Shown here: piece after piece, positions 1-64,000 of the stretch
How positions within the stretch are numbered: position 1 is the stretch's first letter
Layout: the number at the start of each line of letters is the position of its first letter
From: Cyclobacterium xiamenense
Lineage (GTDB): Bacteria > Bacteroidota > Bacteroidia > Cytophagales > Cyclobacteriaceae
Direction: 5' to 3'
Assembly (NCBI RefSeq): GCF_009467825.1
Contig: NZ_WIOK01000001.1
Coordinates: 1-64,000, forward strand
Length of the DNA: 64,000 nucleotides
Notes under the pieces: model-generated
Database searches by the model: none
What the model was told of the DNA's origin: nothing
What the model saw: the letters and a program-made list of their open reading frames with translations, nothing else
Program-made: the position numbers and the translations under genes

Positions 1-2
1 AA

Positions 3-212
3 CGGAAATTGATTTACAAATACAACTGGAAAAATGCCTTTTTACAACTCAGAAAAAGGATTGTGGACTTGTTCAGCCGGGAAAGTGTGGAAAAAATACT
101 GGAAATCCTTGTAACTAAGATAGCCCGAAAGCTGGTAGCCGTAAAAAAAGGAAGGAAGTTTTCGAGAAAGGGTCTGGGAAAATCTACCCGGGTCAACCAA
201 TACTATAAATAG
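3..212 (+). CDS. C-terminal end of a probable transposase (partial)
   Basis: The reading frame is open from the window edge and ends at a stop at 210-212, so only about 69 C-terminal codons are visible. The peptide is strongly basic and ends in a Lys/Arg-rich tail (KKGRKFSRKGLG...). That is a common style for the C-terminus of DDE transposases, and an IS3-type transposase fragment follows directly. No catalytic motif lies inside the visible part, so the family assignment is only a suggestion. It could also be the end of an unrelated basic protein. Confidence 0.4.
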   Translation, partial: RKLIYKYNWKNAFLQLRKRIVDLFSRESVEKILEILVTKIARKLVAVKKGRKFSRKGLGKSTRVNQYYK

Positions 213-396
213 AAAAATCAGAAGGAAAAAAGTCAACCAGACAACATATCGCCCAAAATTAAAGCGCCTTTTTCAGGGGGAGTGAAAGGTATGCTCCTAG
301 CTTAATAAAGAGCCAAGAAAGGGAAGCTAAAAATCAAAATTATTCAATTTTGAAACCAGAAAAATAAACCAAAAAGCTTAACTTAATAGCATTGAG

Positions 397-1020
397 GTAA
401 CCACCAACTCGAATCACTGGATGAAGAAATATCCCAACTTGATCAAGGACCTGGAGCCAGTGAGCCCGAATCACATTTGGGTAAGCGACATTACTTACTG
501 GAAGACAAAAGGGGGCCATTATTACATCAGCTTTATAACAGATGCTTACTCAAGAAAAATCGTCGGCTATCAGGTAGCGGAGACGATGGAAGCAATCGAA
601 AGTGTTTATGCGTTAAAAATGGCCTTGGAAGGACTTGGCAAGAGAAAGAGAGCTTTTGTACTGATTCATCACTCGGATAGAGGGTCTCAATACTGTAGCG
701 CCGGGTATGTGGAACTACTCAGGAAAAACAACATTCAAATATCAATGTCTGAAAATGGGGATCCATTGGAAAATGCTATTGCGGAGAGATTAAACGGAAT
801 AATAAAGGGAGAATATCTTTTTGATTATCAGATAGATAGTATAAAGGAAGCTAAAACTATATTGGAGTCTGTTGTCAGACTCTATAATGAAGAAAGACCG
901 CACTCAAGCGTTGGCAATATGGTTCCATCGCAGGTCCATGAAGGATCCTTGGATAAAGAAGTCAGGCGTTTATGGAAAAACTATTATAAGAAAAGCGAAT
1001 TAAGCGAAATGGAAAAATGA
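397..1020 (+). pseudogene. IS3-family transposase OrfB, 5'-truncated
   Basis: This is the retroviral-integrase-like (rve) catalytic half of an IS3-family OrfB, about 199 residues from the first ATG at 421. The DDE triad is visible: Asp in VSDITYW, Asp in HHSDRGSQYC and Glu in NAIAERLNG, followed by the family-typical YNEERPHSSVG. Homology-like sequence (VTTNSNHW) begins about eight codons before that ATG, but an in-frame TAA lies at 379-381. The N-terminal HTH_21 region is missing and no OrfA precedes it. Full-length OrfB is usually 270-300 residues, so this copy is decapitated and probably inactive. Upstream sequence to 380 is A-rich and shows no transposase frame. Confidence 0.85.
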
Positions 1021-1251
1021 GTTTTCTTAGGCATATACAGAATAGGTTTAAAGCAACCCAGGACGAAAGCCCTGGGTCAACCTTATCTGATCAACCTATT
1101 CCTGGTCAGTTGCTCTCCAGCAGAGCTGATTTACGCTTCGGTTGATAGATGTAAATGTAAACCTATTTTCGGACTTAATTTAAATGTAAATTTGTGGTAG
1201 GACTAACAATGAATAAAATTAAAATCTGTAAACTTTTTTCAGGACGAGTCA
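1021..1251. other. IS3 3' flank, no gene
   Basis: No coding frame is visible after the transposase stop. A hairpin with arms ACCCAGG (1056-1062) and CCTGGGT (1071-1077) lies 35 bases after the stop. It lacks a T-tract, so it is not a classical terminator. AT-rich sequence containing two TGTAAATGTAAA-like stretches (about 1149-1192) may include an insertion-sequence end, but I found no matching inverted repeat upstream. Confidence 0.4.
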
Positions 1252-1754
1252 CAAAGGTCTAGGTTTGCTCTCAACCTTTGAGGTCTTTGAGACCTCGAAG
1301 GTTTTGTTCGTGTACGTTCTGCGGAAAGACCTTCGGGGTTGGAAAAACCCCAAAGGTCTAGGTTTGCTCTCAACCTTTGAGGTCTTTGGGACCTCGAAGG
1401 TTTTGTTCGTGTACGTTCTGCGGAAAGACCTTCGGGGTTGGGAAAACCCCAAAGGTCTAGGTTTATTCTCAACCTTTGAGGTCTTTGGGACCTCGAAGGT
1501 TTTGTTCATGTACCTTCTGCGGAAAGACCTTCGGGGTTGGGGAAACCCCAAAGGTCAGGATTCTGCTATAACCTTTGAGGTCTTTGGGACCTCGAAGGTT
1601 TATTTCGTGTACGTTCTGCGGAAAGACCTTCGGGGTTGGGAAAACCCCAAAGGTCTAGGTTTGCTCCCAACCTTTGAGGTCTTTGGGACCTCGAAGGTTT
1701 TGTTCGTGTACATTCTGCGGAAAGACCTTCGGGGTTGGGAAAACCCCAAAGGTC
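1252..1754. repeat. Five 99-bp tandem repeats, each with two hairpins
   Basis: Unit starts fall at 1273, 1372, 1471, 1570 and 1669, exactly 99 bp apart, with a partial unit in front at 1252. Each unit holds hairpin A (AACCTTTGAGGTC ... GACCTCGAAGGTT) and hairpin B (GACCTTCGGGGTT ... AACCCCAAAGGTC). Both have 13-bp arms with one wobble mismatch and a loop of about five bases. The two hairpins share a CCTTCGRGGT core. Because 99 is a multiple of three, several frames stay open through the array on both strands, giving repetitive peptides. I read these as by-products rather than proteins. The array lies just past the 3' end of the DUF4221 gene. Confidence 0.85.
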
Positions 1755-1774
1755 AATGCCTTTCCGTATTCCCC

Positions 1775-2932
1775 CTACCAGGAAATATCCATCCGGACAA
1801 AGCCCATTTCATCCTCCAGATTTTCGAAGAGCCATAGCTTACCGTCTTTGGCAAAATGAAAAGGAGGATAATTACTCATTGCGGTAAGTTGCCCTTCACT
1901 AAGCGGATTGAAATCCTTGTCCAAAACGGTCAGGTAGACATTCGCTCCACTGGTTTCCCGCATAAAACTCCCTTCAGGAATGGGTTTCGAGTCGTCAAAC
2001 TCCATCCGGAAAGCCAGTCGATAATACACCTGCTTTTTTTCGTCCCAAGCCGGAGCGGCAAAATTGATGTCAGATTGAATTTTCTCGTGTATGACCCTCA
2101 TTTCGTTTTGACTACTCACCTCTGCAGGGTAATCCCCGCTCTTTTCCGGAGGGAGGAGTTCACTGGCATAGCTTACCAGGCGGAATTCTTCCGCCTCCGG
2201 TTCCAGCACATAAAGCTCATGCCCCACCCCGGTTCCGAAAATTAACTTACCATTTTCTACCTTTCCAAACCGGTTCGTGCCCAGTCCCATTCTCATTTCC
2301 CCATCGTTGAGCATGATTTCAAATTTGGAGGCCTTTTCGATTTCCGGGGCAGCAAAGCTGGTTATTTGGTTCTTCTCCCGGTCAATTAATACCAGTTTGG
2401 CGGTTTTCTTTTCCCAGTTGGTCACTATTCCTGCAAAGCGCCTGGCTTTTTCGTCAATACTCAGCGGGACCAGGAAATTATCGCGTTCATCCAGCTTTTC
2501 CTCCTCAGAACCCATTTTGGCAAATTCAAACTGCTCCAGCTTTTTGCCCTGATCATTTATGATATTGTCCTGTCCGTAACTGCTAAATAAAAAGCGGTCC
2601 TCCCCTATAAGTTCCAGTGTCCGGAAGTAGGCTCCCAACCCATTTGGCCCTTCCTTGTCAAGGGTAATTTTGCTGACAAATTTCAGCTCATCCAGATCGA
2701 TCTTTTCGATGCTGTATTCCTGATAATTAAAATTATAGAGGTATTTTTTATCAGGAGTCAGCTTGGCATGGTACAGGCGAGAGTTTAGAAATAGGATTTC
2801 CTCTCCCGGGTGGACCATCACTGTGTCCATTTGAAGCGAAAACTGATTTCCGGATCCTGATTTGTTTTCCTTGGACTGGCAGGCTGCAAGGACCAGGAAC
2901 AATCCTGATAAGAATAAGTATTTCATCAGCAA
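1775..2932 (-). CDS. DUF4221-type lipoprotein
   Basis: This 385-residue protein starts with a lipoprotein signal peptide whose lipobox is VLAAC (Cys about residue 18), followed by a short Ser/Gly/Lys linker. The body resembles the DUF4221 family found in Bacteroidota, predicted to form a beta-propeller-like fold with recurring short strands such as KKYLYNFNY and GKLIFGTG. No enzymatic motif is visible and the function of the family is unknown. It is transcribed alone. The hairpin repeat array starts 20 bp beyond its stop codon and might act as its transcript end. Location would be the periplasmic face of the inner or outer membrane. Confidence 0.75.
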   Translation of the reverse strand: MLMKYLFLSGLFLVLAACQSKENKSGSGNQFSLQMDTVMVHPGEEILFLNSRLYHAKLTPDKKYLYNFNYQEYSIEKIDLDELKFVSKITLDKEGPNGLGAYFRTLELIGEDRFLFSSYGQDNIINDQGKKLEQFEFAKMGSEEEKLDERDNFLVPLSIDEKARRFAGIVTNWEKKTAKLVLIDREKNQITSFAAPEIEKASKFEIMLNDGEMRMGLGTNRFGKVENGKLIFGTGVGHELYVLEPEAEEFRLVSYASELLPPEKSGDYPAEVSSQNEMRVIHEKIQSDINFAAPAWDEKKQVYYRLAFRMEFDDSKPIPEGSFMRETSGANVYLTVLDKDFNPLSEGQLTAMSNYPPFHFAKDGKLWLFENLEDEMGFVRMDISW

Positions 2933-2994
2933 CTTCTTTTTAGACTAAAAAATTAGCCGATAAATTTTAGATTTCCTAAAGAAGTCGGAAAATT

Positions 2995-3774
2995 TTATTT
3001 TTTTCCGTTGGCTTTTGAAAATGTAAGTACCAATTTATTCCCCTCATCCCGCAACTCCAATGTATCCCCCTTCAACTGGTATTGCCACACCTGTTCCAGA
3101 TAGGCGAAAAAGAAATTCTCTGCCTGCATTTCATCTTGACAATATTTTTGCGTCCTGCCAATCTTCCCGATTTCCAGCTGGTTTCCGGTTTTTAGATCGT
3201 ATACACCGAAAAAATTATTGCAGCCGCCATAGCCATGCAGGCGGTTGCTTTCTTCCTCCAGAAAAACAAAGATATCTCCCGGAGTCCAGTCTTCTTCCGG
3301 AAATTTTTCCATGTTTGTTAGCATCCATTTGGTTTGGAGCAGAGGATGGTCTGTTTTGGCAACAACTTTTTTCAGCACGTAGGAATTTGCCAGATCTCCG
3401 CTTATTCTTTTCCCTTCCCCGTCCAGGTGAAAAAGTTGATTTTCACCTACCAGGTATTGATTCGGTGCGTTGTCCATGCCGGATAAGGCAATGGTATTTC
3501 CCTCAGGATTCCATTCAAAGCGGCCTTCCTGCCGGAATTCCTCCTCACTTTTTCCTATATAACGAGTCACTTTCACGTATTTACCTTCCTGATCAAGCCG
3601 GATGGATGTGGCGATTCCCTCACAATCCGCACAAGGAAGGATGCCTTTATAGGTACCTTCCCAATCCAGGGCATTTTCACTGGTATCTCCGGTAGGAAGG
3701 GGCTGCCCGGTTTTACAGCTGCTGAGGATGCAGGCAAAACAAAAAACAGCCATAACAGAAAGAAAAGTTTTCAT
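2995..3774 (-). CDS. NlpE-META domain fusion lipoprotein
   Basis: The N-terminal signal ends in a Cys (ILSSC, about residue 20). Residues of about 40-140 match the NlpE N-terminal domain, with the hallmark YKGILPCADCEG carrying a CxxC motif. Residues of about 145-255 match a META/HslJ domain (KWMLTN, GYGGCNNFFG, then a Cys-containing stretch ending TLELRDEGNKLVLTF). NlpE in Enterobacteria senses surface and copper stress, and META/HslJ proteins are linked to heat shock and novobiocin resistance. Here both are on one chain, an arrangement known in Bacteroidota. The partner and role in this organism cannot be read from the sequence. It is a single gene with 62 bp to the upstream-facing DUF4221 gene. 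Confidence 0.85.
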   Translation of the reverse strand: MKTFLSVMAVFCFACILSSCKTGQPLPTGDTSENALDWEGTYKGILPCADCEGIATSIRLDQEGKYVKVTRYIGKSEEEFRQEGRFEWNPEGNTIALSGMDNAPNQYLVGENQLFHLDGEGKRISGDLANSYVLKKVVAKTDHPLLQTKWMLTNMEKFPEEDWTPGDIFVFLEEESNRLHGYGGCNNFFGVYDLKTGNQLEIGKIGRTQKYCQDEMQAENFFFAYLEQVWQYQLKGDTLELRDEGNKLVLTFSKANGKK

Positions 3775-3871
3775 GGATTATGTAGTGTTTAGGTTTGGTC
3801 TCTTTGACTTTAAACGGACCATTTAAGGCAAAGTTCTTTTAAGATATCCAATATTTGCGGATAAACTAAAT

Positions 3872-4411
3872 TCACTTTTCCAACCCCTCGGTTTTGCAGA
3901 CCAGGTCCCACAAGGCAATACCAATAGTAACAGAAATGTTGAGGGAATGCTTGGTACCCAGCTGGGGAATTTCCAACACATGATCGGCAGCAAGCAACAC
4001 CTCTTCATGTACGCCAAATACTTCGTTCCCAAAAACCAGGGCATAGGGCTGATTGGGCTTTGCCTGGAAGCGGTGCAGCGGGGTGCTGTGCGCTGCCTGC
4101 TCCAGCGCACAGACCCGGTAGCCGGATTTGCGGAGCTCCCGGATCAGCTCCAGGGTGTGTTCGCGGTATTCCCAGGACACCGACTCGGTGGCGCCCAGTG
4201 CGGTTTTGTGGATTTCGCGGTGGGGAGGCGTACCGGTAATGCCACAGAGGTATATTTTTTCTACCAGAAAGGCATCGGCGGTGCGAAAGGCCGAACCCAC
4301 GTTGTTCAGGCTGCGTACATTGTCCAGCACGAGCACAATGGGGTTTTTATCGGCTTCCTTGAATGCTTCTATGGATAAGCGATCCATTTCATCCATGCTT
4401 CGTTTTTTCAT
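3872..4411 (-). CDS. SpoU/TrmH-family RNA 2'-O-methyltransferase
   Basis: The 179-residue product belongs to the SPOUT superfamily, which methylates ribose 2'-OH in tRNA or rRNA using SAM. The three knot motifs are present: motif 1 NVRSLNNVGSAFRTAD near residue 32, motif 2 FGNEVFGVHEE near 128, and motif 3 HSLNISVTIGIALWDL near 155. I chose the start MKKRSMDEMD rather than an in-frame ATG eight codons earlier, because the shorter form fits the family and leaves room for a promoter shared with the divergent mutS gene. The target nucleotide cannot be told from sequence. Confidence 0.85.
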   Translation of the reverse strand: MKKRSMDEMDRLSIEAFKEADKNPIVLVLDNVRSLNNVGSAFRTADAFLVEKIYLCGITGTPPHREIHKTALGATESVSWEYREHTLELIRELRKSGYRVCALEQAAHSTPLHRFQAKPNQPYALVFGNEVFGVHEEVLLAADHVLEIPQLGTKHSLNISVTIGIALWDLVCKTEGLEK

Positions 4412-4542
4412 GTTCCGATGGGGTTTGGTACACAAAGGTAGGGCTTATCGGAAAGAGTAGAAAGTCCTTATTTCGAACCGCTATTTTTGTTTATGGGAAG
4501 GATGAAGTAAATTCAGGGTTTATTTTAAAACGCGAACCCCGC

Positions 4543-7143
4543 ATGGCAAAAGCAGCAGTAAAGGAAACCCCTTTGATGAAACAATACAATGCCATCAAGG
4601 CAAAACATCCCGGAGCGATTCTGCTGTTTCGGGTAGGGGATTTTTACGAAACCTTTGGCGAGGATGCCATCAAGGCCAGCAAAATCCTGGATATTGTACT
4701 GACCAAACGGGCAAACGGAGCCGCCTCGCACATTGAATTGGCGGGATTTCCCCACCATTCCCTGGATGCCTATTTGCCCAAATTGGTACGGGCCGGCAAT
4801 CGGGTGGCCATCTGCGATCAGCTCGAAGATCCACGGGAGGTAAAGGGTATCGTCAAGCGTGGGGTGACGGAACTGGTGACGCCTGGATTGGCCTACAACG
4901 ATAACGTGCTGGATAAGCGCCGGAATAATTTTTTGGCCAGCATTCATTTTGCCGGGGATCGGTTGGGGATTGCTTTTTTGGACCTTTCCACGGGTGAATT
5001 TATGTGTGCCGAGGGCAACCAATCGTACATAGAAAAACTGTTGCAAAGTTTTAATCCCTCGGAGGTCATCCATTCCAAGGCTGCCCGAACCCTGGCTGGA
5101 ACGCTGTTAAAAAACGACTTTACCACCTTTCATTGTGAGGATTGGGTGTACCAGCAGGATTATACCTACGAAAAACTCGTCCGGCACTTTGGCACCACCA
5201 ACCTCAAAGGATTTGGTATCGAAAACCAGGTGTTGGGGACCATCGCCGCCGGGGCCGTTCTCTATTACCTGGAAGAGACCGAACACAAGGAAGTAAAACA
5301 CATTGCTTCGATCTCACGCATAGCGGAGGAAAAGTACGTTTGGTTGGACAAGTTTACCATACGTAACCTGGAGCTTATTTACCCCCAGCAGGAAGGCGGG
5401 GTGCCGCTTATACAGATTCTGGACAAAACCCAGACCCCCATGGGTAGCCGGATGCTGAAACAGTGGATGGTGTTGCCCCTCAAGGAAAAGCAGCCCATTG
5501 AAGAAAGGCAGCAAGTGGTACGGTTTTTTTACGAAAAGCCGGAGCTTCGCGAAGAGTTGTTTTCCCACCTCAAGCAAATCGGAGACCTGGAGCGCCTGAT
5601 TTCAAAAGTGGCGGTGGGTCGCATCAATCCCCGGGAAATGAACCACCTGCGAAAGGCCCTCAAAAGTACCCTGCCCATCAAGGAGTTGCTTTCCACCCAG
5701 GAAAACGGGCCCTTAAAAAAGCTAGCGGACCGCCTCACCACCTGCAGCTACCTGCTGGAGAAAATCGAGCGGGAACTGATGGAGGACGCACCCATGCTGA
5801 CCCATCAGGGGGGAATTATCAAGAACGGCGTGGATCCGGATCTGGACGAATACCGCAAGTTGGCTACTTCCGGTAAGGATTACCTGGTGCAGATCCAGCA
5901 GCGGGAAGTCAAGCGGACCGGTATTTCTTCGCTGAAAGTGGCCTTTAATAAGGTGTTTGGCTACTACCTGGAGGTAAGTAACACCCACAAGGACAAGGTG
6001 CCACCGGAGTGGATCCGCAAGCAAACCCTGGTCAATGCCGAACGGTACATCACCGAGGAGCTCAAGACCTACGAAGAAAAGATCCTGCATGCGGAGGAGC
6101 GGCTAGTAATTTTGGAACAGAAGTATTTTCAGCTCCTGGTGCAGGATGCGGGCGACTACGTGGTGCAGATCCAACAGAATGCACGGGTGCTGGCCTCCCT
6201 GGACTGCCTGTTGAGTTTTGCGGAAGTGGCCTCTGACAATGCCTACTGCGCACCAAAAATCACCGATTCGGATTCCATCGAGATTCGGGACGGCAGGCAC
6301 CCGGTGATCGAAAAGCAGCTGGGGATCGGGGAGGACTACGTGCCAAACGATACCTTTCTGGACCATTCCACCCAGCAGGTGATCATCATTACCGGACCCA
6401 ACATGGCGGGAAAATCGGCTTTGCTGCGGCAGACCGCATTGATCGTATTGATGGCTCAGATGGGGAGCTTCGTGCCGGCGTCCTTTGCCCGCATCGGTAT
6501 GGTGGACAAGGTCTTTACCCGGGTGGGTGCCTCCGATAACCTGTCTAAGGGCGAGTCCACCTTTATGGTGGAAATGACCGAAACGGCAAGCATACTGAAT
6601 AATTTATCCGACCGAAGCCTGGTACTCATGGACGAGATCGGACGGGGGACTTCCACCTATGACGGCATTTCCATCGCCTGGTCCATTGTCGAATACCTGC
6701 ACAACCATCCCAAGTGCCGGGCAAAGACCCTCTTTGCCACCCATTACCACGAACTGAATCAACTCGCTGCGGATTTCCCGAAAGTAAAGAACTTCAATGT
6801 ATCGGTAAAAGAAGTTGGAAACAAAGTCATCTTTATGCGTAAGCTGGAGAAAGGGGGCAGTGAGCACAGTTTTGGTATCCACGTGGCGCAGATGGCTGGC
6901 ATGCCCAATCCGGTGGTATTGCGTGCGGCGGAGATCATGAAATACCTGGAAAAGGACAAGAAATTGCAGCAGCACCGGGACAATATCCGGGACATGCCCA
7001 AAAACAATTACCAGTTAAGCCTGTTCGAGATGGACCCCAAATTCAAGGAGGCCAAAGAGCTTTTGGATGCCCTCGATATCAACACCATTTCTCCGGTGGA
7101 GGCTTTGTTGAAATTGAATGAAGTGAAGAAAATGCTGGAATGA
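4543..7143 (+). CDS. mutS: DNA mismatch repair protein MutS
   Basis: MutS recognises base mismatches and small loops and recruits MutL. The 866-residue protein has the mismatch-binding Phe-x-Glu motif at F34-Y35-E36 within FRVGDFYETF. Connector, core and clamp domains follow, then the ABC ATPase with Walker A GPNMAGKS near residue 617 and Walker B LVLMDEIGRGTS near 693. The C-terminal helices match the dimerisation region, and the length fits MutS1 (about 850-880). The frame is open 60 codons upstream, but that extension is unlike MutS, so MAKAAVKETP at 4543 is the start. It is divergent from the RNA methyltransferase gene with 131 bp between starts. Confidence 0.97.
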   Translation: MAKAAVKETPLMKQYNAIKAKHPGAILLFRVGDFYETFGEDAIKASKILDIVLTKRANGAASHIELAGFPHHSLDAYLPKLVRAGNRVAICDQLEDPREVKGIVKRGVTELVTPGLAYNDNVLDKRRNNFLASIHFAGDRLGIAFLDLSTGEFMCAEGNQSYIEKLLQSFNPSEVIHSKAARTLAGTLLKNDFTTFHCEDWVYQQDYTYEKLVRHFGTTNLKGFGIENQVLGTIAAGAVLYYLEETEHKEVKHIASISRIAEEKYVWLDKFTIRNLELIYPQQEGGVPLIQILDKTQTPMGSRMLKQWMVLPLKEKQPIEERQQVVRFFYEKPELREELFSHLKQIGDLERLISKVAVGRINPREMNHLRKALKSTLPIKELLSTQENGPLKKLADRLTTCSYLLEKIERELMEDAPMLTHQGGIIKNGVDPDLDEYRKLATSGKDYLVQIQQREVKRTGISSLKVAFNKVFGYYLEVSNTHKDKVPPEWIRKQTLVNAERYITEELKTYEEKILHAEERLVILEQKYFQLLVQDAGDYVVQIQQNARVLASLDCLLSFAEVASDNAYCAPKITDSDSIEIRDGRHPVIEKQLGIGEDYVPNDTFLDHSTQQVIIITGPNMAGKSALLRQTALIVLMAQMGSFVPASFARIGMVDKVFTRVGASDNLSKGESTFMVEMTETASILNNLSDRSLVLMDEIGRGTSTYDGISIAWSIVEYLHNHPKCRAKTLFATHYHELNQLAADFPKVKNFNVSVKEVGNKVIFMRKLEKGGSEHSFGIHVAQMAGMPNPVVLRAAEIMKYLEKDKKLQQHRDNIRDMPKNNYQLSLFEMDPKFKEAKELLDALDINTISPVEALLKLNEVKKMLE

Positions 7144-7203
7144 ATGTACCAGCTTTACTTTCAGCGGAGTAGGGAAGCAGGTGCAAAAATTTGCGGTGGA
7201 CTG

Positions 7204-7233
7204 TTGGAGATTCAAAATTATGGCGTAAATTTG
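7204..7233 (+). promoter_or_regulatory. Bacteroidota-type promoter for tRNA-Gly
   Basis: A -7 element TAAATTTG (7226-7233) fits TAnnTTTG. A TTGG at 7204-7207 sits 18 bases upstream in the -33 position. The tRNA begins 48 bases downstream of the -7 element. Confidence 0.55.
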
Positions 7234-7280
7234 TGTCCACATCGACGGAAAGCGTTGCTTTTCGACACCTGTAGTAATCA

Positions 7281-7356
<76 letters not shown>

Positions 7357-7360
7357 AGAA

Positions 7361-7387
7361 AAGCCCTGACGCAGGGCTTTTTCTTTT
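7361..7387 (+). terminator. Rho-independent terminator after tRNA-Gly
   Basis: Stem AAGCCCTG / CAGGGCTT with loop ACG is followed by a T-rich tract (ttttctttt). It starts five bases after the CCA end. Confidence 0.85.
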
Positions 7388-7423
7388 GCGGGTTCTGGTA
7401 AGGGTAAAATCCCGGATTTTACC

Positions 7424-7431
7424 TAACTTTG
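7424..7431 (+). promoter_or_regulatory. -7 element for tRNA-Leu
   Basis: TAACTTTG matches TAnnTTTG and ends 12 bases before the tRNA. No clear -33 TTTG lies at the right distance. Confidence 0.45.
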
Positions 7432-7442
7432 GGCTTAATAAT

Positions 7443-7526
7443 GCCGGGATGGTGGAATAGGTAGACACGCAAGACTTAAAATCTTGTGGCCATTAGGCCG
7501 TGCGGGTTCGATTCCCGCTCCTGGTA
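7443..7526 (+). tRNA. tRNA-Leu (anticodon TAA)
   Basis: This is a class II tRNA with a long variable arm (TGGCCATTAGGCCGT). Anticodon stem is CAAGA/TCTTG with loop CTTAAAA, giving UAA. T stem is GCGGG/CCCGC. Acceptor GCCGGGA pairs with TCCTGGT through two wobbles. CCA is not encoded (discriminator A followed by CAA). Confidence 0.95.
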
Positions 7527-7611
7527 CAAATTTAATCGGCCAATACGTCGCGCAAACGGGGATTTTTGTTTCACAAATATTCCACATTTCATGCCCAAAC
7601 AGGCTATTAAA

Positions 7612-7635
7612 GCTACTTTTGGAAGTAGCGTTTTT
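7612..7635 (+). terminator. Probable terminator downstream of tRNA-Leu
   Basis: A 7-bp stem GCTACTT/AAGTAGC with loop TTGG is followed by GTTTTT. It lies 85 bases after the tRNA, and the rest of 7527-7849 shows no gene, only AT-rich sequence. Confidence 0.55.
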
Positions 7636-7849
7636 CCCTTTTTTTACCTAATAATAGGAAATAACACCTCAATCGGTTTCCTCAAATTATAGGAAAAGCT
7701 CGTATCGCTATTTTCTTTTTTCCCCGCTCCACCAGTTAATTGGTTAATTTCTTTTTTCCCCGCCTTGTTGTCGGCTATTACCTAGGTACGATTTCGTAAA
7801 AAGTTATCATAAAATGCTTACTTTTCTCCCCTGTTCTACGAATAAAAAA

Positions 7850-8650
7850 ATGACAGAGATGAGAAAGCGTGTGTACAAACTATTGTCTGTATCAAAGACC
7901 ACCGGTGACCTAAGTTGGTACGTTGATGCATTCATTATCACGTTGATTTTGTTAAATGTGGTAGCGGTAATTTTAGTGTCCATGGAGCCTATCTGGATAA
8001 AATTTAGAAAATATTTCCTGCTGTTTGAATATTTTTCAGTGCTTGTTTTTACGATTGAGTACTTGCTCCGTCTTTGGACGGCAAACCTGAACCCTACCTA
8101 TAAAAAGCCAGTTATAGGGAATATAAAATACGCGCTAACACCACTTGCGATCATTGATCTTCTGGCCGTTCTTCCGTTTTATCTTCCATTCTTTGGAGTA
8201 GATTTACGCTTATTGCGATTTCTACGGGTCTTCCGAGTTTTTCGGTTGCTTAAACTTGCCCGGTATATGGCAGCGCTTGACCTGATCAATCGGGTGATTA
8301 GTAAGAAAAAGGAAGAGCTTGTCGTTTCTTTTATTCTGACCGGGTTCCTTCTTATTGTTGCCTCCACATTCATGTATTATGTGGAGAATAATGCACAGCC
8401 GGAGAAATTCTCCAGTATCCCTGAAACCATGTGGTGGGGAATTATTACCGTGACTACCGTTGGCTATGGAGACGTTTACCCAATTACTCCCTTGGGTAGG
8501 TTTTTAGGAAGTATCATTGCCATTATCGGAATTGGTCTTGTTGCCCTGCCAACAGGAATCTTAGCTGCGGGGTTTTCCAACGAACTATCTCAAGGGCAGC
8601 AAAAAAATCAAAAATGCCCCACCTGTGGACAAGCTATTGAAAAAAAATAA
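7850..8650 (+). CDS. Voltage-gated-type potassium channel (6TM)
   Basis: The 266-residue inner-membrane protein has the ion-channel (Kv) layout. S1 is around DAFIITLILLNVVAVIL, S2 around FEYFSVLVFTIEYLLRLW and S3 around PLAIIDLLAVLPFYL. S4 carries repeated arginines (RLLRFLRVFRVFRLLKLARY). Then come S5, a pore loop with selectivity filter TVGYGD, and S6. A short cytoplasmic tail ends in a zinc-ribbon-like CPTCG. I chose MTEMRKRVYK as start; an in-frame ATG 12 codons earlier would add an unconserved-looking peptide. It stands alone between tRNAs and a convergent hydrolase gene. Bacterial Kv channels usually set membrane potential; gating cannot be inferred. Confidence 0.9.
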   Translation: MTEMRKRVYKLLSVSKTTGDLSWYVDAFIITLILLNVVAVILVSMEPIWIKFRKYFLLFEYFSVLVFTIEYLLRLWTANLNPTYKKPVIGNIKYALTPLAIIDLLAVLPFYLPFFGVDLRLLRFLRVFRVFRLLKLARYMAALDLINRVISKKKEELVVSFILTGFLLIVASTFMYYVENNAQPEKFSSIPETMWWGIITVTTVGYGDVYPITPLGRFLGSIIAIIGIGLVALPTGILAAGFSNELSQGQQKNQKCPTCGQAIEKK

Positions 8651-8902
8651 GTGCCAAGTAAAAAAGCCGGGAATTACGTGCGGTACAAAATACGAATAAA
8701 GGATGTTGGACTAAAAAGCCAATTACTTCGAATAGAATTCCTAATTGGTCCACTACCACCTGGTCCAATACAGCAATTAACTACCCGCGCAAAAAATTGA
8801 ATCCAAGATAAGTGGTATCGATTCTTATCCCGGATATCGGGAAGAAATACGGCCTGCAATTACCGGTATGCTTTTTTCGCCCGGAGGTAAGGATTCGTCT
8901 CG

Positions 8903-9781
8903 CTATTGAAGCAGTCGGATAAAATGGTACAATCCATGCAGGTGGTCGATGTGGTCGGGGGCAGTATTTCCGGCAAAGGCGAGAATTTTGAGTTTTCCTT
9001 GGGCCGATTCCCCTACCTGCTGCATGCCAAGTGGCCCTGCTTTCAGAACAGGCTTGCGCGGGATGCCCGTAGCCGCTAGTAGAAAGTCAGCACACTCGGT
9101 GGTGCTTACAAAGGTGCCCGGAAAAATGCTACTATGGGTAAACACAAAGGATTTTTTGCCGGAAAGCGCATCTTTCGCCAGTTTTTCAAAGGCGGCCAGA
9201 TCCTGCTCCTGTATGCGTCCACCCATGGAGAGTGGTGTTTGGGCCGGAATATAGCTGGCGTGTAAACCGTCCAGCAGCAAGACACCGTCAATAATTTCGT
9301 AATTGCTGGTTTTCAGGATGGCACGAATGGCCCCGTATCCGGCGCTAAAGCCGGAGAGGTAGATTTTCCGAACCGGTTGTTGAAGTTGGCTTTTTGCGGC
9401 CAATAAAAGAGAATCAAATTTATCCGGATTGGTAAAGGGAACTCCATACGCACTAGATCCACTTCCCAGGTTTATGGTTACGGCTGCCCAGCCCTCGTTC
9501 TCTGCCAGCGCATGGGCTACCACGCTTTCGTTCCCGTGAAAATGAATCAGCAGGTTTACCGAATCCTCAGAAAAGTCGTTACGCTTCAATAGCAGAGGCT
9601 CTGTGTCAAAAATGCCCGGTAGGGGAATTTTCTTCCCCTCAAAGTCCGAACCGTCCACCCTGCCGTGCGGGCGTATGTGCTCTTCCATGGGAGAGGGGTT
9701 TTGTGCGAGCAGGCCGGTCGGTTTGTTGGTTTTACAGGCCATACAGAGGATCAGGCCGAAAGGTAAAAGAAATCGATGCAT
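8903..9781 (-). CDS. Alpha/beta-hydrolase lipoprotein
   Basis: This 292-residue predicted lipoprotein has a signal ending LILCMAC (Cys about residue 16). An alpha/beta-hydrolase core follows. The oxyanion-type HFHGNE motif is near residue 80, the nucleophile elbow GFSAGYG near 145, an acid candidate in LLLDGLHASY, and a late histidine in DHIDHLHGL near 280. The substrate is not evident; esterase or peptidase are possible. It is monocistronic and convergent with the potassium channel, with about 250 bp of featureless sequence between them. Confidence 0.75.
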   Translation of the reverse strand: MHRFLLPFGLILCMACKTNKPTGLLAQNPSPMEEHIRPHGRVDGSDFEGKKIPLPGIFDTEPLLLKRNDFSEDSVNLLIHFHGNESVVAHALAENEGWAAVTINLGSGSSAYGVPFTNPDKFDSLLLAAKSQLQQPVRKIYLSGFSAGYGAIRAILKTSNYEIIDGVLLLDGLHASYIPAQTPLSMGGRIQEQDLAAFEKLAKDALSGKKSFVFTHSSIFPGTFVSTTECADFLLAATGIPRKPVLKAGPLGMQQVGESAQGKLKILAFAGNTAPDHIDHLHGLYHFIRLLQ

Positions 9782-9820
9782 GGTATAATTTACCGTAAAT
9801 GTGCCTGCAAAATAGCGAAT

Positions 9821-9855
9821 AAACCCGCCAGGTTTGCAATAGCTGGCGGGTTTTT
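9821..9855. terminator. Strong hairpin with flanking A/T tracts
   Basis: Stem AACCCGCCAG/CTGGCGGGTT with an 11-base loop has a T-run on the right and A-residues on the left, so it could terminate transcripts in either direction. It sits 40 bp upstream of the hydrolase start, which it would insulate from readthrough. Confidence 0.6.
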
Positions 9856-10235
9856 CATGCTGGTGGCTGAAGCTAGGTTATTCCCGAAGTCTTTTTAGTG
9901 GGTATTTCCAGAGGTTCAGATGGGTAAGGACGTGCAGGCTATATCGACCTGCCTGCAAGATACTTGCACCCGCTGGAAAAGTAGGTATCTTGGATACTGG
10001 CTGCGCCATAGTCGGCACAGACTTCAGCTTGGGTACAGACTTCCTTCCGCAGGCAGGAGGAACCATATACCTATAAAAATCAGTATCTTTCGGAAGAGAA
10101 GTTAGAAATAGCGAACGGCTCCGGTTGCCAGCTCGGCGGCAGACAGGCCCGCCGTCTCCAGGCAGGAGACCGGTAACCACACGAGTATCGTTTGAATTAA
10201 AGAAATGTAGTTTCGTGCAGTAATTATTAGTAGGA
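9856..10235. other. Gene-free stretch
   Basis: An open frame of about 100 codons exists on the minus strand (9878-10180), ending just before the hairpin. Its composition (many Pro, Arg, Ser) and lack of any recognisable domain make it doubtful. I see no RNA gene. The stretch also carries a purine-rich lead into the GH43 gene. Confidence 0.3.
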
Positions 10236-11897
10236 ATGGCTCATAAAGAAAGCGGTATAAAATTCAGGAATGTGAAAAGCCTCCACACCGGATATCCTGT
10301 ATTCATTCTTTTAGTAACTCTTGGAGTTGTGGCCGGTTGCTGCGTCAATAGCCCTGGTCCGGATGATTACGAAGAACAACGGAACGAACCCTATGAAGGG
10401 TTGATCCCGGATTTTCAGGGTCCGACTTATTTTGACGATTATACTCCTATTTTCACCTGGAGCGATCGTTTCAACTGGAACCTGGCAAATGTTCATGACC
10501 CAACCGTGATAAAGGATGGCGACTATTTTTACATGTATCAAACGAATGCCTCCTATGGAAATGTTCATGAGGCTGGTGGGAATTATCCCGCTCGACGTTC
10601 CAAAGACCTGGTTAACTGGGAGTATCTTGGTGCCGTGTTTGATGCTGATCCCGCCTGGGTAAAAGATGCCCTGAATACTATCCGGGCTACCATGGACCCG
10701 GCTTTGCCAGCCCTTGAGAACCCGGAATACGGGTTTTGGGCTCCGCATATCACAAAAGTTGGAAATACCTTCAGGCTGTACTACTGTGTAGTGGTGCTTA
10801 ACCCGATTTTGGGAAATAACGGAAATGAATATTGGACAGAACGTGCCTTTATTGGCCTTGCCGAATCTACCGATCTTTCTAGCAATCATTGGGAGGATAA
10901 AGGAATGGTGATCCACTCGGTGGCTGATGGGGAAGAAACGTATGCGCGTGATGGGGGTTCCGACTGGAGCGGTTATTTTAGGTTCAATGCGATCGATCCC
11001 TCCTACGTAGTTACTCCGGAAGGTGAACACTGGCTCATTTACGGTTCCTGGCATTCCGGGTTGGCTGCAGTTGAGGTGGATCCTGTCACGGGCAAACCCA
11101 AGGAGCTGAATACCCTTCCCGATTTTGGCGTCCGGGTAGCCGGCCGCGGGGATGTGTATTCGAACAGATGGCAGGCACTTGAAGCGCCTGAAATCATCTA
11201 CAATGAGGATACGGGCTATTATTACCTGTTTCTGTCCTACGATGAGTTAGCGCAGGCGTATAATACACGGGTGGCCCGGTCAGAAAAGATAACCGGTCCG
11301 TATTTCGGTATGGATGGCGGAAATGTCACAGCGGGAGCGGAAGCCTATCCTGTTCTCACACATCCCTATAAGTTTGCAGGCAGTTATGGATGGGTTGGGA
11401 TTTCACACTGCTCCATTTTTCAGGATCCGGATTCTGGAAAATGGTTCTATGCATCGCAAGGTCGTTTACCTCCGAATATTGCAGGAATTAATGTTTCCAA
11501 TGCCGTTATGATGGGGCATGTGCGGGAAATATACTGGACGGAAGATGGCTGGCCTTTGGTTGCTCCCGAACGGTATGCGGATGTTCCGGATGTTACCCTA
11601 ACGGAAGCGGATCTCCTAGGTAAATGGGAAGAAATTACCCTAAGGTATGAATACCAAGCGATGCAGCTTTCAGAAAATATCACGTTACAGGAGGATTATT
11701 CGGTAACGGGGCATCTGAATGGAACCTGGTCTTTTGATGAGGGCTCCCAAACGCTCACGTTAAATGGCACGAAACTATTGGTTGACAGTGCCTGGGACTG
11801 GGAAGCATCTCCGAGACGTACAACGGTTACGTATGCAGGCATCTCATCGGAAGGTTTTTCGATCTGGGGCAAGAAAGTCGGAAACGAGGAGAAATAA
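10236..11897 (+). CDS. GH43 arabinanase/arabinosidase-like lipoprotein
   Basis: This 553-residue exported lipoprotein (lipobox VVAGC, about residue 35) has a five-bladed-propeller GH43 domain. Catalytic candidates are the general base Asp in VHDPTVIKDG (about residue 88), the pKa-modulating Asp in AIDPSYVV (about 250) and the acid Glu in EAPEIIY (about 314). The order and spacing fit endo-alpha-1,5-arabinanases. A C-terminal lipocalin-like beta domain follows from about residue 455 (LLGKWEEI...GTWSFDEGSQTLTLNG), an arrangement seen in arabinan-degrading GH43 enzymes. The likely substrate is the arabinan side chain of pectin, acting at the cell surface. No SusCD pair is adjacent. Confidence 0.88.
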   Translation: MAHKESGIKFRNVKSLHTGYPVFILLVTLGVVAGCCVNSPGPDDYEEQRNEPYEGLIPDFQGPTYFDDYTPIFTWSDRFNWNLANVHDPTVIKDGDYFYMYQTNASYGNVHEAGGNYPARRSKDLVNWEYLGAVFDADPAWVKDALNTIRATMDPALPALENPEYGFWAPHITKVGNTFRLYYCVVVLNPILGNNGNEYWTERAFIGLAESTDLSSNHWEDKGMVIHSVADGEETYARDGGSDWSGYFRFNAIDPSYVVTPEGEHWLIYGSWHSGLAAVEVDPVTGKPKELNTLPDFGVRVAGRGDVYSNRWQALEAPEIIYNEDTGYYYLFLSYDELAQAYNTRVARSEKITGPYFGMDGGNVTAGAEAYPVLTHPYKFAGSYGWVGISHCSIFQDPDSGKWFYASQGRLPPNIAGINVSNAVMMGHVREIYWTEDGWPLVAPERYADVPDVTLTEADLLGKWEEITLRYEYQAMQLSENITLQEDYSVTGHLNGTWSFDEGSQTLTLNGTKLLVDSAWDWEASPRRTTVTYAGISSEGFSIWGKKVGNEEK

Positions 11898-12311
11898 AGT
11901 AAATGTTGACTGGTAACGTAATCGGGATGACGGGGAAGGCAGTGCAATTGCACTATCCCTGGATACGAACAATCCGATCCCGATATGGAACAGGCATTGC
12001 CACTGGCTACGGTACAGGCTACCCCGATCGCATCAGGGTTACCCCTGCGCGTAGGGATACAGAAAGAAGTCGGCGAAATGCTTCGGCAAAGGTTTCACCC
12101 GTTGGAACGGTCAACTTTTTGACCGATATTTACCATTCCTGGCACACACAGGGTATACAAAAAATGGGCAATATATCCGTAAATCCAAGGGTTTTAGCTC
12201 GTATCAAACGCTGTGCTTAACAGAAGCTTTGGTGCTTCTCGATCGTCTACTTTTCGTATACCAACCGCTAGCGTTACTGGTTGTTTAGCACCGAAAAATG
12301 GATCGTTAACT
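11898..12311. other. Intergenic stretch with a 14-bp perfect palindrome
   Basis: No convincing gene is visible. AGTGCAATTGCACT at 11941-11954 is a perfect palindrome 44 bases after the GH43 stop. A frame of about 105 codons runs through the region but is Arg/Thr-rich and has no domain-like pattern. Confidence 0.4.
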
Positions 12312-13214
12312 ATGAATAAGAAAAGAAGACATTTACTACGTAGCGCGGTACTCGCGCCGATTTTAGTAGGTTCTCGCAGCCTCTTCGCAAGCCCATCAAT
12401 AAAAACCATTGCCCCGTCCAGGTTGCAATATAGCATTAATGCCTATACGTTCAATTCCTTGCTAAGAAGTGGTGAAATGACCTTTTTTGATATAATGGAG
12501 TTTGCCTCTACGCTTGGTTTAAATGCAGTTGACTTAACCGGCTATTATTTTGCTGATTATCCTGAAATACCAGATGATAAAACATTGTTTCAGTTAAAGA
12601 AGAAAGCATTACAATTAGGGTTAAATATTTCATGGACAGGCGTAAGGAATAACTTTGTAAATCCAGATAAAGCTTCAAGAGCATCTGATATTGAATTGAT
12701 AAAAAATTGGTTGCACGTATCATCAAAACTTGGAGCTTCCATTATGCGAATTTTTCCAGGAAATGGAAAACACGAAGGATACTCCAGAGACGAGGTGAAG
12801 GAATGGATGGTGTCAGACTTTAAGGAGTGCGCCAGATACGCTGAGGAAACAGGCGTAATGGCGGGCATGCAACACCACAATGATTTTTTATACGAAGCGG
12901 ATGAAATTATCGATATTTTAAAAAGAGTAGACTCGGATTGGTTTGGATTAATTTTGGATATTGGTAGTTTAAGAAGAGGCGATCCGTATAAAGAAATTCA
13001 AAAATTGGCCCCTTACGCAAATTACTGGTTTATTAAAGAATTGGTTTATGTGGATGGGATTGCGGAACCTGTTAATATGGAAAAAATTGCAAAAATATTA
13101 AAAGAAGTAAACTATACCGGTTACATTTCTTTCGAAAGCTTGACCGACGGCGACCCCAAACAAATTGTAACTTCTATGTATAATGATTTTAGAACAGCGT
13201 ATGAAAAACGCTGA
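12312..13214 (+). CDS. Sugar phosphate isomerase/epimerase-like TIM barrel, exported
   Basis: The 300-residue protein has an N-terminus with adjacent arginines and a hydrophobic stretch (KKRRHLLRSAVLAPILVG), suggesting Tat export. The body fits the xylose-isomerase-like TIM barrel family (AP_endonuc_2). Metal-site motifs include GMQHHNDFL near residue 190, LILDIGSLRRG near 215 and ISFESLTDGD near 275. Such proteins isomerise or epimerise sugars, often in polysaccharide loci; the substrate here is unknown. The start at 12312 is chosen because the frame upstream lacks signal-peptide character. It lies downstream of the GH43 gene and may work with it. Confidence 0.8.
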   Translation: MNKKRRHLLRSAVLAPILVGSRSLFASPSIKTIAPSRLQYSINAYTFNSLLRSGEMTFFDIMEFASTLGLNAVDLTGYYFADYPEIPDDKTLFQLKKKALQLGLNISWTGVRNNFVNPDKASRASDIELIKNWLHVSSKLGASIMRIFPGNGKHEGYSRDEVKEWMVSDFKECARYAEETGVMAGMQHHNDFLYEADEIIDILKRVDSDWFGLILDIGSLRRGDPYKEIQKLAPYANYWFIKELVYVDGIAEPVNMEKIAKILKEVNYTGYISFESLTDGDPKQIVTSMYNDFRTAYEKR

Positions 13215-13602
13215 AATGAAACCAATCAAGCATATACCACCAATAGAAATGTTATTTTAAATCATGAGGTTTGAGAGCTTCGGCTAATGGTGTAGAGGGC
13301 CCCGCCAGAGTCCTTTGAGGGGGAGCACCACTTACACCACCGAGGATGCGGATTTCGTAGCCTCCCAGGTCCCGGCCCTTCGCTAAAGGGATCATTTCTT
13401 TACGCTCAGTCCCAGTCACCGATAACGTATTTTTACCACCCCCTGTCTCCTCCTACTGAAAACAGGAGGGGCCGGGGGGGAGGTGATTTGAAGTCGCTCT
13501 TTCTTTTTTTTAACACGTTGATTTTTAAATGGTTAAAAATAAATACCATCATCCCGATTTCTGTGTTTAAAAAAAGTTAATTCTCGGAATGACGGTTTTA
13601 TT
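13215..13602. other. Gene-free stretch after the isomerase
   Basis: No gene-like frame. A G-rich tract (ggggccggggggg, about 13468-13480) follows a CTCCTCCTACTGAAAACAGGAG stem-loop-like stretch, which may be a weak terminator or REP-like sequence. The sequence then becomes AT-rich. Confidence 0.35.
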
Positions 13603-13800
13603 ATGAAAATAGGTCGAACTCACGTTTAAACCCCGAACACGTTGAAAAGGTAGGAGAACAATTGAAGGAGTTTAAAGCTTTCCAGTATAAAATTTGAAGA
13701 CCTGAAAGATGATGAATTTACTTTCAAAAAGGTCTTGATTGATTTGATTGCAGATCATCTCATGGCCCGAAAGCCGCTAAAGCCACTAGAGGTGTTTTGA
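13603..13800 (+). pseudogene. Decayed small gene with at least two frameshifts
   Basis: ATG at 13603 opens a short frame (MKIGRTHV, stop). Protein-like sequence continues in another frame (NPEHVEKVGEQLKEF..., 13629-13692) and then in the first frame again (FEDLKDDEFTFKKVLIDLI..., 13693-13800). One extra A at the TATAAAATTT junction would explain the second switch. Joined, the pieces give about 65 residues with charged, helix-like composition. I do not recognise the family. Confidence 0.4.
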
Positions 13801-14028
13801 TATCTCGACAACAATTAAATTTAGGAACCACTGGATTTTTTAGCCCGGTGGTTCTTGTATGGGACGCTAAATTCCAATTCCACAGGTTACCGTATCTCCT
13901 TTTAACATAGACAAGAAAAATGGATTCATCACTGGCGGCACTATCAACTTCAACCTTTCCTCCCATTGGCGATATAAAGTTGCGTTCATGTACCTTCCAA
14001 ATTTTAAGATATACTTCGGTTAAAGAAT

Positions 14029-14070
14029 TTCGAAATAAACGAACTACATTTCGAATGTTTCGTATATTTG
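14029..14070 (+). promoter_or_regulatory. Operator/promoter of the toxin-antitoxin operon
   Basis: A -7 element TATATTTG (14063-14070) fits TAnnTTTG and lies 20 bases before the antitoxin ATG. Two TTCGAA palindromes (14029-14034 and 14050-14055) lie 21 bp apart, two helical turns. Arms CGAAAT/ATTTCG form a longer dyad around them. The layout fits autorepression by the HTH protein. Confidence 0.5.
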
Positions 14071-14090
14071 CTGTAACAAAGCAAATTGAC

Positions 14091-14546
14091 ATGAACAGTA
14101 TTGACGACATAGAAAGACCTACTAAAGAGGAACAAAAAGCAGCCATCAAATCCTATAATGCTTTAGCTGCGGCATTGAATCAAGTTCATACCGAATACCC
14201 TGAAATTGAGATAGAAGAGACTAAGGAAAGAATAAAGATTCCTGTGAAAGCTTTACAACTTTTAGTTAAAATTCTAAAAGAAACCAGCCAGGGTAAACCG
14301 GTATCTATCGTTCCAATTGCGACAGAAATTACTACTCAAGCAGCAGCGGAACTCATTGGGTGCTCAAGACCACATCTGGTAAAATTACTTGAAAGCGGAG
14401 AAATCAATTTTACAAAAATCGGCAAGCACAGAAGAATCAAATATCAAGACTTAATAGAGTATAAAAGAAAAATGAAGGCCAAACAACGCAAGTTGCTTAT
14501 AGAAATAATGAAGGCTGACGAAGAATCAGGGTTATATGATTCATAG
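14091..14546 (+). CDS. HTH (excisionase-type) antitoxin-like protein
   Basis: The 151-residue product has a helical N-terminal half (residues 1-80). A C-terminal MerR/excisionase-type helix-turn-helix follows, with the pattern TTQAAAELIGCSRPHLVKLL near residue 85 and then FTKIGKHRRIKYQDLIEY. Such proteins commonly precede PIN-domain toxins in type II systems, where they neutralise the toxin and repress their own operon. The stop overlaps the start of the PIN gene by 11 bp, implying translational coupling. I chose ATG 14091; the frame is open upstream, but that part crosses the predicted promoter. Confidence 0.8.
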   Translation: MNSIDDIERPTKEEQKAAIKSYNALAAALNQVHTEYPEIEIEETKERIKIPVKALQLLVKILKETSQGKPVSIVPIATEITTQAAAELIGCSRPHLVKLLESGEINFTKIGKHRRIKYQDLIEYKRKMKAKQRKLLIEIMKADEESGLYDS

Positions 14547-15100
14547 TGTCAGATTTACTTGTGTTCTTGATACCAATGTGATTTATCCGATTGATATCAG
14601 GGATCTTTTATTTTGGTTTGCTTCCTACGATCTTTTCACTCCAAAATGGAGTAGGCAAATATTCAGGGAATGGGAAAACGTAATGAAACGAAAGGGCATT
14701 CCCGACGAAGAGATTAAAAAGAGGGTAAGCAAAGCCCAGCTTGCTTTCCCGGATGCATTGGTTGATAATTATGAGTCACTTGTCAATTCATTAGAATTAC
14801 CCGACGAAAAGGACAGACATGTATTGGCAGCGGCAATTAAGACCAATGCGAATATTATCGTTACGAATAATATTAAGGATTTTCCTGCATCATACCTGGC
14901 AAGTTTTTGGATTAACAGCAAAGACAGCAGACGATTTTATAACGGACACCATTGATTTAAATACTGACCTTGCATTGGAAGCTTTTAGAGCATTGGTATT
15001 GAATAGAACTAACCCCAATTTAGATGAATTTGAAATATTGGATCGATTTCGTAATAATGGGCTGATTGATTCAGCCAATTATTTGCATGCTTTAATTTAA
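14536..15100 (+). pseudogene. PIN-domain toxin (VapC50-like), frameshifted
   Basis: The first 120 codons encode a PIN ribonuclease domain. It has the initial Asp in VLDTNVIYP, a Glu in FREWENV, the ELPDEKDRHVLAAA acidic motif and the TNNIKDFP turn. At about 14898 the frame breaks. The matching C-terminal part (FGLTAKTADDFITD..., ending LIDSANYLHALI) continues in the +1 frame to 15100. Removing one G from the GG at 14898-14899 restores an uninterrupted protein of about 187 residues with the VapC50-type C-terminal region. As read, the product ends at 14955 after 139 residues. It is either a real inactivating mutation or a sequencing error. Confidence 0.8.
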
Positions 15101-15651
15101 AAAAGAAAATAACGAAAGCACCGGCGTAGGTGTTGGCCTAGAATAGGGCAGTTCAATGGATTGAATATTTTTCAGGTTTTATCAGCTCTTAAATGCATAC
15201 AAACAAGTCAGACAGTTTCAGTCAAGGGCGGCCTGTGTTGCGCCTGCGGCAGGCCGTTATGACGGGTTCTGGCTGGCTGTTACCTTTGCATGGGAGATGA
15301 AAAAACGGATGCCACATTAAGGTTTCCGGTCACATTTATTTTTTCATGCTGGTACAGCAACCTTAAAAACCCCGGTTGATTCCGGGGCAGGGGATAGAAA
15401 ATGGCGACTGGGTTATTTGCGAGCCGCCTGCGAGTCCGAATGGAGCCGTTCAGGAAGAGCATGGTAATGCGACTGAACGTGCGGAATGAGGCGGAAGGCG
15501 AGCCAAACACTGGCTTAGGGGTTTTATTTCTCCCACCTGCCGGAGGCATTAAACACTAAAATAAAATTAGGAACAGCCGAAGCGAGGATCGGAGGAATGA
15601 AGAACAGTCCGAGAGCAGGGGATTCTCTGATAAACCAAAATCCATTTAGGG
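15101..15651. other. Non-coding accessory stretch
   Basis: No supported gene. A hairpin CGGCCTG/CAGGCCG lies at 15229-15256 with a 14-base loop. The rest shows no transposase or RNA gene, although it directly precedes an IS21-like terminus. Confidence 0.35.
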
Positions 15652-15802
15652 GGGTCAGCATACTCCGGATTGCAGACCTTGAGGGGTCAATATGCTCCTG
15701 ATTATTCGAAACAAGGGGTCAGCATCTGCCGGATTGACAGTTACTTTTTCGCTATTTTTTTTTGTCTCCTGATTGGGGGGGCAGCTTAGTCCGGTATATC
15801 CA
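15652..15802. mobile_element. IS21-like terminus with regularly spaced repeats
   Basis: Four imperfect copies of GGGGTCARCATNCTCCGGATTG start at 15652, 15684, 15716 and 15778. The first three are exactly 32 bp apart. Multiple internal binding-site repeats near the tip are typical of IS21-family ends. No istA or istB gene is present, so this is a solo end or relic. It abuts the truncated FHA gene and probably marks the insertion that cut it. Confidence 0.5.
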
Positions 15803-15807
15803 TTTAA

Positions 15808-16020
15808 AATGACATTGAATTTGGAAATACCAAAGTAAGCCGTAAACATGCCGTAATTATCAATCAAAAAAATGATCTTTGGATTTATGATCTGAGTAGT
15901 ACCGGAACATGGGTAGACGGGATCCGGGTAAAAAAACGTACCCCATTGCTTTATAATTCAAAAATTGAGTTTAACGGATTTTTTGGAAGGTTTATATCCT
16001 CTCTGGACAAAGTGGTATGA
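15808..16020 (+). pseudogene. FHA-domain gene fragment, 5'-truncated
   Basis: The frame from 15808 to the stop at 16018-16020 encodes the C-terminal two-thirds of a forkhead-associated domain. The motifs are VSRKHAVII, then WIYDLSSTGTWVDGIRV, both hallmarks of phosphothreonine binding. There is no start codon and the glycine-arginine start of the FHA domain is missing. The repeats of an IS21-like end lie immediately upstream. A 27-codon frame (MNEYGKLKDKFW...) starts at 16017 with an ATGA overlap and may be the stub of the next gene. Confidence 0.7.
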
Positions 16021-16205
16021 ATGAATATGGTAAATTGAAAGATAAATTCTGGAAAATTGAGAGGAAAGGTAACAAAAGACCTACGAAACGAAATCTCTAA
16101 AAAAATGACCCAAACCTCATACGCACTTACCAGGTGCCGTGCAACTAAGATTTTATGCTTGGGTTTACAAGCCGAATGAAAAACCTAACCTGTCTATAGT
16201 GAGTA

Positions 16206-16646
16206 TTATGTTGCTTTAGGGGTTGTGGTGGTTCCGAACAAAAATCCAATGGCTGCTAGAAACGCTCCTCCAATAAACTGTAAAACCTGCTGGTCTGCTT
16301 GTCCAGGTCTAAATACTAAAATACAAAGCGTCACTAATAATACAAGTGTTACAATTGCAGAAATACCTGTTTTAGTAAACATTTGGAGGTACCATTTTTT
16401 ATTTTGTCTATCGCCAATAAAATTAATTAATTCTTCTATTGTTGAGAATATTCTCACTTTATTGTCATTATCGACAAAACATATTTCTCCTTCTGTCTCG
16501 ATGTCATTTTCTTTTGCTTTTACAACGAGATAGTAGCCATCGTCTGAATTCTTAATATATTCAGTTACTCTAATATTTGTCCAGTTAGGATATCTACTAG
16601 TATACTCATTTATTACATTTTCTTTAGTTTCATTTAAATTAGGCAT
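16206..16646 (-). CDS. Small membrane protein, function unknown
   Basis: The 146-residue protein has a soluble, charged N-terminal part (residues 1-85, including YLVVKAKENDIETEGEICFV). Two predicted C-terminal transmembrane helices follow (GISAIVTLVLLVTLCILVF and an Ala/Gly-rich FIGGAFLAAIGFLFG). I do not recognise a family. The AT content matches the surrounding island rather than the flanking housekeeping genes. Confidence 0.6.
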   Translation of the reverse strand: MPNLNETKENVINEYTSRYPNWTNIRVTEYIKNSDDGYYLVVKAKENDIETEGEICFVDNDNKVRIFSTIEELINFIGDRQNKKWYLQMFTKTGISAIVTLVLLVTLCILVFRPGQADQQVLQFIGGAFLAAIGFLFGTTTTPKAT

Positions 16647-16656
16647 AATTCTTTTT

Positions 16657-16866
16657 TTAGAAGTAGATATTTTCTAAATTACCATGGTTCCTAAGGGCGT
16701 TTATGCTATCTGTTTCCTTGCGTATATACCTGAAAACCTTGTAGTTTTTGAACAGCAACATGTAGAGTAACCCAATAAACTCAACTTTCCGTTCGGCTAC
16801 CAATATTACTTTTTTTTCAAAAATTAATACTTTTTTCAGAAAAAATTCTTGGGTAATTTTCATCAT
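16657..16866 (-). CDS. Possible small ORF upstream of the membrane protein gene
   Basis: A 69-codon frame ends 10 bp before the next gene on the same strand. The peptide is rich in Lys, Phe and Leu with no recognisable domain. Short length, AT-rich composition and the lack of a conserved-looking motif leave its reality open. Confidence 0.25.
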   Translation of the reverse strand: MMKITQEFFLKKVLIFEKKVILVAERKVEFIGLLYMLLFKNYKVFRYIRKETDSINALRNHGNLENIYF

Positions 16867-17005
16867 TTACAAATTCGATTTCCCTATCGGTGAGAACTAT
16901 TGGGGTAAAATGAATATTGGCACCCTCCCCGAAATGGCTGATCATGTTGCACTATTGCAAAAAGGTGAAATTGTGAAAGCCAGACAAATTGAACTAAAAG
17001 TATAG
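16862..17005 (+). other. Gene scrap in the island
   Basis: An open stretch without a good start encodes a protein-like peptide (FPIGENYWGKMNIGTLPEMA..., then VALLQKGEIVKARQIEL) and ends at TAG 17003-17005. It reads like the tail of a degraded gene. The following 150 bases stay open in another frame. I cannot name the family. Confidence 0.3.
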
Positions 17006-17149
17006 CCAAAAAATTGGAGCAAAAAGTATTTGGGAAAAAGGGATCAATTTGAAATCATTGAAAGACTACCGGGAAACCAAATGATGGGGAATATTGATAA
17101 GTTAAAAATCTACCTTATTTTCAATTTGTGTTACAAACGTGTTACATCG

Positions 17150-17185
17150 GAAAACAAAAAAAGGATTACATTTCTGTAATCCTTT
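17150..17185 (-). terminator. Terminator for tRNA-Asn
   Basis: On the minus strand an 11-bp perfect stem (AAAGGATTACA/TGTAATCCTTT, loop of four) is followed by a T-rich tract. It begins 11 bases after the tRNA end. Confidence 0.85.
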
Positions 17186-17195
17186 GAATATTAGG

Positions 17196-17269
17196 CTCCT
17201 CCTCTTGGGCTCGAACCAAGGACCCTCTGATTAACAGTCAGATGCTCTAACCAACTGAGCTAAGGAGGA
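17196..17269 (-). tRNA. tRNA-Asn (anticodon GTT)
   Basis: Read on the minus strand: acceptor TCCTCCT/AGGAGGA, D arm GCTC...GAGC, anticodon stem TCTGA/TCAGA with loop CTGTTAA, and T arm CTTGG TTCGAGC CCAAG. Discriminator is G; CCA is not encoded. Confidence 0.97.
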
Positions 17270-17306
17270 ATAGTTGCGTTTTGAGGGCTTTTCCTTAAAC
17301 GAGATG

Positions 17307-17338
17307 CAAACATAACAGCTTACTTATTTTTTTCCAAA
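17307..17338 (-). promoter_or_regulatory. Promoter of tRNA-Asn
   Basis: On the minus strand TTTG (17338-17335) and TATGTTTG (17314-17307) are separated by 20 bases, matching the Bacteroidota TTTG-N19/20-TAnnTTTG consensus. The rest of 17339-17510 holds no visible gene. Confidence 0.65.
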
Positions 17339-17513
17339 TATGGGTGCACGGATTTTTCGTGAATTTTCCACCAATCCCAACTTGGGTTTCAGTATCAGCG
17401 AGTTAATTTCCATCGGTGGATCGGTTCGTTTGAGTTTTTCGGCTCGCTCCGAGTCACTATTGCCTTTCGCATGATTTTTTAAGCATCGCCCTTTTTTTTA
17501 CATGAAAAAAGTA

Positions 17514-17521
17514 TAAATTTG
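17514..17521 (+). promoter_or_regulatory. -7 element upstream of the tRNA-Pro array
   Basis: TAAATTTG matches TAnnTTTG and lies 58 bases before the first tRNA-Pro-like copy. The -33 region is T-rich without a clean TTTG. Confidence 0.4.
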
Positions 17522-17579
17522 CCCTTCCATTGCGGGAAGGAATGTTTAGCAATCCATGGTAGCATTTCTTTTAAAATCT

Positions 17580-17646
17580 CGGGGTGTAGCGCAGCTCGGT
17601 AGCGTGTCCCGACTTGGGTCGGGAAGGTCGTTGGTTCAAATCCGGA
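17580..17646 (+). pseudogene. tRNA-Pro-like copy, 3' acceptor lost
   Basis: The 5' acceptor strand CGGGGTG and the D arm are present. The anticodon arm is the 18-nt palindrome TCCCGACTTGGGTCGGGA (17607-17624), which contains TGG but is one base longer than a normal arm. The T arm is degraded (GTTGG/CCGGA), and no complement of CGGGGTG follows. It cannot form a mature tRNA. Confidence 0.75.
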
Positions 17647-17681
17647 ATGAAATTGAAATAATGAAAAGTTAAATAAAATCT

Positions 17682-17748
17682 CGGGGTGTAGCGCAGTCCG
17701 GTAGGGTATCCTGACAGGAGTCAGGAGGGTCGTGGGTTCAAATCCCAT
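17682..17748 (+). pseudogene. Second tRNA-Pro-like copy, 3' acceptor lost
   Basis: It lies 102 bp after the first copy. The 5' acceptor and D region match tRNA-Pro. The anticodon arm is replaced by TCCTGACAGGAGTCAGGA (17709-17726), which has no proline anticodon and no U33. The T arm GTGGG/CCCAT can form with a wobble, but the 3' acceptor strand is absent. Confidence 0.75.
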
Positions 17749-17784
17749 AAAGTACATTTGAAATATTGGCTAATTAATAAATCT

Positions 17785-17858
17785 CGGGGTGTAGCGCAGT
17801 CCGGTAGCGTACTTGCATGGGGTGCAAGGGGTCGTCGGTTCAAATCCGGCCACCCCGA
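17785..17858 (+). tRNA. tRNA-Pro (anticodon GGG)
   Basis: This is the only complete tRNA in the array. Acceptor CGGGGTG/CACCCCG, D stem GCGC/GCGT, anticodon stem CTTGC/GCAAG with loop ATGGGGT, T stem GTCGG/CCGGC with loop TTCAAAT, and discriminator A. CCA is not encoded (CGA follows). It lies 103 bp after the second broken copy. Confidence 0.95.
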
Positions 17859-17866
17859 CGAGAGTT

Positions 17867-17904
17867 GAGCCAGGCTGGGTTTCATCCAGCTTGGCTCTTT
17901 TTTT
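17867..17904 (+). terminator. Terminator of tRNA-Pro, abutting GIY-YIG ORF 1
   Basis: A 12-bp stem GAGCCAGGCTGG/CCAGCTTGGCTC with one G-T pair is followed by seven Ts. The next base is the A of the ORF's ATG. Confidence 0.9.
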
Positions 17905-18150
17905 ATGGAATATTTTGTATACATACTGTACTCTGCTTCGCTGGATCGTTTTTACGTAGGCCAGACCCAGGACCTTGAAGCGCGCCTTCAGCGTCATAAT
18001 TCCGGAAGAAATAAGTCCACAAAAGGAGGCATACCCTGGGAAATGGTCCATGTTGAAACCTGTGCGGACAGAACTGAAGCGGTCAGGAAAGAAACAAAGA
18101 TCAAAAACTTCGGAAGTAAACGGTACCTTCAGACAATCGGAAAACCTTAA
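17905..18150 (+). CDS. GIY-YIG nuclease, copy 1 (intact)
   Basis: The 81-residue protein is a minimal GIY-YIG domain. The GIY position is VYI (5-7) and the YIG position YVG (17-19). It has the conserved Arg27, His31 in RHNSGRNKST and the catalytic Glu63 in KETKIKN. Stand-alone members of this size (UPF0213/YhbQ-like) are common in Bacteroidota and their roles are poorly defined; related domains nick or cleave DNA. There is no ribosome-binding site, because the ATG directly follows the T-tract of the tRNA terminator. Expression would need readthrough or an internal promoter. It is the copy closest to the functional tRNA. Confidence 0.85.
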   Translation: MEYFVYILYSASLDRFYVGQTQDLEARLQRHNSGRNKSTKGGIPWEMVHVETCADRTEAVRKETKIKNFGSKRYLQTIGKP

Positions 18151-18160
18151 GATCCCAAAA

Positions 18161-18222
18161 AGTCCGGTAGCGTATCCCGACCGGGGTCGGGAGGGTCGTC
18201 GGTTCAAATCCGGCCACCCCGA
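18161..18222 (+). pseudogene. tRNA-Pro 3' fragment 1
   Basis: The match to tRNA-Pro begins inside the D loop (AGTCCGGTAGCGTA) and runs to the discriminator base. The anticodon arm is the palindrome TCCCGACCGGGGTCGGGA (18175-18192). T arm and 3' acceptor strand are intact. The 5' acceptor and D stem are absent, so this is a displaced 3' end, not a tRNA. Confidence 0.85.
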
Positions 18223-18230
18223 CGAGAGTT

Positions 18231-18268
18231 GAGCCAGGCTGGGTTTCATCCAGCTTGGCTCTTTTTTT
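18231..18268 (+). terminator. Terminator abutting GIY-YIG ORF 2
   Basis: Identical in sequence to the hairpin after the functional tRNA-Pro. The T-tract runs directly into ATG 18269. Confidence 0.85.
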
Positions 18269-18514
18269 ATGGAATATTTTGTATACATACTGTACTCCGC
18301 TTCCCTGGATCGTTTTTACGTAGGCCAGACCCAGGACCTTGAAGCGCGCCTTCAGCGTCATAATTCCGGAAGAAATAAGTCCACAAAAGGAGGCATACCC
18401 TGGGAAATGGTCCATGTTGAAACCTGTGCGGACAGAACTGAAGCGGTCAGGAAAGAAACAAAGATCAAAAACCTCGGAAGTAAACGGTACCTTCAGACAA
18501 TCGGAAAACCTTAA
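18269..18514 (+). CDS. GIY-YIG nuclease, copy 2 (intact)
   Basis: This copy differs from copy 1 by three bases: two silent changes near codons 10-12 and one Phe69 to Leu change (KIKNFG to KIKNLG). All catalytic positions (Tyr17, Arg27, His31, Glu63) are kept. It likewise begins directly after a terminator T-tract. Near-identity with copy 1 means recent duplication or ongoing homogenisation. Confidence 0.85.
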   Translation: MEYFVYILYSASLDRFYVGQTQDLEARLQRHNSGRNKSTKGGIPWEMVHVETCADRTEAVRKETKIKNLGSKRYLQTIGKP

Positions 18515-18524
18515 GATCCCAAAA

Positions 18525-18586
18525 AGTCCGGTAGCGTATCCCGACCGGGGTCGGGAGGGTCGTCGGTTCAAATCCGGCCACCCCGA
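18525..18586 (+). pseudogene. tRNA-Pro 3' fragment 2
   Basis: Same extent and palindrome (18539-18556) as fragment 1, again starting in the D loop and keeping T arm and acceptor 3' strand. Confidence 0.85.
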
Positions 18587-18594
18587 CGAGAGTT

Positions 18595-18632
18595 GAGCCA
18601 GGCTGGGTTTCATCCAGCTTGGCTCTTTTTTT
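18595..18632 (+). terminator. Terminator abutting GIY-YIG ORF 3
   Basis: Same 12-bp stem and T7 tract as the two upstream copies, ending at the ATG at 18633. Confidence 0.85.
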
Positions 18633-18908
18633 ATGGAATAGTTTGTATACATACTGTACTCTGCTTCGCTGGATCGTTTTTACGTAGGCCAGACCCAGGA
18701 CCTTGAAGCGCGCCTTCAGCGACATAATTCCGGAAGAAATAAGTCCACAAAAGGAGGCATACCCTGGGAAATGGTCCATGTTGAAACCTGTGCGGACAGA
18801 ACTGAAGCGGTCAGGAAAGAAACAAAGATCAAAAACCTCGGAAGTAAACGGTACCTTCAGATAATCGGTAAAGATTTTAACCCTCAGCAGCCAGGAAGCG
18901 TGTCCTGA
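18633..18908 (+). pseudogene. GIY-YIG nuclease, copy 3 (stop at codon 3)
   Basis: The third codon is TAG where copies 1 and 2 have TAT. The rest of the frame is open for 88 more codons and otherwise keeps the GIY-YIG residues. After the Ile of LQIIGK the end differs from copies 1-2 (KDFNPQQPGSVS) and the stop lies inside the next palindrome. No ATG follows until mid-protein, so a functional product is unlikely without suppression. Confidence 0.85.
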
Positions 18909-18950
18909 CAGTAGTCAGGAAGGTCGTCGGTTCAAATCCGGCCACCCCGA
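18884..18950 (+). pseudogene. tRNA-Pro 3' fragment 3
   Basis: The D-loop side is diverged (CAGCCAGGAAGCGTG). The palindrome is TCCTGACAGTAGTCAGGA (18903-18920). T arm and 3' acceptor strand are intact. It overlaps the 3' end of GIY-YIG copy 3. Confidence 0.8.
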
Positions 18951-18958
18951 CGAATGTT

Positions 18959-18991
18959 GAGCCAGGCTGGTTTCCCAGTCTGGCTTTTTTT
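18959..18991 (+). terminator. Terminator abutting GIY-YIG ORF 4
   Basis: A shorter variant, AGCCAGGCTGG/CCAGTCTGGCT with a TTT loop, followed by a T-tract ending at ATG 18992. The shorter loop accounts for the 359 bp rather than 364 bp spacing. Confidence 0.8.
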
Positions 18992-19267
18992 ATGGAATAG
19001 TTTGTATACATACTGTACTCCGCTTCGCTGGATCGTTTTTACGTAGGCCAGACCCAGGACCTTGAAGCGCGCCTTCAGCGTCATAACTCCGGAAGAAATA
19101 AGTCCACAAAAGGAGGCATACCCTGGGAAATGGTTCATGTTGAAACCTGCGCGGACAGAACTGAAGCGGTCAGGAAAGAAACAAAGATCAAAAACCTCGG
19201 AAGTAAACGGTACCTTCAGATAATCGGTAAAGATTTTAACCCTCAGCAGCCAGGAAGCGTGTCCTGA
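18992..19267 (+). pseudogene. GIY-YIG nuclease, copy 4 (stop at codon 3)
   Basis: It shares with copy 3 the TAG at codon 3 and the altered C-terminal end, so these two come from one mutated ancestor. It has a few private substitutions. The frame stays open to TGA 19265-19267, inside the following palindrome. Confidence 0.85.
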
Positions 19268-19372
19268 CAGTAGTCAGGAAGGTTGTCGGTTCAACTAGAG
19301 CGGAGCCTGACCTAAGTCAGCGCGTCCCGACGAGCATTAGGCCCGTAGGGGATAGCTGCTGGCTTTTTTTAT
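19245..19372 (+). pseudogene. Most distal tRNA-Pro 3' fragment, scrambled
   Basis: The palindrome TCCTGACAGTAGTCAGGA (19262-19279) and the start of the T arm are recognisable. The fragment is then interrupted by unrelated sequence containing another GAC-N4-GTC hairpin (19307-19320) before CGTCCCGACGAG resumes. The following terminator is reduced to a weak GCTGCTGGC-T7 remnant with no ORF after it. This marks the old end of the array. Confidence 0.7.
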
Positions 19373-19490
19373 TTCAGTCGGATATGGGAAAATTATCCGG
19401 CAATTTCCAGTATCGGTTACACGCTTTCTTCGAAAAATCGTACCTTAGAATGCGCCGAATAATTTCCTGGTTGGAATTTTTTTGGTGCGC

Positions 19491-19498
19491 TATTTTTG
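19491..19498 (+). promoter_or_regulatory. -7 element of the metallophosphoesterase gene
   Basis: TATTTTTG matches TAnnTTTG, 33 bases before the ATG. TTGG at 19471-19474 may serve as a -33 element at shortened spacing. Confidence 0.5.
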
Positions 19499-19531
19499 TA
19501 ACCAATCCAATACGTAACGAGTAAATTAGAA

Positions 19532-21115
19532 ATGGCATTCAAAGCAATTTTATTCTCCCTGTTTGCAGGTCTTAGCTTTCAATCCCTGGCACAGACCCTA
19601 GAGATCAAACCCTACCTGCAAGATGTGGAGCCGAATTCCGCAATTGTCATGTGGCAAACCTCCGAAGGGGAAGAAAGTATCGTGGAATGGGGCACCAGTC
19701 CCGAATTGGGTGAAAGCGCTTCGGGTACTTCTGAAGCGATCAATTATGACGATGCACGGGTTCATACCGTCAAAATTACCGGTTTGGAACGGTTTACCGA
19801 ATACTATTACCGGGTGCGAACCGGAAATGCGCGTTCCGATATTTTTCAATTTAAAACGCCTCCGTTTTCCAGCGATGGTAAAGATTTTAAAATCGTTGCG
19901 ATGAGCGACATGCAGTACGACTACAACCAACCCGATAAATTTCGCGAAGTGTTGAACGAAGGCGTCATCGGCTATCTTGAAAAAGAGTTTGGCGGATCCT
20001 TGCCCGATAACCTGGCCATGGTGTTGATACCGGGAGATCTGGTAGAAAATGGGGCTAAATTTTATCAATGGAAAGATCACTTTTTTAACCCGGCGGAGAA
20101 ATTATTTGCCCAAGTGCCGGTGTACCCGGTACCCGGAAACCATGAGCGCAATTCCGTTTACTACTTTAAATATTTTAGCTTGCCTGAAAACGGGACCCCT
20201 GCTTATGCCGAACATTGGTGGTACAAAGATTACGGCAACACCCGGGTCATTGGTTTGGACTCAAACGATGGGTACCGGGATTTGCGCGAACAATTGGACT
20301 GGCTAAAGAAAGTATTGGCGGACACCGAAAACGACGATAAAATTGATTTCGTTTTTGCGCAATTGCACCATCCGTTTAAGTCCGAACTTTGGATTCCGGG
20401 CGAAGAGGATTTTACGGGGCGGATCGTTAAGGAATTGGAACAATTTTCGACCAAAACGGGAAAACCCAGTATTCACTTTTTTGGACACACGCACGGATAT
20501 TCCAGGGGACAATCCAGGGATCACAAACATCTCTGGATCAATGTGGCCTCTGCGGGAGGGGCCATCGATAACTGGGGTGAATTTGAAGGTAGGGATTACG
20601 ATGAGTTTACCGTTACGCAAGATGAGTACGGATTTGTCATGGTGTCCATAGACGGCGATCGAAAAGACCCAAAATTCACCATAAAACGAATCAGCCGCGG
20701 CAATACCATTGAACACCGGGAGAACGAATTGAGAGATTCCATTACGGTATGGAGAAAAGAACGCAAACCGAATACCCCCGAAGCCATGTCGCCAACGGGA
20801 TCCGGGGTTTCTATCGAGGGGGCCGTGTTGAAAGCCGGTCCCTTTACGAGCGACTATACCGGTACGTTTCATGCAGCGTCCCATTGGCAGGTATCCAGAT
20901 CCATGGGGTTTGAGACATTGGATTACGAGAGCTGGCAACAATACCAGAATTGGTATTACAAAGAAAATCGGCAAAAGGACGATGACTTGACGGATGAAAA
21001 AACGGAGCGACTAGCTCCCAATACAAACTACTATTGGCGGGTTCGTTACCGCGATCAAAACCTGAATTGGAGTGATTGGTCAGCTGTAAGGACGTTTCAA
21101 ACCGACGAAAAATAA
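19532..21115 (+). CDS. Exported metallophosphoesterase with fibronectin-like N-domain (purple acid phosphatase-like)
   Basis: The 527-residue protein has a cleavable signal peptide (FAGLSFQSLAQ). A fibronectin/purple-acid-phosphatase N-terminal domain spans about residues 25-110 (IVMWQTSEGEESIVEWGTS). The calcineurin-like metal-binding motifs are AMSDMQYD, IPGDLVENG, PGNHER, LHHPF and GHTHGYSR. Two metal ions would be held by these Asp, Asn and His residues. A further C-terminal beta domain (residues of about 425-525) repeats the fibronectin style (NYYWRVRYRDQNLNWSDWS). The likely role is periplasmic phosphomonoester or nucleotide hydrolysis; the substrate is not known. Confidence 0.85.
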   Translation: MAFKAILFSLFAGLSFQSLAQTLEIKPYLQDVEPNSAIVMWQTSEGEESIVEWGTSPELGESASGTSEAINYDDARVHTVKITGLERFTEYYYRVRTGNARSDIFQFKTPPFSSDGKDFKIVAMSDMQYDYNQPDKFREVLNEGVIGYLEKEFGGSLPDNLAMVLIPGDLVENGAKFYQWKDHFFNPAEKLFAQVPVYPVPGNHERNSVYYFKYFSLPENGTPAYAEHWWYKDYGNTRVIGLDSNDGYRDLREQLDWLKKVLADTENDDKIDFVFAQLHHPFKSELWIPGEEDFTGRIVKELEQFSTKTGKPSIHFFGHTHGYSRGQSRDHKHLWINVASAGGAIDNWGEFEGRDYDEFTVTQDEYGFVMVSIDGDRKDPKFTIKRISRGNTIEHRENELRDSITVWRKERKPNTPEAMSPTGSGVSIEGAVLKAGPFTSDYTGTFHAASHWQVSRSMGFETLDYESWQQYQNWYYKENRQKDDDLTDEKTERLAPNTNYYWRVRYRDQNLNWSDWSAVRTFQTDEK

Positions 21116-21755
21116 CGATTGATCCGTAGTATTCCCATGAAATAGGTGCTTCTCAGCCGCACACAGCTCCTGTATTCTCCGGACCTGGGGTACCGTATGG
21201 GGAAAGGGAGTTGACCCGGCCGCACCTGTACACCAAGTCGTCGGTCTTTCCTAAGGGGGGCTATTTCCAGAAGTCCCGTACGAGTTTTCAATGCGGAGAA
21301 TTCCGGTTCCTTTTATTACTTGACGTTTTTAAAGCCTGCTGCCGTTGGTGCCGAACCGGCTAAAGCAGTACCGGAGTGGGTGGCTATTTGTTTGAGGACC
21401 GTCTTCGAGGGACGCATAGGAGGGGATGCAGTGAGCAGCGGTAATATTATGACGGCAGGCCCCATCAACTAGTGCAGCAACCGTGAAAATTCCATTTTGA
21501 CAGCCAGTTGCAGTAGGTTTTACGGAGACGAGTAATGGACAATATGCGAATTTTTCTGGAGTAGAATTCGGAAAGCAAGCCGATCAGAAGGAAAAACTGC
21601 TCCACCACTTTTAAAACGTCATCCTGACAAGGTGGGGAATGCAAAGAACCTGTTGGGGAAAATTTTTTCCGCAAGTAGCCTGCTTTCTTAACTAAAGTGA
21701 ACGAGTTATGGCATCTCCCTAATCTACTTTTGAATGATCATCATAAAAAAAAGAC
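21116..21755. other. Gene-poor stretch, possible gene scrap
   Basis: No complete gene. One stretch of about 50 open codons on the plus strand near 21320-21470 (KPAAVGAEPAKAVPEWVAIC...) ends at a stop around 21469-21471 and reads protein-like but without a start. I do not recognise it. The remainder is unstructured. Confidence 0.3.
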
Positions 21756-22376
21756 ATGCAAAAAAGAATACGGTGGATTGGTTTTGTCATTTTGATGGCA
21801 AATAGCTTTTACGTCAATGCACAATACGCCCTACAGGATAGTACTTCTAAAAGATTTTTTGTTGGTAGCACCTTCTTCGTCCTTGGAAATTTCGCCGAGA
21901 CAAACAGGCCTGATTTTGTACAGGTTAATTCCGGCTACCGGATCACAGAAAAGGATGTGGTATCCTTAGAGCTCAAAACCTGGAAATATGCCTGGTCACT
22001 GGGTATTCCATACGGAGCTTCTTATGAAGCACCGGAAGAAAAGTTTCCGGGATACATTAGAGAATATGGTTTTGCGCTGGTTTATCAGAGATTTTGGTGG
22101 AAAGGTCTGTATTCGGGAATTCATGTAATGAATGCCTGGCAGCGTTTTGTAGATGAGAATAATCAGAAAATCGACAAGGGTTTTCAAATTTTTAACACCT
22201 ACCGTCTTGGCTACCATATTAAGCTGTTCAAAAACAGGTTTTTCATTGAACCATCCATTGCAATCACCCATCGTCTCTTTCACACAGAAATGCCTGAAGG
22301 ATTCAGGCAGCAAGATGACAAATGGTCGAAATTTTTCTATGGAGAGCCCGGGCTGCATTTTGGATTTAATTTTTAG
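21756..22376 (+). CDS. Exported outer-membrane-like protein, function unknown
   Basis: The 206-residue protein has a signal peptide (IGFVILMANSFYVNAQ). Alternating aromatic and polar strands follow (YGFALVYQRFWWKGLYSGIHV, FFIEPSIAITHRLF), and it ends in an aromatic residue (LHFGFNF). These are signs of a small beta-barrel in the outer membrane. I do not recognise a named family. It stands alone. Confidence 0.6.
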   Translation: MQKRIRWIGFVILMANSFYVNAQYALQDSTSKRFFVGSTFFVLGNFAETNRPDFVQVNSGYRITEKDVVSLELKTWKYAWSLGIPYGASYEAPEEKFPGYIREYGFALVYQRFWWKGLYSGIHVMNAWQRFVDENNQKIDKGFQIFNTYRLGYHIKLFKNRFFIEPSIAITHRLFHTEMPEGFRQQDDKWSKFFYGEPGLHFGFNF

Positions 22377-22640
22377 GCAATGAAAGGGGTTATTTGCACC
22401 AAATATGGAAGTTCCGAAGTGCTTCGGTTAAAAGAAGCACAAAAGCCCAATTGGAATTTATTAAAACTCATTTTGAAAAGGGAGAGATGAAAGCAACAAT
22501 CGATGCAACATCTTCGCTTGAAGGAATGCAGCACGCTCATGGCTAGGTAGACACGGAAAGAAAAAAGGGGGATGTAGTGATAAGGGTAACCAACTAATAA
22601 AACTATAATAAATAATTAAATGATGAATAAAAGGAAAACT

Positions 22641-22994
22641 ATGCAAAATCTAACAAAATCGGCCTTTTTGGTATTTTCATTCGTACTTATTTCATGCGAA
22701 AAAGACGACTGCTCACCAAAAAATCCGTGTGAAGTACAAAACCCAATACAGGAATTACCCTGGCTAAAAGAAGCCATTGATGAGGTGCGTACTGATGAAT
22801 ACGCCTACTATTCCACGGCTTTGTATCAAGGTGAAAGGATTTTCTTTTTTGGCAACTGTGACCCCTTGGCAAATTACGCATCAATTATCCGGAACTGTGC
22901 TGGAGATGAATTGGGAAATACGAATGAGGTTTATGATAGGCTTTCAGAAATTGAGGTGATATGGAAGCCGGAGAACTCTAAATGTAAGTTATAA
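22641..22994 (+). CDS. Small lipoprotein (DUF6970-like)
   Basis: The 117-residue protein has a lipobox FVLISC at about residue 19. A short Cys-rich soluble domain follows (PWLKEAIDE, FFFGNCDPLANY, IRNCAGDELG). The pattern resembles small Bacteroidota lipoproteins of the DUF6970 type, whose function is unknown. An AAAAGGA sequence eight bases before ATG 22641 supports this start over an in-frame ATG at 22620. The preceding gap (22377-22619) holds a 7-bp hairpin GTGCTTC/GAAGCAC and nothing else. Confidence 0.55.
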   Translation: MQNLTKSAFLVFSFVLISCEKDDCSPKNPCEVQNPIQELPWLKEAIDEVRTDEYAYYSTALYQGERIFFFGNCDPLANYASIIRNCAGDELGNTNEVYDRLSEIEVIWKPENSKCKL

Positions 22995-23293
22995 TGCATG
23001 GGATTATTTGGAACGATCTATAAGAAATTCAGCATCGTTATACGAGTTGTCTAAATTTGAAAAAATAGGATTATCCATAAGATGAAATATAAACCAGGAG
23101 ACACGTCACATGAGAAACGCGGAAACGTAAAAAAGGCTCCAATAGGAAGAAAATTTTATTTCTTTTACAGACGCTCATTTCTTTGTAGTCGGCAAATGAA
23201 TAGGCACCAAACATGTTAAGTTGGCGTGCACCACTAATGGAAACATAAGCGTCTTTAAAAAAGGCGTTTATACGAAAGGGTACCACAATGCGC

Positions 23294-24007
23294 TCAATGC
23301 CCCTTTTGCATCCACTTTTCCACCGCCTCCCGGTATGCTTCTCCGATCGAAAATTCCTGGTCTCCTAAAAAAAGGCTGTTTTTACGGACGGCGGTAATCT
23401 CAGCCAGGGCGACCGCATAGGATTTGTGGATGCGGATAAATTTATTTGCTGGCAAAACCGACTCCAGTTCCTTAAAGCTCATGCGCACCAGCAGGGGCTG
23501 CTCCCGGTCCTTTAAGTAAAATTTTATGTAGTCTCCATAGCCTTTCATCCAGACAATGTCCTCAAACCGGATTTTCAATTGGCTGTAATCTACCTGTGCA
23601 AAGAAATGGTCGGGGGCCTTTCCGGGACTATCTGCCGGTTTTGCACGCTTCAATTCGTAGCGTTCTTTGGCCCGGTTGCAGGCCTTGATAAACCGCTCCA
23701 GCGGTACCGGTTTCACCAGGTAATCTACCACGTCCAGGTCAAAACTGTCCACGGCATATTGGCTATAAGCGGTAATGAAAATGACCATGGGTTTCGTTTG
23801 CAGGCTGGAAATAAACTGAAACCCCGTCAGTCCGGGCATTTGAATATCGGTAAATACCAGATCTACAGGCTGCGCGCGCAACGCTTCCATGGCCTCAAAG
23901 GCATTGCTACAGGTGGCCAGCAGCCGTAAATAGGGGACCTTGCTGATGTTGTCCTTCAGGAGTTCAAGAGCGAGGGGCTCGTCATCGATGGCGATACAGG
24001 TGATCAT
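23294..24007 (-). CDS. LytTR-family response regulator
   Basis: The 237-residue protein has an N-terminal receiver domain with acidic pocket DDE near residue 8, phospho-acceptor Asp in LVFTDIQMP near 54 and Lys in YLVKPVP near 104. A C-terminal LytTR DNA-binding domain spans about residues 135-235 (DIVWMKGYGDYIKF, FIRIHKSYAV). It overlaps the upstream histidine kinase gene by four bases (ATGA), so the two are co-translated. Targets are not evident from the neighbourhood. Confidence 0.92.
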   Translation of the reverse strand: MITCIAIDDEPLALELLKDNISKVPYLRLLATCSNAFEAMEALRAQPVDLVFTDIQMPGLTGFQFISSLQTKPMVIFITAYSQYAVDSFDLDVVDYLVKPVPLERFIKACNRAKERYELKRAKPADSPGKAPDHFFAQVDYSQLKIRFEDIVWMKGYGDYIKFYLKDREQPLLVRMSFKELESVLPANKFIRIHKSYAVALAEITAVRKNSLFLGDQEFSIGEAYREAVEKWMQKGH

Positions 24008-25044
24008 GTTCGGAGGGTTAGGTCTAAATGTACGGTAAACCAGCCATCGGAGCGGCGAATATGGAGTTGGTGCGCATCTCCATAGAGCAGTTCGAGCCTT
24101 CGTTTTACATTGGCCAGTTCGATTCCCGACCCACTATCGTTACTTGCGTTACCCGAGGCGAATTTGTTTTTTACGCAATAATGCAGCCGGCTGCCCTCCG
24201 TTGTCAGCGAGATATGGATGGCGGGTTCGGCAATCAGTCCGGTACCGTGCTTGAAGGCGTTCTCCACAAAGGGAATCAGCAGCATGGGTTCGATATGGTG
24301 CCAGTCTTCGGTAGGGTTCAGGTCGATATCCAGCTGCAGTCGGTCTCCGATGCGTTGCTGCTGCAGGTCGATATAGCCCTTCAGGTATTCCAATTCCCGC
24401 TTTAGCAGTACTTTTTCCTCATCCGTTTCGTAAAACATGTATTTTACCAAAGCTGCAAGTTTTAGCAAGGTGGGTTCCAGCGCATCGCTTTTCATCCGGG
24501 CGAGGGCTACCGTGTTGTTCAACACGTTTAGAAAGAAATGCGGATTGATTTGTGACCGGAGAAAGGCCAGTTCGGTCTTCAGGTTTTCTTGTTGTTGTTC
24601 GCTAGCCAGCCGATCGGATCGGATCTTGTCGGATACGGACCTAAAGGCGATTGCCGCCATCAGAATACATACAAAGGGAACCGCATTGTAAAGCGCGGAG
24701 CGGTAAACGGAAAAAGACAAATCGGCCAGAAGGATTCCAAAAAGCAGGCGGTGAACGAGCAGGATGCCAGCAAAGAGCAGTAGTTGGAGGAGCAGGTAAC
24801 CGGCAAATTTCCGTTGGTACAGGAAGCGGGGAATCAGCAGCCGGGTGTTTGCATAAAAAAGGATGACCCAGAAGATGTTGGTCAGGCTGTTTAGGTACAG
24901 AAAGTTTTCGGCCTGCGCGGATCGTGGTCCCCTTCCTCCGTAGCCCTGCTCCACGAGAAAGGGCAGCAGGAAAAAAATGGACCAGGTCAGTACGTGCAGC
25001 ATGGGAGCCTGGTATTTTTGAAACGAAGTGAAAAGGTTAGCCAT
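24004..25044 (-). CDS. LytS/YehU-type sensor histidine kinase
   Basis: The 346-residue inner-membrane kinase has four predicted N-terminal transmembrane helices (about residues 15-150). The His_kinase domain follows with phospho-acceptor histidine in SQINPHFFLNVLNN near 190. A HATPase_c domain has an N-box (PFVENAFKHG) and a G-box (GSGIELANVKRRLELLYG). It should phosphorylate the LytTR regulator encoded just downstream. No periplasmic sensor domain is visible, so the signal may be sensed within the membrane. Confidence 0.9.
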   Translation of the reverse strand: MANLFTSFQKYQAPMLHVLTWSIFFLLPFLVEQGYGGRGPRSAQAENFLYLNSLTNIFWVILFYANTRLLIPRFLYQRKFAGYLLLQLLLFAGILLVHRLLFGILLADLSFSVYRSALYNAVPFVCILMAAIAFRSVSDKIRSDRLASEQQQENLKTELAFLRSQINPHFFLNVLNNTVALARMKSDALEPTLLKLAALVKYMFYETDEEKVLLKRELEYLKGYIDLQQQRIGDRLQLDIDLNPTEDWHHIEPMLLIPFVENAFKHGTGLIAEPAIHISLTTEGSRLHYCVKNKFASGNASNDSGSGIELANVKRRLELLYGDAHQLHIRRSDGWFTVHLDLTLRT

Positions 25045-25120
25045 GTGGGTTTTAAATTAGATGCACCAATATACAAAATCGTAGCCGAACCCCGTTTTGC
25101 AAAAGCTATCGGGCGTAGGC

Positions 25121-25152
25121 AAAAAAAAAGAAACCGGTTGGTATCCGGTTTC
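25121..25152 (-). terminator. Terminator of the 25.2-25.8 kb gene
   Basis: On the minus strand GAAACCGG/CCGGTTTC with a 7-base loop is followed by nine Ts. It separates this gene from the kinase gene downstream. Confidence 0.8.
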
Positions 25153-25195
25153 CAATGCTGGGTAAGAAATACCCCATTCAGTGGGAAGGGAGCCA

Positions 25196-25783
25196 TTAGC
25201 CCACTTCGATGTATTGGGAATAAGTGGTTTTCCCGTCCACTACCCGAATCGTATAGCTGTCTTTCACTGCCTTTTCAAAGTTGAATACTTTGTCAATGCT
25301 GCCGTCTACGTTTTCTGTGGTCCGGAAGACTTCGGCATTTTGGCTATTGGTTATCTTAATGTCCACCTTTTTGAGGTCCTTTGACGACAGGGCAAGGAAC
25401 ACGGTGGCTCCATCTACCCGAAATACCGAGGGAGAGGATTTTTCCTCTTTCTGGACGATTTCTATCCGGTCCTCAACCAATTTCAAGGTGTAGACCAGGC
25501 TCGCCTCCGGGTTGTCCACCCGGAAGAAATACGTGCCATTGGCTAATTGCTCCAGGTTAAACTTTTTTGAATAGGTCCCGTCGTAGGCATCGGCGAAAAA
25601 CAAGGTGTTCGCAGATTGATCGGTGATGGAAATGGTTGTTCCCCGTAACTGGGAGTTTAATTGAATAAAGAGATTTTTTCCCTCATCCGAAATCAGCAGG
25701 TTTGGATTGGGTGCGGGGGTCATGCTCGTAAGCGATACGAGAAACAAAACGGCTATTGCGGCACTTTTCATTAGATTTTTCAT
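25196..25783 (-). CDS. Exported two-domain beta protein, function unknown
   Basis: The 195-residue protein has a signal peptide (AAIAVLFLVSLTSMTPA). Two similar beta-sandwich-like halves follow, at residues of about 28-105 (LFIQLNSQLRGTTISITD...GTYFFRVDN) and 115-195 (VFLALSSKDLKKVDIKITN...DSYTIRVVDG). Each ends in a motif like the T9SS-type sorting-domain strand (GTYFFRV, SYTIRV). It probably acts in the periplasm or at the surface. No enzymatic residues stand out. Confidence 0.55.
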   Translation of the reverse strand: MKNLMKSAAIAVLFLVSLTSMTPAPNPNLLISDEGKNLFIQLNSQLRGTTISITDQSANTLFFADAYDGTYSKKFNLEQLANGTYFFRVDNPEASLVYTLKLVEDRIEIVQKEEKSSPSVFRVDGATVFLALSSKDLKKVDIKITNSQNAEVFRTTENVDGSIDKVFNFEKAVKDSYTIRVVDGKTTYSQYIEVG

Positions 25784-26432
25784 GGTTTTTGATGTTTAGG
25801 TCTGCCGTTTGACAGGCAGGTAACAAATAATTTATGCTACAAACCTACCGGGAAAAATCCCTCCTTTTCGGAGAAGGGGACCAACTGGAAACGGTCTGCG
25901 ATGAAACCGGAAATTTCTGCGACGAAAAATGGTTTTCGGGAAAGAAAAACAAGCAATTGGCAGAAAGCGTAGCCGTTCCCTGGTATAGGAATACCCTGCA
26001 AACGGCTATCCAGCGTTCGGTATGAACCCACTTTTATACCTGCGAGCGCCTGCCGTGTCCCGTTCCCTCGGAAATCGGTATTTCTCAGAAAGTGCAATTA
26101 CAGAAGCAAACTTTTAAATTTCCATTTCCGCGGTGCCAGGGAAATCAGGCCGGGTGTGGATCGTGTATAAACTCCCCTAAAAGTATATTCGGACCCGTGC
26201 AGATAAGCGGTTCGCAAATCAGGGTACAGCGCAATCGGAATCTGGAAAAAATGGATCCTTTTTCCGGGGTAAACCTGAAGTCGTCGTTCATATTTGGATT
26301 CATTGGCACCTTAAAGCCGTGTCTGTTCCCAACCAGGTACTATCCCTCAAAACCAGTAAGACTTCTACCGGGAAATCTCACGACCAACAGCCAAGAAAAT
26401 TCCGACAGGAACGAGTTGAGCCGGTTTTCCGA
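25784..26432. other. Gene-free stretch
   Basis: Several short frames occur on both strands but none has domain-like sequence or a credible start. No RNA fold or repeat was recognised. The stretch contains the upstream region of the exported beta protein gene and the 3' flank of the FG-GAP gene. Confidence 0.35.
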
Positions 26433-28403
26433 TTACCGCGGCAGGTGGTAAAAATGCCCGTCTTCGCCGCCTGCCAGTATCTCCCAAACACCGTCGTCGT
26501 TCCAATCCACAAAGGTTGGGCTGGTGGTGTGTCCGGCCAGCATTTGCTCCGTAAACGGGGCATTGTATCGGAAGACCACCTTCTCCGGATTTTGGCTGAT
26601 ATTTTCAAATAGCGAAACGTTCAGGCTATTGACTAGCAGGTCCATATCGCCATCGTTGTCCCAGTCTACAAAGCTGATTTTGCGCCGACCGCTTCTGCCG
26701 GCTATCCCTGTATTCAGCCGAAGCGGGCCGGGTGCAGCCTCTTCCACTTCGTTTTTGCTGGTCAATGCGCTGGCATTTTCTCCATAAAAAATGCGTTTCC
26801 CGGGCCGCAAAACGGTTTCTTTACCCTTTCGGCTGCCCTGATACCAGGCCAGGTAGCCTTCATGATCCAGCATGACCAGGTCCATGACTCCGTCTTTGTT
26901 CCAGTCGATGGCATAGGGTGTGGTTCGCCATTGGCTGACCAGTTCCCCAGCTGCCGGCTTCCACCAGTTCCAGCTCGGGTACGGCGGCGCCTGATCTCCC
27001 CAATCTACCCGCACCGGTTGGGGGGCTTGCAGTTCGGTACCGGTATTGCGGATCCATTCCACCTTTCCCCAGATGGAATTGAAAAGGATATCCTGATGGC
27101 CGTCTCCGTCCCAGTCGGCGACCGAGAGGGTGGTGTAGCCCCATTTGGCTTCTGCCGGACCCTGAATGGAACCCCTGTCCCCAGCCTGAATGCGGATCGG
27201 TTGGCCGTCGACTTCCAAGAGCTTCGGTTCGGCCCAACTGGGTTTGGGGCCGCCGCTCAGGTTTTCAATAAAGGCAATGTACCCGGCCGAATTGCCGGCG
27301 ATGAGGTCTTCGTCTCCATCGGAATCCCAGTCCACGCTTACCGGCGTTACCAAAGCGCCAAATTTTAAATGGTCGGCTCGCTGCCGGAAATACCTGGGAG
27401 CCGTAAATTGCGGCATGCCGTCTTGCATTTCGCCGGTATTCCGCACCCAGGCTACCCGTCCGTCTTCATCGCCGACGATCAGGTCTACATACCCGTCCTG
27501 ATCCCAGTCAATGGCCACGGGAATGATCATCTCCAGATCCATTTTGATCAGGCCTTCCCCATTCTCCAAAAACCTGCCTTCCTTGTATACGGGTTGTTCC
27601 CGGCTGCCGACATTTTCAAAATAGGTCATCCGGTCCAGAAATTCACCGCAAATCAAATCCAGGTCTCCGTCTACATCGTAATCCGCCAGGTTGGGGGAAG
27701 GAGCGCCGTATACATCGATTTCTTTTCCTCCGGCCTGCAGTCGGCCGCGGTTGTGGTATTCCCCGTCCTTGTTTTCCAGCAGGTACACGTAGCCATGCAG
27801 GGGGCCATTGACCCAATTGCCGGTACTATCGTAGGCGTTGTCCCAACCATAATCCGACCAGTCGTCCATGCCCACCAGGATATCAAGGTCACCATCGCCT
27901 TCGTAATCGACCATTTTCCATTGGTTGAACCGCGGGCTTTTCCCCAAATCTTTGGTAAGTTCCTCGATGGGGAACAAGGCCTGCGGTTCGGAATCCAGGG
28001 CCCTGCGGAAATCCTTCAGTTCGGCTCCGGGGATGGTCACCTTGGGTTCTCCCGGGCCGTAGTGGGAAATCTGAACTTTGGGGATGGCATCTCCCAGGCG
28101 TACCGGAGGTTCGAAGATGGGAAAAGCTTCTCCGCTGCTGTTTTCGAAAAAGTAAAGGCCATTAAACGGCTTGTCCGGACAGGACACCAACAAGTCCATG
28201 TCCCCGTCTCCGTCGTAATCCATGGGCAGCGGCCAGGCCCACAGGCCCACTCCCAGGTAGGAACTGGCCTCGGGTCGGTTGTAATTGACCCGGGTAAATT
28301 CGGAAACGGTATCGGCGGTTTCGGTAGCTTGTTTCTGGCAACCTGTTCCCAGCAGGAGGCAGGAGACAAGAAGTGACAAAGCGGTTTGCGGGTAGCTTGG
28401 CAT
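26433..28403 (-). CDS. FG-GAP/VCBS repeat lipoprotein
   Basis: The 656-residue lipoprotein (lipobox LLGTGC, about residue 22) consists of about nine Ca-binding FG-GAP/VCBS repeats. Each is marked by a D-x-D-x-D-G loop such as DYDGDGDMDLLV, DYEGDGDLDILVG, DWDQDGYVDLIVG, DWDSDGDEDLIAG and DWDNDGDMDLLV. Repeats are spread from about residue 60 to the C-terminus, fitting a beta-propeller. Such proteins often bind carbohydrate or other surface polymers in Bacteroidota. It lies 73 bp downstream of the SDR gene on the same strand and is probably the last gene of the permease/dehydrogenase operon. Confidence 0.85.
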   Translation of the reverse strand: MPSYPQTALSLLVSCLLLGTGCQKQATETADTVSEFTRVNYNRPEASSYLGVGLWAWPLPMDYDGDGDMDLLVSCPDKPFNGLYFFENSSGEAFPIFEPPVRLGDAIPKVQISHYGPGEPKVTIPGAELKDFRRALDSEPQALFPIEELTKDLGKSPRFNQWKMVDYEGDGDLDILVGMDDWSDYGWDNAYDSTGNWVNGPLHGYVYLLENKDGEYHNRGRLQAGGKEIDVYGAPSPNLADYDVDGDLDLICGEFLDRMTYFENVGSREQPVYKEGRFLENGEGLIKMDLEMIIPVAIDWDQDGYVDLIVGDEDGRVAWVRNTGEMQDGMPQFTAPRYFRQRADHLKFGALVTPVSVDWDSDGDEDLIAGNSAGYIAFIENLSGGPKPSWAEPKLLEVDGQPIRIQAGDRGSIQGPAEAKWGYTTLSVADWDGDGHQDILFNSIWGKVEWIRNTGTELQAPQPVRVDWGDQAPPYPSWNWWKPAAGELVSQWRTTPYAIDWNKDGVMDLVMLDHEGYLAWYQGSRKGKETVLRPGKRIFYGENASALTSKNEVEEAAPGPLRLNTGIAGRSGRRKISFVDWDNDGDMDLLVNSLNVSLFENISQNPEKVVFRYNAPFTEQMLAGHTTSPTFVDWNDDGVWEILAGGEDGHFYHLPR

Positions 28404-28476
28404 GGGTGCTGTTTTTTGATACGGTTGGATTTTATTGGCAACTAGTAATTTACCCCGGCAGGGGCTAAATGGGCCA

Positions 28477-29229
28477 TTAGCCCCTACCCATGTAGGGCAT
28501 GCCGTTGGCCATTAGGGTGATCCAGGGAATATTGGTATCCAGCGGCAGTCCTGCCATATACACGATGGCCCGTCCTACTTCTTCCAGGTCCATGGTGGGT
28601 TCCACCTTTTGCGACCCGTCTGCTTGCAGGATGCCTTCTTCGATTTTTTTGGTCATGGCACTCTTGGCATTCCCAATATCGATTTGGCCGCAGACGATGC
28701 CATGGGCCCTTCCATCCAGGTTGCTGGAGCGGGTAAGGCCCGTGACCGCATGCTTGCTTGCTGTATAGGCGACCGACAGGGGGCGGGGAACCTGCGCGGA
28801 TATGGAGCCGTTGTTGATGATGCGCCCTCCTTTCGGTCGCTGTTTTTTCATCAGTCGAAACGCTTCCTGGGTGCAAAGAAAGGCCCCGGTCAGGTTGGTA
28901 TCGATCACGTTTTTCCAATCGGCAAAAGCCAATTCTTCCAGGGGCACGGAGGGGGCATTTACGCCGGCATTGTTAAACAAAAGATCCAGGCGACCAAAGC
29001 CTGTCTCGATTTTTACAAAAAGTTGCCGGATTGCGGCGGGATCCGTGATATCCGCTGGAGCGACAAGGTGTTTGGTCCCCTTGCAATGCGCCGCTGTTTC
29101 TTCCAGGTTTTGTTGGTTTCTTCCGGTGAGGATCAGCGTCCAATCTTCTTTGGCCAGTGCTTTAGCGACTGCCCGGCCGATTCCCGAACCGGCACCGGTG
29201 ATCAATGCGGTTTTGATAGGCTGATTCAT
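28477..29229 (-). CDS. Short-chain dehydrogenase/reductase (SDR)
   Basis: The 250-residue classical SDR has the Rossmann glycine motif TGAGSGIG (about residues 11-18), NNAG near 90, the active-site Ser in INNGSIS near 142, and YTASK (Tyr and Lys) near 155. It is an NAD(P)-dependent alcohol or sugar oxidoreductase. It overlaps the preceding DenD-like gene by four bases. Together with the GntP-type permease this suggests a sugar-acid or polyol oxidation step, but the substrate cannot be read directly. Confidence 0.88.
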
Positions 29230-30191
29230 GCAATGGGGGATTGGATATTTTCCTCCCGGATGTAATTCCGGATAATTTCTTCTACGTCCTGGTCGGCCGT
29301 AAAGCCCAGAGCATCGGCTTTCCGGGTATCAAAGTGCGGCGGCCAGGTCAATACGATGCTTTGAAGGAAAGCATCCGGTTGATGGCTGATGCGTTTGGCC
29401 ACTACGGGGCCGGCCACCCGTTCCAGGCAGTCGATCATGTGCTGCACCGAAACGGTCAGTCCGGGCAAATTGACGGTCCGGTCATCTCCGATCAACTCGG
29501 GGGACAGGCTGGCGGCATGCAGAAAGTTTTTTACAACTTGTTTGGGGGATAGAATCCAGAATTCCGAAGTAGGGTCCACCGGGTAACTGGCGGGTTGTCC
29601 ATTGAGCGGTTCCCGAATGATGCTGCTCAAAAACGAGGAAGTGGCGGCATTCGGCTTGCCGGGTCGTACGGTGATGGTGGGAAGCCGGAGGCAGCGAGCG
29701 TCCACAAATCCCCTACGGCTGTAGTCGTTCATAAGAAGATCTACGATGGCTTTTTGGGTGCCGTAGGAACTTCGGGGTTTGGGAGCGGTTTCCTCGGTGA
29801 TCACCTGCCGTACATCTCCTCCGAAGATACCGCAGGAGCTCGCAAAGACAATGCGGGGCCGGTGTCCCAGCTCCCGGCATTTTTCCAGCAGGTGCAGCGA
29901 TCCTTTCAGGTTGACCTCCATGCCCAGGTCGAAATTTTTTTCTGCTTCCCCACTCACGACGGCAGCGAGGTGAAAGATCAGGTCGGGTTTTTTGTCGAGC
30001 AGTGCGTCTATCTGGGAGGGGTCGCCAAAATCCCCTTGCACGCAATCAAGTTCGGGGTCATTCGCGAGGGTTTCGGGAAAATGGCGGTCAAACAAAGTCA
30101 GGCTACTTCGTGCAGCAGGGTTTTGTTGGCGGTATTCACTAGCCAGGCGGCTTCCGATAAAGCCCCCTCCACCGATAATCAGTACATGCAT
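29226..30191 (-). CDS. denD: NAD-dependent epimerase/dehydratase-family dehydrogenase (D-erythronate dehydrogenase-like)
   Basis: The 321-residue extended SDR has [11 protein letters not shown] at residues 7-17, active-site Ser in [10 protein letters not shown] near 118 and YGTQK (Tyr/Lys) near 142. The stretch [20 protein letters not shown] near 172 is typical of DenD-like proteins, which oxidise D-erythronate to 2-keto-D-erythronate. The neighbours are a GntP-type sugar-acid permease upstream (19 bp gap) and an SDR downstream (4 bp overlap). The usual kinase, isomerase and decarboxylase partners (OtnK, OtnI, OtnC type) are not in the window, so the exact pathway is uncertain. Confidence 0.75.
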
Positions 30192-30210
30192 GGGTTGATG
30201 CGTTTTTTGG

Positions 30211-31572
30211 TTAAATTAAAGGAACAATCCAGGACAACAGCCATACCTGCAGCATTCCTGCCAGGGAAATGATTGCCAACAAAAAGGTCCAGGTTTTCAG
30301 GGCTTCTTTCTCTGTCAGTCCGCTCATACGGGCTACCACCCAAAAGGCGCTGTCGTTCATCCAAGATACGAAAAGGGAGCCAAATCCCATAGCCATGAGC
30401 AGATAAACCGGATGGTAGGGCAATTCAGACCCGTCTCCGATCAAGGCCGAGATAATGGCAGCACTGGAAATCATGGCCACCGTTCCGGATCCCTGGGCGG
30501 TTTTCAAAACTGCCGCGATCAGCCAGGCCAGGGGAATGTAATGGAGTTGCAGGTTTTCCGAGCTCAGGCGAATGGCTTCGCCGATCCCGGTATGCCCGAT
30601 CATGGCTCCGTAGGCCCCACCTGCGCTTGTTATCAGAATAATCAGGCCCCCTATTTCCAGCGGTTTCCCGATTTTCTCCCAGAGTACGGTTGATTGAAGG
30701 TCTCGGGTGATGGCCCACAGGTACAAGGCCACAGCCGTTCCCGCTGCCATGGCCAGGTTTTTATTCCCCAAAAAGCCCAGCCATTCCGGCACCGATCCGG
30801 TGAGGGCTTCCACCAGCGATGCAGCGCCAATCAGCAAGATGGGAAGTAGGATGGGTAGCAGGGAGAGGCCCAGGGATAGCTCCTTGCCACCGGCCACGAT
30901 GGGTGCCGGAGCGATCCGCAAGGGAATGCGAAGGGCACGGTTCAGTTTTTTTCCGACGAATAGAACCACGAAGGCGGGGAGAATGCCCAGCAGCAGCCCG
31001 GTACTGATCACCAGGCCCAGGTCCAGGCCTAGCGTTTCTGCCATGATCAGTGGTCCGGGTGTAGGGGGTACGATGCTGTGGGTAATGGCCGCTCCTCCGC
31101 CGATAGCAGTCACGTACAACACGTAATCCTTACCCGTTTTTGCCGCCAGGGTGATTCCCAGCGGAATTAGCAGAAAAAAAACCGTGTCCAGAAAGACCGG
31201 GATGGACAGAATGAATCCGGCCAGCATCAGCGCAAGCCCTGCTTGTTTATCTCCCAGGCGTTTTAGGAGCTGACTGACAATCTGCGAAGCAGCTCCGCTT
31301 TCCATCATGGCCGTGCCGATGACCGCAGCCAGCGCAATGACCCAGGCAATTTTTCCCGCCATGCTACCCAATTCGGTCATGGGTAGCTCGATGGCAGCGA
31401 TCAATCCCCGATCACGGACCAGGTCCGGACTGATCAATCCCACAAAAACGGCCGCGATGACCAAGGCAATAAAGGGATGAAAACGCCATCGGGAAATGAG
31501 TTGTGCTACCAGTAAAATGCTGAGCAATAGCACCAGAAAAGACCAGTATGGGGAAGAAATTAAGCTATCCAT
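30211..31572 (-). CDS. GntP-family sugar-acid:H+ symporter
   Basis: The 453-residue inner-membrane permease has about 12 hydrophobic helices. GntP-family signatures include FHPFIALVIAAVFVGL near residue 32, GSGAAS-like MMESGAASQIVSQLLKRLG near 90, and FILSIPVFLDTVFFLLIPLG near 120. Relatives import gluconate, glycerate or erythronate-like acids with a proton. It is the first gene of the operon with the DenD-like and SDR dehydrogenases, supporting uptake and oxidation of a C4-C6 sugar acid. Confidence 0.9.
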   Translation of the reverse strand: MDSLISSPYWSFLVLLLSILLVAQLISRWRFHPFIALVIAAVFVGLISPDLVRDRGLIAAIELPMTELGSMAGKIAWVIALAAVIGTAMMESGAASQIVSQLLKRLGDKQAGLALMLAGFILSIPVFLDTVFFLLIPLGITLAAKTGKDYVLYVTAIGGGAAITHSIVPPTPGPLIMAETLGLDLGLVISTGLLLGILPAFVVLFVGKKLNRALRIPLRIAPAPIVAGGKELSLGLSLLPILLPILLIGAASLVEALTGSVPEWLGFLGNKNLAMAAGTAVALYLWAITRDLQSTVLWEKIGKPLEIGGLIILITSAGGAYGAMIGHTGIGEAIRLSSENLQLHYIPLAWLIAAVLKTAQGSGTVAMISSAAIISALIGDGSELPYHPVYLLMAMGFGSLFVSWMNDSAFWVVARMSGLTEKEALKTWTFLLAIISLAGMLQVWLLSWIVPLI

Positions 31573-31987
31573 TCTTTAAATAAGGGAAAAAAAATGGAAA
31601 AATCCGGCGTTTTTTACAAAAGTCGAAATTTTTCTCTCGATTTAGAAAATCCGAGCATACTTGCTTGCTTTCGTTGGAACCTTTACTTTCCTTTACAGAA
31701 ACATACAAATGACAGGCGGTTTTTTTTAACCCGTAAACGAAAGGAGCGTTTGGAAGCGGAAGAGATTGCCCTCCCTGCGTTGCAGGAGATGGTAGGGTAC
31801 CAGCCCAGTAGCGTTATCGGAAACGAGTCCCGGAGCGATGCGATCGGGGAGATTTGCAGGAGCTTGCCTATCCCAATCATGGGCAAAGCGCTGGACTGCG
31901 CTGCACGGGTGGATACTGACGTCGATTCCATTGATGGAACGGCTTCTTTTTACAGCAACCGCTTGGTACCCTCAAATTTCTAAACCG
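31573..31987. other. Divergent intergenic region with a doubtful frame
   Basis: It separates the permease operon from the transglycosylase gene. A plus-strand frame of about 129 codons ends at 31983, just before the GTG start of the transglycosylase. Its second half (EEIALPALQEMVGYQPSSV...) looks somewhat protein-like, but I recognise no family and the first half is poor. It may be a degraded gene. Confidence 0.3.
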
Positions 31988-32926
31988 GTGAACACAAAAC
32001 ACATTCCCTATTTGTACCTGCTTCTGCTGCTGCAGTTTGTCCTGATTGGCTACTTGTGGTTTGGGGGAGCAGATAGCGGCTCTGCTCTGAATTCACTAGA
32101 GAACCCAGCCCGAATTCAGGAAGCATCGCCTACGCGTGTCCCGCGGGTACGTATTTTTGAATTGCCCGAATCGCCCGGGTTCGCAGGCGAAAAAGTTCCG
32201 ATGGATGATCCCGAAGTCTACGAGCGCTACGAGCGGGAACTGTACGTCAATGCGTATTGGGAATCCAATACCCTGCTGATGATGAAGCGCGCCGGGAAAT
32301 TTTTCGCCTTCATCGAGCAGACACTGAAAGAAAACGGCATCCCGGACGACTTTAAATACGTGGCACTGATCGAGTCGGGCTTGATGAACGTGACCTCGCC
32401 GGCCGGGGCAAAGGGTTTCTGGCAATTTATGAAAGGCACAGCCGGTGATTTCGGATTGGAAGTCAGCCGGGATGTGGACGAGCGGTACCATTTTGAAAAA
32501 TCTACGCTCGCTGCCTGCAAATACCTGCGGGCTGCCTACGGTAAATTTGGCAACTGGACCAGTGTAGCGGCTAGCTACAACATGGGCATCGCCGGGATAA
32601 CGCGCAGGAAAAACCAACAACTGAGTCCGGATTATTACGACTTGTACCTAAACGAGGAGACCAGCCGCTATCTTTTCCGGGCATTGGCCCTAAAAGAAAT
32701 CTTCGAAAATCCCGGCAAGTACGGCTTTGAGCTTCAGCAGGACGACCTGTACAATCTTCCCCCGCTGCGGGAAATCGAAGTGACCGAAACCATATCCAAC
32801 CTGGCCGACTGGGCGAAAGAACAAAAAAGCAGCTACAAAGAAGTAAAGACCTACAATCCCTGGCTGGTCAACCGGCAACTGCAGGTACGAAGGGGCAAAC
32901 GCTATGTAATAAAACTTCCGGTTTAA
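31988..32926 (+). CDS. Membrane-anchored lytic transglycosylase (SLT domain)
   Basis: The 312-residue protein has an N-terminal hydrophobic anchor (YLYLLLLLQFVLIGYLWFGG) and an SLT domain. The catalytic Glu is in YVALIESGL, followed by SPAGAKGFWQFM and later ASYNMGIAG, the usual ES, GxxQ and AYN-type motifs. Such MltD/Slt-like enzymes cleave peptidoglycan glycan strands to anhydro-muropeptides. The start is GTG (VNTKHIPYL) because the frame upstream has no gene-like sequence. The AsmA-like gene follows 47 bp later. Confidence 0.88.
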   Translation: MNTKHIPYLYLLLLLQFVLIGYLWFGGADSGSALNSLENPARIQEASPTRVPRVRIFELPESPGFAGEKVPMDDPEVYERYERELYVNAYWESNTLLMMKRAGKFFAFIEQTLKENGIPDDFKYVALIESGLMNVTSPAGAKGFWQFMKGTAGDFGLEVSRDVDERYHFEKSTLAACKYLRAAYGKFGNWTSVAASYNMGIAGITRRKNQQLSPDYYDLYLNEETSRYLFRALALKEIFENPGKYGFELQQDDLYNLPPLREIEVTETISNLADWAKEQKSSYKEVKTYNPWLVNRQLQVRRGKRYVIKLPV

Positions 32927-32973
32927 TTATTGGATGCATTTTTATCAGTATCTTGAGAGGCAAATGATTATCT

Positions 32974-34632
32974 ATGAAGAAGACGCTTGTACTAATCCTT
33001 ATTCTGGTAGGTAGTATTGCTGCCTTACTTACCGTCTTGCCTTTTCTGGTCAATCAATACCTGAATCGAAATGCCGAGCGCATTGTGTCCAACATGATTA
33101 CCCGGACCAATGATTTTGCCGGACACGAGGTGTCCTTTGGCGACATCCACCTGGATTACGATTACAGAGGCACGTACCTGAAAATGGATTCGGTAGACAT
33201 CAGGCCCGGTGAGGACCTGGATCCCGATAAAAAAATCAGGTTTCACCTGACGTTTGACGAGGCAAGTCTTACGGGCTTTCGTTGGGTGGACTTTTTATTT
33301 TTTAACAGCATACAGCTGGACTCGGCCTATATCGAAAACGTCGTTTTGGAGACCGTAACGCCGGATTTGGAAGAAATGCAAGCAGGTCAGCAGCCCACCA
33401 CCTCCGATAAAGGCGAGGATTACCAGGCGATTGGCTTAAATCACCTTCGGGTAAATAAAGTCTCCTTCGAAAACCGAGACAACGAAACGGATTCCGTACG
33501 CCTCTCCCTGACGGATTTGTTCGTTTTTGCCGATGGCTTTCGCCTCGACAAGGAGGACAGGGAAAGGCCCGACGCGCTTTTCTCGGTCGAAAGTATCGAG
33601 GGATACCTGGCCAATGCACAGGTACACCTAAACAATTCCCTAAATGTGGTCGAAGCGCGAGACCTGTCCTTCAATACCCGGGATCAGCGACTTATTGTCG
33701 AGGAGATCTCCTTTCGGAATAAATTGAGGAAATACGCCTATGTCAACCGGTTTGAAAAGGAAACCAACTGGATGGAGCTTACCGATGCCCGCATGCAATT
33801 GGATGGAATGGATTTCCAGGCATACTTCCGGGAAGGAACGATTTCTGCGGATACCCTGCGTCTGGAGGGACTGGACCTGGATGTATTTCGGGACAAGCGA
33901 AAAGTGGAAGACACCAGCAAACGACCCAAAATGATCCACGAGATCCTGGAAGGGCTACCCAGAAAGCTGCATTTGCCTGCCATTGCTTTTTCGGACATTC
34001 GGATTACCTATGAAGAGAGGCCGGAAACCAAGGCCCCCACTGCCGGAAAAATATTTTTTGATCAGGTGGAGGGGGAAATCAGCGGGTTTAGTACCGTTGG
34101 AGAAACCTCCGCCCAAACCGACACCCTCCGGGTGAGCGCCAGGGGCAGGCTTATGGGCCAGGGGCAAATCGACCTGCAGGCGGACCACCTGATCAACGAC
34201 CGCAAAGGCACCTTTTTTCTGAAGGGCAGCGTGGGAGCAATGAACCTACCGATGCTAAATGACATGATCATGCCTGCCACACGGGTTGCCTTAAAAAGTG
34301 GAAGACTAAACGACCTCTTTTTTGATATCCGCGCAAACGACCTGGAGGGAACAGGGCAGGTCATCGCCAGGTACGAGGATTTGGAAATTGAGATTCTCGA
34401 TAAAAATTTTAAACGAAACCAAAATGCGTTTCGGAGAATTGGCGCTTTTTTGGCAAACAAGGTGGTCATTCGCACCCAAAATCCCAAGAAATCGGGAGAT
34501 CTGAGCAAAGGAGCCGTGTACTTCGAGCGGGAAAAGCACAAATTTGTCTTTCACTACTGGTGGAATTTGGTACTCAGCGGGCTCAAATCCACCATTACCG
34601 GGCAGACCGAAGAGGAAATGCGGGAAAAATAA
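32974..34632 (+). CDS. AsmA-like membrane-anchored protein
   Basis: The 552-residue protein has one N-terminal transmembrane helix (LVLILILVGSIAALLTVLPFLV) followed by a large periplasmic part. That part resembles AsmA/DUF748-type beta-rich proteins, with repeated pieces such as VSFGDIHLDYDYRGTYLKMD and GLNHLRVNKVSFENRD. The family belongs with TamB-like bridge proteins thought to move phospholipids between membranes. It follows the transglycosylase gene and is followed by uvrA on the same strand. Specific function is unproven. Confidence 0.65.
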   Translation: MKKTLVLILILVGSIAALLTVLPFLVNQYLNRNAERIVSNMITRTNDFAGHEVSFGDIHLDYDYRGTYLKMDSVDIRPGEDLDPDKKIRFHLTFDEASLTGFRWVDFLFFNSIQLDSAYIENVVLETVTPDLEEMQAGQQPTTSDKGEDYQAIGLNHLRVNKVSFENRDNETDSVRLSLTDLFVFADGFRLDKEDRERPDALFSVESIEGYLANAQVHLNNSLNVVEARDLSFNTRDQRLIVEEISFRNKLRKYAYVNRFEKETNWMELTDARMQLDGMDFQAYFREGTISADTLRLEGLDLDVFRDKRKVEDTSKRPKMIHEILEGLPRKLHLPAIAFSDIRITYEERPETKAPTAGKIFFDQVEGEISGFSTVGETSAQTDTLRVSARGRLMGQGQIDLQADHLINDRKGTFFLKGSVGAMNLPMLNDMIMPATRVALKSGRLNDLFFDIRANDLEGTGQVIARYEDLEIEILDKNFKRNQNAFRRIGAFLANKVVIRTQNPKKSGDLSKGAVYFEREKHKFVFHYWWNLVLSGLKSTITGQTEEEMREK

Positions 34633-34751
34633 GTTGCCGGAATGTGCGAAACCTTCCAGTTGTTTTTTAGGTTATTTAGGTTGGGTTAAGGCCTTTCCCA
34701 TCCGATTCCTTAATTTTGTCCATTCAACCAATTATCGCGCAAGCCGTTCGT

Positions 34752-37601
34752 ATGTCAGCAGAAAAAACACCGTCGCAGGATTACATTGAGATTTTTGGCG
34801 CCCGGGAACACAACCTAAAAAATCTGGACCTGACCATTCCCCGAAACAAATTGGTGGTAATTACGGGGCTGAGCGGGAGCGGGAAAAGCTCTCTGGCCTT
34901 TGATACCATCTATGCGGAAGGGCAGCGGCGGTACATGGAAAGTTTTTCTGCGTACGCCCGCTCCTTTTTGGGAGGAATGGAACGTCCCGATGTAGACAAA
35001 ATCAACGGCCTGTCTCCCGTCATATCCATTGAACAAAAAACTACCTCCAAAAACCCCCGGTCCACGGTAGGTACGGTTACCGAGATTTACGATTTCATGC
35101 GCTTGTTGTACGCAAGATCGGCAGAGGCCTTCTCCTACCTATCGGGTGATAAAATGGTGCGACAGACGGAGGACCAAATCATCGAACAGATCTTTCAGTC
35201 GTTTTCCGGAAAGCGATTGTCTATCATGGCACCGGTGGTCAAAGGAAGAAAAGGACATTACCGGGAATTGTTTGAGCAGGTACGAAAAATGGGCTATTCC
35301 CGTGTTCGAATCGACGGGGAAGTATGTGAGTTGCAGCCAAAAATGCAGGTAGACCGGTACAAGATCCACGATATAGAAATCGTGGTCGACCGGGTAGTGG
35401 CCACAGAAAGCGACCGCTACCGCATTACCCAATCCCTCAAGACAGCCCTGCAACACGGAAAAGGCATCGTAATGCTGCTGGACGAGTCGGGCAAGATCCA
35501 CCATTTCTCCAAGTTCCTGATGGATCCGCAAACCGGTCTCAGCTACGACGAGCCAGCTCCCAATTCCTTTTCTTTCAACAGTCCCTATGGGGCCTGCCCC
35601 ACCTGCAACGGTCTGGGTGTGATCGAAGAAATCACCCGGGAAAACGTGATTCCCGACCCCTCGCTGAGTACCAGCCGCGGTGGGATTGCCCCGCTAGGGG
35701 AATACCGGGATATTTGGATATTCAAAAAAATCGAAGCCATTCTCAAACGCTACAAAGGTAGCCTCGCCACGCCCATTGCCAAACTGGACGATAAGGTGGT
35801 AGATATTTTGCTCTACGGTGACAAACAGGAAGTAGCCGTAGACTCTGTAAAATACCCGGGTACCAAATGGACGACAACCTTTGAAGGCATCCTTAACTTT
35901 CTTCAGAAGCAACAGGAAGGAGGTACCGACAAGATGCAAAAATGGATCAGCGATTTTACCAGCTCCCGTACCTGCCCCGATTGCGAAGGCTATCGGCTAA
36001 AGAAAGAGGCGCTGCATTTTAAAATTGCTGGCAAGCACATCGGCGAGTTGGCCCAGATGGATATTCGAACGCTTGGCGATTGGTTTGCCAGCATCGAGGA
36101 GCGGATGACCAAGCGGCAGCAGGTGATTGGGGCGGAAGTTTTAAAAGAAATCCGAAAGCGCATCGGGTTTTTATTAGATATCGGCCTGGATTACCTGTCG
36201 CTTAACCGTCCCCTTCGCACCCTCTCGGGAGGAGAAGCCCAGCGTATCCGCCTCGCCACGCAGATCGGTACACAGCTGGTAGGGGTGTTGTACATTTTGG
36301 ACGAACCCAGCATCGGCCTGCACCAGCGGGACAATGTGAAACTGACCCGGGCCCTGAAGGATTTGAGGGATTTGGGAAATTCGGTAATCGTCGTCGAACA
36401 CGACCGTGACATGATGATGGAAGCGGACTACGTGCTGGATATCGGCCCTGGCGCCGGCAGGCATGGCGGGCATGTCGTGGCCAGTGGCAGTCCGGGGCAG
36501 CTGCTCCAGTCAGATAGCCTGACGTCCCGGTACCTGAATGGGGAGCTGCGCATTGCGGTGCCCGAGAAACGGCGAAGCGGATCCGGAAAGAAATTAAAGC
36601 TAAAGGGAGCCAGCGGGAACAACCTGAAGCAGGTAAATCTGGAAATCCCGCTGGGTACCATGGTATGCGTCACGGGTGTTTCCGGATCGGGAAAAAGTTC
36701 GTTGATTCACGAAACCCTGTACCCCTTGCTCAATCGGCAGTTTTACAATTCCCGGAAGGAGCCGCTTCCTCACAAGGAAATCAAAGGGTTGGAGCATTTG
36801 GATAAGGTGATCGAAGTGGACCAGTCGCCGATCGGTCGCACCCCCCGGTCCAACCCGGCTACGTATACCGGTGTTTTTACCGATATCCGGGCATTGTTTA
36901 CCGAGTTGCCAGAAGCCAAAATCCGGGGATACAAACCGGGCCGTTTTTCGTTCAATGTAAAAGGCGGACGTTGCGAAGACTGCGAAGGGGGAGGTATGAA
37001 ACTGATTGAAATGGATTTTCTTCCGGATGTGCATATTCCCTGTGAAACCTGTAAGGGCAAACGGTACAACCGGGAAACGCTGGAGGTGCGCTTTAAGGGG
37101 AAATCCATTGCCGACGTATTGGACATGACCGTGGAACAAGCCGTGGCCTTTTTTGAAAACCAGCCAAAGATTCTTCGCAAGATCAAGACGCTGCACGAAG
37201 TAGGCCTGGACTACATTACCCTGGGGCAACATGCCACTACCTTGTCTGGAGGAGAAGCACAGCGGGTGAAACTGGCTACCGAGCTATCAAAAAAAGATAC
37301 CGGAAAAACCTTTTATATTCTGGATGAACCGACCACGGGCCTGCATTTTCAGGACATCGAGCATTTGCTGGAAGTGCTTCAAAAGTTGGTGGATAAAGGA
37401 AACACGGTACTGATCATCGAACACAACATGGACGTGATCAAGGTGGCGGACCACATCGTGGATTTGGGTCCGGAGGGGGGGCAGAAAGGAGGAGAAATAC
37501 TTTTTAGCGGCACACCCGAAAAAATGTGCACCTTCAGCGGTGGATATACCGCTCAATTTTTAAAGGAAGAATTGTCCCGAAAAGTGGATTTACAGGTCTA
37601 A
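34752..37601 (+). CDS. uvrA: Excinuclease ABC subunit A
   Basis: UvrA scans DNA for bulky lesions and loads UvrB. The 949-residue protein has two ABC ATPase modules. The first has Walker [10 protein letters not shown] near residue 35 and the second GVSGSGKSS near 640. Both have signature LSGGEAQR motifs (near 490 and 830) with Walker [11 protein letters not shown] and [10 protein letters not shown]. Zinc-finger cysteines appear in [16 protein letters not shown] and [20 protein letters not shown] 34752 (MSAEKTPS) is chosen over an in-frame ATG 12 codons upstream, because it matches the family start. Confidence 0.97.
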
Positions 37602-37751
37602 TGGGCATTTATTAAAATTAATGTTACCTTAAAATTAAATTTCGGAATATAATTTTAAAATTTGATAATTTCTTTTTTTCAGGGGCTACGATTTATTAAG
37701 TCAATTTTGCAGCAGTAAATAATCTGACTTACTACATCTAATACCTAAATT

Positions 37752-39287
37752 ATAAAACGTATCTTCAAAGGGATGATCTCACTCGTACTCGCAGCCGGCC
37801 TGTTGGTCGCTTGTGGAGAAGAGGAGACCCCCAACAATTTTGTCAGCATTTCTGGCATTCCTGCCACGGCAGTGATTCAAGCCGGTGAAACCGTAGGTCC
37901 CGTGACTGCTTCTATTAGTGCACCGGATGGTCTCGCTTCCCTCATCATACGTAGGGACGGCAGTACGATTGAGACCGTGAACTTCAACGGTGAAACGTCC
38001 GCCAGTCATGAGTTTTCCTATACGTCTACGGAGGCGGATGCAAATGGTAATATCGTATTTGAATTCGTGGCAACGGATAGCAACGGGGACAGCCAAACCG
38101 TCACTCATGTACTGACTGTAGGCGAGGTGCCTAGCGTGATCCGGGTGGCCGACAACATCACCGCCGACCAGACTTGGGAAACAGGAAAAACCTATATCCT
38201 GGGTGGACGAATCACCGTCACCAGTGGAACCGAGCTAACCATTCAGCCAGGAGTTGTGGTGAAAGGAGAAGCCGGATCAGGGGCCAATGCAACCGCCCTT
38301 GTAATCGCCCGCGGGGCTACCATCAATGCCGTCGGGTCAGCTACACAGCCCATTATTTTCACTTCTGTTGCCGATGAAATCGAGCCGGGAATGATCGCCA
38401 GTCCGAATCTCGATGCTGACCTGGATGGTCTATGGGGAGGTTTGTTGATTTTAGGGAATGCCCCCAGTTCCCTTGCCGGGGAAGTATCCGAAGTACAAAT
38501 CGAAGGAATTCCACCTTCTGATACCAACGGACTCTACGGAGGTAGCGATCCGGACGATAATTCCGGTAAGCTCAAGTGGGTTTCCATTCGACATGGAGGT
38601 TCAAATATTGGTGAAGGCAACGAAATCAACGGTCTGACACTTGGTGGTGTAGGATCCCTTACAGAAATTGAAAACATCGAAGTAATTGGTAACCAAGACG
38701 ATGGAATCGAGTGGTTTGGTGGAACCGTAAATGTTAAAAACGCGATCGTTTGGAATTCCGGCGACGATGCACTGGATACAGACCAGTCTTGGGCGGGTAC
38801 CATGGATAATTTTATCTTGATCTGCGGTCCCAATACCGACCATGCCTTGGAAATCGATGGTCCGGAAGGATCCTTCAATGCAGCCCATACCTTGACAAAC
38901 GGAACCGTGATTGGAAACGATGTTTCTGAATTGGGTGATTTCCGGGATGGTGCCCGAGGTACGTTTGAAAACATTTACTTCTTCGGTTTTGCCGATCCTG
39001 CAGAAACCGGTGGAAGGGGTGATTTATCGCTAAGCGGAGAGGTGGATGAAGATGGAAACCCAATTGGGAATAAATCATTGGATAATTTCACCAATGGAAT
39101 CTTAAATTTCTCAAATCTTGAGATTACCCCCGCCGATGGAACGATGCTTTCTACCATTTTCAGAAATGGGACGCACGTTCACGCCTCGGAAGTTGCACTT
39201 CATGAAAACACGGTAGGTGCAGACAGGACCGCATTTGAAGGATGGTCTTGGGCAGCTGTTTCCGGCGCATTGGACGATTTAAAGTGA
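37752..39287 (+). CDS. Surface lipoprotein with beta-helix-like domain, paired with TonB receptor
   Basis: The mature part has an N-terminal Ig-like segment (to about residue 120). A long Gly/Asp/Asn-rich part follows, resembling a right-handed parallel beta-helix (GIEWFGGTVNVKNAIVWNSGDDALDTD). The lipobox is VACGEEE. The first ATG (37773) would leave only 13 residues before the Cys and no positive charge. Starting at ATA 37752 gives IKRIFKG ahead of the hydrophobic core, a normal n-region, so a non-canonical start or an ATG-to-ATA change is possible. It precedes a TonB-dependent receptor, suggesting a surface ligand-binding pair. The ligand is unknown. Confidence 0.7.
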   Translation: MKRIFKGMISLVLAAGLLVACGEEETPNNFVSISGIPATAVIQAGETVGPVTASISAPDGLASLIIRRDGSTIETVNFNGETSASHEFSYTSTEADANGNIVFEFVATDSNGDSQTVTHVLTVGEVPSVIRVADNITADQTWETGKTYILGGRITVTSGTELTIQPGVVVKGEAGSGANATALVIARGATINAVGSATQPIIFTSVADEIEPGMIASPNLDADLDGLWGGLLILGNAPSSLAGEVSEVQIEGIPPSDTNGLYGGSDPDDNSGKLKWVSIRHGGSNIGEGNEINGLTLGGVGSLTEIENIEVIGNQDDGIEWFGGTVNVKNAIVWNSGDDALDTDQSWAGTMDNFILICGPNTDHALEIDGPEGSFNAAHTLTNGTVIGNDVSELGDFRDGARGTFENIYFFGFADPAETGGRGDLSLSGEVDEDGNPIGNKSLDNFTNGILNFSNLEITPADGTMLSTIFRNGTHVHASEVALHENTVGADRTAFEGWSWAAVSGALDDLK

Positions 39288-39316
39288 TAATTAAATTACC
39301 AGTAAATGACTTTTTG

Positions 39317-39353
39317 AAAGGGATGGTTCAACCATCCCTTTCCTTACTTTTTT
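39317..39353 (+). terminator. Terminator between lipoprotein and TonB receptor genes
   Basis: Stem AAAGGGATGG/CCATCCCTTT with a 5-base loop is followed by a T-rich stretch (ccttactttttt). It may reduce rather than abolish transcription into the receptor gene 36 bp later. Confidence 0.75.
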
Positions 39354-39388
39354 AGCTAAACTCGCTGTATTCAAAACAATTTAATTCA

Positions 39389-42265
39389 ATGAAAATGATA
39401 CTAAAAAGCTGGTTTTTTCTAGGACTGGCATTCATGTCTACCCTGGCCCTGGCGCAAAACGGCACGGTGCGGGGAACCATTTACGACGAAGGAACCGGTG
39501 AACCCCTGTTCGGTGTGGCGGTATCCGTCGTGGGAACACAGATTGGCGCCGTCACGGATTTCGACGGCGACTTTGAACTGCAATTAGCCCCAGGGACTTA
39601 TACCCTGCAGGCTTCGTTCATATCGTACAATACCCTTAGTCTGGAGGGAATTGCCGTAACGGCGGGAGCTGTGACCGTACTGGATAACCTAAGATTGACC
39701 GAGTATACCTCCGATCTGGAGACCGTTACCATTTCTGCGGAAGCCATTCGGACCACCGAGGCGGCTTTGATGACCGTGAAACGGAATGCGGCACAACTGA
39801 TGGACGGTATCTCCTCCGCTGCCTTTCGGCAGATTGGTGACGGGGACGCCGCCTCTGCTATCAAGCGTGTGACCGGTGTTTCCATCGAAGGAGGAAAGTA
39901 CGTGTATATCCGCGGACTGGGAGACCGCTATACCAAGACGGTACTGAATGGGGTGGATATTCCCGGGCTGGACCCGGACCGAAACACCATTCAGATGGAC
40001 ATCTTTCCAACCAATATCATTGATAACATCATCGTATCCAAGTCCTTTACCAGTAACCTTCCGGCAGATTTTACCGGGGGCGTCGTGGATATCGAGACCA
40101 AGGATTTTCCCGAGGAAAAGACCATGCGGCTGTCCTTAAGTGGGGGGTACAATCCCTCCATGCATTTCAATGGAGATTTTCTACGTGCTGGTACCAGTGG
40201 TACCGATATTCTGGGCTTTGATAACGGATTCCGGGACATCCCGACCAAAGGGGTTGCCGATATCCCGCAATTTGCCGATGTGGTCGGAAACCCTTCCGGA
40301 GAAAGAGGACAACTCTACCAGCGCATTCTTCGTGATTTCAACCCCGAATTTGGAGGAAGAAGGGATCCAAATGCGATGAACGTGGGCCTCGGCTTTTCGT
40401 TAGGAAATCAGCTGGCACTTGGTGGCAATACGCTAGGCTATAACCTGGCGCTTACGTATAAAAACAGCTCAGAATACTTTCAAGATGCCGAGTACAACCT
40501 GTTTGCCAAGCCCAGGGATAACGATGAAACCGAATTGGAGCCCCTGGAACGCTCGAAAGGTAGCTTTGGGGTCAATAACGTATTGCTAGGCGGTCTCTTC
40601 GGACTGGCCTATAAGACGGACCTTTCCAAGTACAAATTGAACTTGATTCGCTTGCAAAACGGCGAATCGAAGGTCGGTATTTTTGACTTTGAAAACACCA
40701 ACCTGGGTGCGGTATTTGAAGCGGATCAGTACAACATCGAATACAGCCAGCGCTCGCTTACCAACCTGATGCTCTCCGGAGCACACTTTCTAAAAAATGG
40801 TGATTGGGAGGTTAATTGGAAGGTTTCACCCACCCTATCCACCATTGATGATCCGGACGTACGCGTGCTGCGTTTTCGACGGCCCAATCAGACCATCTCT
40901 TCGGAGGTAGGCCTGCCCCAACGGATCTGGCGTTCACTGGAAGAACAAAACCTGGTCGGAAAACTCGATTTGACCAATAATCACCAGCTATTCGGGAAAA
41001 CTGCAAAACTCAAGTTTGGGTCCTCTTATGTCTACAAGCAACGCGATTTTCTAATTGAGGATTTTCAGTTTTCTACTGGCAATACCACCTTCACAGGGGA
41101 TCCAAACGAGGTCCTTCGGGAGGAAAACCTTTTCTCCGAGACAAATCGAAACGGCGTTCGGTACAATCCGCTGTTTATTCCCAACAACCCGAACAGTTTC
41201 GAAGCAAATTTGCGCAACCTCGGTGTATACGTACACAGCGAGTTTACGCTAGTCGATCAGCTGAGGGCCATTGTTGGACTTCGTGCCGAAAAATACGATC
41301 AGTTTTATACCGGATCCAATCAAACCCGAACCATTGTTTTTGATAACGAGCGGGTACTCGATGACATGGACTTTTTCCCAACCATTAACCTGATCAATGG
41401 AATTAAGGAAAACCAAAATATCCGCTTATCCTTCTCCCGTACCATCGCCCGACCTTCGTTTAAGGAAATGTCCTTCGCGGAGATACTGGATCCTATTACC
41501 GGACGGACCTTTATCGGAGGCCTGTTTGAAGAAACCACCAATGGAGGTACCGAAGTCCTTTGGAACGGGCAACTGGAGGCCACCCGAATCAATAATTTTG
41601 ATTTGAGATGGGAAAAATTCCTTCCGGCAGGGCAGCTGTTCTCCGTCAGTGCCTTTTACAAGACTTTTGACAAGCCCATAGAGATGGTGCAGTTTTTGTC
41701 CGATCCGGGCGCCTTTCAGCCCAGAAACGTAGGAAACGGTACGGTGGCCGGTTTGGAGTTGGAACTGAGAAAGTCCCTGTCTTTCGTCGCTCCAAAGTTG
41801 GAAAACCTGTTTTTCACCTTTAATGGCACGCTGACGGAATCCACTATTCAGATGTCTCCATCTGAATTACGATCCCGACAGCTGACCGCACGGGAGGGAC
41901 AGGAAATCGGTGCCAAACGGGACATGGCCGGGCAGGCACCCTATATCATCAATTCGGGCATCGCCTACAACGATTTTGTCTCCGGTATGGAAGCCGGGAT
42001 CTTTTATAACGTACAGGGATCTACGCTGAACTATATCGGTTTCGGTAACCGAACCGATACCTATACTGTGCCCTTTCATGCCGTAAACCTGAGCATCAAC
42101 AAGACGCTGGGTCAGGAGGAACGCATGAAGGCGGGGTTGGTCGTGCAAAACCTACTGAACCAATCCCGTCAAGAGGTATTTAGATCCTATCAGGCCGAAG
42201 ATCAGATTTTTACCAGCCTGAATCCGGGGACCTTGATCAATTTTAGTTTTTCCTATTCGCTCTAA
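39389..42265 (+). CDS. TonB-dependent outer-membrane receptor
   Basis: The 958-residue protein has a signal peptide (AFMSTLALAQ). A CarboxypepD_reg-like domain follows (VRGTIYDEGTGEPLFGVAVSV, residues of about 25-110). The plug domain has RGLGDRYTKTVLNGVDIPG and the FTGGVVDIETKDFP boundary. A large beta-barrel ends in an aromatic-rich strand (INFSFSYSL). Receptors of this type import large substrates such as oligosaccharides or siderophores. The preceding lipoprotein is its likely partner in place of a classical SusD, which I do not see. A strong terminator follows. Confidence 0.92.
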   Translation: MKMILKSWFFLGLAFMSTLALAQNGTVRGTIYDEGTGEPLFGVAVSVVGTQIGAVTDFDGDFELQLAPGTYTLQASFISYNTLSLEGIAVTAGAVTVLDNLRLTEYTSDLETVTISAEAIRTTEAALMTVKRNAAQLMDGISSAAFRQIGDGDAASAIKRVTGVSIEGGKYVYIRGLGDRYTKTVLNGVDIPGLDPDRNTIQMDIFPTNIIDNIIVSKSFTSNLPADFTGGVVDIETKDFPEEKTMRLSLSGGYNPSMHFNGDFLRAGTSGTDILGFDNGFRDIPTKGVADIPQFADVVGNPSGERGQLYQRILRDFNPEFGGRRDPNAMNVGLGFSLGNQLALGGNTLGYNLALTYKNSSEYFQDAEYNLFAKPRDNDETELEPLERSKGSFGVNNVLLGGLFGLAYKTDLSKYKLNLIRLQNGESKVGIFDFENTNLGAVFEADQYNIEYSQRSLTNLMLSGAHFLKNGDWEVNWKVSPTLSTIDDPDVRVLRFRRPNQTISSEVGLPQRIWRSLEEQNLVGKLDLTNNHQLFGKTAKLKFGSSYVYKQRDFLIEDFQFSTGNTTFTGDPNEVLREENLFSETNRNGVRYNPLFIPNNPNSFEANLRNLGVYVHSEFTLVDQLRAIVGLRAEKYDQFYTGSNQTRTIVFDNERVLDDMDFFPTINLINGIKENQNIRLSFSRTIARPSFKEMSFAEILDPITGRTFIGGLFEETTNGGTEVLWNGQLEATRINNFDLRWEKFLPAGQLFSVSAFYKTFDKPIEMVQFLSDPGAFQPRNVGNGTVAGLELELRKSLSFVAPKLENLFFTFNGTLTESTIQMSPSELRSRQLTAREGQEIGAKRDMAGQAPYIINSGIAYNDFVSGMEAGIFYNVQGSTLNYIGFGNRTDTYTVPFHAVNLSINKTLGQEERMKAGLVVQNLLNQSRQEVFRSYQAEDQIFTSLNPGTLINFSFSYSL

Positions 42266-42288
42266 TAGGGAATACCCTTCCTACTAAA

Positions 42289-42322
42289 AAATATCCTTTC
42301 CAAACAGAAAGGATATTTTTTT
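42289..42322 (+). terminator. Terminator of the TonB receptor gene
   Basis: A 12-bp perfect stem (AAATATCCTTTC/GAAAGGATATTT, loop CAAACA) runs into a T-tract. Confidence 0.9.
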
Positions 42323-42376
42323 GTTTCTATGTTAAGAAATTGTTAACTTATGGTAACATTTAATTAATTTGGATAC

Positions 42377-43135
42377 ATGCGTGGGGTTTTTCTTTGGTTA
42401 GTGCTGTTTTGCATCCCGGGGCTATTGGCCGCCGGGAGGGTAGAAGATCTTGCACCAACCTACCGCGAATCATTCCCCAAAAAACATCCGCTCGTTCAAG
42501 CCTGGCTGGCCGAAAGTGTCCCCTTTGTGTCCTTATACGAGAAATTGGAAAAGGATTTTGAGCGGTTCGGTCATTCGGAGCGGATGGTACGTTCCATCTT
42601 TTACCGCTCACATCAACACCTTTTTCATTCGTACAAGCAGTATACCCTGGATCGGGATGCGTTGACCGAAGGTGCCTACGACTGTGTGAGCGGTTCCCTT
42701 ATTTTGGCAGCAATCCTGGATCATTTCGGGTTTCGTTTCGAAGCGATTGAAACCTCTTACCATGTGTTTTTACAGGTAGCGATGGGGGATAATCGACTAT
42801 TGTTGGAAGTGACCGACCCTCGCGGGGGATATATCGCCGATTCGGAGCGGCAGCAGGCATACCTGAGGGGGTATCAGGAGGAATTAGGGGCGAAGGTGCT
42901 GTGGGAGGAAACGAAAAATGAGGGTTCGCCCACCGCGGCCGCCATATACCAAAAAATCACCTTGCAAAACCTCCTCGGCCTGCAGTACTTCAATCAGGCA
43001 ATTCGGTATTTCAACGAAGACAATCCCCTGGCTGCGTATCAGTTTGCTGTCACGGCATTAAAGTACCACGATTCGGATCGGATTCGGGACTTCAGCAATT
43101 TTTTAAAGCAGCAACTGGCACTTGCTTCCCGGTAG
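42377..43135 (+). CDS. Exported transglutaminase-like/cysteine-peptidase-like protein
   Basis: The 252-residue protein has a signal peptide (LVLFCIPGLLAAG). A central region resembles the transglutaminase-like fold, with Cys in AYDCVSGSLILAAILDHFG near residue 100, His in TSYHVFLQV near 128 and Asp in LLEVTDPRGGY near 146, in the order of a Cys-His-Asp triad. The C-terminal part is helical and TPR-like (GLQYFNQAIRYFNEDNPLAAYQFAVTAL). The substrate is unknown. The promoter probably lies directly after the receptor terminator. Confidence 0.65.
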   Translation: MRGVFLWLVLFCIPGLLAAGRVEDLAPTYRESFPKKHPLVQAWLAESVPFVSLYEKLEKDFERFGHSERMVRSIFYRSHQHLFHSYKQYTLDRDALTEGAYDCVSGSLILAAILDHFGFRFEAIETSYHVFLQVAMGDNRLLLEVTDPRGGYIADSERQQAYLRGYQEELGAKVLWEETKNEGSPTAAAIYQKITLQNLLGLQYFNQAIRYFNEDNPLAAYQFAVTALKYHDSDRIRDFSNFLKQQLALASR

Positions 43136-43549
43136 GAGGCGGGCTGCGAAAATTTTAATCTGGGGAGTTGTTTGCGCCGTTTTTTTAGGAGAGTTTGTAG
43201 CCCAATTTGGCCGAAAATAGGGCTACCCGAAATCAATCCACGTCCACGTTTACATGGTAGAAACGCGTGTTTTTAAGGAATTTCAATGCCTGCACCTTTG
43301 GTTGTTTCCGTATTGGGCGTGCCTTGGACGCAGGTTACGGGAATGATACGAGCTGTTGGTGCTGGTTGGGATTGCCTTTTCAGCTCTCGGACGAGTTGCT
43401 GAGCAGGTGCCCATTTTCCATTATACGCCAAGTCACGCAGTCCTTTTCGTACCGGAGAAGGTGGACAAGCTTTCGTATAGGATTCCCTGGGCTTTTGGTG
43501 TAGCATTGCATTGGTCCGAGCTATCTCCGTCAACGCTAAAGGGCCAGTG
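43136..43549. other. Gene-free stretch
   Basis: It lies between convergent genes. Short frames exist on both strands but their composition is not protein-like. No RNA gene, repeat or clear terminator was recognised. Confidence 0.35.
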
Positions 43550-44977
43550 CTAATCTTTTAGCGCTTCACAACGATCGTATTGCGGATCAATATCGATAAA
43601 TACTTCTTCTTTGGCCAATACAAACCATTTGGATAGGATTTCTTCTTCTTTTTTCCGTTTGGCAGCAGCCTTTAACTTTTCGTAATCGTCTGAAAGGTTG
43701 GCCCGGTGGGCTGGGAATCGCTCCTTGTAATACAATAGCCGTACCCCCGGCTCGGATCTCCTGGTACGTGGATCTACGTCATCGTAACGAATAGGTTGGG
43801 TAATGGTACCGACCTCCATGCTATCCAATGTAAAATACAGTACCGGATCCTCCAGGGTTCGCAGCGTCAGGCGGTTGGATCCATTGCCCGGATCGGTAAA
43901 GAAACCGCCGTTATCCGAGGTTTCCCTATCGTCCGAGTTTTCTTTGGCTGCTTTCGCAAACGATATTTTTTCATCCACGATTTGCTGACGGAGGCTGTCC
44001 AGAAAGCGTTCTGCCTTTTCGATATCACTTTCCGAAGGCGTGGGGATCCGCAGGATATGCCGGGTGTTGAAGGTGTTTCCCCTTCGTTCCAGGAGCTGTA
44101 TCATATGAAAGCCAAACATGGTTTCCACGGGGTCGCTAATTTCACCGGGTTTGAGGGCGTAGGCCGTCGCTTCGTATTCCGGAGCGAGTTCCCCGCGCTT
44201 AAAAAATCCCAGGTCCCCCCCTTGTGCGGCAGAGGCGGGATCTTCGGAATATTGAGTAGCCATGCTGGCAAAATCGGCATCTCCGTCCAATATTCGTTTT
44301 TTGATGGAAAGCAATTGCTCGACTACCTTGTCTTTTTCTGACTGGCTAACCTCCGGTTTTTTTACGATCTGTCCTACCGAAACTTCCGCAGAGAAGAACG
44401 GAAGGGAATCGTTGGGGATGGATCCGAAAAAGGTACGAACATCGTTGGGCGATACTTCCAGGCCTTCCGTTATGACGCCTCGCATTTTGCCTACTACCAA
44501 CTGTTCCTTGACGGCATCCTGAATCTCGCTTTTCAATTGGTCCCCGGTTTTTCCGTAGGCTTCGATAAGGGTTTCTTCATCTCCGCCAAATTGCTGCAGC
44601 ACCATGGTAAACCGTTGATCCGTTTGAATGATCACTTCCGCCTCGGACACGACGACCGAGTCAATTTCCGATTTGGCCATCATGAGCTTGTTGATTAGTA
44701 GGGATTCAAAAATCTGGCACCGGGAGGGGGCTTCCATACCTTGTTGGTATTGGGAAACGGCTTCCAGATAGGCTTTCTGCAGGTCAGACTCCAAGATGAT
44801 GTAATTGTCCACTTTGGCAATGATTTTATCCAACACCTGTCCGCTGGGTTTTTCTTCTTCCACGGCTGGTTTTTCGCTGCTTGCCAGGGTATCTCCGGTA
44901 TCCTGTGCCCAACTGATCTGGCTGAATACAAGTCCGGCAAGCAACAGTAGGGGTAATTTTTTGGACCCGTTATTCAT
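43550..44977 (-). CDS. SurA-like periplasmic peptidyl-prolyl isomerase/chaperone
   Basis: The 475-residue protein has a signal peptide (LPLLLLAGLVFSQISWAQ). A SurA-type N-terminal helical region follows (DKIIAKVDNYIILESDLQKAY). Two parvulin (PPIC) domains include SIKKRILDGDADFASMATQYSED-like and GGDLGFFKRGELAPEYEATA signatures. It should help outer-membrane proteins fold. I chose ATG 44977 because upstream in-frame residues lack signal character; this start overlaps the previous gene by eight bases. It is the third of three linked foldase genes. Confidence 0.88.
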   Translation of the reverse strand: MNNGSKKLPLLLLAGLVFSQISWAQDTGDTLASSEKPAVEEEKPSGQVLDKIIAKVDNYIILESDLQKAYLEAVSQYQQGMEAPSRCQIFESLLINKLMMAKSEIDSVVVSEAEVIIQTDQRFTMVLQQFGGDEETLIEAYGKTGDQLKSEIQDAVKEQLVVGKMRGVITEGLEVSPNDVRTFFGSIPNDSLPFFSAEVSVGQIVKKPEVSQSEKDKVVEQLLSIKKRILDGDADFASMATQYSEDPASAAQGGDLGFFKRGELAPEYEATAYALKPGEISDPVETMFGFHMIQLLERRGNTFNTRHILRIPTPSESDIEKAERFLDSLRQQIVDEKISFAKAAKENSDDRETSDNGGFFTDPGNGSNRLTLRTLEDPVLYFTLDSMEVGTITQPIRYDDVDPRTRRSEPGVRLLYYKERFPAHRANLSDDYEKLKAAAKRKKEEEILSKWFVLAKEEVFIDIDPQYDRCEALKD

Positions 44978-45872
44978 AGATAGTAAATTCATTATTTTCA
45001 AGTGCATGGTTGTAAATATCTCTTTTAAGTTTGTCGGCCAGTTCCACCCTCCGTTTATTAACGATGATCTTGGAGATTTCGTCTTTGACAAATTCGAGGG
45101 GTGGGACCTGGTCCTGCAGACGGTATTCCAGAATCTTGAAGTAGTAGGAGTACGTATCGTCGTCTACATGGATCAATTGTTCGTTTTGAAGGAGCTGGAC
45201 CTGATTGCTATTTTGGGTAAGGGGAGTATTGATAATGATGTCGTCAAAGCTGATCCACGTGGAATCCTCCATGAAGTAATTGTTTGCATAACGAATAGCA
45301 AAGTCCTTTAGTTCTTCTTTTTGGCCCTCCTGATTGCTGTTGAGCAGCCGTTCCAGCTGTCTTTTTTGCGGCAGGGATTTCTCCAGCTTGATAAAGTTTG
45401 TACGTACGATGATTTCCTTTAAGGCAAAATTTTGTTTGTTGGCCTGGTAATAGGTTTCGATCTCCTCTGGACGGACGACCCGGTCCAATCCCGCTTCTAC
45501 TACATTCTTTTCGTATTCGTAGGCAATAAGCGCATAGCGGTAGTCCAACAACTTGCGGTTAATTTCTGCTTCATTGAAGGAAAGGTTTTTGCGCGCTTCC
45601 CGTATGATCAGCTGTTTTTTCACCCAGCTCTGTACGTATCGGTTTACCAATTCTGCCGAGTCCAGGTCCGAAGCCATTTCCTTGCTGATATGGTCGATGT
45701 CTTCCAGGTACAGATTGGCCGTTCCCACACTGGCCACAACGGGGTTTTCCGGGTCTTCCTCCTCGGTTTTGATGCGGAAAAAGTCACAGGAAGAAAGCAG
45801 AAGCAGGCTAATTAGCCCCAACAGTGCCTTACTGCGCCAGTGACCGGAATAATTTTTCTTTTTCATCCTCAT
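44970..45872 (-). CDS. SurA_N-like lipoprotein without evident PPIase domain
   Basis: The 300-residue lipoprotein (lipobox LLLSSC, about residue 29) has the helical SurA/PrsA-type architecture (YLEDIDHISKEM, FNEAEINRKLLDYRYALI). I cannot find the parvulin core motif GGDLG-like seen in both neighbours. It may be a degenerate or chaperone-only member. Its start overlaps the preceding 667-residue foldase gene by about 44 bases and its stop overlaps the next gene by eight, so the three are tightly coupled. Confidence 0.75.
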   Translation of the reverse strand: MRMKKKNYSGHWRSKALLGLISLLLLSSCDFFRIKTEEEDPENPVVASVGTANLYLEDIDHISKEMASDLDSAELVNRYVQSWVKKQLIIREARKNLSFNEAEINRKLLDYRYALIAYEYEKNVVEAGLDRVVRPEEIETYYQANKQNFALKEIIVRTNFIKLEKSLPQKRQLERLLNSNQEGQKEELKDFAIRYANNYFMEDSTWISFDDIIINTPLTQNSNQVQLLQNEQLIHVDDDTYSYYFKILEYRLQDQVPPLEFVKDEISKIIVNKRRVELADKLKRDIYNHALENNEFTIYE

Positions 45873-47832
45873 TGATTTGGATGGTGTACGTTTCTTTTAA
45901 CGAAGCAAGTAGCTTTTTTTCCAGGAATTGCTGGTAATCCTGAATGAGTCTTCCCCGAGTTTCGTTGAATTCTTTCGGTTTGGCTGGAATTCTTTCTCCG
46001 GTAACAACCAGCACCGTTCGACCTTCCTCGGTGATCGTATGGAACGACTGTTCCGGGGATAACTTTTGGAGCAGGTCTTTTTTTGACCGCTCAAACAGGC
46101 CCTGCTCGTGACTGAACTTCAATGGATCTTCCCGAAGAAACCGATTCTTTACCTCTTCTTCCAAGCCATCGCGATAGGTTTGGCCCGATAGCCAGCTTTT
46201 GACAGGCGATAGGTCCTCACGCGCATCGGCTGTTAAAATCAGCGCCGGAATTCGCTCCTCCCATTGGTAGTTTTCCCGGTTTTGTTGAAAATAGGCTCGT
46301 TGTCCGCTACTATCGTTAAGGGCTTTTTCCCATACTGCTTCGTTCATTAATTCAAATAGTAGCATCCCGTTCTTGTACTCGTTGAGAAGTTGCCGGTATT
46401 CCGGATTGGTCGCATACACGTAGGCCTCTTCCCAGGTAGCCAGCTGGTTTTCCAGAAAGACGCGGTACCAGTTGTCAAAGGAATCGGTTCCCACGGTTTC
46501 TTCGGCCGAGAAGTGCGATGCCAAAAATCCCGTAAATGCTTCGGCAGGGACCTGCCCTTGCACGGACTCGATCAGCCAGGTCTGCGTCCAATCGGTGGAA
46601 TCCAGTGAGCTAACCAGCTCTCCCAGGGTCTTCCCTTGACCTTCACCAAATGCATCGGATAGTTTGCGAAGCAGGGATTCATTTCCCCTCATTCTTAATC
46701 GGGATTTTTGCTGGGCGATCACCTGGCTCTGAATCATCTCGGAACGGCTGTCCCGCAGGATTCGTGATTTTATCGTGGGCAGCATCTCTTCGAAGGGAGG
46801 CACCCCCCTGCGGTCTTCCAGGCGCAGGATATGGTACCCGTATTCGGTTTTTATTGGCGGAGAAAAGTCGCCTTTTTTTTCCAGGGAAAAGGCAGCTTGC
46901 TCAAACTCCGGCACCAGTGAACCTACGCCAAACCAGGGTACCAGGCCCTTATTTGATTTGCTGCCGGTATCCTCTGAGAAGTTGCGGATGAGTTCGGGCC
47001 AGGCATCCGGGTTTTCCTGAACTTTCTGGTACAGCTCAGCGATTTTCCGTCGGCTCAGGGACTCGCTCTCTGGATTATCCGCCTCGCTTCGGACCAATAG
47101 GTGAGAAACCTGCACTTGGCCGGGATTGGGTCTGCGCTCATCCAGGCGGATAATGTGGTAGCCAAAGTCCGAAAGTACCGGCGCTGAAATCTCCCCAACA
47201 GAAAGCGCAAAGGCGGCCTCCTCAAACGGAAGGACCATTTGTAGCGCTGTAAAATACCCGAGATTACCCTGATTGCTTTCAACAGAGGGGTCCTCTGAAT
47301 ACTCCAAGGCCAGTTGGGCAAAGTCTTCTCCGCTTTCGGCGGCCTGTTTGATCTTCTCGGCCATGCGAATTACGGCGATTGAATCCTCCGCACTTGCATT
47401 TGGGGGGAATTGAAGGAGAATGTGGCTGGCTTTTACAATTTCATGCATGCGGTCGTACACCTTTCGTACTTCGCCTTCCTGCAGTTCATTTTCCAGTAAA
47501 TAGGGTTTGACTAATTGTTCCCTGAACGAGTGAAACTCGGTTTGAAACTCGGAAGTGGTATCCAGCCCGAGATCCAGCGCGTGCACGACTTTTAATTTAT
47601 AGTCGATGAAAAGTTCCAGGTTTTCTTCAAATTCCGCCCGGCTGAGGCGTTGCTCCTGTAGTTGGCGGCTTTTTTTCAAAATGTATAGGAATTCCTCCCG
47701 GTCAGAGGTCCTCGCATCAATTTTTATCAGGTAGTCCGATGACTGCTGATTCTCACTGTATGTATCAGGAATCTGGACCGCATTGGCAGAAAACATTCCC
47801 CAAAAAAGGAAACATGCATGCGTTACATTCAT
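45829..47832 (-). CDS. Peptidyl-prolyl isomerase with two PPIC domains
   Basis: The 667-residue exported protein has a signal peptide (FLFWGMFSANAVQ) and two consecutive parvulin domains. The first is around residues 128-235 (VKASHILLQFPP, QGNLGYFTALQMVLPFEEAAF). The second is around 245-350 (VQVSHLLVRSEA, KSNKGLVPWFGVGSLVPEFEQAAF). A long C-terminal helical region continues to residue 667. It probably acts in folding or quality control of outer-membrane proteins with the two foldases encoded downstream in the same operon. Confidence 0.88.
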   Translation of the reverse strand: MNVTHACFLFWGMFSANAVQIPDTYSENQQSSDYLIKIDARTSDREEFLYILKKSRQLQEQRLSRAEFEENLELFIDYKLKVVHALDLGLDTTSEFQTEFHSFREQLVKPYLLENELQEGEVRKVYDRMHEIVKASHILLQFPPNASAEDSIAVIRMAEKIKQAAESGEDFAQLALEYSEDPSVESNQGNLGYFTALQMVLPFEEAAFALSVGEISAPVLSDFGYHIIRLDERRPNPGQVQVSHLLVRSEADNPESESLSRRKIAELYQKVQENPDAWPELIRNFSEDTGSKSNKGLVPWFGVGSLVPEFEQAAFSLEKKGDFSPPIKTEYGYHILRLEDRRGVPPFEEMLPTIKSRILRDSRSEMIQSQVIAQQKSRLRMRGNESLLRKLSDAFGEGQGKTLGELVSSLDSTDWTQTWLIESVQGQVPAEAFTGFLASHFSAEETVGTDSFDNWYRVFLENQLATWEEAYVYATNPEYRQLLNEYKNGMLLFELMNEAVWEKALNDSSGQRAYFQQNRENYQWEERIPALILTADAREDLSPVKSWLSGQTYRDGLEEEVKNRFLREDPLKFSHEQGLFERSKKDLLQKLSPEQSFHTITEEGRTVLVVTGERIPAKPKEFNETRGRLIQDYQQFLEKKLLASLKETYTIQINEDEKEKLFRSLAQ

Positions 47833-47921
47833 AGAATAACCGGTACTTTCTAAGCTGCAATGTTACGAATTTTACCCCACAATTCGGGAGGTTCCCAGGG
47901 ATATGTGCTGGGATTTAACAT

Positions 47922-48338
47922 TTATTTGGATTTCAGCTTTTTGATTAGTCGGCAGGTATTGAACGAAGCGTCCGTTTCAAATTCGATTTTATCCATGATT
48001 TTCCGAACAAGCAACAGGCCCAGCCCTCCTTTTCGCTTTTCCTTCACCACTGCGTTAATTTCCGGCGATTTGTATTCGATGATGTTGAAGGCCTTTCCTG
48101 AATCCTTAATTTCAAAAATAACCCGGTCCGTCAGTAGATGGATCGTCAGTAGGATGTAACGCTGTGGATTGCACTGATGCGAATGGATAATAAGGTTTGC
48201 GCAGACCTCTTCCACTGCTAAAATCAACTGATTCTGGCTAATGGCGTTAAGTTGGGCCGGTACCAGTACCTCTGAAATAAAGGAACGAAGTTCGGCCAGC
48301 CGACTTTTTTCGCAATATAGCTTTAGTTCATACCTCAT
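47922..48338 (-). CDS. RsbW-like HATPase anti-sigma/serine kinase
   Basis: The 138-residue protein has a GHKL ATPase fold like anti-sigma factors. The N-box is ILAVEEVCANLIIHS (Glu and Asn) near residue 52, G1-type DSGKAFN near 90 and G2-type GGLGLLLVRKIMD near 112. It should bind or phosphorylate the STAS protein encoded just upstream, with which it shares an 11 bp overlap. ATG 48338 (MRYELKLY) fits that overlap; a longer in-frame start would lie deep in the STAS gene. The final target is unknown because no sigma factor is nearby. Confidence 0.85.
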   Translation of the reverse strand: MRYELKLYCEKSRLAELRSFISEVLVPAQLNAISQNQLILAVEEVCANLIIHSHQCNPQRYILLTIHLLTDRVIFEIKDSGKAFNIIEYKSPEINAVVKEKRKGGLGLLLVRKIMDKIEFETDASFNTCRLIKKLKSK

Positions 48339-48672
48339 ACAGTGCTTGTTCGGCTTCCTCCTGTGTTTGCCGGATGCGAATGAGTTGGTCCAAACCCAAA
48401 ATATGGAAGACATTCAGTACTTTTTCGTTCAATCCGAAAATAACGAAGGATACGTTTTTTTCCTGAAAATCTTCCAAATAGGACATGAATACACCCAGAC
48501 CTGCGGAGGAGATGTATTCCAACTTTCTGCCATCTACCAGAATTTTATTGCTGTCTTCGGAAAGGGCCTGCTGGATTACTTCGTCCAGCTCCACCGAATT
48601 GCTGGCATCTACCTCCCCGTTTAATTCTATGATCAGATGATCACGATCCGCCGCCTTGTTGATTGATAACAT
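48328..48672 (-). CDS. STAS-domain anti-sigma factor antagonist
   Basis: The 114-residue STAS protein has the phosphorylatable serine in LEYISSAGLGVFMSYL near residue 56. It is the switch component: its phosphorylation by the HATPase and dephosphorylation by the SpoIIE phosphatase decide which partner is bound. It lies 31 bp after the phosphatase gene and overlaps the HATPase gene. Confidence 0.9.
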   Translation of the reverse strand: MLSINKAADRDHLIIELNGEVDASNSVELDEVIQQALSEDSNKILVDGRKLEYISSAGLGVFMSYLEDFQEKNVSFVIFGLNEKVLNVFHILGLDQLIRIRQTQEEAEQALYEV

Positions 48673-48703
48673 ACCTCGTTATACGCTTTACAATGGATTA
48701 AGT

Positions 48704-50776
48704 TTATGCCTTAAATTTGATTGCCAACAATGAATAATCGTCGTCTGGAAGGATGTCTTTTCCCACAAAGGAATAGACTGCTGTAATAATCTCCATACGA
48801 ATTTCCCGTGCCGAAAGGGCGTGAAAGCGGTCCAGCAGACAGCGCAAATTGTCGTAGCCAAATTCTTGTCCTTTTTCATTTTTGGCTTCTACAATCCCGT
48901 CGGTGTATAGCACCATTACGTCTCCGGGATGGTAGGATAGTTTTCCCTCTTCCAGGTATCGATCAAAACTCGCATTTCGGACAATTCCTAACCCCATCCC
49001 TTTGATATCGAGAAAGTGGGATTTTCCCGCTTCTTTTGAATAAAACAGGGTAGGACAATGTCCCGCACGGGCAAAATGAATTTCTTTTTCCCTGGTGTTG
49101 ACCGTGTAATACGTAGTGGTGATGAAATTGTTTTTTTCCAGGCAGCGGCTCAATGCGTTATTCGCTTTGGTGAGAAAATCCTTCGGGCGTAAGTTGAGTT
49201 GCACCAGGCTGTGAAACACCCCTTTCATTTGGGACATGTTGAAGGCTGCCGAAGTTCCTTTTCCAGATACATCCCCAATAATCAAGGCGAAATTATCCGG
49301 ATCAAAGCGATAGGTTTCGTAATAGTCGCCACCTACCTCGTCCGCTGCTGCCGAAAACCCGTCTATTTCAAAGCAGGCATTGTGGTGCAGTTCCGAAGGG
49401 AGCAAGCTTCGCTGCACCCGCTGAGCAATTTCCAGTTCTTCCCGGTAGCGTTCGTTTTTGATTGCCTCGTTGAGCAGGCGGTAATTATCGATGGAGATGG
49501 AGGTTTGCCCCACAAACGTGGAAATGATATTGATCATTTCTTTATTGAAACCGTCCTTCACTTCCTTAAGCAAAAACAGGTCTCCAAGGACTTTTTTATT
49601 GGCCCGTATGGGGATTAACAACACCGATTGATACGTTTCATGCGGAATCTTCCCATTGATGTACTCGATTTTAGCATCCGTCTGCCCCTTCAGGTAGCCG
49701 GAAAAAGGCTCCGTATTTTTCAGCAAGTCCAGGAGTTCCTGCCGCTCGCCGTTGCTGATAAACTTCTGATGCAGTACCCGCGCTGGCAGCCCCTCCGCAT
49801 CCTGTCCGTGCATTTCCAGCCAGGCGGCATCCACGTAGGCCGCACTCATGCTGCTGTCCATCAGAATATCCAATACCTGTTCCTCGTTTTCACCAGGCTG
49901 TATGGATTGGCTCAATCGCTGAAAACTAATGGCCTCCGTAAGCTTTTGCTCAAATACGGAGGAGGTCGGAAGGTTAAATAGCGTAACCAGAAAGCTGAAA
50001 ACGGCATAGATCAGGACAAAAGCAAATATTCCCAATAAGAAAAGGTTTTCGCTGAGGTTGATAAAATGGATGTTTTTCTGGTTATAGGATACCATCTGTA
50101 CCAGCAGGTAAGTGGTACAGGCGATGATGATGACCAGGAAGAGAATGGACTTCCATTTTTCGCGGAAGGTAAGGTAAGGAATCCATTTTAGGTTAACGGA
50201 AAGAATAACCCCATAAATGATCAGGAAAATCAAACCAAACATGAATCCGTAGTTGAAACTCTCCTGATTGATTAGCACGAAAAACATGCTAATCAGCAAA
50301 ATTACTTCGTACGCCTGCCATTGTTGCACCACGGCTTTGCTTTTCTGGTACAGGATCAGGTGTTTCCAAAGCAGGGAAGTGGAAATGAGAAAAACCGTGG
50401 TCAGCGCAAAATTAACGTGGTAGAAGAAATTTCGCAGCAAAGGATCTTCGGAAAGACGGCTTCCGGCAAGCAGGTAGTAGAAGTAAATGATCAGAAACGA
50501 AACAGCAGTGGCAATCAATCCGGTAGAGGCCGCCCGCCAGATCAGGTTCAGAAAATTGCTATGCTCCTTTTTATTGATGGAGTCATTGAAATAGATGTAG
50601 AGGATGATAAAGAAAATAATTTCCAGGATCCAGGTTATTTCCTGGGAAATATCCCCTTCCATTTGGTTGATTTCACCAAAAAGCCGGACCAGATCTACAA
50701 ATAGCAAGGCCAGCCATGACAGGATGGCCAGCATGATATAAATTTTTCCCCGTTGTATGTTGGGTAGTTTTACCAT
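48704..50776 (-). CDS. Membrane SpoIIE-type serine phosphatase with GAF-like domain
   Basis: The 690-residue protein has about eight N-terminal transmembrane helices (residues 1-265) and a GAF-like region (about 285-430). A SpoIIE/PP2C catalytic domain has metal-binding Asp residues in DEVGGDYYETY near 500, LIIGDVSGKGTSAAF near 515 and VLYTDGIVEA near 625. The linker AQRVQRSLLPSELH is typical of RsbU-type enzymes. It should dephosphorylate the STAS protein encoded next, so a membrane signal would drive the partner switch. First gene of the three-gene operon. Confidence 0.92.
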   Translation of the reverse strand: MVKLPNIQRGKIYIMLAILSWLALLFVDLVRLFGEINQMEGDISQEITWILEIIFFIILYIYFNDSINKKEHSNFLNLIWRAASTGLIATAVSFLIIYFYYLLAGSRLSEDPLLRNFFYHVNFALTTVFLISTSLLWKHLILYQKSKAVVQQWQAYEVILLISMFFVLINQESFNYGFMFGLIFLIIYGVILSVNLKWIPYLTFREKWKSILFLVIIIACTTYLLVQMVSYNQKNIHFINLSENLFLLGIFAFVLIYAVFSFLVTLFNLPTSSVFEQKLTEAISFQRLSQSIQPGENEEQVLDILMDSSMSAAYVDAAWLEMHGQDAEGLPARVLHQKFISNGERQELLDLLKNTEPFSGYLKGQTDAKIEYINGKIPHETYQSVLLIPIRANKKVLGDLFLLKEVKDGFNKEMINIISTFVGQTSISIDNYRLLNEAIKNERYREELEIAQRVQRSLLPSELHHNACFEIDGFSAAADEVGGDYYETYRFDPDNFALIIGDVSGKGTSAAFNMSQMKGVFHSLVQLNLRPKDFLTKANNALSRCLEKNNFITTTYYTVNTREKEIHFARAGHCPTLFYSKEAGKSHFLDIKGMGLGIVRNASFDRYLEEGKLSYHPGDVMVLYTDGIVEAKNEKGQEFGYDNLRCLLDRFHALSAREIRMEIITAVYSFVGKDILPDDDYSLLAIKFKA

Positions 50777-50943
50777 AGAAAATCATACAATAATAAAAAT
50801 AGAATATCAAAATTCATTGATCCCTTCAAAAAAGTATCGGGGGAGTAAGATTTAAAATCAGCCCTGTAGCGGCTACTTTTTTTTTTGAGCCCGTAAATCA
50901 GCCGTTAAGCTGAAATTCAGGGCAAAATTTCTACATTCGAGTC

Positions 50944-52767
50944 ATGAAAGATCAATCAGTGAAAATGTTACCTGGAATACAAATTTGGTTGCTACTCGGT
51001 TTGTTCCTCGCATGGGGAAGGCCTGGCAATGCGCAAAACTCCGTGCACCTACGGATAAACCAACTCGGATACCTGGCGTCAGATGTGAAGGAGGCCCTGG
51101 TTTTTAGCAAACAGCCGTTCCGCGAAAAGCTGCAGCTACGGCATGCCGAAGATTCCAGCCTGGTACTGGAAGGCAAGCCCCTTCGCGTGAAAACGGCCAC
51201 ATGGGGCAGTTTTGATTACTATTACAGCTTTGATTTTTCTTCAGTGGCCAAGCCCGGAAGCTACTACCTGCAAACCAAAACCTCCGGAATCAAAACCATC
51301 GCGTTTCCCGTCGGACCGCAGGCGTATGCCGGGAAGCAGGAAACCTTGCTGGAGTTTATGCGGCAACAACGCTGCGGCTACAACCCCACCCTGGACATGG
51401 TGTGTCACGAAAAGGACGGCCGGAGTTTTTATGGGCCCATGCCGGACAGTACCTACCTCGATCTGAGCGGTGGCTGGCACGATGCCGGGGATCAGCTCAA
51501 ATACCTGATTACTGGAAGTTATGCCACGGCTCATCTGCTGATGGCCTTCGAACTGTACCCGGATCGGTTTGCAGACGCCTACAATGCGTTGGGCCAACCC
51601 GGTAGCAACGGCATCCCGGACGTACTGGACGAAGCCAAATGGGGTCTGGATTGGATCCACAAAATGCACCCTGCACCCGAGGTCTTGTTTCATCAGGTAG
51701 CAGACGACCGCGACCACCGGGGGTTTAAAATCCCCAATCAGGATAATTCGGACTACGGCTGGGGAGCCAATAGCTATCGCGCGGCTTATGCGGCTACCGG
51801 AACACCCCAGGGACTGGGTACGTACAAAAGTGAAGCCACCGGGTTGGCTAATCTGGCCGGGCGAAGCGCAGCCGCTATGGCCCTGGCAGCGCGAATCTGG
51901 GAAGAGCACTTACAGGACAGTAGCTATGCCGCCAAATGCAGGAAAGCAGCCCTTTCCCTGTATGCGCTCGGAAGAAACCAGGAAGGATACCAGCAGGGCA
52001 ATTCCTATGGAGCACCGTACCGGTACAACGAAGAAACCTGGGCGGACGATATGGAATGGGCGGCAGCCGAAGTTTATGCGCTAACCAAAGAACCAGCCTA
52101 TCTGGATCAGGCCAAAGCATATGCACTGCAAAGCAGTAATCAGGATGCCTGGACGGTTCGCGATACGGCGGCACATTATCAGTTGTACCCGTTTATCAAC
52201 ATGGGACACTACGCACTCCACCGCCACGTAGACGAAAATTTTAAAGAAACGTTGGAAGGCTATTACCAAGAGGGCATTGCCTATACCCTGAAGCGTGCTG
52301 CTCAAAATCCGTTTCACATCGGTGTGCCGTTCATTTGGTGTTCAAATAACCTACTGAGCAGCTTGGTGGCCCAGGTAATTCTTTACGAAAAAATGAGTGG
52401 AGACGACCAATTCCGCCCCTTCCTCGCAGCGCAGCGGGATTGGCTGTTTGGAAGAAATCCATGGGGCACCTCCATGTTTACCGGGATGCCCGCGGCAGGG
52501 GAATATCCGGAGGATGTACATACCAGCGTGTACGTGATGCTTGGCCTGGAAGTTCCGGGAGGGCTGGTGGACGGTCCGATTTACCGGAGTATTCACGATA
52601 GCCTTTTGGGCCTTACCTTAAACGATCCGGATGAATTTGCCCATCTGCAAAACCGCCATGTGGTCTATCAGGACGATGTAGGCGACTACAGCACCAATGA
52701 ACCCACCATGGATGGAACCGCCGGAGCCATTTTAATGATGGCGCATTTTGGGATACCCGTCAAATAA
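50944..52767 (+). CDS. GH9 endoglucanase-type glycoside hydrolase
   Basis: The 607-residue exported enzyme has a signal peptide (LLLGLFLAWGRPGNAQ), an N-terminal Ig-like CelD_N domain (VHLRINQLGYLASDVKEALVF, residues of about 33-120) and a GH9 (alpha/alpha)6 barrel. Catalytic candidates are the Asp pair in SGGWHDAGDQLKY near 178 and the acid Glu in DYSTNEPTMDGTA near 588. It probably hydrolyses beta-1,4-glucans or related oligosaccharides. No dockerin or T9SS sorting domain is seen. It is divergent from the SpoIIE phosphatase gene, with 167 bp between starts. Confidence 0.93.
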   Translation: MKDQSVKMLPGIQIWLLLGLFLAWGRPGNAQNSVHLRINQLGYLASDVKEALVFSKQPFREKLQLRHAEDSSLVLEGKPLRVKTATWGSFDYYYSFDFSSVAKPGSYYLQTKTSGIKTIAFPVGPQAYAGKQETLLEFMRQQRCGYNPTLDMVCHEKDGRSFYGPMPDSTYLDLSGGWHDAGDQLKYLITGSYATAHLLMAFELYPDRFADAYNALGQPGSNGIPDVLDEAKWGLDWIHKMHPAPEVLFHQVADDRDHRGFKIPNQDNSDYGWGANSYRAAYAATGTPQGLGTYKSEATGLANLAGRSAAAMALAARIWEEHLQDSSYAAKCRKAALSLYALGRNQEGYQQGNSYGAPYRYNEETWADDMEWAAAEVYALTKEPAYLDQAKAYALQSSNQDAWTVRDTAAHYQLYPFINMGHYALHRHVDENFKETLEGYYQEGIAYTLKRAAQNPFHIGVPFIWCSNNLLSSLVAQVILYEKMSGDDQFRPFLAAQRDWLFGRNPWGTSMFTGMPAAGEYPEDVHTSVYVMLGLEVPGGLVDGPIYRSIHDSLLGLTLNDPDEFAHLQNRHVVYQDDVGDYSTNEPTMDGTAGAILMMAHFGIPVK

Positions 52768-52787
52768 TCGGGCAAGGAAACGCCGAC

Positions 52788-53534
52788 TTACAGCATGGCT
52801 TTTCGCATAAAGGAAAGCTGCTCGTGGATTTCCTGCCAGGAAAAGGGCAGCCTGGATTGTGAGTGGGCCAGCGCATCCCGGAGCTTGCCAATATTTCGAA
52901 CCATGGCATCGTATTGCTCCCGGCTGGCCCCGGGCATCAGTTGTTTGTAGCGTTTGTTTTTTGAAAAAATACTGCCCAAATCCGCCAGTTGCAGGCACTG
53001 AATCAGGTCAATCTCTTCGTTGCGGTTTTTTTTGAGTTGATACAATGCTTCTGCGGAAGCCAGCCGCTCCGAGGACAGGCTGTTTTGCCATGCCGGCACC
53101 TGGGATTTTACCCGATCTCTGAGAAAGGTTTCCCAGACGCTGATGTAGCCGATTACTACCAGCCGCATGGGGATTTTGTCTAAATCGCTTTGGGTGACGA
53201 TATGGGATATACCTCCCTCCGTCTCGATGAAAAAACGCCTCTGGTGCAACAGTTTTTCGAAGGCCTGGATCAAGGGCGTAGGGCCCTGAAGCAGGTCTGC
53301 AGGTGCGAGGGGCCTCGGAGCGGGATCTCCACTGTCAAATTTCCGGAGCCCCTCGGGTGTTTGGACCAGAACAGATTGAAAATTCCGCCTGGCCATTTCT
53401 TCCAGGTAGCTTGTGGCTGGAAAGGGACGGGTCTTTTCGGCAATGCTTAGCACCGGTACATACCGGTCAAAGAGATCAATCAAGGGCTGCTGGTTTGCAA
53501 GGGATACGCCCTTCTTCGGAGCTTCGTTCGCCAT
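52788..53534 (-). CDS. CBS-HEPN fusion protein
   Basis: The 248-residue cytoplasmic protein has an N-terminal CBS-like part (YVPVLSIAEKTRPFPATSYL ... GGISHIVTQSDLDKIPMR, residues of about 22-130). A C-terminal helical part ends in LRDALAHSQ near 225, where Arg and His are spaced R-x4-H as in HEPN ribonuclease domains. The helices before it (VWETFLRDRVKSQ) fit HEPN. CBS domains bind adenine nucleotides, so it could be a nucleotide-sensing RNase. I chose MANEAPKKGV as start because the longer frame is poor. Convergent with the GH9 gene. Confidence 0.65.
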   Translation of the reverse strand: MANEAPKKGVSLANQQPLIDLFDRYVPVLSIAEKTRPFPATSYLEEMARRNFQSVLVQTPEGLRKFDSGDPAPRPLAPADLLQGPTPLIQAFEKLLHQRRFFIETEGGISHIVTQSDLDKIPMRLVVIGYISVWETFLRDRVKSQVPAWQNSLSSERLASAEALYQLKKNRNEEIDLIQCLQLADLGSIFSKNKRYKQLMPGASREQYDAMVRNIGKLRDALAHSQSRLPFSWQEIHEQLSFMRKAML

Positions 53535-53664
53535 TTTCTGGATATTTTCTTTCTGGAAGGTTGAATTTAACCATTCGCGCCGGTATATTGAGCATGTATC
53601 GCTTCCGTGCAGGGTTAGCGCTGCGAAAACCGGGAAGCAGGGCAAGAATATTTTCTCACTACGT

Positions 53665-54333
53665 ATGATTACAGGAAAGCAACCTCCCGTAACGGAGGAA
53701 GTTAGGGAATTGGCCAGGCTGGTTTGGGATTACCACCTACTTGGCCATAGCTTGGAGAACAGCGATGCGATTTTGGTGCTGGGGAGCCACGATCCCCGCG
53801 TCGCGGAACGGGGTGCAGCGCTTTGGTTGGACGGGAAGGCGCCTTTGCTGATTTTTTCAGGAGGGCTCGGTAACTTTACTGCGGGGCTTTGGGAAGAACC
53901 AGAAGCCGTCTTATTCGGCCGGATTGCCCGAGAGATGGGGGTTTCGGAAGAAGCCATGCTCCTCGAGAGCCGGTCGACCAATTCGGGCGAAAATATGCGG
54001 TTTACACGGGAATTGCTCAAAAGCAGAGGGTTGAATCCACACTCCTTTATTATTGTGCAAAAACCGTACATGGAACGACGGGCCTATGCTACCTTTAAAA
54101 AAAACTGGCCTGATAAATCCGTACGAGTGACCAGTCCGCAAATTGCCTTCGAGCAGTACCCCAACGAATCCATTTCTTTGGAGGTAATCATCCAATCCAT
54201 GGTGGGCGACTTGCAGCGCATTCGGGAATATCCGAAAATGGGATTCCAGATCCACCAGGATATTCCGGGTCCGGTATGGGCGGCCTTTGAGCGCCTGGTA
54301 GCCCTGGGATTTGATCAGCACCTGATCCGCTGA
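53665..54333 (+). CDS. YdcF/SanA-like DUF218 protein
   Basis: The 222-residue protein has the DUF218 motifs AILVLGSHDPRVAERGAAL near residue 36, LIFSGGLG near 63 and RSTNSGENMRFT near 110. The family includes YdcF, which binds SAM, and SanA/ElyC, linked to envelope polysaccharide synthesis. No transmembrane segment is present, so it is nearer to the cytoplasmic YdcF type. The start at 53665 is chosen since the longer frame is antisense to the CBS-HEPN gene. It ends three bases from the convergent photolyase stop. Confidence 0.8.
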   Translation: MITGKQPPVTEEVRELARLVWDYHLLGHSLENSDAILVLGSHDPRVAERGAALWLDGKAPLLIFSGGLGNFTAGLWEEPEAVLFGRIAREMGVSEEAMLLESRSTNSGENMRFTRELLKSRGLNPHSFIIVQKPYMERRAYATFKKNWPDKSVRVTSPQIAFEQYPNESISLEVIIQSMVGDLQRIREYPKMGFQIHQDIPGPVWAAFERLVALGFDQHLIR

Positions 54334-54336
54334 GGC

Positions 54337-55638
54337 TTATTGATCCAATGCTTCTTTAAACACAGCCAGTGCCCGTTCCCGGGCCATTTTGTGGTCCACG
54401 ATGGGTTCTGGATATCGATCGGTTCCGTATTCCGGTACCCAGGTTTTGACATAGCGCAGGTCCTTATCGAATTTTTCCAATTGGGAAGCCGGGTTGAATA
54501 TCCGGAAATACGGTTGGGCATCCGTGCCGGTACCCGCCGCCCATTGCCAACCGCCATTGTTGGAGGATAACTCATAGTCCAGCAATTTCTTCGCAAAATA
54601 GGCTTCACCCCAGCGCCAGTCTACCAGCAGGTGCTTGGTCAGAAAACTGGCCGTAACCATGCGTACCCGGTTGTGCATGTAGCCTGTGGTATTCAGTTCC
54701 CGCATGCCCGCATCTACCAGGGGATAACCCGTTTTTCCCTCGCACCAGCAGGAAAACTCTTTCTCGTCATTTCTCCAGGGTATGCGGTCGTAGGCTGGTT
54801 TAAACGCTTTATCCACCACCTGGGGGTTGTGGTACAGGATCATCATGTAAAATTCCCGCCAAATCAATTCGTTCAGAAAGGTCTCGTTCAATGAAGCCGC
54901 TTCCAATGCCAGTTTACGTATGCTGATGGTGCCGAACCGCAGGTGAATGCCCAAGCGGCTGGTACCCGCTTTCGCCGGAAAATTCCGGGTCTGGTCGTAG
55001 TTCCGAATGCGTGTATCATCTACTTCAGGCGAGGGTAGCTTGATTCTCGACGCTTCAAAACCGATCGCACGCAAACTCGGCAGGGGCAGTGGTTTGGTTT
55101 GGAAAAACGCCTGTTTCCTACCATCCAGCTTTACCGGGGTAATTTGAGTCTTCTCGAATTTTTGCAACCAGCGTTTGCTGTAGGGAGTAAAGACCTTGTA
55201 AAAATCACCTTTGTCCGTGGTGATTTCGTCCGTTTCAAAAATTACCTGGTCTTTGAAATCGTAGAAATCAATGCCCTGCTGCTGCAAATAGTCAGCTACT
55301 TCCGCGTCTCTCTTTTTGGCATAGGGTTCGTAGTCCCTATTGGTATACACGTTTTGGATGGGGTATTCCTGTGTCAGCGACTGGAATACCTCCAGGGGCT
55401 TTCCGTGACGGACAAGCAGGGAACTGTGGTAGGCAGCCAGTTCCTCCCGCAATCGGGAAAGCTGCTCGTGAATGAATGTGACACGCGCGTCCGTCTTGTC
55501 TTCCAATCGGTCCAGTATTTCCGCGTCAAAAATAAACAGGGGAAGCACCTGTTTTTCTTGTTGATGGGCATAATACAATCCCAGATTATCTTCCAGTCTA
55601 AGGTCTCTTCGAAACCAAAACAGCGTGAGTTTGTCCAT
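54337..55638 (-). CDS. phr: Deoxyribodipyrimidine photolyase (CPD class I-like)
   Basis: Photolyase uses blue light and reduced FAD to split pyrimidine dimers. The 433-residue protein has the N-terminal antenna domain (FWFRRDLRLEDNLGLYYA). The C-terminal FAD-binding domain carries TSRLGIHLRFGTISIRKL, NELIWREFYMMIL, DAGMRELNTTGYMHNRVRMV and DYELSSNNGGWQWAAGTGTDAQPYFRIFNP-type motifs (in several short blocks). Length and motif order fit class I CPD photolyases rather than (6-4) or DASH types, though the exact class needs a phylogeny. Monocistronic. Confidence 0.9.
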   Translation of the reverse strand: MDKLTLFWFRRDLRLEDNLGLYYAHQQEKQVLPLFIFDAEILDRLEDKTDARVTFIHEQLSRLREELAAYHSSLLVRHGKPLEVFQSLTQEYPIQNVYTNRDYEPYAKKRDAEVADYLQQQGIDFYDFKDQVIFETDEITTDKGDFYKVFTPYSKRWLQKFEKTQITPVKLDGRKQAFFQTKPLPLPSLRAIGFEASRIKLPSPEVDDTRIRNYDQTRNFPAKAGTSRLGIHLRFGTISIRKLALEAASLNETFLNELIWREFYMMILYHNPQVVDKAFKPAYDRIPWRNDEKEFSCWCEGKTGYPLVDAGMRELNTTGYMHNRVRMVTASFLTKHLLVDWRWGEAYFAKKLLDYELSSNNGGWQWAAGTGTDAQPYFRIFNPASQLEKFDKDLRYVKTWVPEYGTDRYPEPIVDHKMARERALAVFKEALDQ

Positions 55639-55669
55639 GAAACTATAAGTCAGGTCGGTGTAAAAATGT

Positions 55670-58600
55670 TTAGGGGCTTTCGGGCAGATTCGTATCCAGG
55701 ATGCGGATACCGGATGGATCCAACGCTGGATCAGGGCGGAACAATTCGGGAGCTACCTCGTCCAGATCGATGGTAAAATCGCCCCGAAGGTATTCGTCCG
55801 AATCGCTGATCGGCAGATCTCTGTTTCTGCTGAAGTTCTGGAAAAGCTCTTTTAATGAGCTGAACAGCAGGTTTTGGGAGACCGAGACCCCGTAGGTGTT
55901 GGGGGCCCGGTTGTTGATGTTGAGCGCAGTGAAGGTATTGAAGTTGTTGCGGTTGTAGACCCGTACCCGATACCGTCCGTCTTCGGTGAGCAGGTATTCT
56001 GCCTGCCAGTCTCCTGCGATGGTATTAAAATCGGCATTTCCCTGCAGGTCGGTAAAGCCACCATCCCGCGTCACCCGGAGGCGCCCGTCGAAGAATGTAT
56101 AGGCCACCCGCAACTGAAACGTTTCGAGTGCGGTTTCGTCCAGGCCTACCAGATCAAAATCGATCTCCAGGTTTTCATCCACCTGAGCGATCAGGTTGTT
56201 TAGCTGGGAAGAAATCAATTGACTCAGGTTGGAAAAGCCAATACCTGCCCCGCTGAATTGTCCTTCCGGAGAAAAGCGCCGCAACATGATCAGGGAAAAT
56301 ACCTGCCGGTTTTTTTCTTGCTCGTCGTTTGCGATCCGGTTTCGGAATGCCGAAATGGTCGTTTGCAATTCGCTATCTTCGGGAAATTCGGAAAAGTCAA
56401 AATCAAAACCGATATCCGGAGAGAGCAAGGGGCCATCCAGATCCATGATTACCTGTACCGGAAATCGGCGTTTCAACTGATTGCTTTCAAACTGGTTTTG
56501 GCTGGTATTGGTCTGCAGGGAGGCCAGCGATACATTTTCTTCGTAAAGGGCCGAAATATCCATCACCCCCTCGTAGGGATCGCCGTACCAGTTGATCACG
56601 CCTCCGGGTTCTATCAGGAATTTTTTGTTGATCACGTTGTAGAGAGAAAAATTATACACCGCATCCACTATTTCAAAGTTGCCGGCCATGGTAAAGTTCC
56701 CTTGCGTATCGATGTTCAGGTTCAGGACGCCCCTACCCCTGCCCTGGATATTTTCCTCCGTTTTTGGGTCAATTTGAATCTCTACATAGGCATCGGGAGT
56801 GAGATCCAGATTCAGGTTCATGCGCAGGTTGTTGATCGTTAGTTTGTCCACGCTTTCTTCAAAGCTCACCTCCCGTGTGGTGTCCCGTACATTGATGATG
56901 TTGATAAAATCCTCCTGGGTTTGCCCGTTGGAGCCTCCGATGGGGATGTAAACCCGGGTATTGGGTTGGGAGGTGGCGTTGGCGGTTAGGTCCAGGTTAT
57001 TGGCGGCCCCAAACACATTGATGTCACCTGAGGCATAGGCCATTCCAAAAAACAAGTCGTTGTCAGCCGCGCTCGTATTCATGACCTGAAAATTGGTAAA
57101 GGCGGCGTTGAGGTCCAGGATGAAATTGTCGAAATTATCGTGGGTAATGCCCCCCCGAAGGCGGGCTGTATTGTTGTTTACATCCCGGAGCTCCAGTCCC
57201 CGGAAGCTGATGTCGTTTGGCTCAAAGATCACATTTCCATCGACCTTGTAGGTGGTGTTGAGATAATTGAACCGAAAAGTTGCTCCTTCCAGTTTTCCCA
57301 GACCTTCGACGCTAGGCCGTGTCAGGCTGCCCCCTATCCGTAGGTTGCCACTCAGGTTGCCATCGATCTGGCTGAGAAAGTCGGAAATAAAGGGCTCGAC
57401 CACCGACAAATTGGCTTCTTCAAAACGTGCGTTTAGCCCCATGTCTTTCGCTTCAGATGCCAGGTTTCCGGTTAGTTCGATCACCTTTTTTCCCTCCCGG
57501 TAATTTTGGAGGGAAAGGTTGATCGCATCGTTAGCAAAATAGGCGGTCGCTTCGATCTCCCCTACCAGAAAATCGTTTATCCGGATGCCTTCAATGGAGA
57601 GATTACCCTGCATGCCTTCCTTATTCCAGCCTTCTGCCAGGCTGATCGCACCGTTGGCGGTGCCTGCGTATTCACGCATCCCAAAAGAGTTTAGAAAATC
57701 CAAATTCAGTTCATGAATGGCGATTTCCAATTGATCACCCGGATCCGTATTAATTTTCCCCTCTCCGGAGAGGTATTGGTTTTCGTGAAAGATTTTGAGA
57801 TTTTCAAATTGTGTTTCGCCACTGCCGATGGTGATGCTATTTCCCGGTTCGAATTGCCAGTAATCCTCCAATAGCTTTATTTCAGAGGGGGCAAACGTTA
57901 TCTGGGTCTGGTTTCTTGACAGATTGATCGCCGCAGAAATATCCGCATAGCTTTCCGTGTTCAATTGGTCCATGTAAAAGGAAAGGTTTAGCCGGGACTG
58001 GTCCCAGATGGTTTCCATGGAAAGGTTGTGAAAATTAAATCCGGAGTTTAACTGGATCTCTTGGGAAATTACGTAAAAGGAGGCCAAGACCTCCTCGCTG
58101 TCTTTGTATTTGGAGGTATTGAGATCAATATCGGTATTGAAAAAGTAATTGCTGTTGTAATAGATGGTATCGATCCCGGTGTAGAAATTAAATACCGTAT
58201 TGCGCTCGGTTTGATAAAAAGCGCCCTCCACCTGCGTATTGCTGGAAATAAACAGTCGGGGATCGATCAGGTTGAGAATTGGGTTTGGATCCCGCAGGTC
58301 CAACGTCAGGTCAATGTGGTACGGTTCTCCGGCTTGCATCTGGGACGTAGGGGGTGGTGTGTAGTCGTTCGTCAGGATGGCATAATAGTCTTCCCATAGA
58401 CGCTGCAGGTCCTGGCCCAATTGCTGCACCTTAAAATCCCCGCTGATTCCCGCCACCAATAAATCCGAATTCAGGGAAATGACCCGGGAGTCCTCCGTAA
58501 ATAGGGACTGGAATAAAAAGTAATCCAGGAAGAGATCCCGGCCATCGTAGCTGATCAGCACATCCCGGAATCGGGTCACGCCTTCGATGGTGTCCCAGTG

Positions 58601-60277
58601 AATCCCTTTGGTATCCAATTCGAAATTTCCGCTCAGAAAGATGTCTTTTTCGGTGAGTTGGATCGGGCTGAGAAATGCCGTATCCAATCGCAGGGTCAGG
58701 TTTGCGGAATCTTTGTTGTTGCGCAAATCCAGGGTTCCGTCCACCTCCATCACCAGGTTGGGGTCGTTTACACGAAGGGTCCCTTGAAACAAGTCTTTTC
58801 CGTAGGTAGCCTTGGTTTCTATTTGGGTGTATTCGTAGCGATTGATGCCGATTTTACTGATGCGCGCATCCAACTCGATAAGTGCGGTGTTTACGGTAAG
58901 TCCGGTTCCTTTCAAGTCTCCGTTAAAACTAACTTTTTGAAAATTTTCGGGTTCTTCGGTCAATACTCCCAAATCCACCTCACGGGCTTCCAACTGCCCC
59001 TCATAGGTAGGGACACCGGCTTCGTCCCGGTAGTTGAGTTGCCCTTTGAGCAGACCGATTTCTGTGCGAAAATCTCCTTTGGCCACAAAGTCGGTCAGGT
59101 ACCCGTCAAAATCGGAATCAAACCGGATTGTTCCGAATTTATCCAGTTCCCTCCGGGCTTCCGAACTGATATATGGATAGAGGTCTTCCGGTAGCAACAC
59201 GGAATTAGCCAGGGAGAGGTTAAAGAAGGTTTGTGCGACCTGGGGCAGCCCTTCGATGTTGAATTTGCCGAAAAGTGCGCTTCGTTCGCCAAACCGCAGC
59301 AGGAGTTCTTCCGAAAAGATGGAGTTTACTTTACCGATAATCTCCCCACTGAGGTAAATCCGGTCGTCAATGGCCGGAATATTGTCCGAAAAATAGCCCA
59401 AGTCGCGAATGTCCAGCACCGATTCGTCCAGTTGGGCGATTAAATCCACTTTTCGGTTAAAGTCCCTCAAATCGGCGACCGTTTCGTAATCCAGGCGCAG
59501 GTAATTTTTGATCACGGTCTCGTTGGATTTCAGGAAGAGGTATTTAAACTCCATCCCGGTGCTGGAATAGGTGAAATCGGTTCGCAACTGTTGAAATACC
59601 ATGCCGGAATTGGCTTCCACCCCCTTCATGTAGCGTAGGTCAAATCCCAGGGTGTCCCGGCGCACGTAGAAATCTTCGGCCTTGGCCACCAGGTCCCGAA
59701 ACAGCAGGTTGGCATAATCAAACGGGATGTCTATTTCGGGCTGGGTATAGTCAATGATGTCCAGCGAGGTCTGATCAAAGGAAATGGAGGAAATGTGAAA
59801 GGTCGACGTTTGGTTTGTTTTCTCCCTGGGCTTTGAGAAAAAGGCAGCTCGAAGGCGTTCAAGAAACACCGAAATGTTCAGTCCTTCTCCGCCCGGATGG
59901 GTCAATAGGCGGACGTTTCCATTTCGTAGATTCACTTCGTCCAGGCCGGGCTCTTCGCTGTCAAGTAATCCCCGTACGGAAAAGTCAATGTACACTTCAT
60001 CCAGATCGGCCATTAGGCTGTCCTGAAGGTCGTAAATTCGTACGTTCCGGAGGCTGACTGCATCCCACCAGCGGATGTTCACCCGGCCAATATCGGTCTG
60101 GTAGCCTGTATTTGCAGAAACCCGGTTGGTGACAATCCCGACTAGATAGGTTTGAATTCCCGGAATTTGAAGGAGCAGTGTCAGGAAGAGCAGCGTGAAC
60201 AGCAGGTAGCGCAGGACAAGAGAGACTCTCCTGAGGGCTTTCAGCAAAATTTCCTTAACTTTCGGTTTATTTTCCAA
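55670..60277 (-). CDS. tamB: TamB-like translocation/assembly module protein (DUF490)
   Basis: The 1535-residue protein has one N-terminal transmembrane anchor (LVLRYLLFTLLFLTLLL, near residue 20). A very long run of beta-rich repeats follows, then the DUF490 C-terminal region (DLSFN..., later VYNFSLYNVINKKFLIEPGG and IQLDGPLLSPDIGF-like GPLLSPDIGFDFDF). TamB spans the periplasm and works with an outer-membrane Omp85 protein or in phospholipid transport; no tamA-like gene is in the window. Its start lies only 10 bp from the divergent tsaD start. Confidence 0.85.
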   Translation of the reverse strand: MENKPKVKEILLKALRRVSLVLRYLLFTLLFLTLLLQIPGIQTYLVGIVTNRVSANTGYQTDIGRVNIRWWDAVSLRNVRIYDLQDSLMADLDEVYIDFSVRGLLDSEEPGLDEVNLRNGNVRLLTHPGGEGLNISVFLERLRAAFFSKPREKTNQTSTFHISSISFDQTSLDIIDYTQPEIDIPFDYANLLFRDLVAKAEDFYVRRDTLGFDLRYMKGVEANSGMVFQQLRTDFTYSSTGMEFKYLFLKSNETVIKNYLRLDYETVADLRDFNRKVDLIAQLDESVLDIRDLGYFSDNIPAIDDRIYLSGEIIGKVNSIFSEELLLRFGERSALFGKFNIEGLPQVAQTFFNLSLANSVLLPEDLYPYISSEARRELDKFGTIRFDSDFDGYLTDFVAKGDFRTEIGLLKGQLNYRDEAGVPTYEGQLEAREVDLGVLTEEPENFQKVSFNGDLKGTGLTVNTALIELDARISKIGINRYEYTQIETKATYGKDLFQGTLRVNDPNLVMEVDGTLDLRNNKDSANLTLRLDTAFLSPIQLTEKDIFLSGNFELDTKGIHWDTIEGVTRFRDVLISYDGRDLFLDYFLFQSLFTEDSRVISLNSDLLVAGISGDFKVQQLGQDLQRLWEDYYAILTNDYTPPPTSQMQAGEPYHIDLTLDLRDPNPILNLIDPRLFISSNTQVEGAFYQTERNTVFNFYTGIDTIYYNSNYFFNTDIDLNTSKYKDSEEVLASFYVISQEIQLNSGFNFHNLSMETIWDQSRLNLSFYMDQLNTESYADISAAINLSRNQTQITFAPSEIKLLEDYWQFEPGNSITIGSGETQFENLKIFHENQYLSGEGKINTDPGDQLEIAIHELNLDFLNSFGMREYAGTANGAISLAEGWNKEGMQGNLSIEGIRINDFLVGEIEATAYFANDAINLSLQNYREGKKVIELTGNLASEAKDMGLNARFEEANLSVVEPFISDFLSQIDGNLSGNLRIGGSLTRPSVEGLGKLEGATFRFNYLNTTYKVDGNVIFEPNDISFRGLELRDVNNNTARLRGGITHDNFDNFILDLNAAFTNFQVMNTSAADNDLFFGMAYASGDINVFGAANNLDLTANATSQPNTRVYIPIGGSNGQTQEDFINIINVRDTTREVSFEESVDKLTINNLRMNLNLDLTPDAYVEIQIDPKTEENIQGRGRGVLNLNIDTQGNFTMAGNFEIVDAVYNFSLYNVINKKFLIEPGGVINWYGDPYEGVMDISALYEENVSLASLQTNTSQNQFESNQLKRRFPVQVIMDLDGPLLSPDIGFDFDFSEFPEDSELQTTISAFRNRIANDEQEKNRQVFSLIMLRRFSPEGQFSGAGIGFSNLSQLISSQLNNLIAQVDENLEIDFDLVGLDETALETFQLRVAYTFFDGRLRVTRDGGFTDLQGNADFNTIAGDWQAEYLLTEDGRYRVRVYNRNNFNTFTALNINNRAPNTYGVSVSQNLLFSSLKELFQNFSRNRDLPISDSDEYLRGDFTIDLDEVAPELFRPDPALDPSGIRILDTNLPESP

Positions 60278-60287
60278 CAGACGCTAA

Positions 60288-61304
60288 ATGAGTTGTACTA
60301 TATTGGCTATCGAATCCTCTTGTGATGAAACGTCGGCAGCGGTGATTTCTGATGGCAAAATACTTAATAATATTGTGGCCACGCAATCCGTGCACGAGAA
60401 ATATGGGGGGGTGGTGCCCGAGTTGGCCTCCCGTGCCCATCAGCAACACCTGATACCGGTGGTCTCGGAAGCCCTTAGCTCAGCCGGCGTCTCCAAAAAA
60501 GACCTGGGCGCTGTGGCCTTTACCAGGGGGCCAGGCCTGATGGGGGCACTGCTGGTTGGCGGCTCCTTCTCAAAGGCATTTGCTTATGCGTTGAATATCC
60601 CCCTGATTGACGTAAACCACATGGAGGCGCATGTATTGGCGCACTTTATCGAAGCCCCTTCACCAGCATTTCCCTTTATCTGTTTGACGGTAAGTGGAGG
60701 GCATACGCAGCTGGTGCTTGTCAGGAGCCACCTGGATATGGAAGTGCTTGGTGAGACCTTGGACGATGCAGTTGGAGAGGCCTTTGATAAGATTGCCAAA
60801 ATACTGGGATTGCCCTATCCCGGTGGGCCTCATCTGGATCGGTTGGCGGCAAAAGGTGACCCAGGGGCCTTTGCCTTTCCTCTATCCGACATGAAGGACC
60901 TTGCCTTTTCGTTTAGCGGAATCAAGACGGCCGTTTTGTATTTTCTGAGGGAAAATAGTCGAAAAGAGCCGGGTTTTATTGCCAAAAATCTGGAAGACAT
61001 TTGCGCTTCGGTACAGCATACGCTCATCAAAATGCTCATGAAGAAGCTGGTGAAAGCCAGCCGGGAACGGGGGATTCGGGAGGTGGCCATTGCAGGAGGG
61101 GTCTCGGCAAACTCCGGCCTGCGCCGTGCGTTAAAAGAAGCAGCGCAAGAAAACAACTGGCGAGTTTATCTGCCTAAACTGGAATATTGCACCGACAATG
61201 CCGCCATGGTGGCCATGGCGGCACATTATAAGTTCCTGGAAGGGAAATTTTGCGAACTGGACATCAGTCCGCTGGCAAAAATGAAAATTGGATACCATGG
61301 CTAA
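60288..61304 (+). CDS. tsaD: tRNA N6-adenosine threonylcarbamoyltransferase TsaD
   Basis: TsaD transfers the threonylcarbamoyl group to A37 of tRNAs that read ANN codons, with TsaB and TsaE. The 338-residue ASKHA-fold protein has the start motif IESSCDETSAAV, metal-binding His residues in VNHMEAHVLAH near residue 110, VSGGHTQLVLV near 134 and a late Asp in CTDNAAMVA near 300. Length matches the family (about 335-345). It leads an operon with smpB, an NlpC/P60-like gene and an HNH gene. Confidence 0.97.
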   Translation: MSCTILAIESSCDETSAAVISDGKILNNIVATQSVHEKYGGVVPELASRAHQQHLIPVVSEALSSAGVSKKDLGAVAFTRGPGLMGALLVGGSFSKAFAYALNIPLIDVNHMEAHVLAHFIEAPSPAFPFICLTVSGGHTQLVLVRSHLDMEVLGETLDDAVGEAFDKIAKILGLPYPGGPHLDRLAAKGDPGAFAFPLSDMKDLAFSFSGIKTAVLYFLRENSRKEPGFIAKNLEDICASVQHTLIKMLMKKLVKASRERGIREVAIAGGVSANSGLRRALKEAAQENNWRVYLPKLEYCTDNAAMVAMAAHYKFLEGKFCELDISPLAKMKIGYHG

Positions 61305-61761
61305 GAAAAACACGTTTGATAAGATCATCAACATTAAAAATAAAAAGGCGAGCTACGAGTTTGAATTTATCGATACATTCAAAGCGGGCCTGGTACTGCG
61401 GGGCTCGGAAATCAAATCGATCCGGGAGGGCAAGGTTTCCCTGACTGAGGCCTATTGTTATTTTAAAGGCGAAGAGTTATTTATCAAGCAGATGCACATT
61501 GCGCCCTACACCCTTGCCACGCATTACAACCACGACCCGGTACGTGAGCGCAAACTTCTGTTACAAAAACAGGAACTCCGGAAACTTCAAAATAAGTTTT
61601 CTGAAAAAGGCCTTTCCATTGTACCGGTACGGATATACATCAACGATCGGCGCCTCGCCAAAATGGAAATTGCGCTGGCGAAGGGAAAGAAAATACACGA
61701 TAAAAGGCAATCCATAAAAGAAAAAGATGCAAAACGCGACCTCCAACGAATGGCTTTCTGA
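61297..61761 (+). CDS. smpB: SsrA-binding protein SmpB
   Basis: SmpB binds tmRNA and is needed for trans-translation rescue of stalled ribosomes. The 154-residue protein has the typical NIKNKKASYEFEF start, GLVLRGSEIKSIREGKVSL near residue 30, and a basic C-terminal tail (KKIHDKRQSIKEKDAKRD). ATG 61297 (MAKKNTFDK) is preferred over a TTG three codons earlier. It overlaps tsaD by eight bases and the next gene by 35. The tmRNA gene (ssrA) is not in the window. Confidence 0.96.
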   Translation: MAKKNTFDKIINIKNKKASYEFEFIDTFKAGLVLRGSEIKSIREGKVSLTEAYCYFKGEELFIKQMHIAPYTLATHYNHDPVRERKLLLQKQELRKLQNKFSEKGLSIVPVRIYINDRRLAKMEIALAKGKKIHDKRQSIKEKDAKRDLQRMAF

Positions 61762-62542
61762 AGCGGCTTTTGGAATCTGTCGGATAGCGGTGCTTTCCTT
61801 GTACCGGGAGCCGGTGCCGGGTTCCGGGATGAGTTCCCAGCTGCTTTTTGGGGAACGGTACCGTATTTCCCGCCGGAGCGAAGATGGAAAATGGCTATTT
61901 TCAGCCGGAGAAAATCAGGCAGGCTCCGGCTGGATGCTGGCCTCCCAGCACCATGCGCTGGAGGAAGCGGAGTTTGAACAGTTGGGGCAGTTGGCTTTAC
62001 ACATCACCACGAGTCCTATCAGCCAACTAATCTGGGACAAAACACCGCTGCACCTACTGCCCGGAAGCCAGCTGCACGCCGACCGAAACGAGCTTTTTGA
62101 CTGGGCGGCCTCATTTTCATTCAGGGGGGAAAGCCGGCCTTTCGCGGAAAAGCTGACACGAAGGCAACTACTTACCATTGCCGGGTCGTTTCTCAACGCA
62201 CCCTACCTTTCCGGTGGGAGAAGTCTTTTCGGGCTATTTGACGGAAGTTGGCTGCAGTTGGTCTTTAAAATCGGTGGCTATCGGGTGCCGAACTACCTGT
62301 CCGAACTGCTGACCGCCGGGGAGGAGGTAGGCCTGTCCGGCATGCAGGCAGGGGACGTGGTGATTTTTGCTAACGAACAAGGGATCCCTTCCCAGGCCGG
62401 TCTGTATGCAGGGGAGGGGCAATTGCTGCGAATAGACGGGAAAGTTCGTTTTTTGGATTTTGATCCCGAAAATTGGCTTCCTTCGAAAAACAAATTTCCT
62501 AACGCTCAGGTTCTTCATGTTAAAAATCTCATGAAAAAATGA
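61727..62542 (+). CDS. NlpC/P60-like protein lacking the catalytic Cys and His
   Basis: The 271-residue protein has an N-terminal SH3-like part (residues of about 15-75, CRIAVLSLYREP ... GWMLASQ). A C-terminal NlpC/P60 fold occupies residues of about 148-265 (FLNAPYLSGGRS, MQAGDVVIFANE, VRFLDFDPENWLP). In active relatives the region after GGRS reads FG-x-DCSGF; here it reads FGLFDGSWLQ, so the Cys position is Asp172. The HVGI histidine is Gln223 (PSQAGLYAG). It therefore looks like a pseudoenzyme, perhaps binding peptidoglycan stem peptides. It overlaps smpB by 35 bp. Confidence 0.75.
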   Translation: MQNATSNEWLSEAAFGICRIAVLSLYREPVPGSGMSSQLLFGERYRISRRSEDGKWLFSAGENQAGSGWMLASQHHALEEAEFEQLGQLALHITTSPISQLIWDKTPLHLLPGSQLHADRNELFDWAASFSFRGESRPFAEKLTRRQLLTIAGSFLNAPYLSGGRSLFGLFDGSWLQLVFKIGGYRVPNYLSELLTAGEEVGLSGMQAGDVVIFANEQGIPSQAGLYAGEGQLLRIDGKVRFLDFDPENWLPSKNKFPNAQVLHVKNLMKK

Positions 62543-63060
62543 AGGAGCGAATGGAAAAACGGGTACTGGTGCTGAATCTGGATCATACGCCAGTAGGCAT
62601 TGTCAACGTGCAAAAGGCACTGGTACTGACTTTTCTGGAAAAGGCAACTTCACTGGTTCATTTTGACTACCTGGAAATCCGTACCGTCGACCGTATTTTT
62701 CCGTATCCGGCTGTCATCCGACTGTACGAGTACAAAAACATTCCCTACAAGGGGGTGATGCTGAATCGAAACAACCTGTTTAAGCGGGATCAGCATACCT
62801 GTCAGTATTGTGGTGGCGATAAGCGTTTGACGCTGGACCACGTGATTCCCCGGTCAAAGGGAGGAAAGAGCAGTTGGAAAAACCTGGTCACGGCCTGCCA
62901 CCGCTGCAATACCTTAAAGGGGGACAAGACACCGGAACAGGCAGGCATGACGCTGCGCACCCTACCGTTCCGGCCTACGCTGTCTTATTTTTTAGCAGAA
63001 TATGCCGAACGGCATGCGGCCGAGTGGTTGCCCTTTTTGGAGGTCAAGCCGGTGGGCTAG
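62539..63060 (+). CDS. HNH endonuclease-fold protein
   Basis: The 173-residue protein has a central HNH domain. Zinc cysteines are in HTCQYCGG, followed by LDHVIPRSKGGKSSWKNLV (the catalytic His-containing strand and Asn) and a second Cys pair in TACHRCNTLKGD. The N-terminal part (VLVLNLDHTPVGIVNVQKAL) is typical of a widespread chromosomal HNH family of unknown role, possibly in DNA repair, rather than of homing endonucleases. It overlaps the previous gene by four bases, ending the tsaD operon. Confidence 0.88.
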   Translation: MKERMEKRVLVLNLDHTPVGIVNVQKALVLTFLEKATSLVHFDYLEIRTVDRIFPYPAVIRLYEYKNIPYKGVMLNRNNLFKRDQHTCQYCGGDKRLTLDHVIPRSKGGKSSWKNLVTACHRCNTLKGDKTPEQAGMTLRTLPFRPTLSYFLAEYAERHAAEWLPFLEVKPVG

Positions 63061-63128
63061 TTTTGGAACAGGCGTAGAAAGAACTTGATTTTTTGTGGAT
63101 TACCCGTTTCTATTGGTAAAATAATTCG

Positions 63129-63156
63129 TAAATTTGCAGTCCGTTCGGGTGAACGG
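63129..63156 (+). promoter_or_regulatory. rpsA promoter element and leader hairpin
   Basis: TAAATTTG (63129-63136) fits the -7 consensus and lies 103 bases before the rpsA start, implying a leader of about 95 nt. Right after it CCGTTC/GAACGG with loop GGGT (63141-63156) forms a small hairpin at the predicted 5' end of the transcript. A regulatory role is possible but unproven. Confidence 0.4.
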
Positions 63157-63239
63157 TTCCTCCATTGCGGGGAAATCCGAAATAAAACCTCAGCCAGATG
63201 ACCCTAAGGCTGTTGAAAATCAGGGTTGTACTAAGTAAT

Positions 63240-64000
63240 ATGTCAAATCAAGAAGAGTTTAACTGGGAAAAATTCGAAACCAAAGGTTTTGGAGAAGGCT
63301 ATACCAAGGCTGAGCGGGCCGAGATGGAAAAGCTGTACGACAAGACCCTGACGGAGATCACCGAGAAGGAAGTCATTACCGGTACGGTAGTGGGAATCAA
63401 CGACAAGGACGTGATCATCAACATTGGTTTCAAATCAGACGGGCTGGTTCCGTTGAACGAATTTCGTGACCTTGAAGACCTGAAAATCGGCGACGAGGTG
63501 GAATTGTTCATTGAGGAGCAGGAAAATTCCCTGGGGCAATTGGTCCTATCCCGCAAGAAAGCAAAGATGGTCAAAGCCTGGCAGACGATCGAAGAGGCAT
63601 TGGAAGAAGACAACGTGATCGAAGGTTTGGTGAAGCGACGAACCAAAGGCGGATTGATCGTGGACATCTACGGTGTGGAGGCCTTCCTTCCCGGATCGCA
63701 AATTGATGTGAAGCCTATCCGTGATTTTGATATCTACGTGGGCAAAAAGATGGAAGTGAAAGTGGTGAAAATCAACCATGCCAATGACAACGTGGTGGTT
63801 TCCCACAAAGTATTGATAGAAAAAGACCTTGAAAAGCAGAAAGCCGAGATCCTAAACAACCTGGAAAAAGGTCAGGTACTCGAAGGCGTGATCAAAAACA
63901 TGACCAACTTCGGTGTATTCATCGATTTGGGTGGTGTAGACGGACTGCTGCACATTACCGATATCTCCTGGGGCCGAATCAATCATCCCGAAGAAGTGCT
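63240..64000 (+). CDS. rpsA: 30S ribosomal protein S1 (partial, runs off the window)
   Basis: ATG 63240 opens a frame that continues past the window end, giving 253 codons. After a short acidic N-terminal extension (MSNQEEFNWEKFETKGFG) come successive S1 (OB-fold) repeats: GTVVGINDKDVIINIGFKSD, EGLVKRRTKGGLIVDIYGVE and, beginning the third, EGVIKNMTNFGVFIDLGGVD followed by LLHITDISWGR. S1 binds mRNA on the 30S subunit and aids initiation, important in Bacteroidota where Shine-Dalgarno sites are rare. Full-length relatives have about 590-600 residues, so more than half is missing here. Confidence 0.95.
   Translation, partial: MSNQEEFNWEKFETKGFGEGYTKAERAEMEKLYDKTLTEITEKEVITGTVVGINDKDVIINIGFKSDGLVPLNEFRDLEDLKIGDEVELFIEEQENSLGQLVLSRKKAKMVKAWQTIEEALEEDNVIEGLVKRRTKGGLIVDIYGVEAFLPGSQIDVKPIRDFDIYVGKKMEVKVVKINHANDNVVVSHKVLIEKDLEKQKAEILNNLEKGQVLEGVIKNMTNFGVFIDLGGVDGLLHITDISWGRINHPEEV

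What the first reader, a model, noticed from the sequence alone, without database searches (positions are those of the whole stretch)
17785..19372. Tandem array of GIY-YIG nuclease genes interleaved with tRNA-Pro 3' fragments
One complete tRNA-Pro(GGG) is followed by four ~360 bp units. Each contains a terminator, an 81-codon GIY-YIG ORF and the 3' two-thirds of a tRNA-Pro, always cut at the same place in the D loop. GIY-YIG copies 1 and 2 differ at only 3 of 246 bases. I know no described mobile element made only of a minimal GIY-YIG domain and a tRNA 3' end. It may be a very small tRNA-targeting element.
Basis: partly seen in the sequence, partly recalled or inferred. Interest (0 to 1): 0.92.

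Follow-up and report, generated by a model that had tools for sequence, protein, structure and literature searches.

The report
Nuclease elements that tail tRNA genes
Next to many different tRNA genes across the bacterial phylum Bacteroidota sits a tiny nuclease gene together with leftover tRNA pieces, often in tandem, which looks like a very small selfish element that lives at, and rebuilds, the tRNA gene it occupies.

Summary
The array is real: tRNA-Pro(GGG) followed by four 359-364 bp units, each a small GIY-YIG gene plus a tRNA-Pro 3' fragment. Copies 1 and 2 are intact; copies 3 and 4 have TAG at codon 3. It is not a one-off. Of 111 related gene clusters in the host family, 80 lie within 300 bp of a tRNA and 13 more beside tRNA fragments. 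Phylum-wide it is 75 of 91 and 12 more, all 75 on the tRNA's strand. In the genus, unit number at this tRNA runs from 0 to at least 4. The nuclease tree follows tRNA identity more than host family. The protein is under purifying selection, and the tRNA-proximal copy is the one kept intact. Leftover tRNA pieces often carry palindromes in tRNA loops. Best reading: a free-standing homing-type GIY-YIG element resident at one tRNA, working like phage SegB and fungal mitochondrial mobile ORFs but belonging to neither. Cutting and movement are inferred; transfer between host families has little support. I found no description in the papers searched.

The parts
17582..17645 (+). tRNA-Pro 5' fragment 1 (about positions 1-63, acceptor 3' strand missing), with anticodon-site palindrome 17607-17624
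   Evidence: repeat families D2/D4, palindrome
17684..17747 (+). tRNA-Pro 5' fragment 2, 102 bp after the first, palindrome 17709-17726
17785..17859 (+). complete tRNA-Pro(GGG), presumed functional
   Evidence: ARAGORN; Rfam tRNA 59.2 bits
17867..17904 (+). terminator-like hairpin and T7 ending directly before the ATG of ORF 1
   Evidence: sequence; hairpin fold -25.1 kcal/mol
17905..18150 (+). GIY-YIG ORF copy 1, 81 aa, intact
   Evidence: PF01541 E=1e-15
18161..18223 (+). tRNA-Pro 3' fragment 1 (from position 14), palindrome 18175-18192
18231..18268 (+). terminator-like hairpin, copy 2
   Evidence: sequence
18269..18514 (+). GIY-YIG ORF copy 2, 81 aa, intact; 3 of 246 bases differ from copy 1
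18525..18587 (+). tRNA-Pro 3' fragment 2, palindrome 18539-18556
18595..18632 (+). terminator-like hairpin, copy 3
   Evidence: sequence
18633..18908 (+). GIY-YIG copy 3, TAG at codon 3; the frame otherwise runs to a TGA inside the tRNA fragment
18887..18951 (+). tRNA-Pro 3' fragment 3 (from position 12), palindrome 18903-18920
18960..18991 (+). terminator-like hairpin, copy 4
   Evidence: sequence
18992..19267 (+). GIY-YIG copy 4, TAG at codon 3; the frame runs into the tRNA fragment
19246..19331 (+). terminal tRNA-Pro 3' fragment; anticodon palindrome 19262-19279 and T arm replaced by hairpin 19305-19321; a similar two-hairpin end is seen in several relatives (L010, L011, L047, L160, L200)
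19333..19371 (+). T-rich terminator-like end of the array
   Evidence: sequence

Best explanation
The units are copies of a very small free-standing, homing-type element that lives at one tRNA gene. SHOWN: it consists of a GIY-YIG catalytic domain of about 80 residues plus part of a tRNA; in type A it sits behind the tRNA, often behind its terminator, and is followed by a tRNA 3' fragment; in type B a tRNA 5' fragment precedes it and a whole tRNA follows; a whole tRNA is usually present at the locus; nuclease lineages go with tRNA identity; units multiply and decay at the locus; the protein is under purifying selection; leftover tRNA pieces often carry palindromes in the loops. INFERRED: the nuclease cuts the tRNA gene (or a hairpin formed by it). 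Repair copies in, or tandemly duplicates, a unit that brings its own tRNA part, so the tRNA is rebuilt and the old half is pushed outward. The palindromes destroy the cut site and the fold of the displaced half. The gene is expressed weakly by read-through from the tRNA promoter, so the proximal copy is the one kept intact.
For: tRNA linkage: 80 of 111 clusters within 300 bp, 79 with a same-strand tRNA, 13 more with fragments only; phylum 75 of 91, all same strand, 12 more with fragments, the nearest tRNA having 28 anticodons of 15 amino acids. In a tree of 139 rows, an 18-row group of sister GIY proteins shows no tRNA link (the split itself has weak support, 57). Unit number 0 to at least 4 at one tRNA in 12 congeneric genomes, and a 4-unit array at tRNA-Asn in one of them with remnants or nothing in the others. 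tRNA amino-acid label on the 222-row tree: 53 changes against a shuffled mean of 125.8, lowest of 100 shuffles 115. Median dN/dS 0.141 over 83 non-independent pairs. Proximal copy intact in 43 of 46, distal in 23 of 43, p=1.9e-5. Palindromes p<=0.05 in 96 of 128 non-independent segments. T-run within 10 nt of the start codon in 77 of 136. Invariant Y6, Y17, G19, H31, E63, K67 in 21 rows. Weak PHROGs match to a homing endonuclease family for 2 of 4 proteins. Analogues in print: SegB cuts in tRNA genes and amplifies tRNA+segB in tandem (PMC13096335); mitochondrial mobile ORFs replace a gene end (PMC3630166).
Against: No cleavage, movement or expression is shown. Within one tRNA isotype, host families are largely kept together for Ser (8 changes, minimum 6, shuffled 13.4) and Val (4, minimum 4, shuffled 5.9), which looks like long vertical residence; Leu is no better than shuffled and Asp cannot tell. 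The whole tRNA shows no obvious protection from the nuclease. The protein has no DNA-binding domain and is not detectably close to SegB (hhalign probability 15%). Phage records gave no match, plasmids one. The palindromes are not predicted by a simple homing model, and 32 of 128 segments are not significantly palindromic. Fragment edges are spread over several tRNA regions rather than at one site. No clean before/after pair with identical flanks was found.
Confidence: 0.5

Rival explanations
1. Structure-guided element: the nuclease is a hairpin or branch cutter of the UPF0213/SLX1 type, and the palindromes and tRNA arms (which fold as single strands) are its substrates and ends, rather as REP hairpins serve RAYT transposases. 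Units spread through single-stranded intermediates.
For: Nearest solved relatives are UPF0213 and the branched-DNA nuclease SLX1. No DNA-binding domain. Palindromes in loops of the tRNA fragments, some inserted cleanly (Arg D loop 22|23; Ser TTG^AAA; T loop TTC^GAA), although several of the Ser and T-loop ones are imperfect. Stem pairing kept while the loop varies, 31 distinct forms.
Against: No biochemistry; no HUH/Y1 transposase in the unit; the palindromes are few per genome (0 to 11 and 0 to 20 sites in 10 genomes each) and some lie away from tRNA fragments.
Confidence: 0.2
2. A resident host gene with passive tandem duplication: a tRNA-linked nuclease gene was inherited vertically, and the tRNA 3' repeats make it expand and shrink by ordinary recombination, without any homing.
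For: Mostly vertical pattern inside several isotype lineages; direct tRNA repeats flank each gene; purifying selection.
Against: Does not readily explain many anticodons, two mirror arrangements, patchy presence and decay, or the palindromes.
Confidence: 0.2
3. The nuclease acts on tRNA or on invaders (defence or toxin role), and the tRNA pieces are decoys or immunity parts.
For: Each lineage goes with one tRNA identity; tRNA-targeting defence exists elsewhere, and SegB counters it (PMC13096335, passages).
Against: The defence library gave one weak match (E=0.0005 over 32 residues) for 1 of 4 proteins; GIY-YIG relatives with solved structure are DNA nucleases or of unknown function; the fragments have lost the anticodon.
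Confidence: 0.1

Closest known systems
SegB of T-even phages (free-standing GIY-YIG homing endonuclease at tRNA genes; PMC13096335: abstract, passages and section 10 seen)
   Same: Free-standing GIY-YIG nuclease just downstream of a tRNA on the same strand (in T6 the 221-aa gene between tRNA-Tyr and tRNA-Arg, 46 bp after tRNA-Tyr; the record names it serine recombinase, I take it for segB from its place and its GIY-YIG match); linked to tRNAs of many isotypes; tandem repeats of tRNA plus nuclease gene.
   Different: SegB has a long C-terminal part and is phage-borne; sequence similarity is not significant. Here: bacterial chromosomes, catalytic domain only, partial tRNAs, palindromes, lineages that go with one tRNA identity.
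Fungal mitochondrial mobile ORFs in atp6, atp9, cox2, nad3 (PMC3630166, passages seen)
   Same: Endonuclease ORF (GIY-YIG in atp9) arrives with a replacement gene end; the native end is displaced downstream.
   Different: Protein genes of fungal mitochondria, LAGLIDADG except in atp9; here tRNA genes of bacteria.
UPF0213/COG2827 small GIY-YIG proteins (BH0048, EF2693; the COG number is recalled)
   Same: Best solved-structure matches, similar size (E=4e-16 and 6e-14; fold).
   Different: Nothing in the calls links those proteins to tRNA genes; a sister group of small GIY proteins in these genomes is not tRNA-linked.
tRNA-integrated elements using tyrosine recombinases (recalled)
   Same: tRNA 3' part duplicated at the insertion.
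   Different: No integrase; the only recognised ORF of the unit is the 81-aa one.
REP palindromes with RAYT transposases (recalled; PMC3733652 and PMC12306157 seen only in the listing)
   Same: Short GC-rich palindromes tied to a small nuclease gene.
   Different: GIY-YIG, not HUH/Y1; the palindromes sit inside tRNA remnants.

Membership tests
SegB-type homing endonucleases | GIY-YIG catalytic domain | tested here: met
   PF01541 E=1e-15
SegB-type homing endonucleases | Gene located beside tRNA genes | tested here: met
SegB-type homing endonucleases | Sequence similarity to SegB | tested here: not met
   hhalign probability 14.9, BLASTP E 0.46
SegB-type homing endonucleases | C-terminal region beyond the catalytic domain | tested here: not met
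   81 aa, Pfam match 3-68; the model covers one small domain
SegB-type homing endonucleases | Encoded by phages | tested here: not met
   no match in 50,697 phage records; one weak match in viral contigs
SegB-type homing endonucleases | Cuts within tRNA genes and drives amplification | not testable with these tools
   needs protein and strains; more than one copy in 36 of 111 clusters
Intron-borne GIY-YIG homing endonucleases | ORF inside a group I intron | tested here: not met
   no intron family up to E=1 in window 16500-20500
Mobile ORFs carrying a replacement gene end | New gene end upstream of the ORF, displaced native end downstream | tested here: met
   type A anatomy; which end is new is inferred
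Mobile ORFs carrying a replacement gene end | Functional end is foreign, displaced end is native | tested here: inconclusive
   three T-stem alleles in the genus; in G068 a fragment keeps the commoner allele and the whole tRNA has another, but in G000 fragments 1-2 and tRNA agree
tRNA-integrating elements with tyrosine recombinase | Integrase gene in the element | tested here: not met
   only the GIY-YIG ORF was found to hold a known domain; other ORFs of the 360-bp unit were listed but not searched
REP/RAYT | HUH/Y1 transposase | tested here: not met
   the unit's protein matches GIY-YIG only
UPF0213/COG2827 GIY-YIG proteins | Sequence and size of the subfamily | tested here: met
   1zg2 E=4e-16, 1ywl E=6e-14; Foldseek rank 1 is 1zg2

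The most novel reading that the evidence does not exclude
A previously undescribed class of cellular selfish elements of about 360 bp, among the smallest with their own gene. One nuclease lineage per tRNA identity cuts and rebuilds that tRNA gene, shunts the old half outward, and marks the displaced half with a palindrome that removes the cut site. The class spans Bacteroidota and has reshaped tRNA loci throughout the phylum.
Probability: 0.4. Interest if true: 0.92.

Novelty: new variant of a known kind. Interest (0 to 1): 0.85.

Why it matters
If right, a whole phylum carries great numbers of tiny nuclease elements at essential genes, each lineage matched to one tRNA. It would give a cellular counterpart to SegB, a model for how a selfish gene can invade an indispensable gene by carrying a spare part, a reason for tRNA fragment arrays and for assembly breaks at tRNA loci, and possibly very small nucleases of new specificity. 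It is also a caution for annotation: these ORFs, and long antisense ORFs over the same units, invite wrong gene calls.

Tried and rejected
One-off local duplication: rejected, since 45 of 60 family genomes (G000 among them) have a relative, most of the clusters examined are tRNA-linked, and the same holds in the phylum sample. Group I intron: no Rfam match. Phage or plasmid cargo: no phage record, one plasmid record. Antisense ORFs (for example 18101-18652 minus) as the real gene: rejected, because the plus frame shows the Pfam domain and dN/dS about 0.14. Defence gene: one weak match for 1 of 4 proteins. Palindromes as abundant genome-wide repeats: not supported in the genomes tested, 0 to 11 and 0 to 20 sites per genome in 10 genomes each, but some sites lie away from tRNAs (12 loci looked at), so they are not exclusive to the element either. 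Transfer between host families: little support. A clean empty site: tRNA-Asn in G060 lacks the units present in G063, but the flanks differ.

Limits and dropped rows. The match lists were cut by the tool; their unlisted tails and one listed phylum hit (G124:C12) were not fetched, nor were the listed phylum matches after the first 60 clusters that I chose down the list. Three family regions fetched late are outside the tally: one cluster tRNA-linked, three without a whole tRNA (fragments not searched with the library). Four NCBI copies of G genomes (L046-L049) stayed in the first tree and were dropped from the second and. L241 lies inside L309: both count in the 91, L241 was dropped from the second tree, the polarity count, and it stayed in the dN/dS list. 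Three of 46 arrays that ran to the end of the held DNA were left out of the distal count. Copies with stops were left out of trees and dN/dS. One search was cut short by a lazy pattern and is replaced, whose pattern also caught T-arm hairpins and one or two chance matches. The comparison with native arms is not a fair control (shorter segments); its shuffles keep base composition only. The 'SeC' tRNA call in L125 looks like a tRNA-Met with a palindrome, by my reading.
Full report
CHECK. The window lies in a genome (G000) whose genus appears to be Cyclobacterium: three congeneric genomes have the contig lengths of C. roseum, C. salsum and Cyclobacterium sp. L10401 records. A complete tRNA-Pro(GGG) (17785-17859) is followed by four units spaced 364, 364 and 359 bp. 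Each has a terminator-like hairpin whose T-run abuts an ATG, a GIY-YIG frame, and a tRNA-Pro 3' fragment starting in the D arm. Copies 1 and 2 are open (3 of 246 bases differ); copies 3 and 4 have TAG at codon 3. In all four fragments the anticodon arm is replaced by TCCYGAC-N4-GTCRGGA. Two upstream tRNA-Pro 5' fragments, 102 bp apart, carry the same palindrome. The pattern TCCYGA-N6-TCRGGA is found 6 times in the window, all here, with none in 100 shuffles.

A PHYLUM-WIDE SYSTEM. With the 81-aa protein as query, 45 of 60 genomes of the host family (G000 among them) have a relative. Of 111 gene clusters in the 110 loci examined, 80 have a tRNA within 300 bp (79 with one on the same strand), 13 more only tRNA fragments, and 18 neither; 36 hold more than one copy. 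The 18 include two long genes and two contigs that end at the hit. Three regions fetched later add one tRNA-linked cluster and three without a whole tRNA. A profile of 21 tRNA-linked proteins (so this search favours that lineage) matched 73 of 118 Bacteroidota genomes. Of 91 clusters taken from these (L241 and L309 are one array held twice), 75 have a tRNA within 300 bp, all 75 on the same strand, 12 have fragments only and 4 have neither; for the one best hit of 29 genomes the figures are 26, 3 and 0. The nearest same-strand tRNA has 28 anticodons of 15 amino acids, or 31 anticodons counting every tRNA within 300 bp. A scan of GTDB contigs gave 31 loci, of which by my count 24 have a tRNA within 300 bp, among them one Ignavibacteriota locus with a fragment (L054). 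In a tree of 139 proteins, an 18-row group contains no tRNA-linked member, and the tRNA-linked rows all fall among the other 121. The split has weak support (57), though parts of the group are well supported; it serves as the control. I did not measure the chance level genome-wide.

ANATOMY. Two mirror arrangements exist. Type A: whole tRNA, often a terminator, nuclease gene, tRNA 3' fragment. Type B: tRNA 5' fragment, nuclease gene, whole tRNA. Of 257 copies with a same-strand tRNA in reach (1.4 kb), 198 were type A (140 with a detectable fragment) and 59 type B (47 with one). Fragment edges fall mostly in the D arm and anticodon arm, but also in the 5' acceptor, variable and T regions, so there is no single universal cut point. 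Tandem period: median 368 bp, n=77. For 136 type A pairs the gap from tRNA to start codon has median 41.5 nt; 103 have a T-run, 82 a hairpin of -6 kcal/mol or better before it, and in 77 the T-run ends within 10 nt of the start. In those there is little room for a promoter, so read-through from the tRNA is likely (inference). 37 of 126 type A tRNAs also have 5' fragments upstream. One genome holds an 8-copy array (G123, L309).

PALINDROMES. Where a fragment aligns in two or more collinear blocks to its whole tRNA, the segment between blocks is self-complementary at p<=0.05 in 96 of 128 cases (200 base-composition shuffles each; cases are not independent); 32 are not, among them several tRNA-Ser and T-loop segments with imperfect hairpins. 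Some are clean insertions at the same tRNA site in distant hosts: tRNA-Arg D loop 22|23 (L025, L058, L059, L060, L234, L265), tRNA-Ser TTG^AAA or TTG^CTA, and T loop TTC^GAA. At the Pro locus, 31 distinct hairpins (51 copies in 14 of 15 genomes searched, chosen by a pattern that fixes part of the stem and also caught some T-arm hairpins and one or two chance matches) keep the free stem pair as C-G (7) or T-A (22) with two mismatches, while the loop varies freely. The whole tRNA-Pro(GGG) keeps one anticodon stem-loop in the 14 Cyclobacteriaceae genomes listed. Such palindromes also occur elsewhere in some genomes, at 0 to 11 (TCCCGAT type) and 0 to 20 (CTGCC type) sites per genome, with controls of 0; of the loci looked at some lie in or near tRNAs and others do not. 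Their origin is unexplained. By my reading, the SegB motif RAWTSGAAC reported in PMC13096335 is the reverse strand of the tRNA T loop, which is one of the insertion sites.

DYNAMICS AND SELECTION. In 12 congeneric genomes the tRNA-Pro locus holds: G000 four units; G068 three (the last one short); G070 at least three and G065 at least two (both inferred across contig ends); G064 two; G060 and G063 one; G066 one, with another GIY copy 2 kb on; G067 one, with three solo fragments (across contig ends); G069 a broken one; G061 a 21-residue remnant; G062 no gene but a fragment. At the neighbouring tRNA-Asn, G063 has four units; G069, G064 and G067 have detectable decayed remnants; in the other eight no gene was detected, although G070 and G062 show short remnants by eye and G000, G066 and G060 show none (G068, G065 and G061 not inspected by eye). 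In arrays the tRNA-proximal copy is intact in 43 of 46 and the distal one in 23 of 43 (Fisher p=1.9e-5). Median dN/dS is 0.141, highest 0.536, over 83 pairs with dS below 1.5 (pairs are not independent, and some compare copies of one array).

TARGET IDENTITY. On a tree of 222 proteins, the amino-acid identity of the neighbouring tRNA (171 rows, 18 labels) needs 53 changes against a shuffled mean of 125.8 (lowest of 100: 115); host family (18 labels, skewed to one family) needs 67 against 83.6. The largest nearly pure groups join different anticodons of one amino acid: Ser 15 of 16 labelled rows (of 23 Ser rows in the tree; four anticodons, four host families), Leu 12 of 13 (of 16; four anticodons, five host families), Pro 17 of 18 (of 27), Val 13 of 15 (of 18), Met 12 of 13 (of 15), Arg 7 of 7 (of 17), Asp 6 of 6 (of 12), Lys 3 of 3 (of 3), Asn 3 of 3 (of 10). 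Against free transfer: inside one isotype, host families stay together for Ser and Val (0 of 300 shuffles as low), weakly for Met, Arg, Asn and Pro, not for Leu; Asp cannot tell. So the lineages look old and mostly resident. The tree rests on 78 columns and many forks are unresolved.

PROTEIN. Pfam PF01541 only. PHROGs gives a weak match to a homing endonuclease family (phrog_314) for 2 of 4 proteins, PADLOC one weak match for 1 of 4. Invariant Y6, Y17, G19, H31, E63 and K67, with R27 nearly so, the positions expected for a GIY-YIG active site (recalled). The AlphaFold2 model has mean pLDDT 94. The nearest solved structures are UPF0213 proteins and the branched-DNA nuclease SLX1, then I-TevI and UvrC. 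Similarity to T6 SegB is not significant.

MECHANISM. I favour a homing-type element resident at one tRNA: cut in the tRNA gene, repair from a unit that brings its own tRNA half, displacement of the old half, tandem growth by recombination between tRNA repeats, and decay of distal copies that are not transcribed. SegB supplies the experimental precedent for tRNA cutting and tandem amplification, and fungal mitochondrial mobile ORFs the precedent for a carried-in gene end. The palindromes would remove the cut site and spoil the fold of the displaced half. Cleavage, copying, expression and the role of the palindromes are inferred. The T-stem of the whole tRNA-Pro has three alleles in the genus and in G068 differs from a fragment of its own, which fits replacement of tRNA halves but does not prove it.

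NOVELTY. I found no report of chromosomal GIY-YIG genes tied to tRNA fragments in bacteria (listings in an open-access library; subscription papers are not covered, and only the top rows of the longer listings were shown). PMC1564403 (the GIY-YIG superfamily survey; passages only) mentions tRNA three times, none about this. Since free-standing tRNA-linked GIY-YIG homing nucleases are known in phages, I rate this a new variant of a known kind, with a real chance that it is a class of its own.

Noticed in passing
17582-17747: Tandem 102-bp units each holding tRNA-Pro positions 1-63 with an anticodon palindrome and no acceptor end; 5' fragments precede 37 of 126 type A tRNAs.
   Followed up: partly
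L217:925-1135 (G000 C18:263309): A decayed GIY-YIG start beside tRNA-Val in the window's own genome: a second, dying site.
   Followed up: no
L309:1489-4267: Eight tandem GIY-YIG copies at about 365-bp spacing in genome G123, beside a tRNA-Met-like fragment.
   Followed up: partly
L125:210-961: Tandem truncated tRNA copies with TCCGCC..GGCGGA; ARAGORN calls the last one SeC(tca), but it looks like a tRNA-Met with an inserted palindrome.
   Followed up: no
L203, L207, L210 (G067, G065, G070): Draft contigs break inside these tRNA arrays, so unit numbers in drafts are lower bounds.
   Followed up: no
17770-18288 and 18101-18652, minus strand: Antisense ORFs of 172 and 183 codons run over the units and could be mistaken for genes.
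   Followed up: partly
L200-L213, tRNA-Pro(GGG): The whole tRNA-Pro of one genus shows three compensated T-stem alleles while the anticodon stem-loop is invariant.
   Followed up: partly
L314:1390-1780 (G186 C77): Tandem 65-bp tRNA-Thr 3' fragments with TCCCGATTTTAATCGGGA and no GIY-YIG gene in the 3-kb locus.
   Followed up: no
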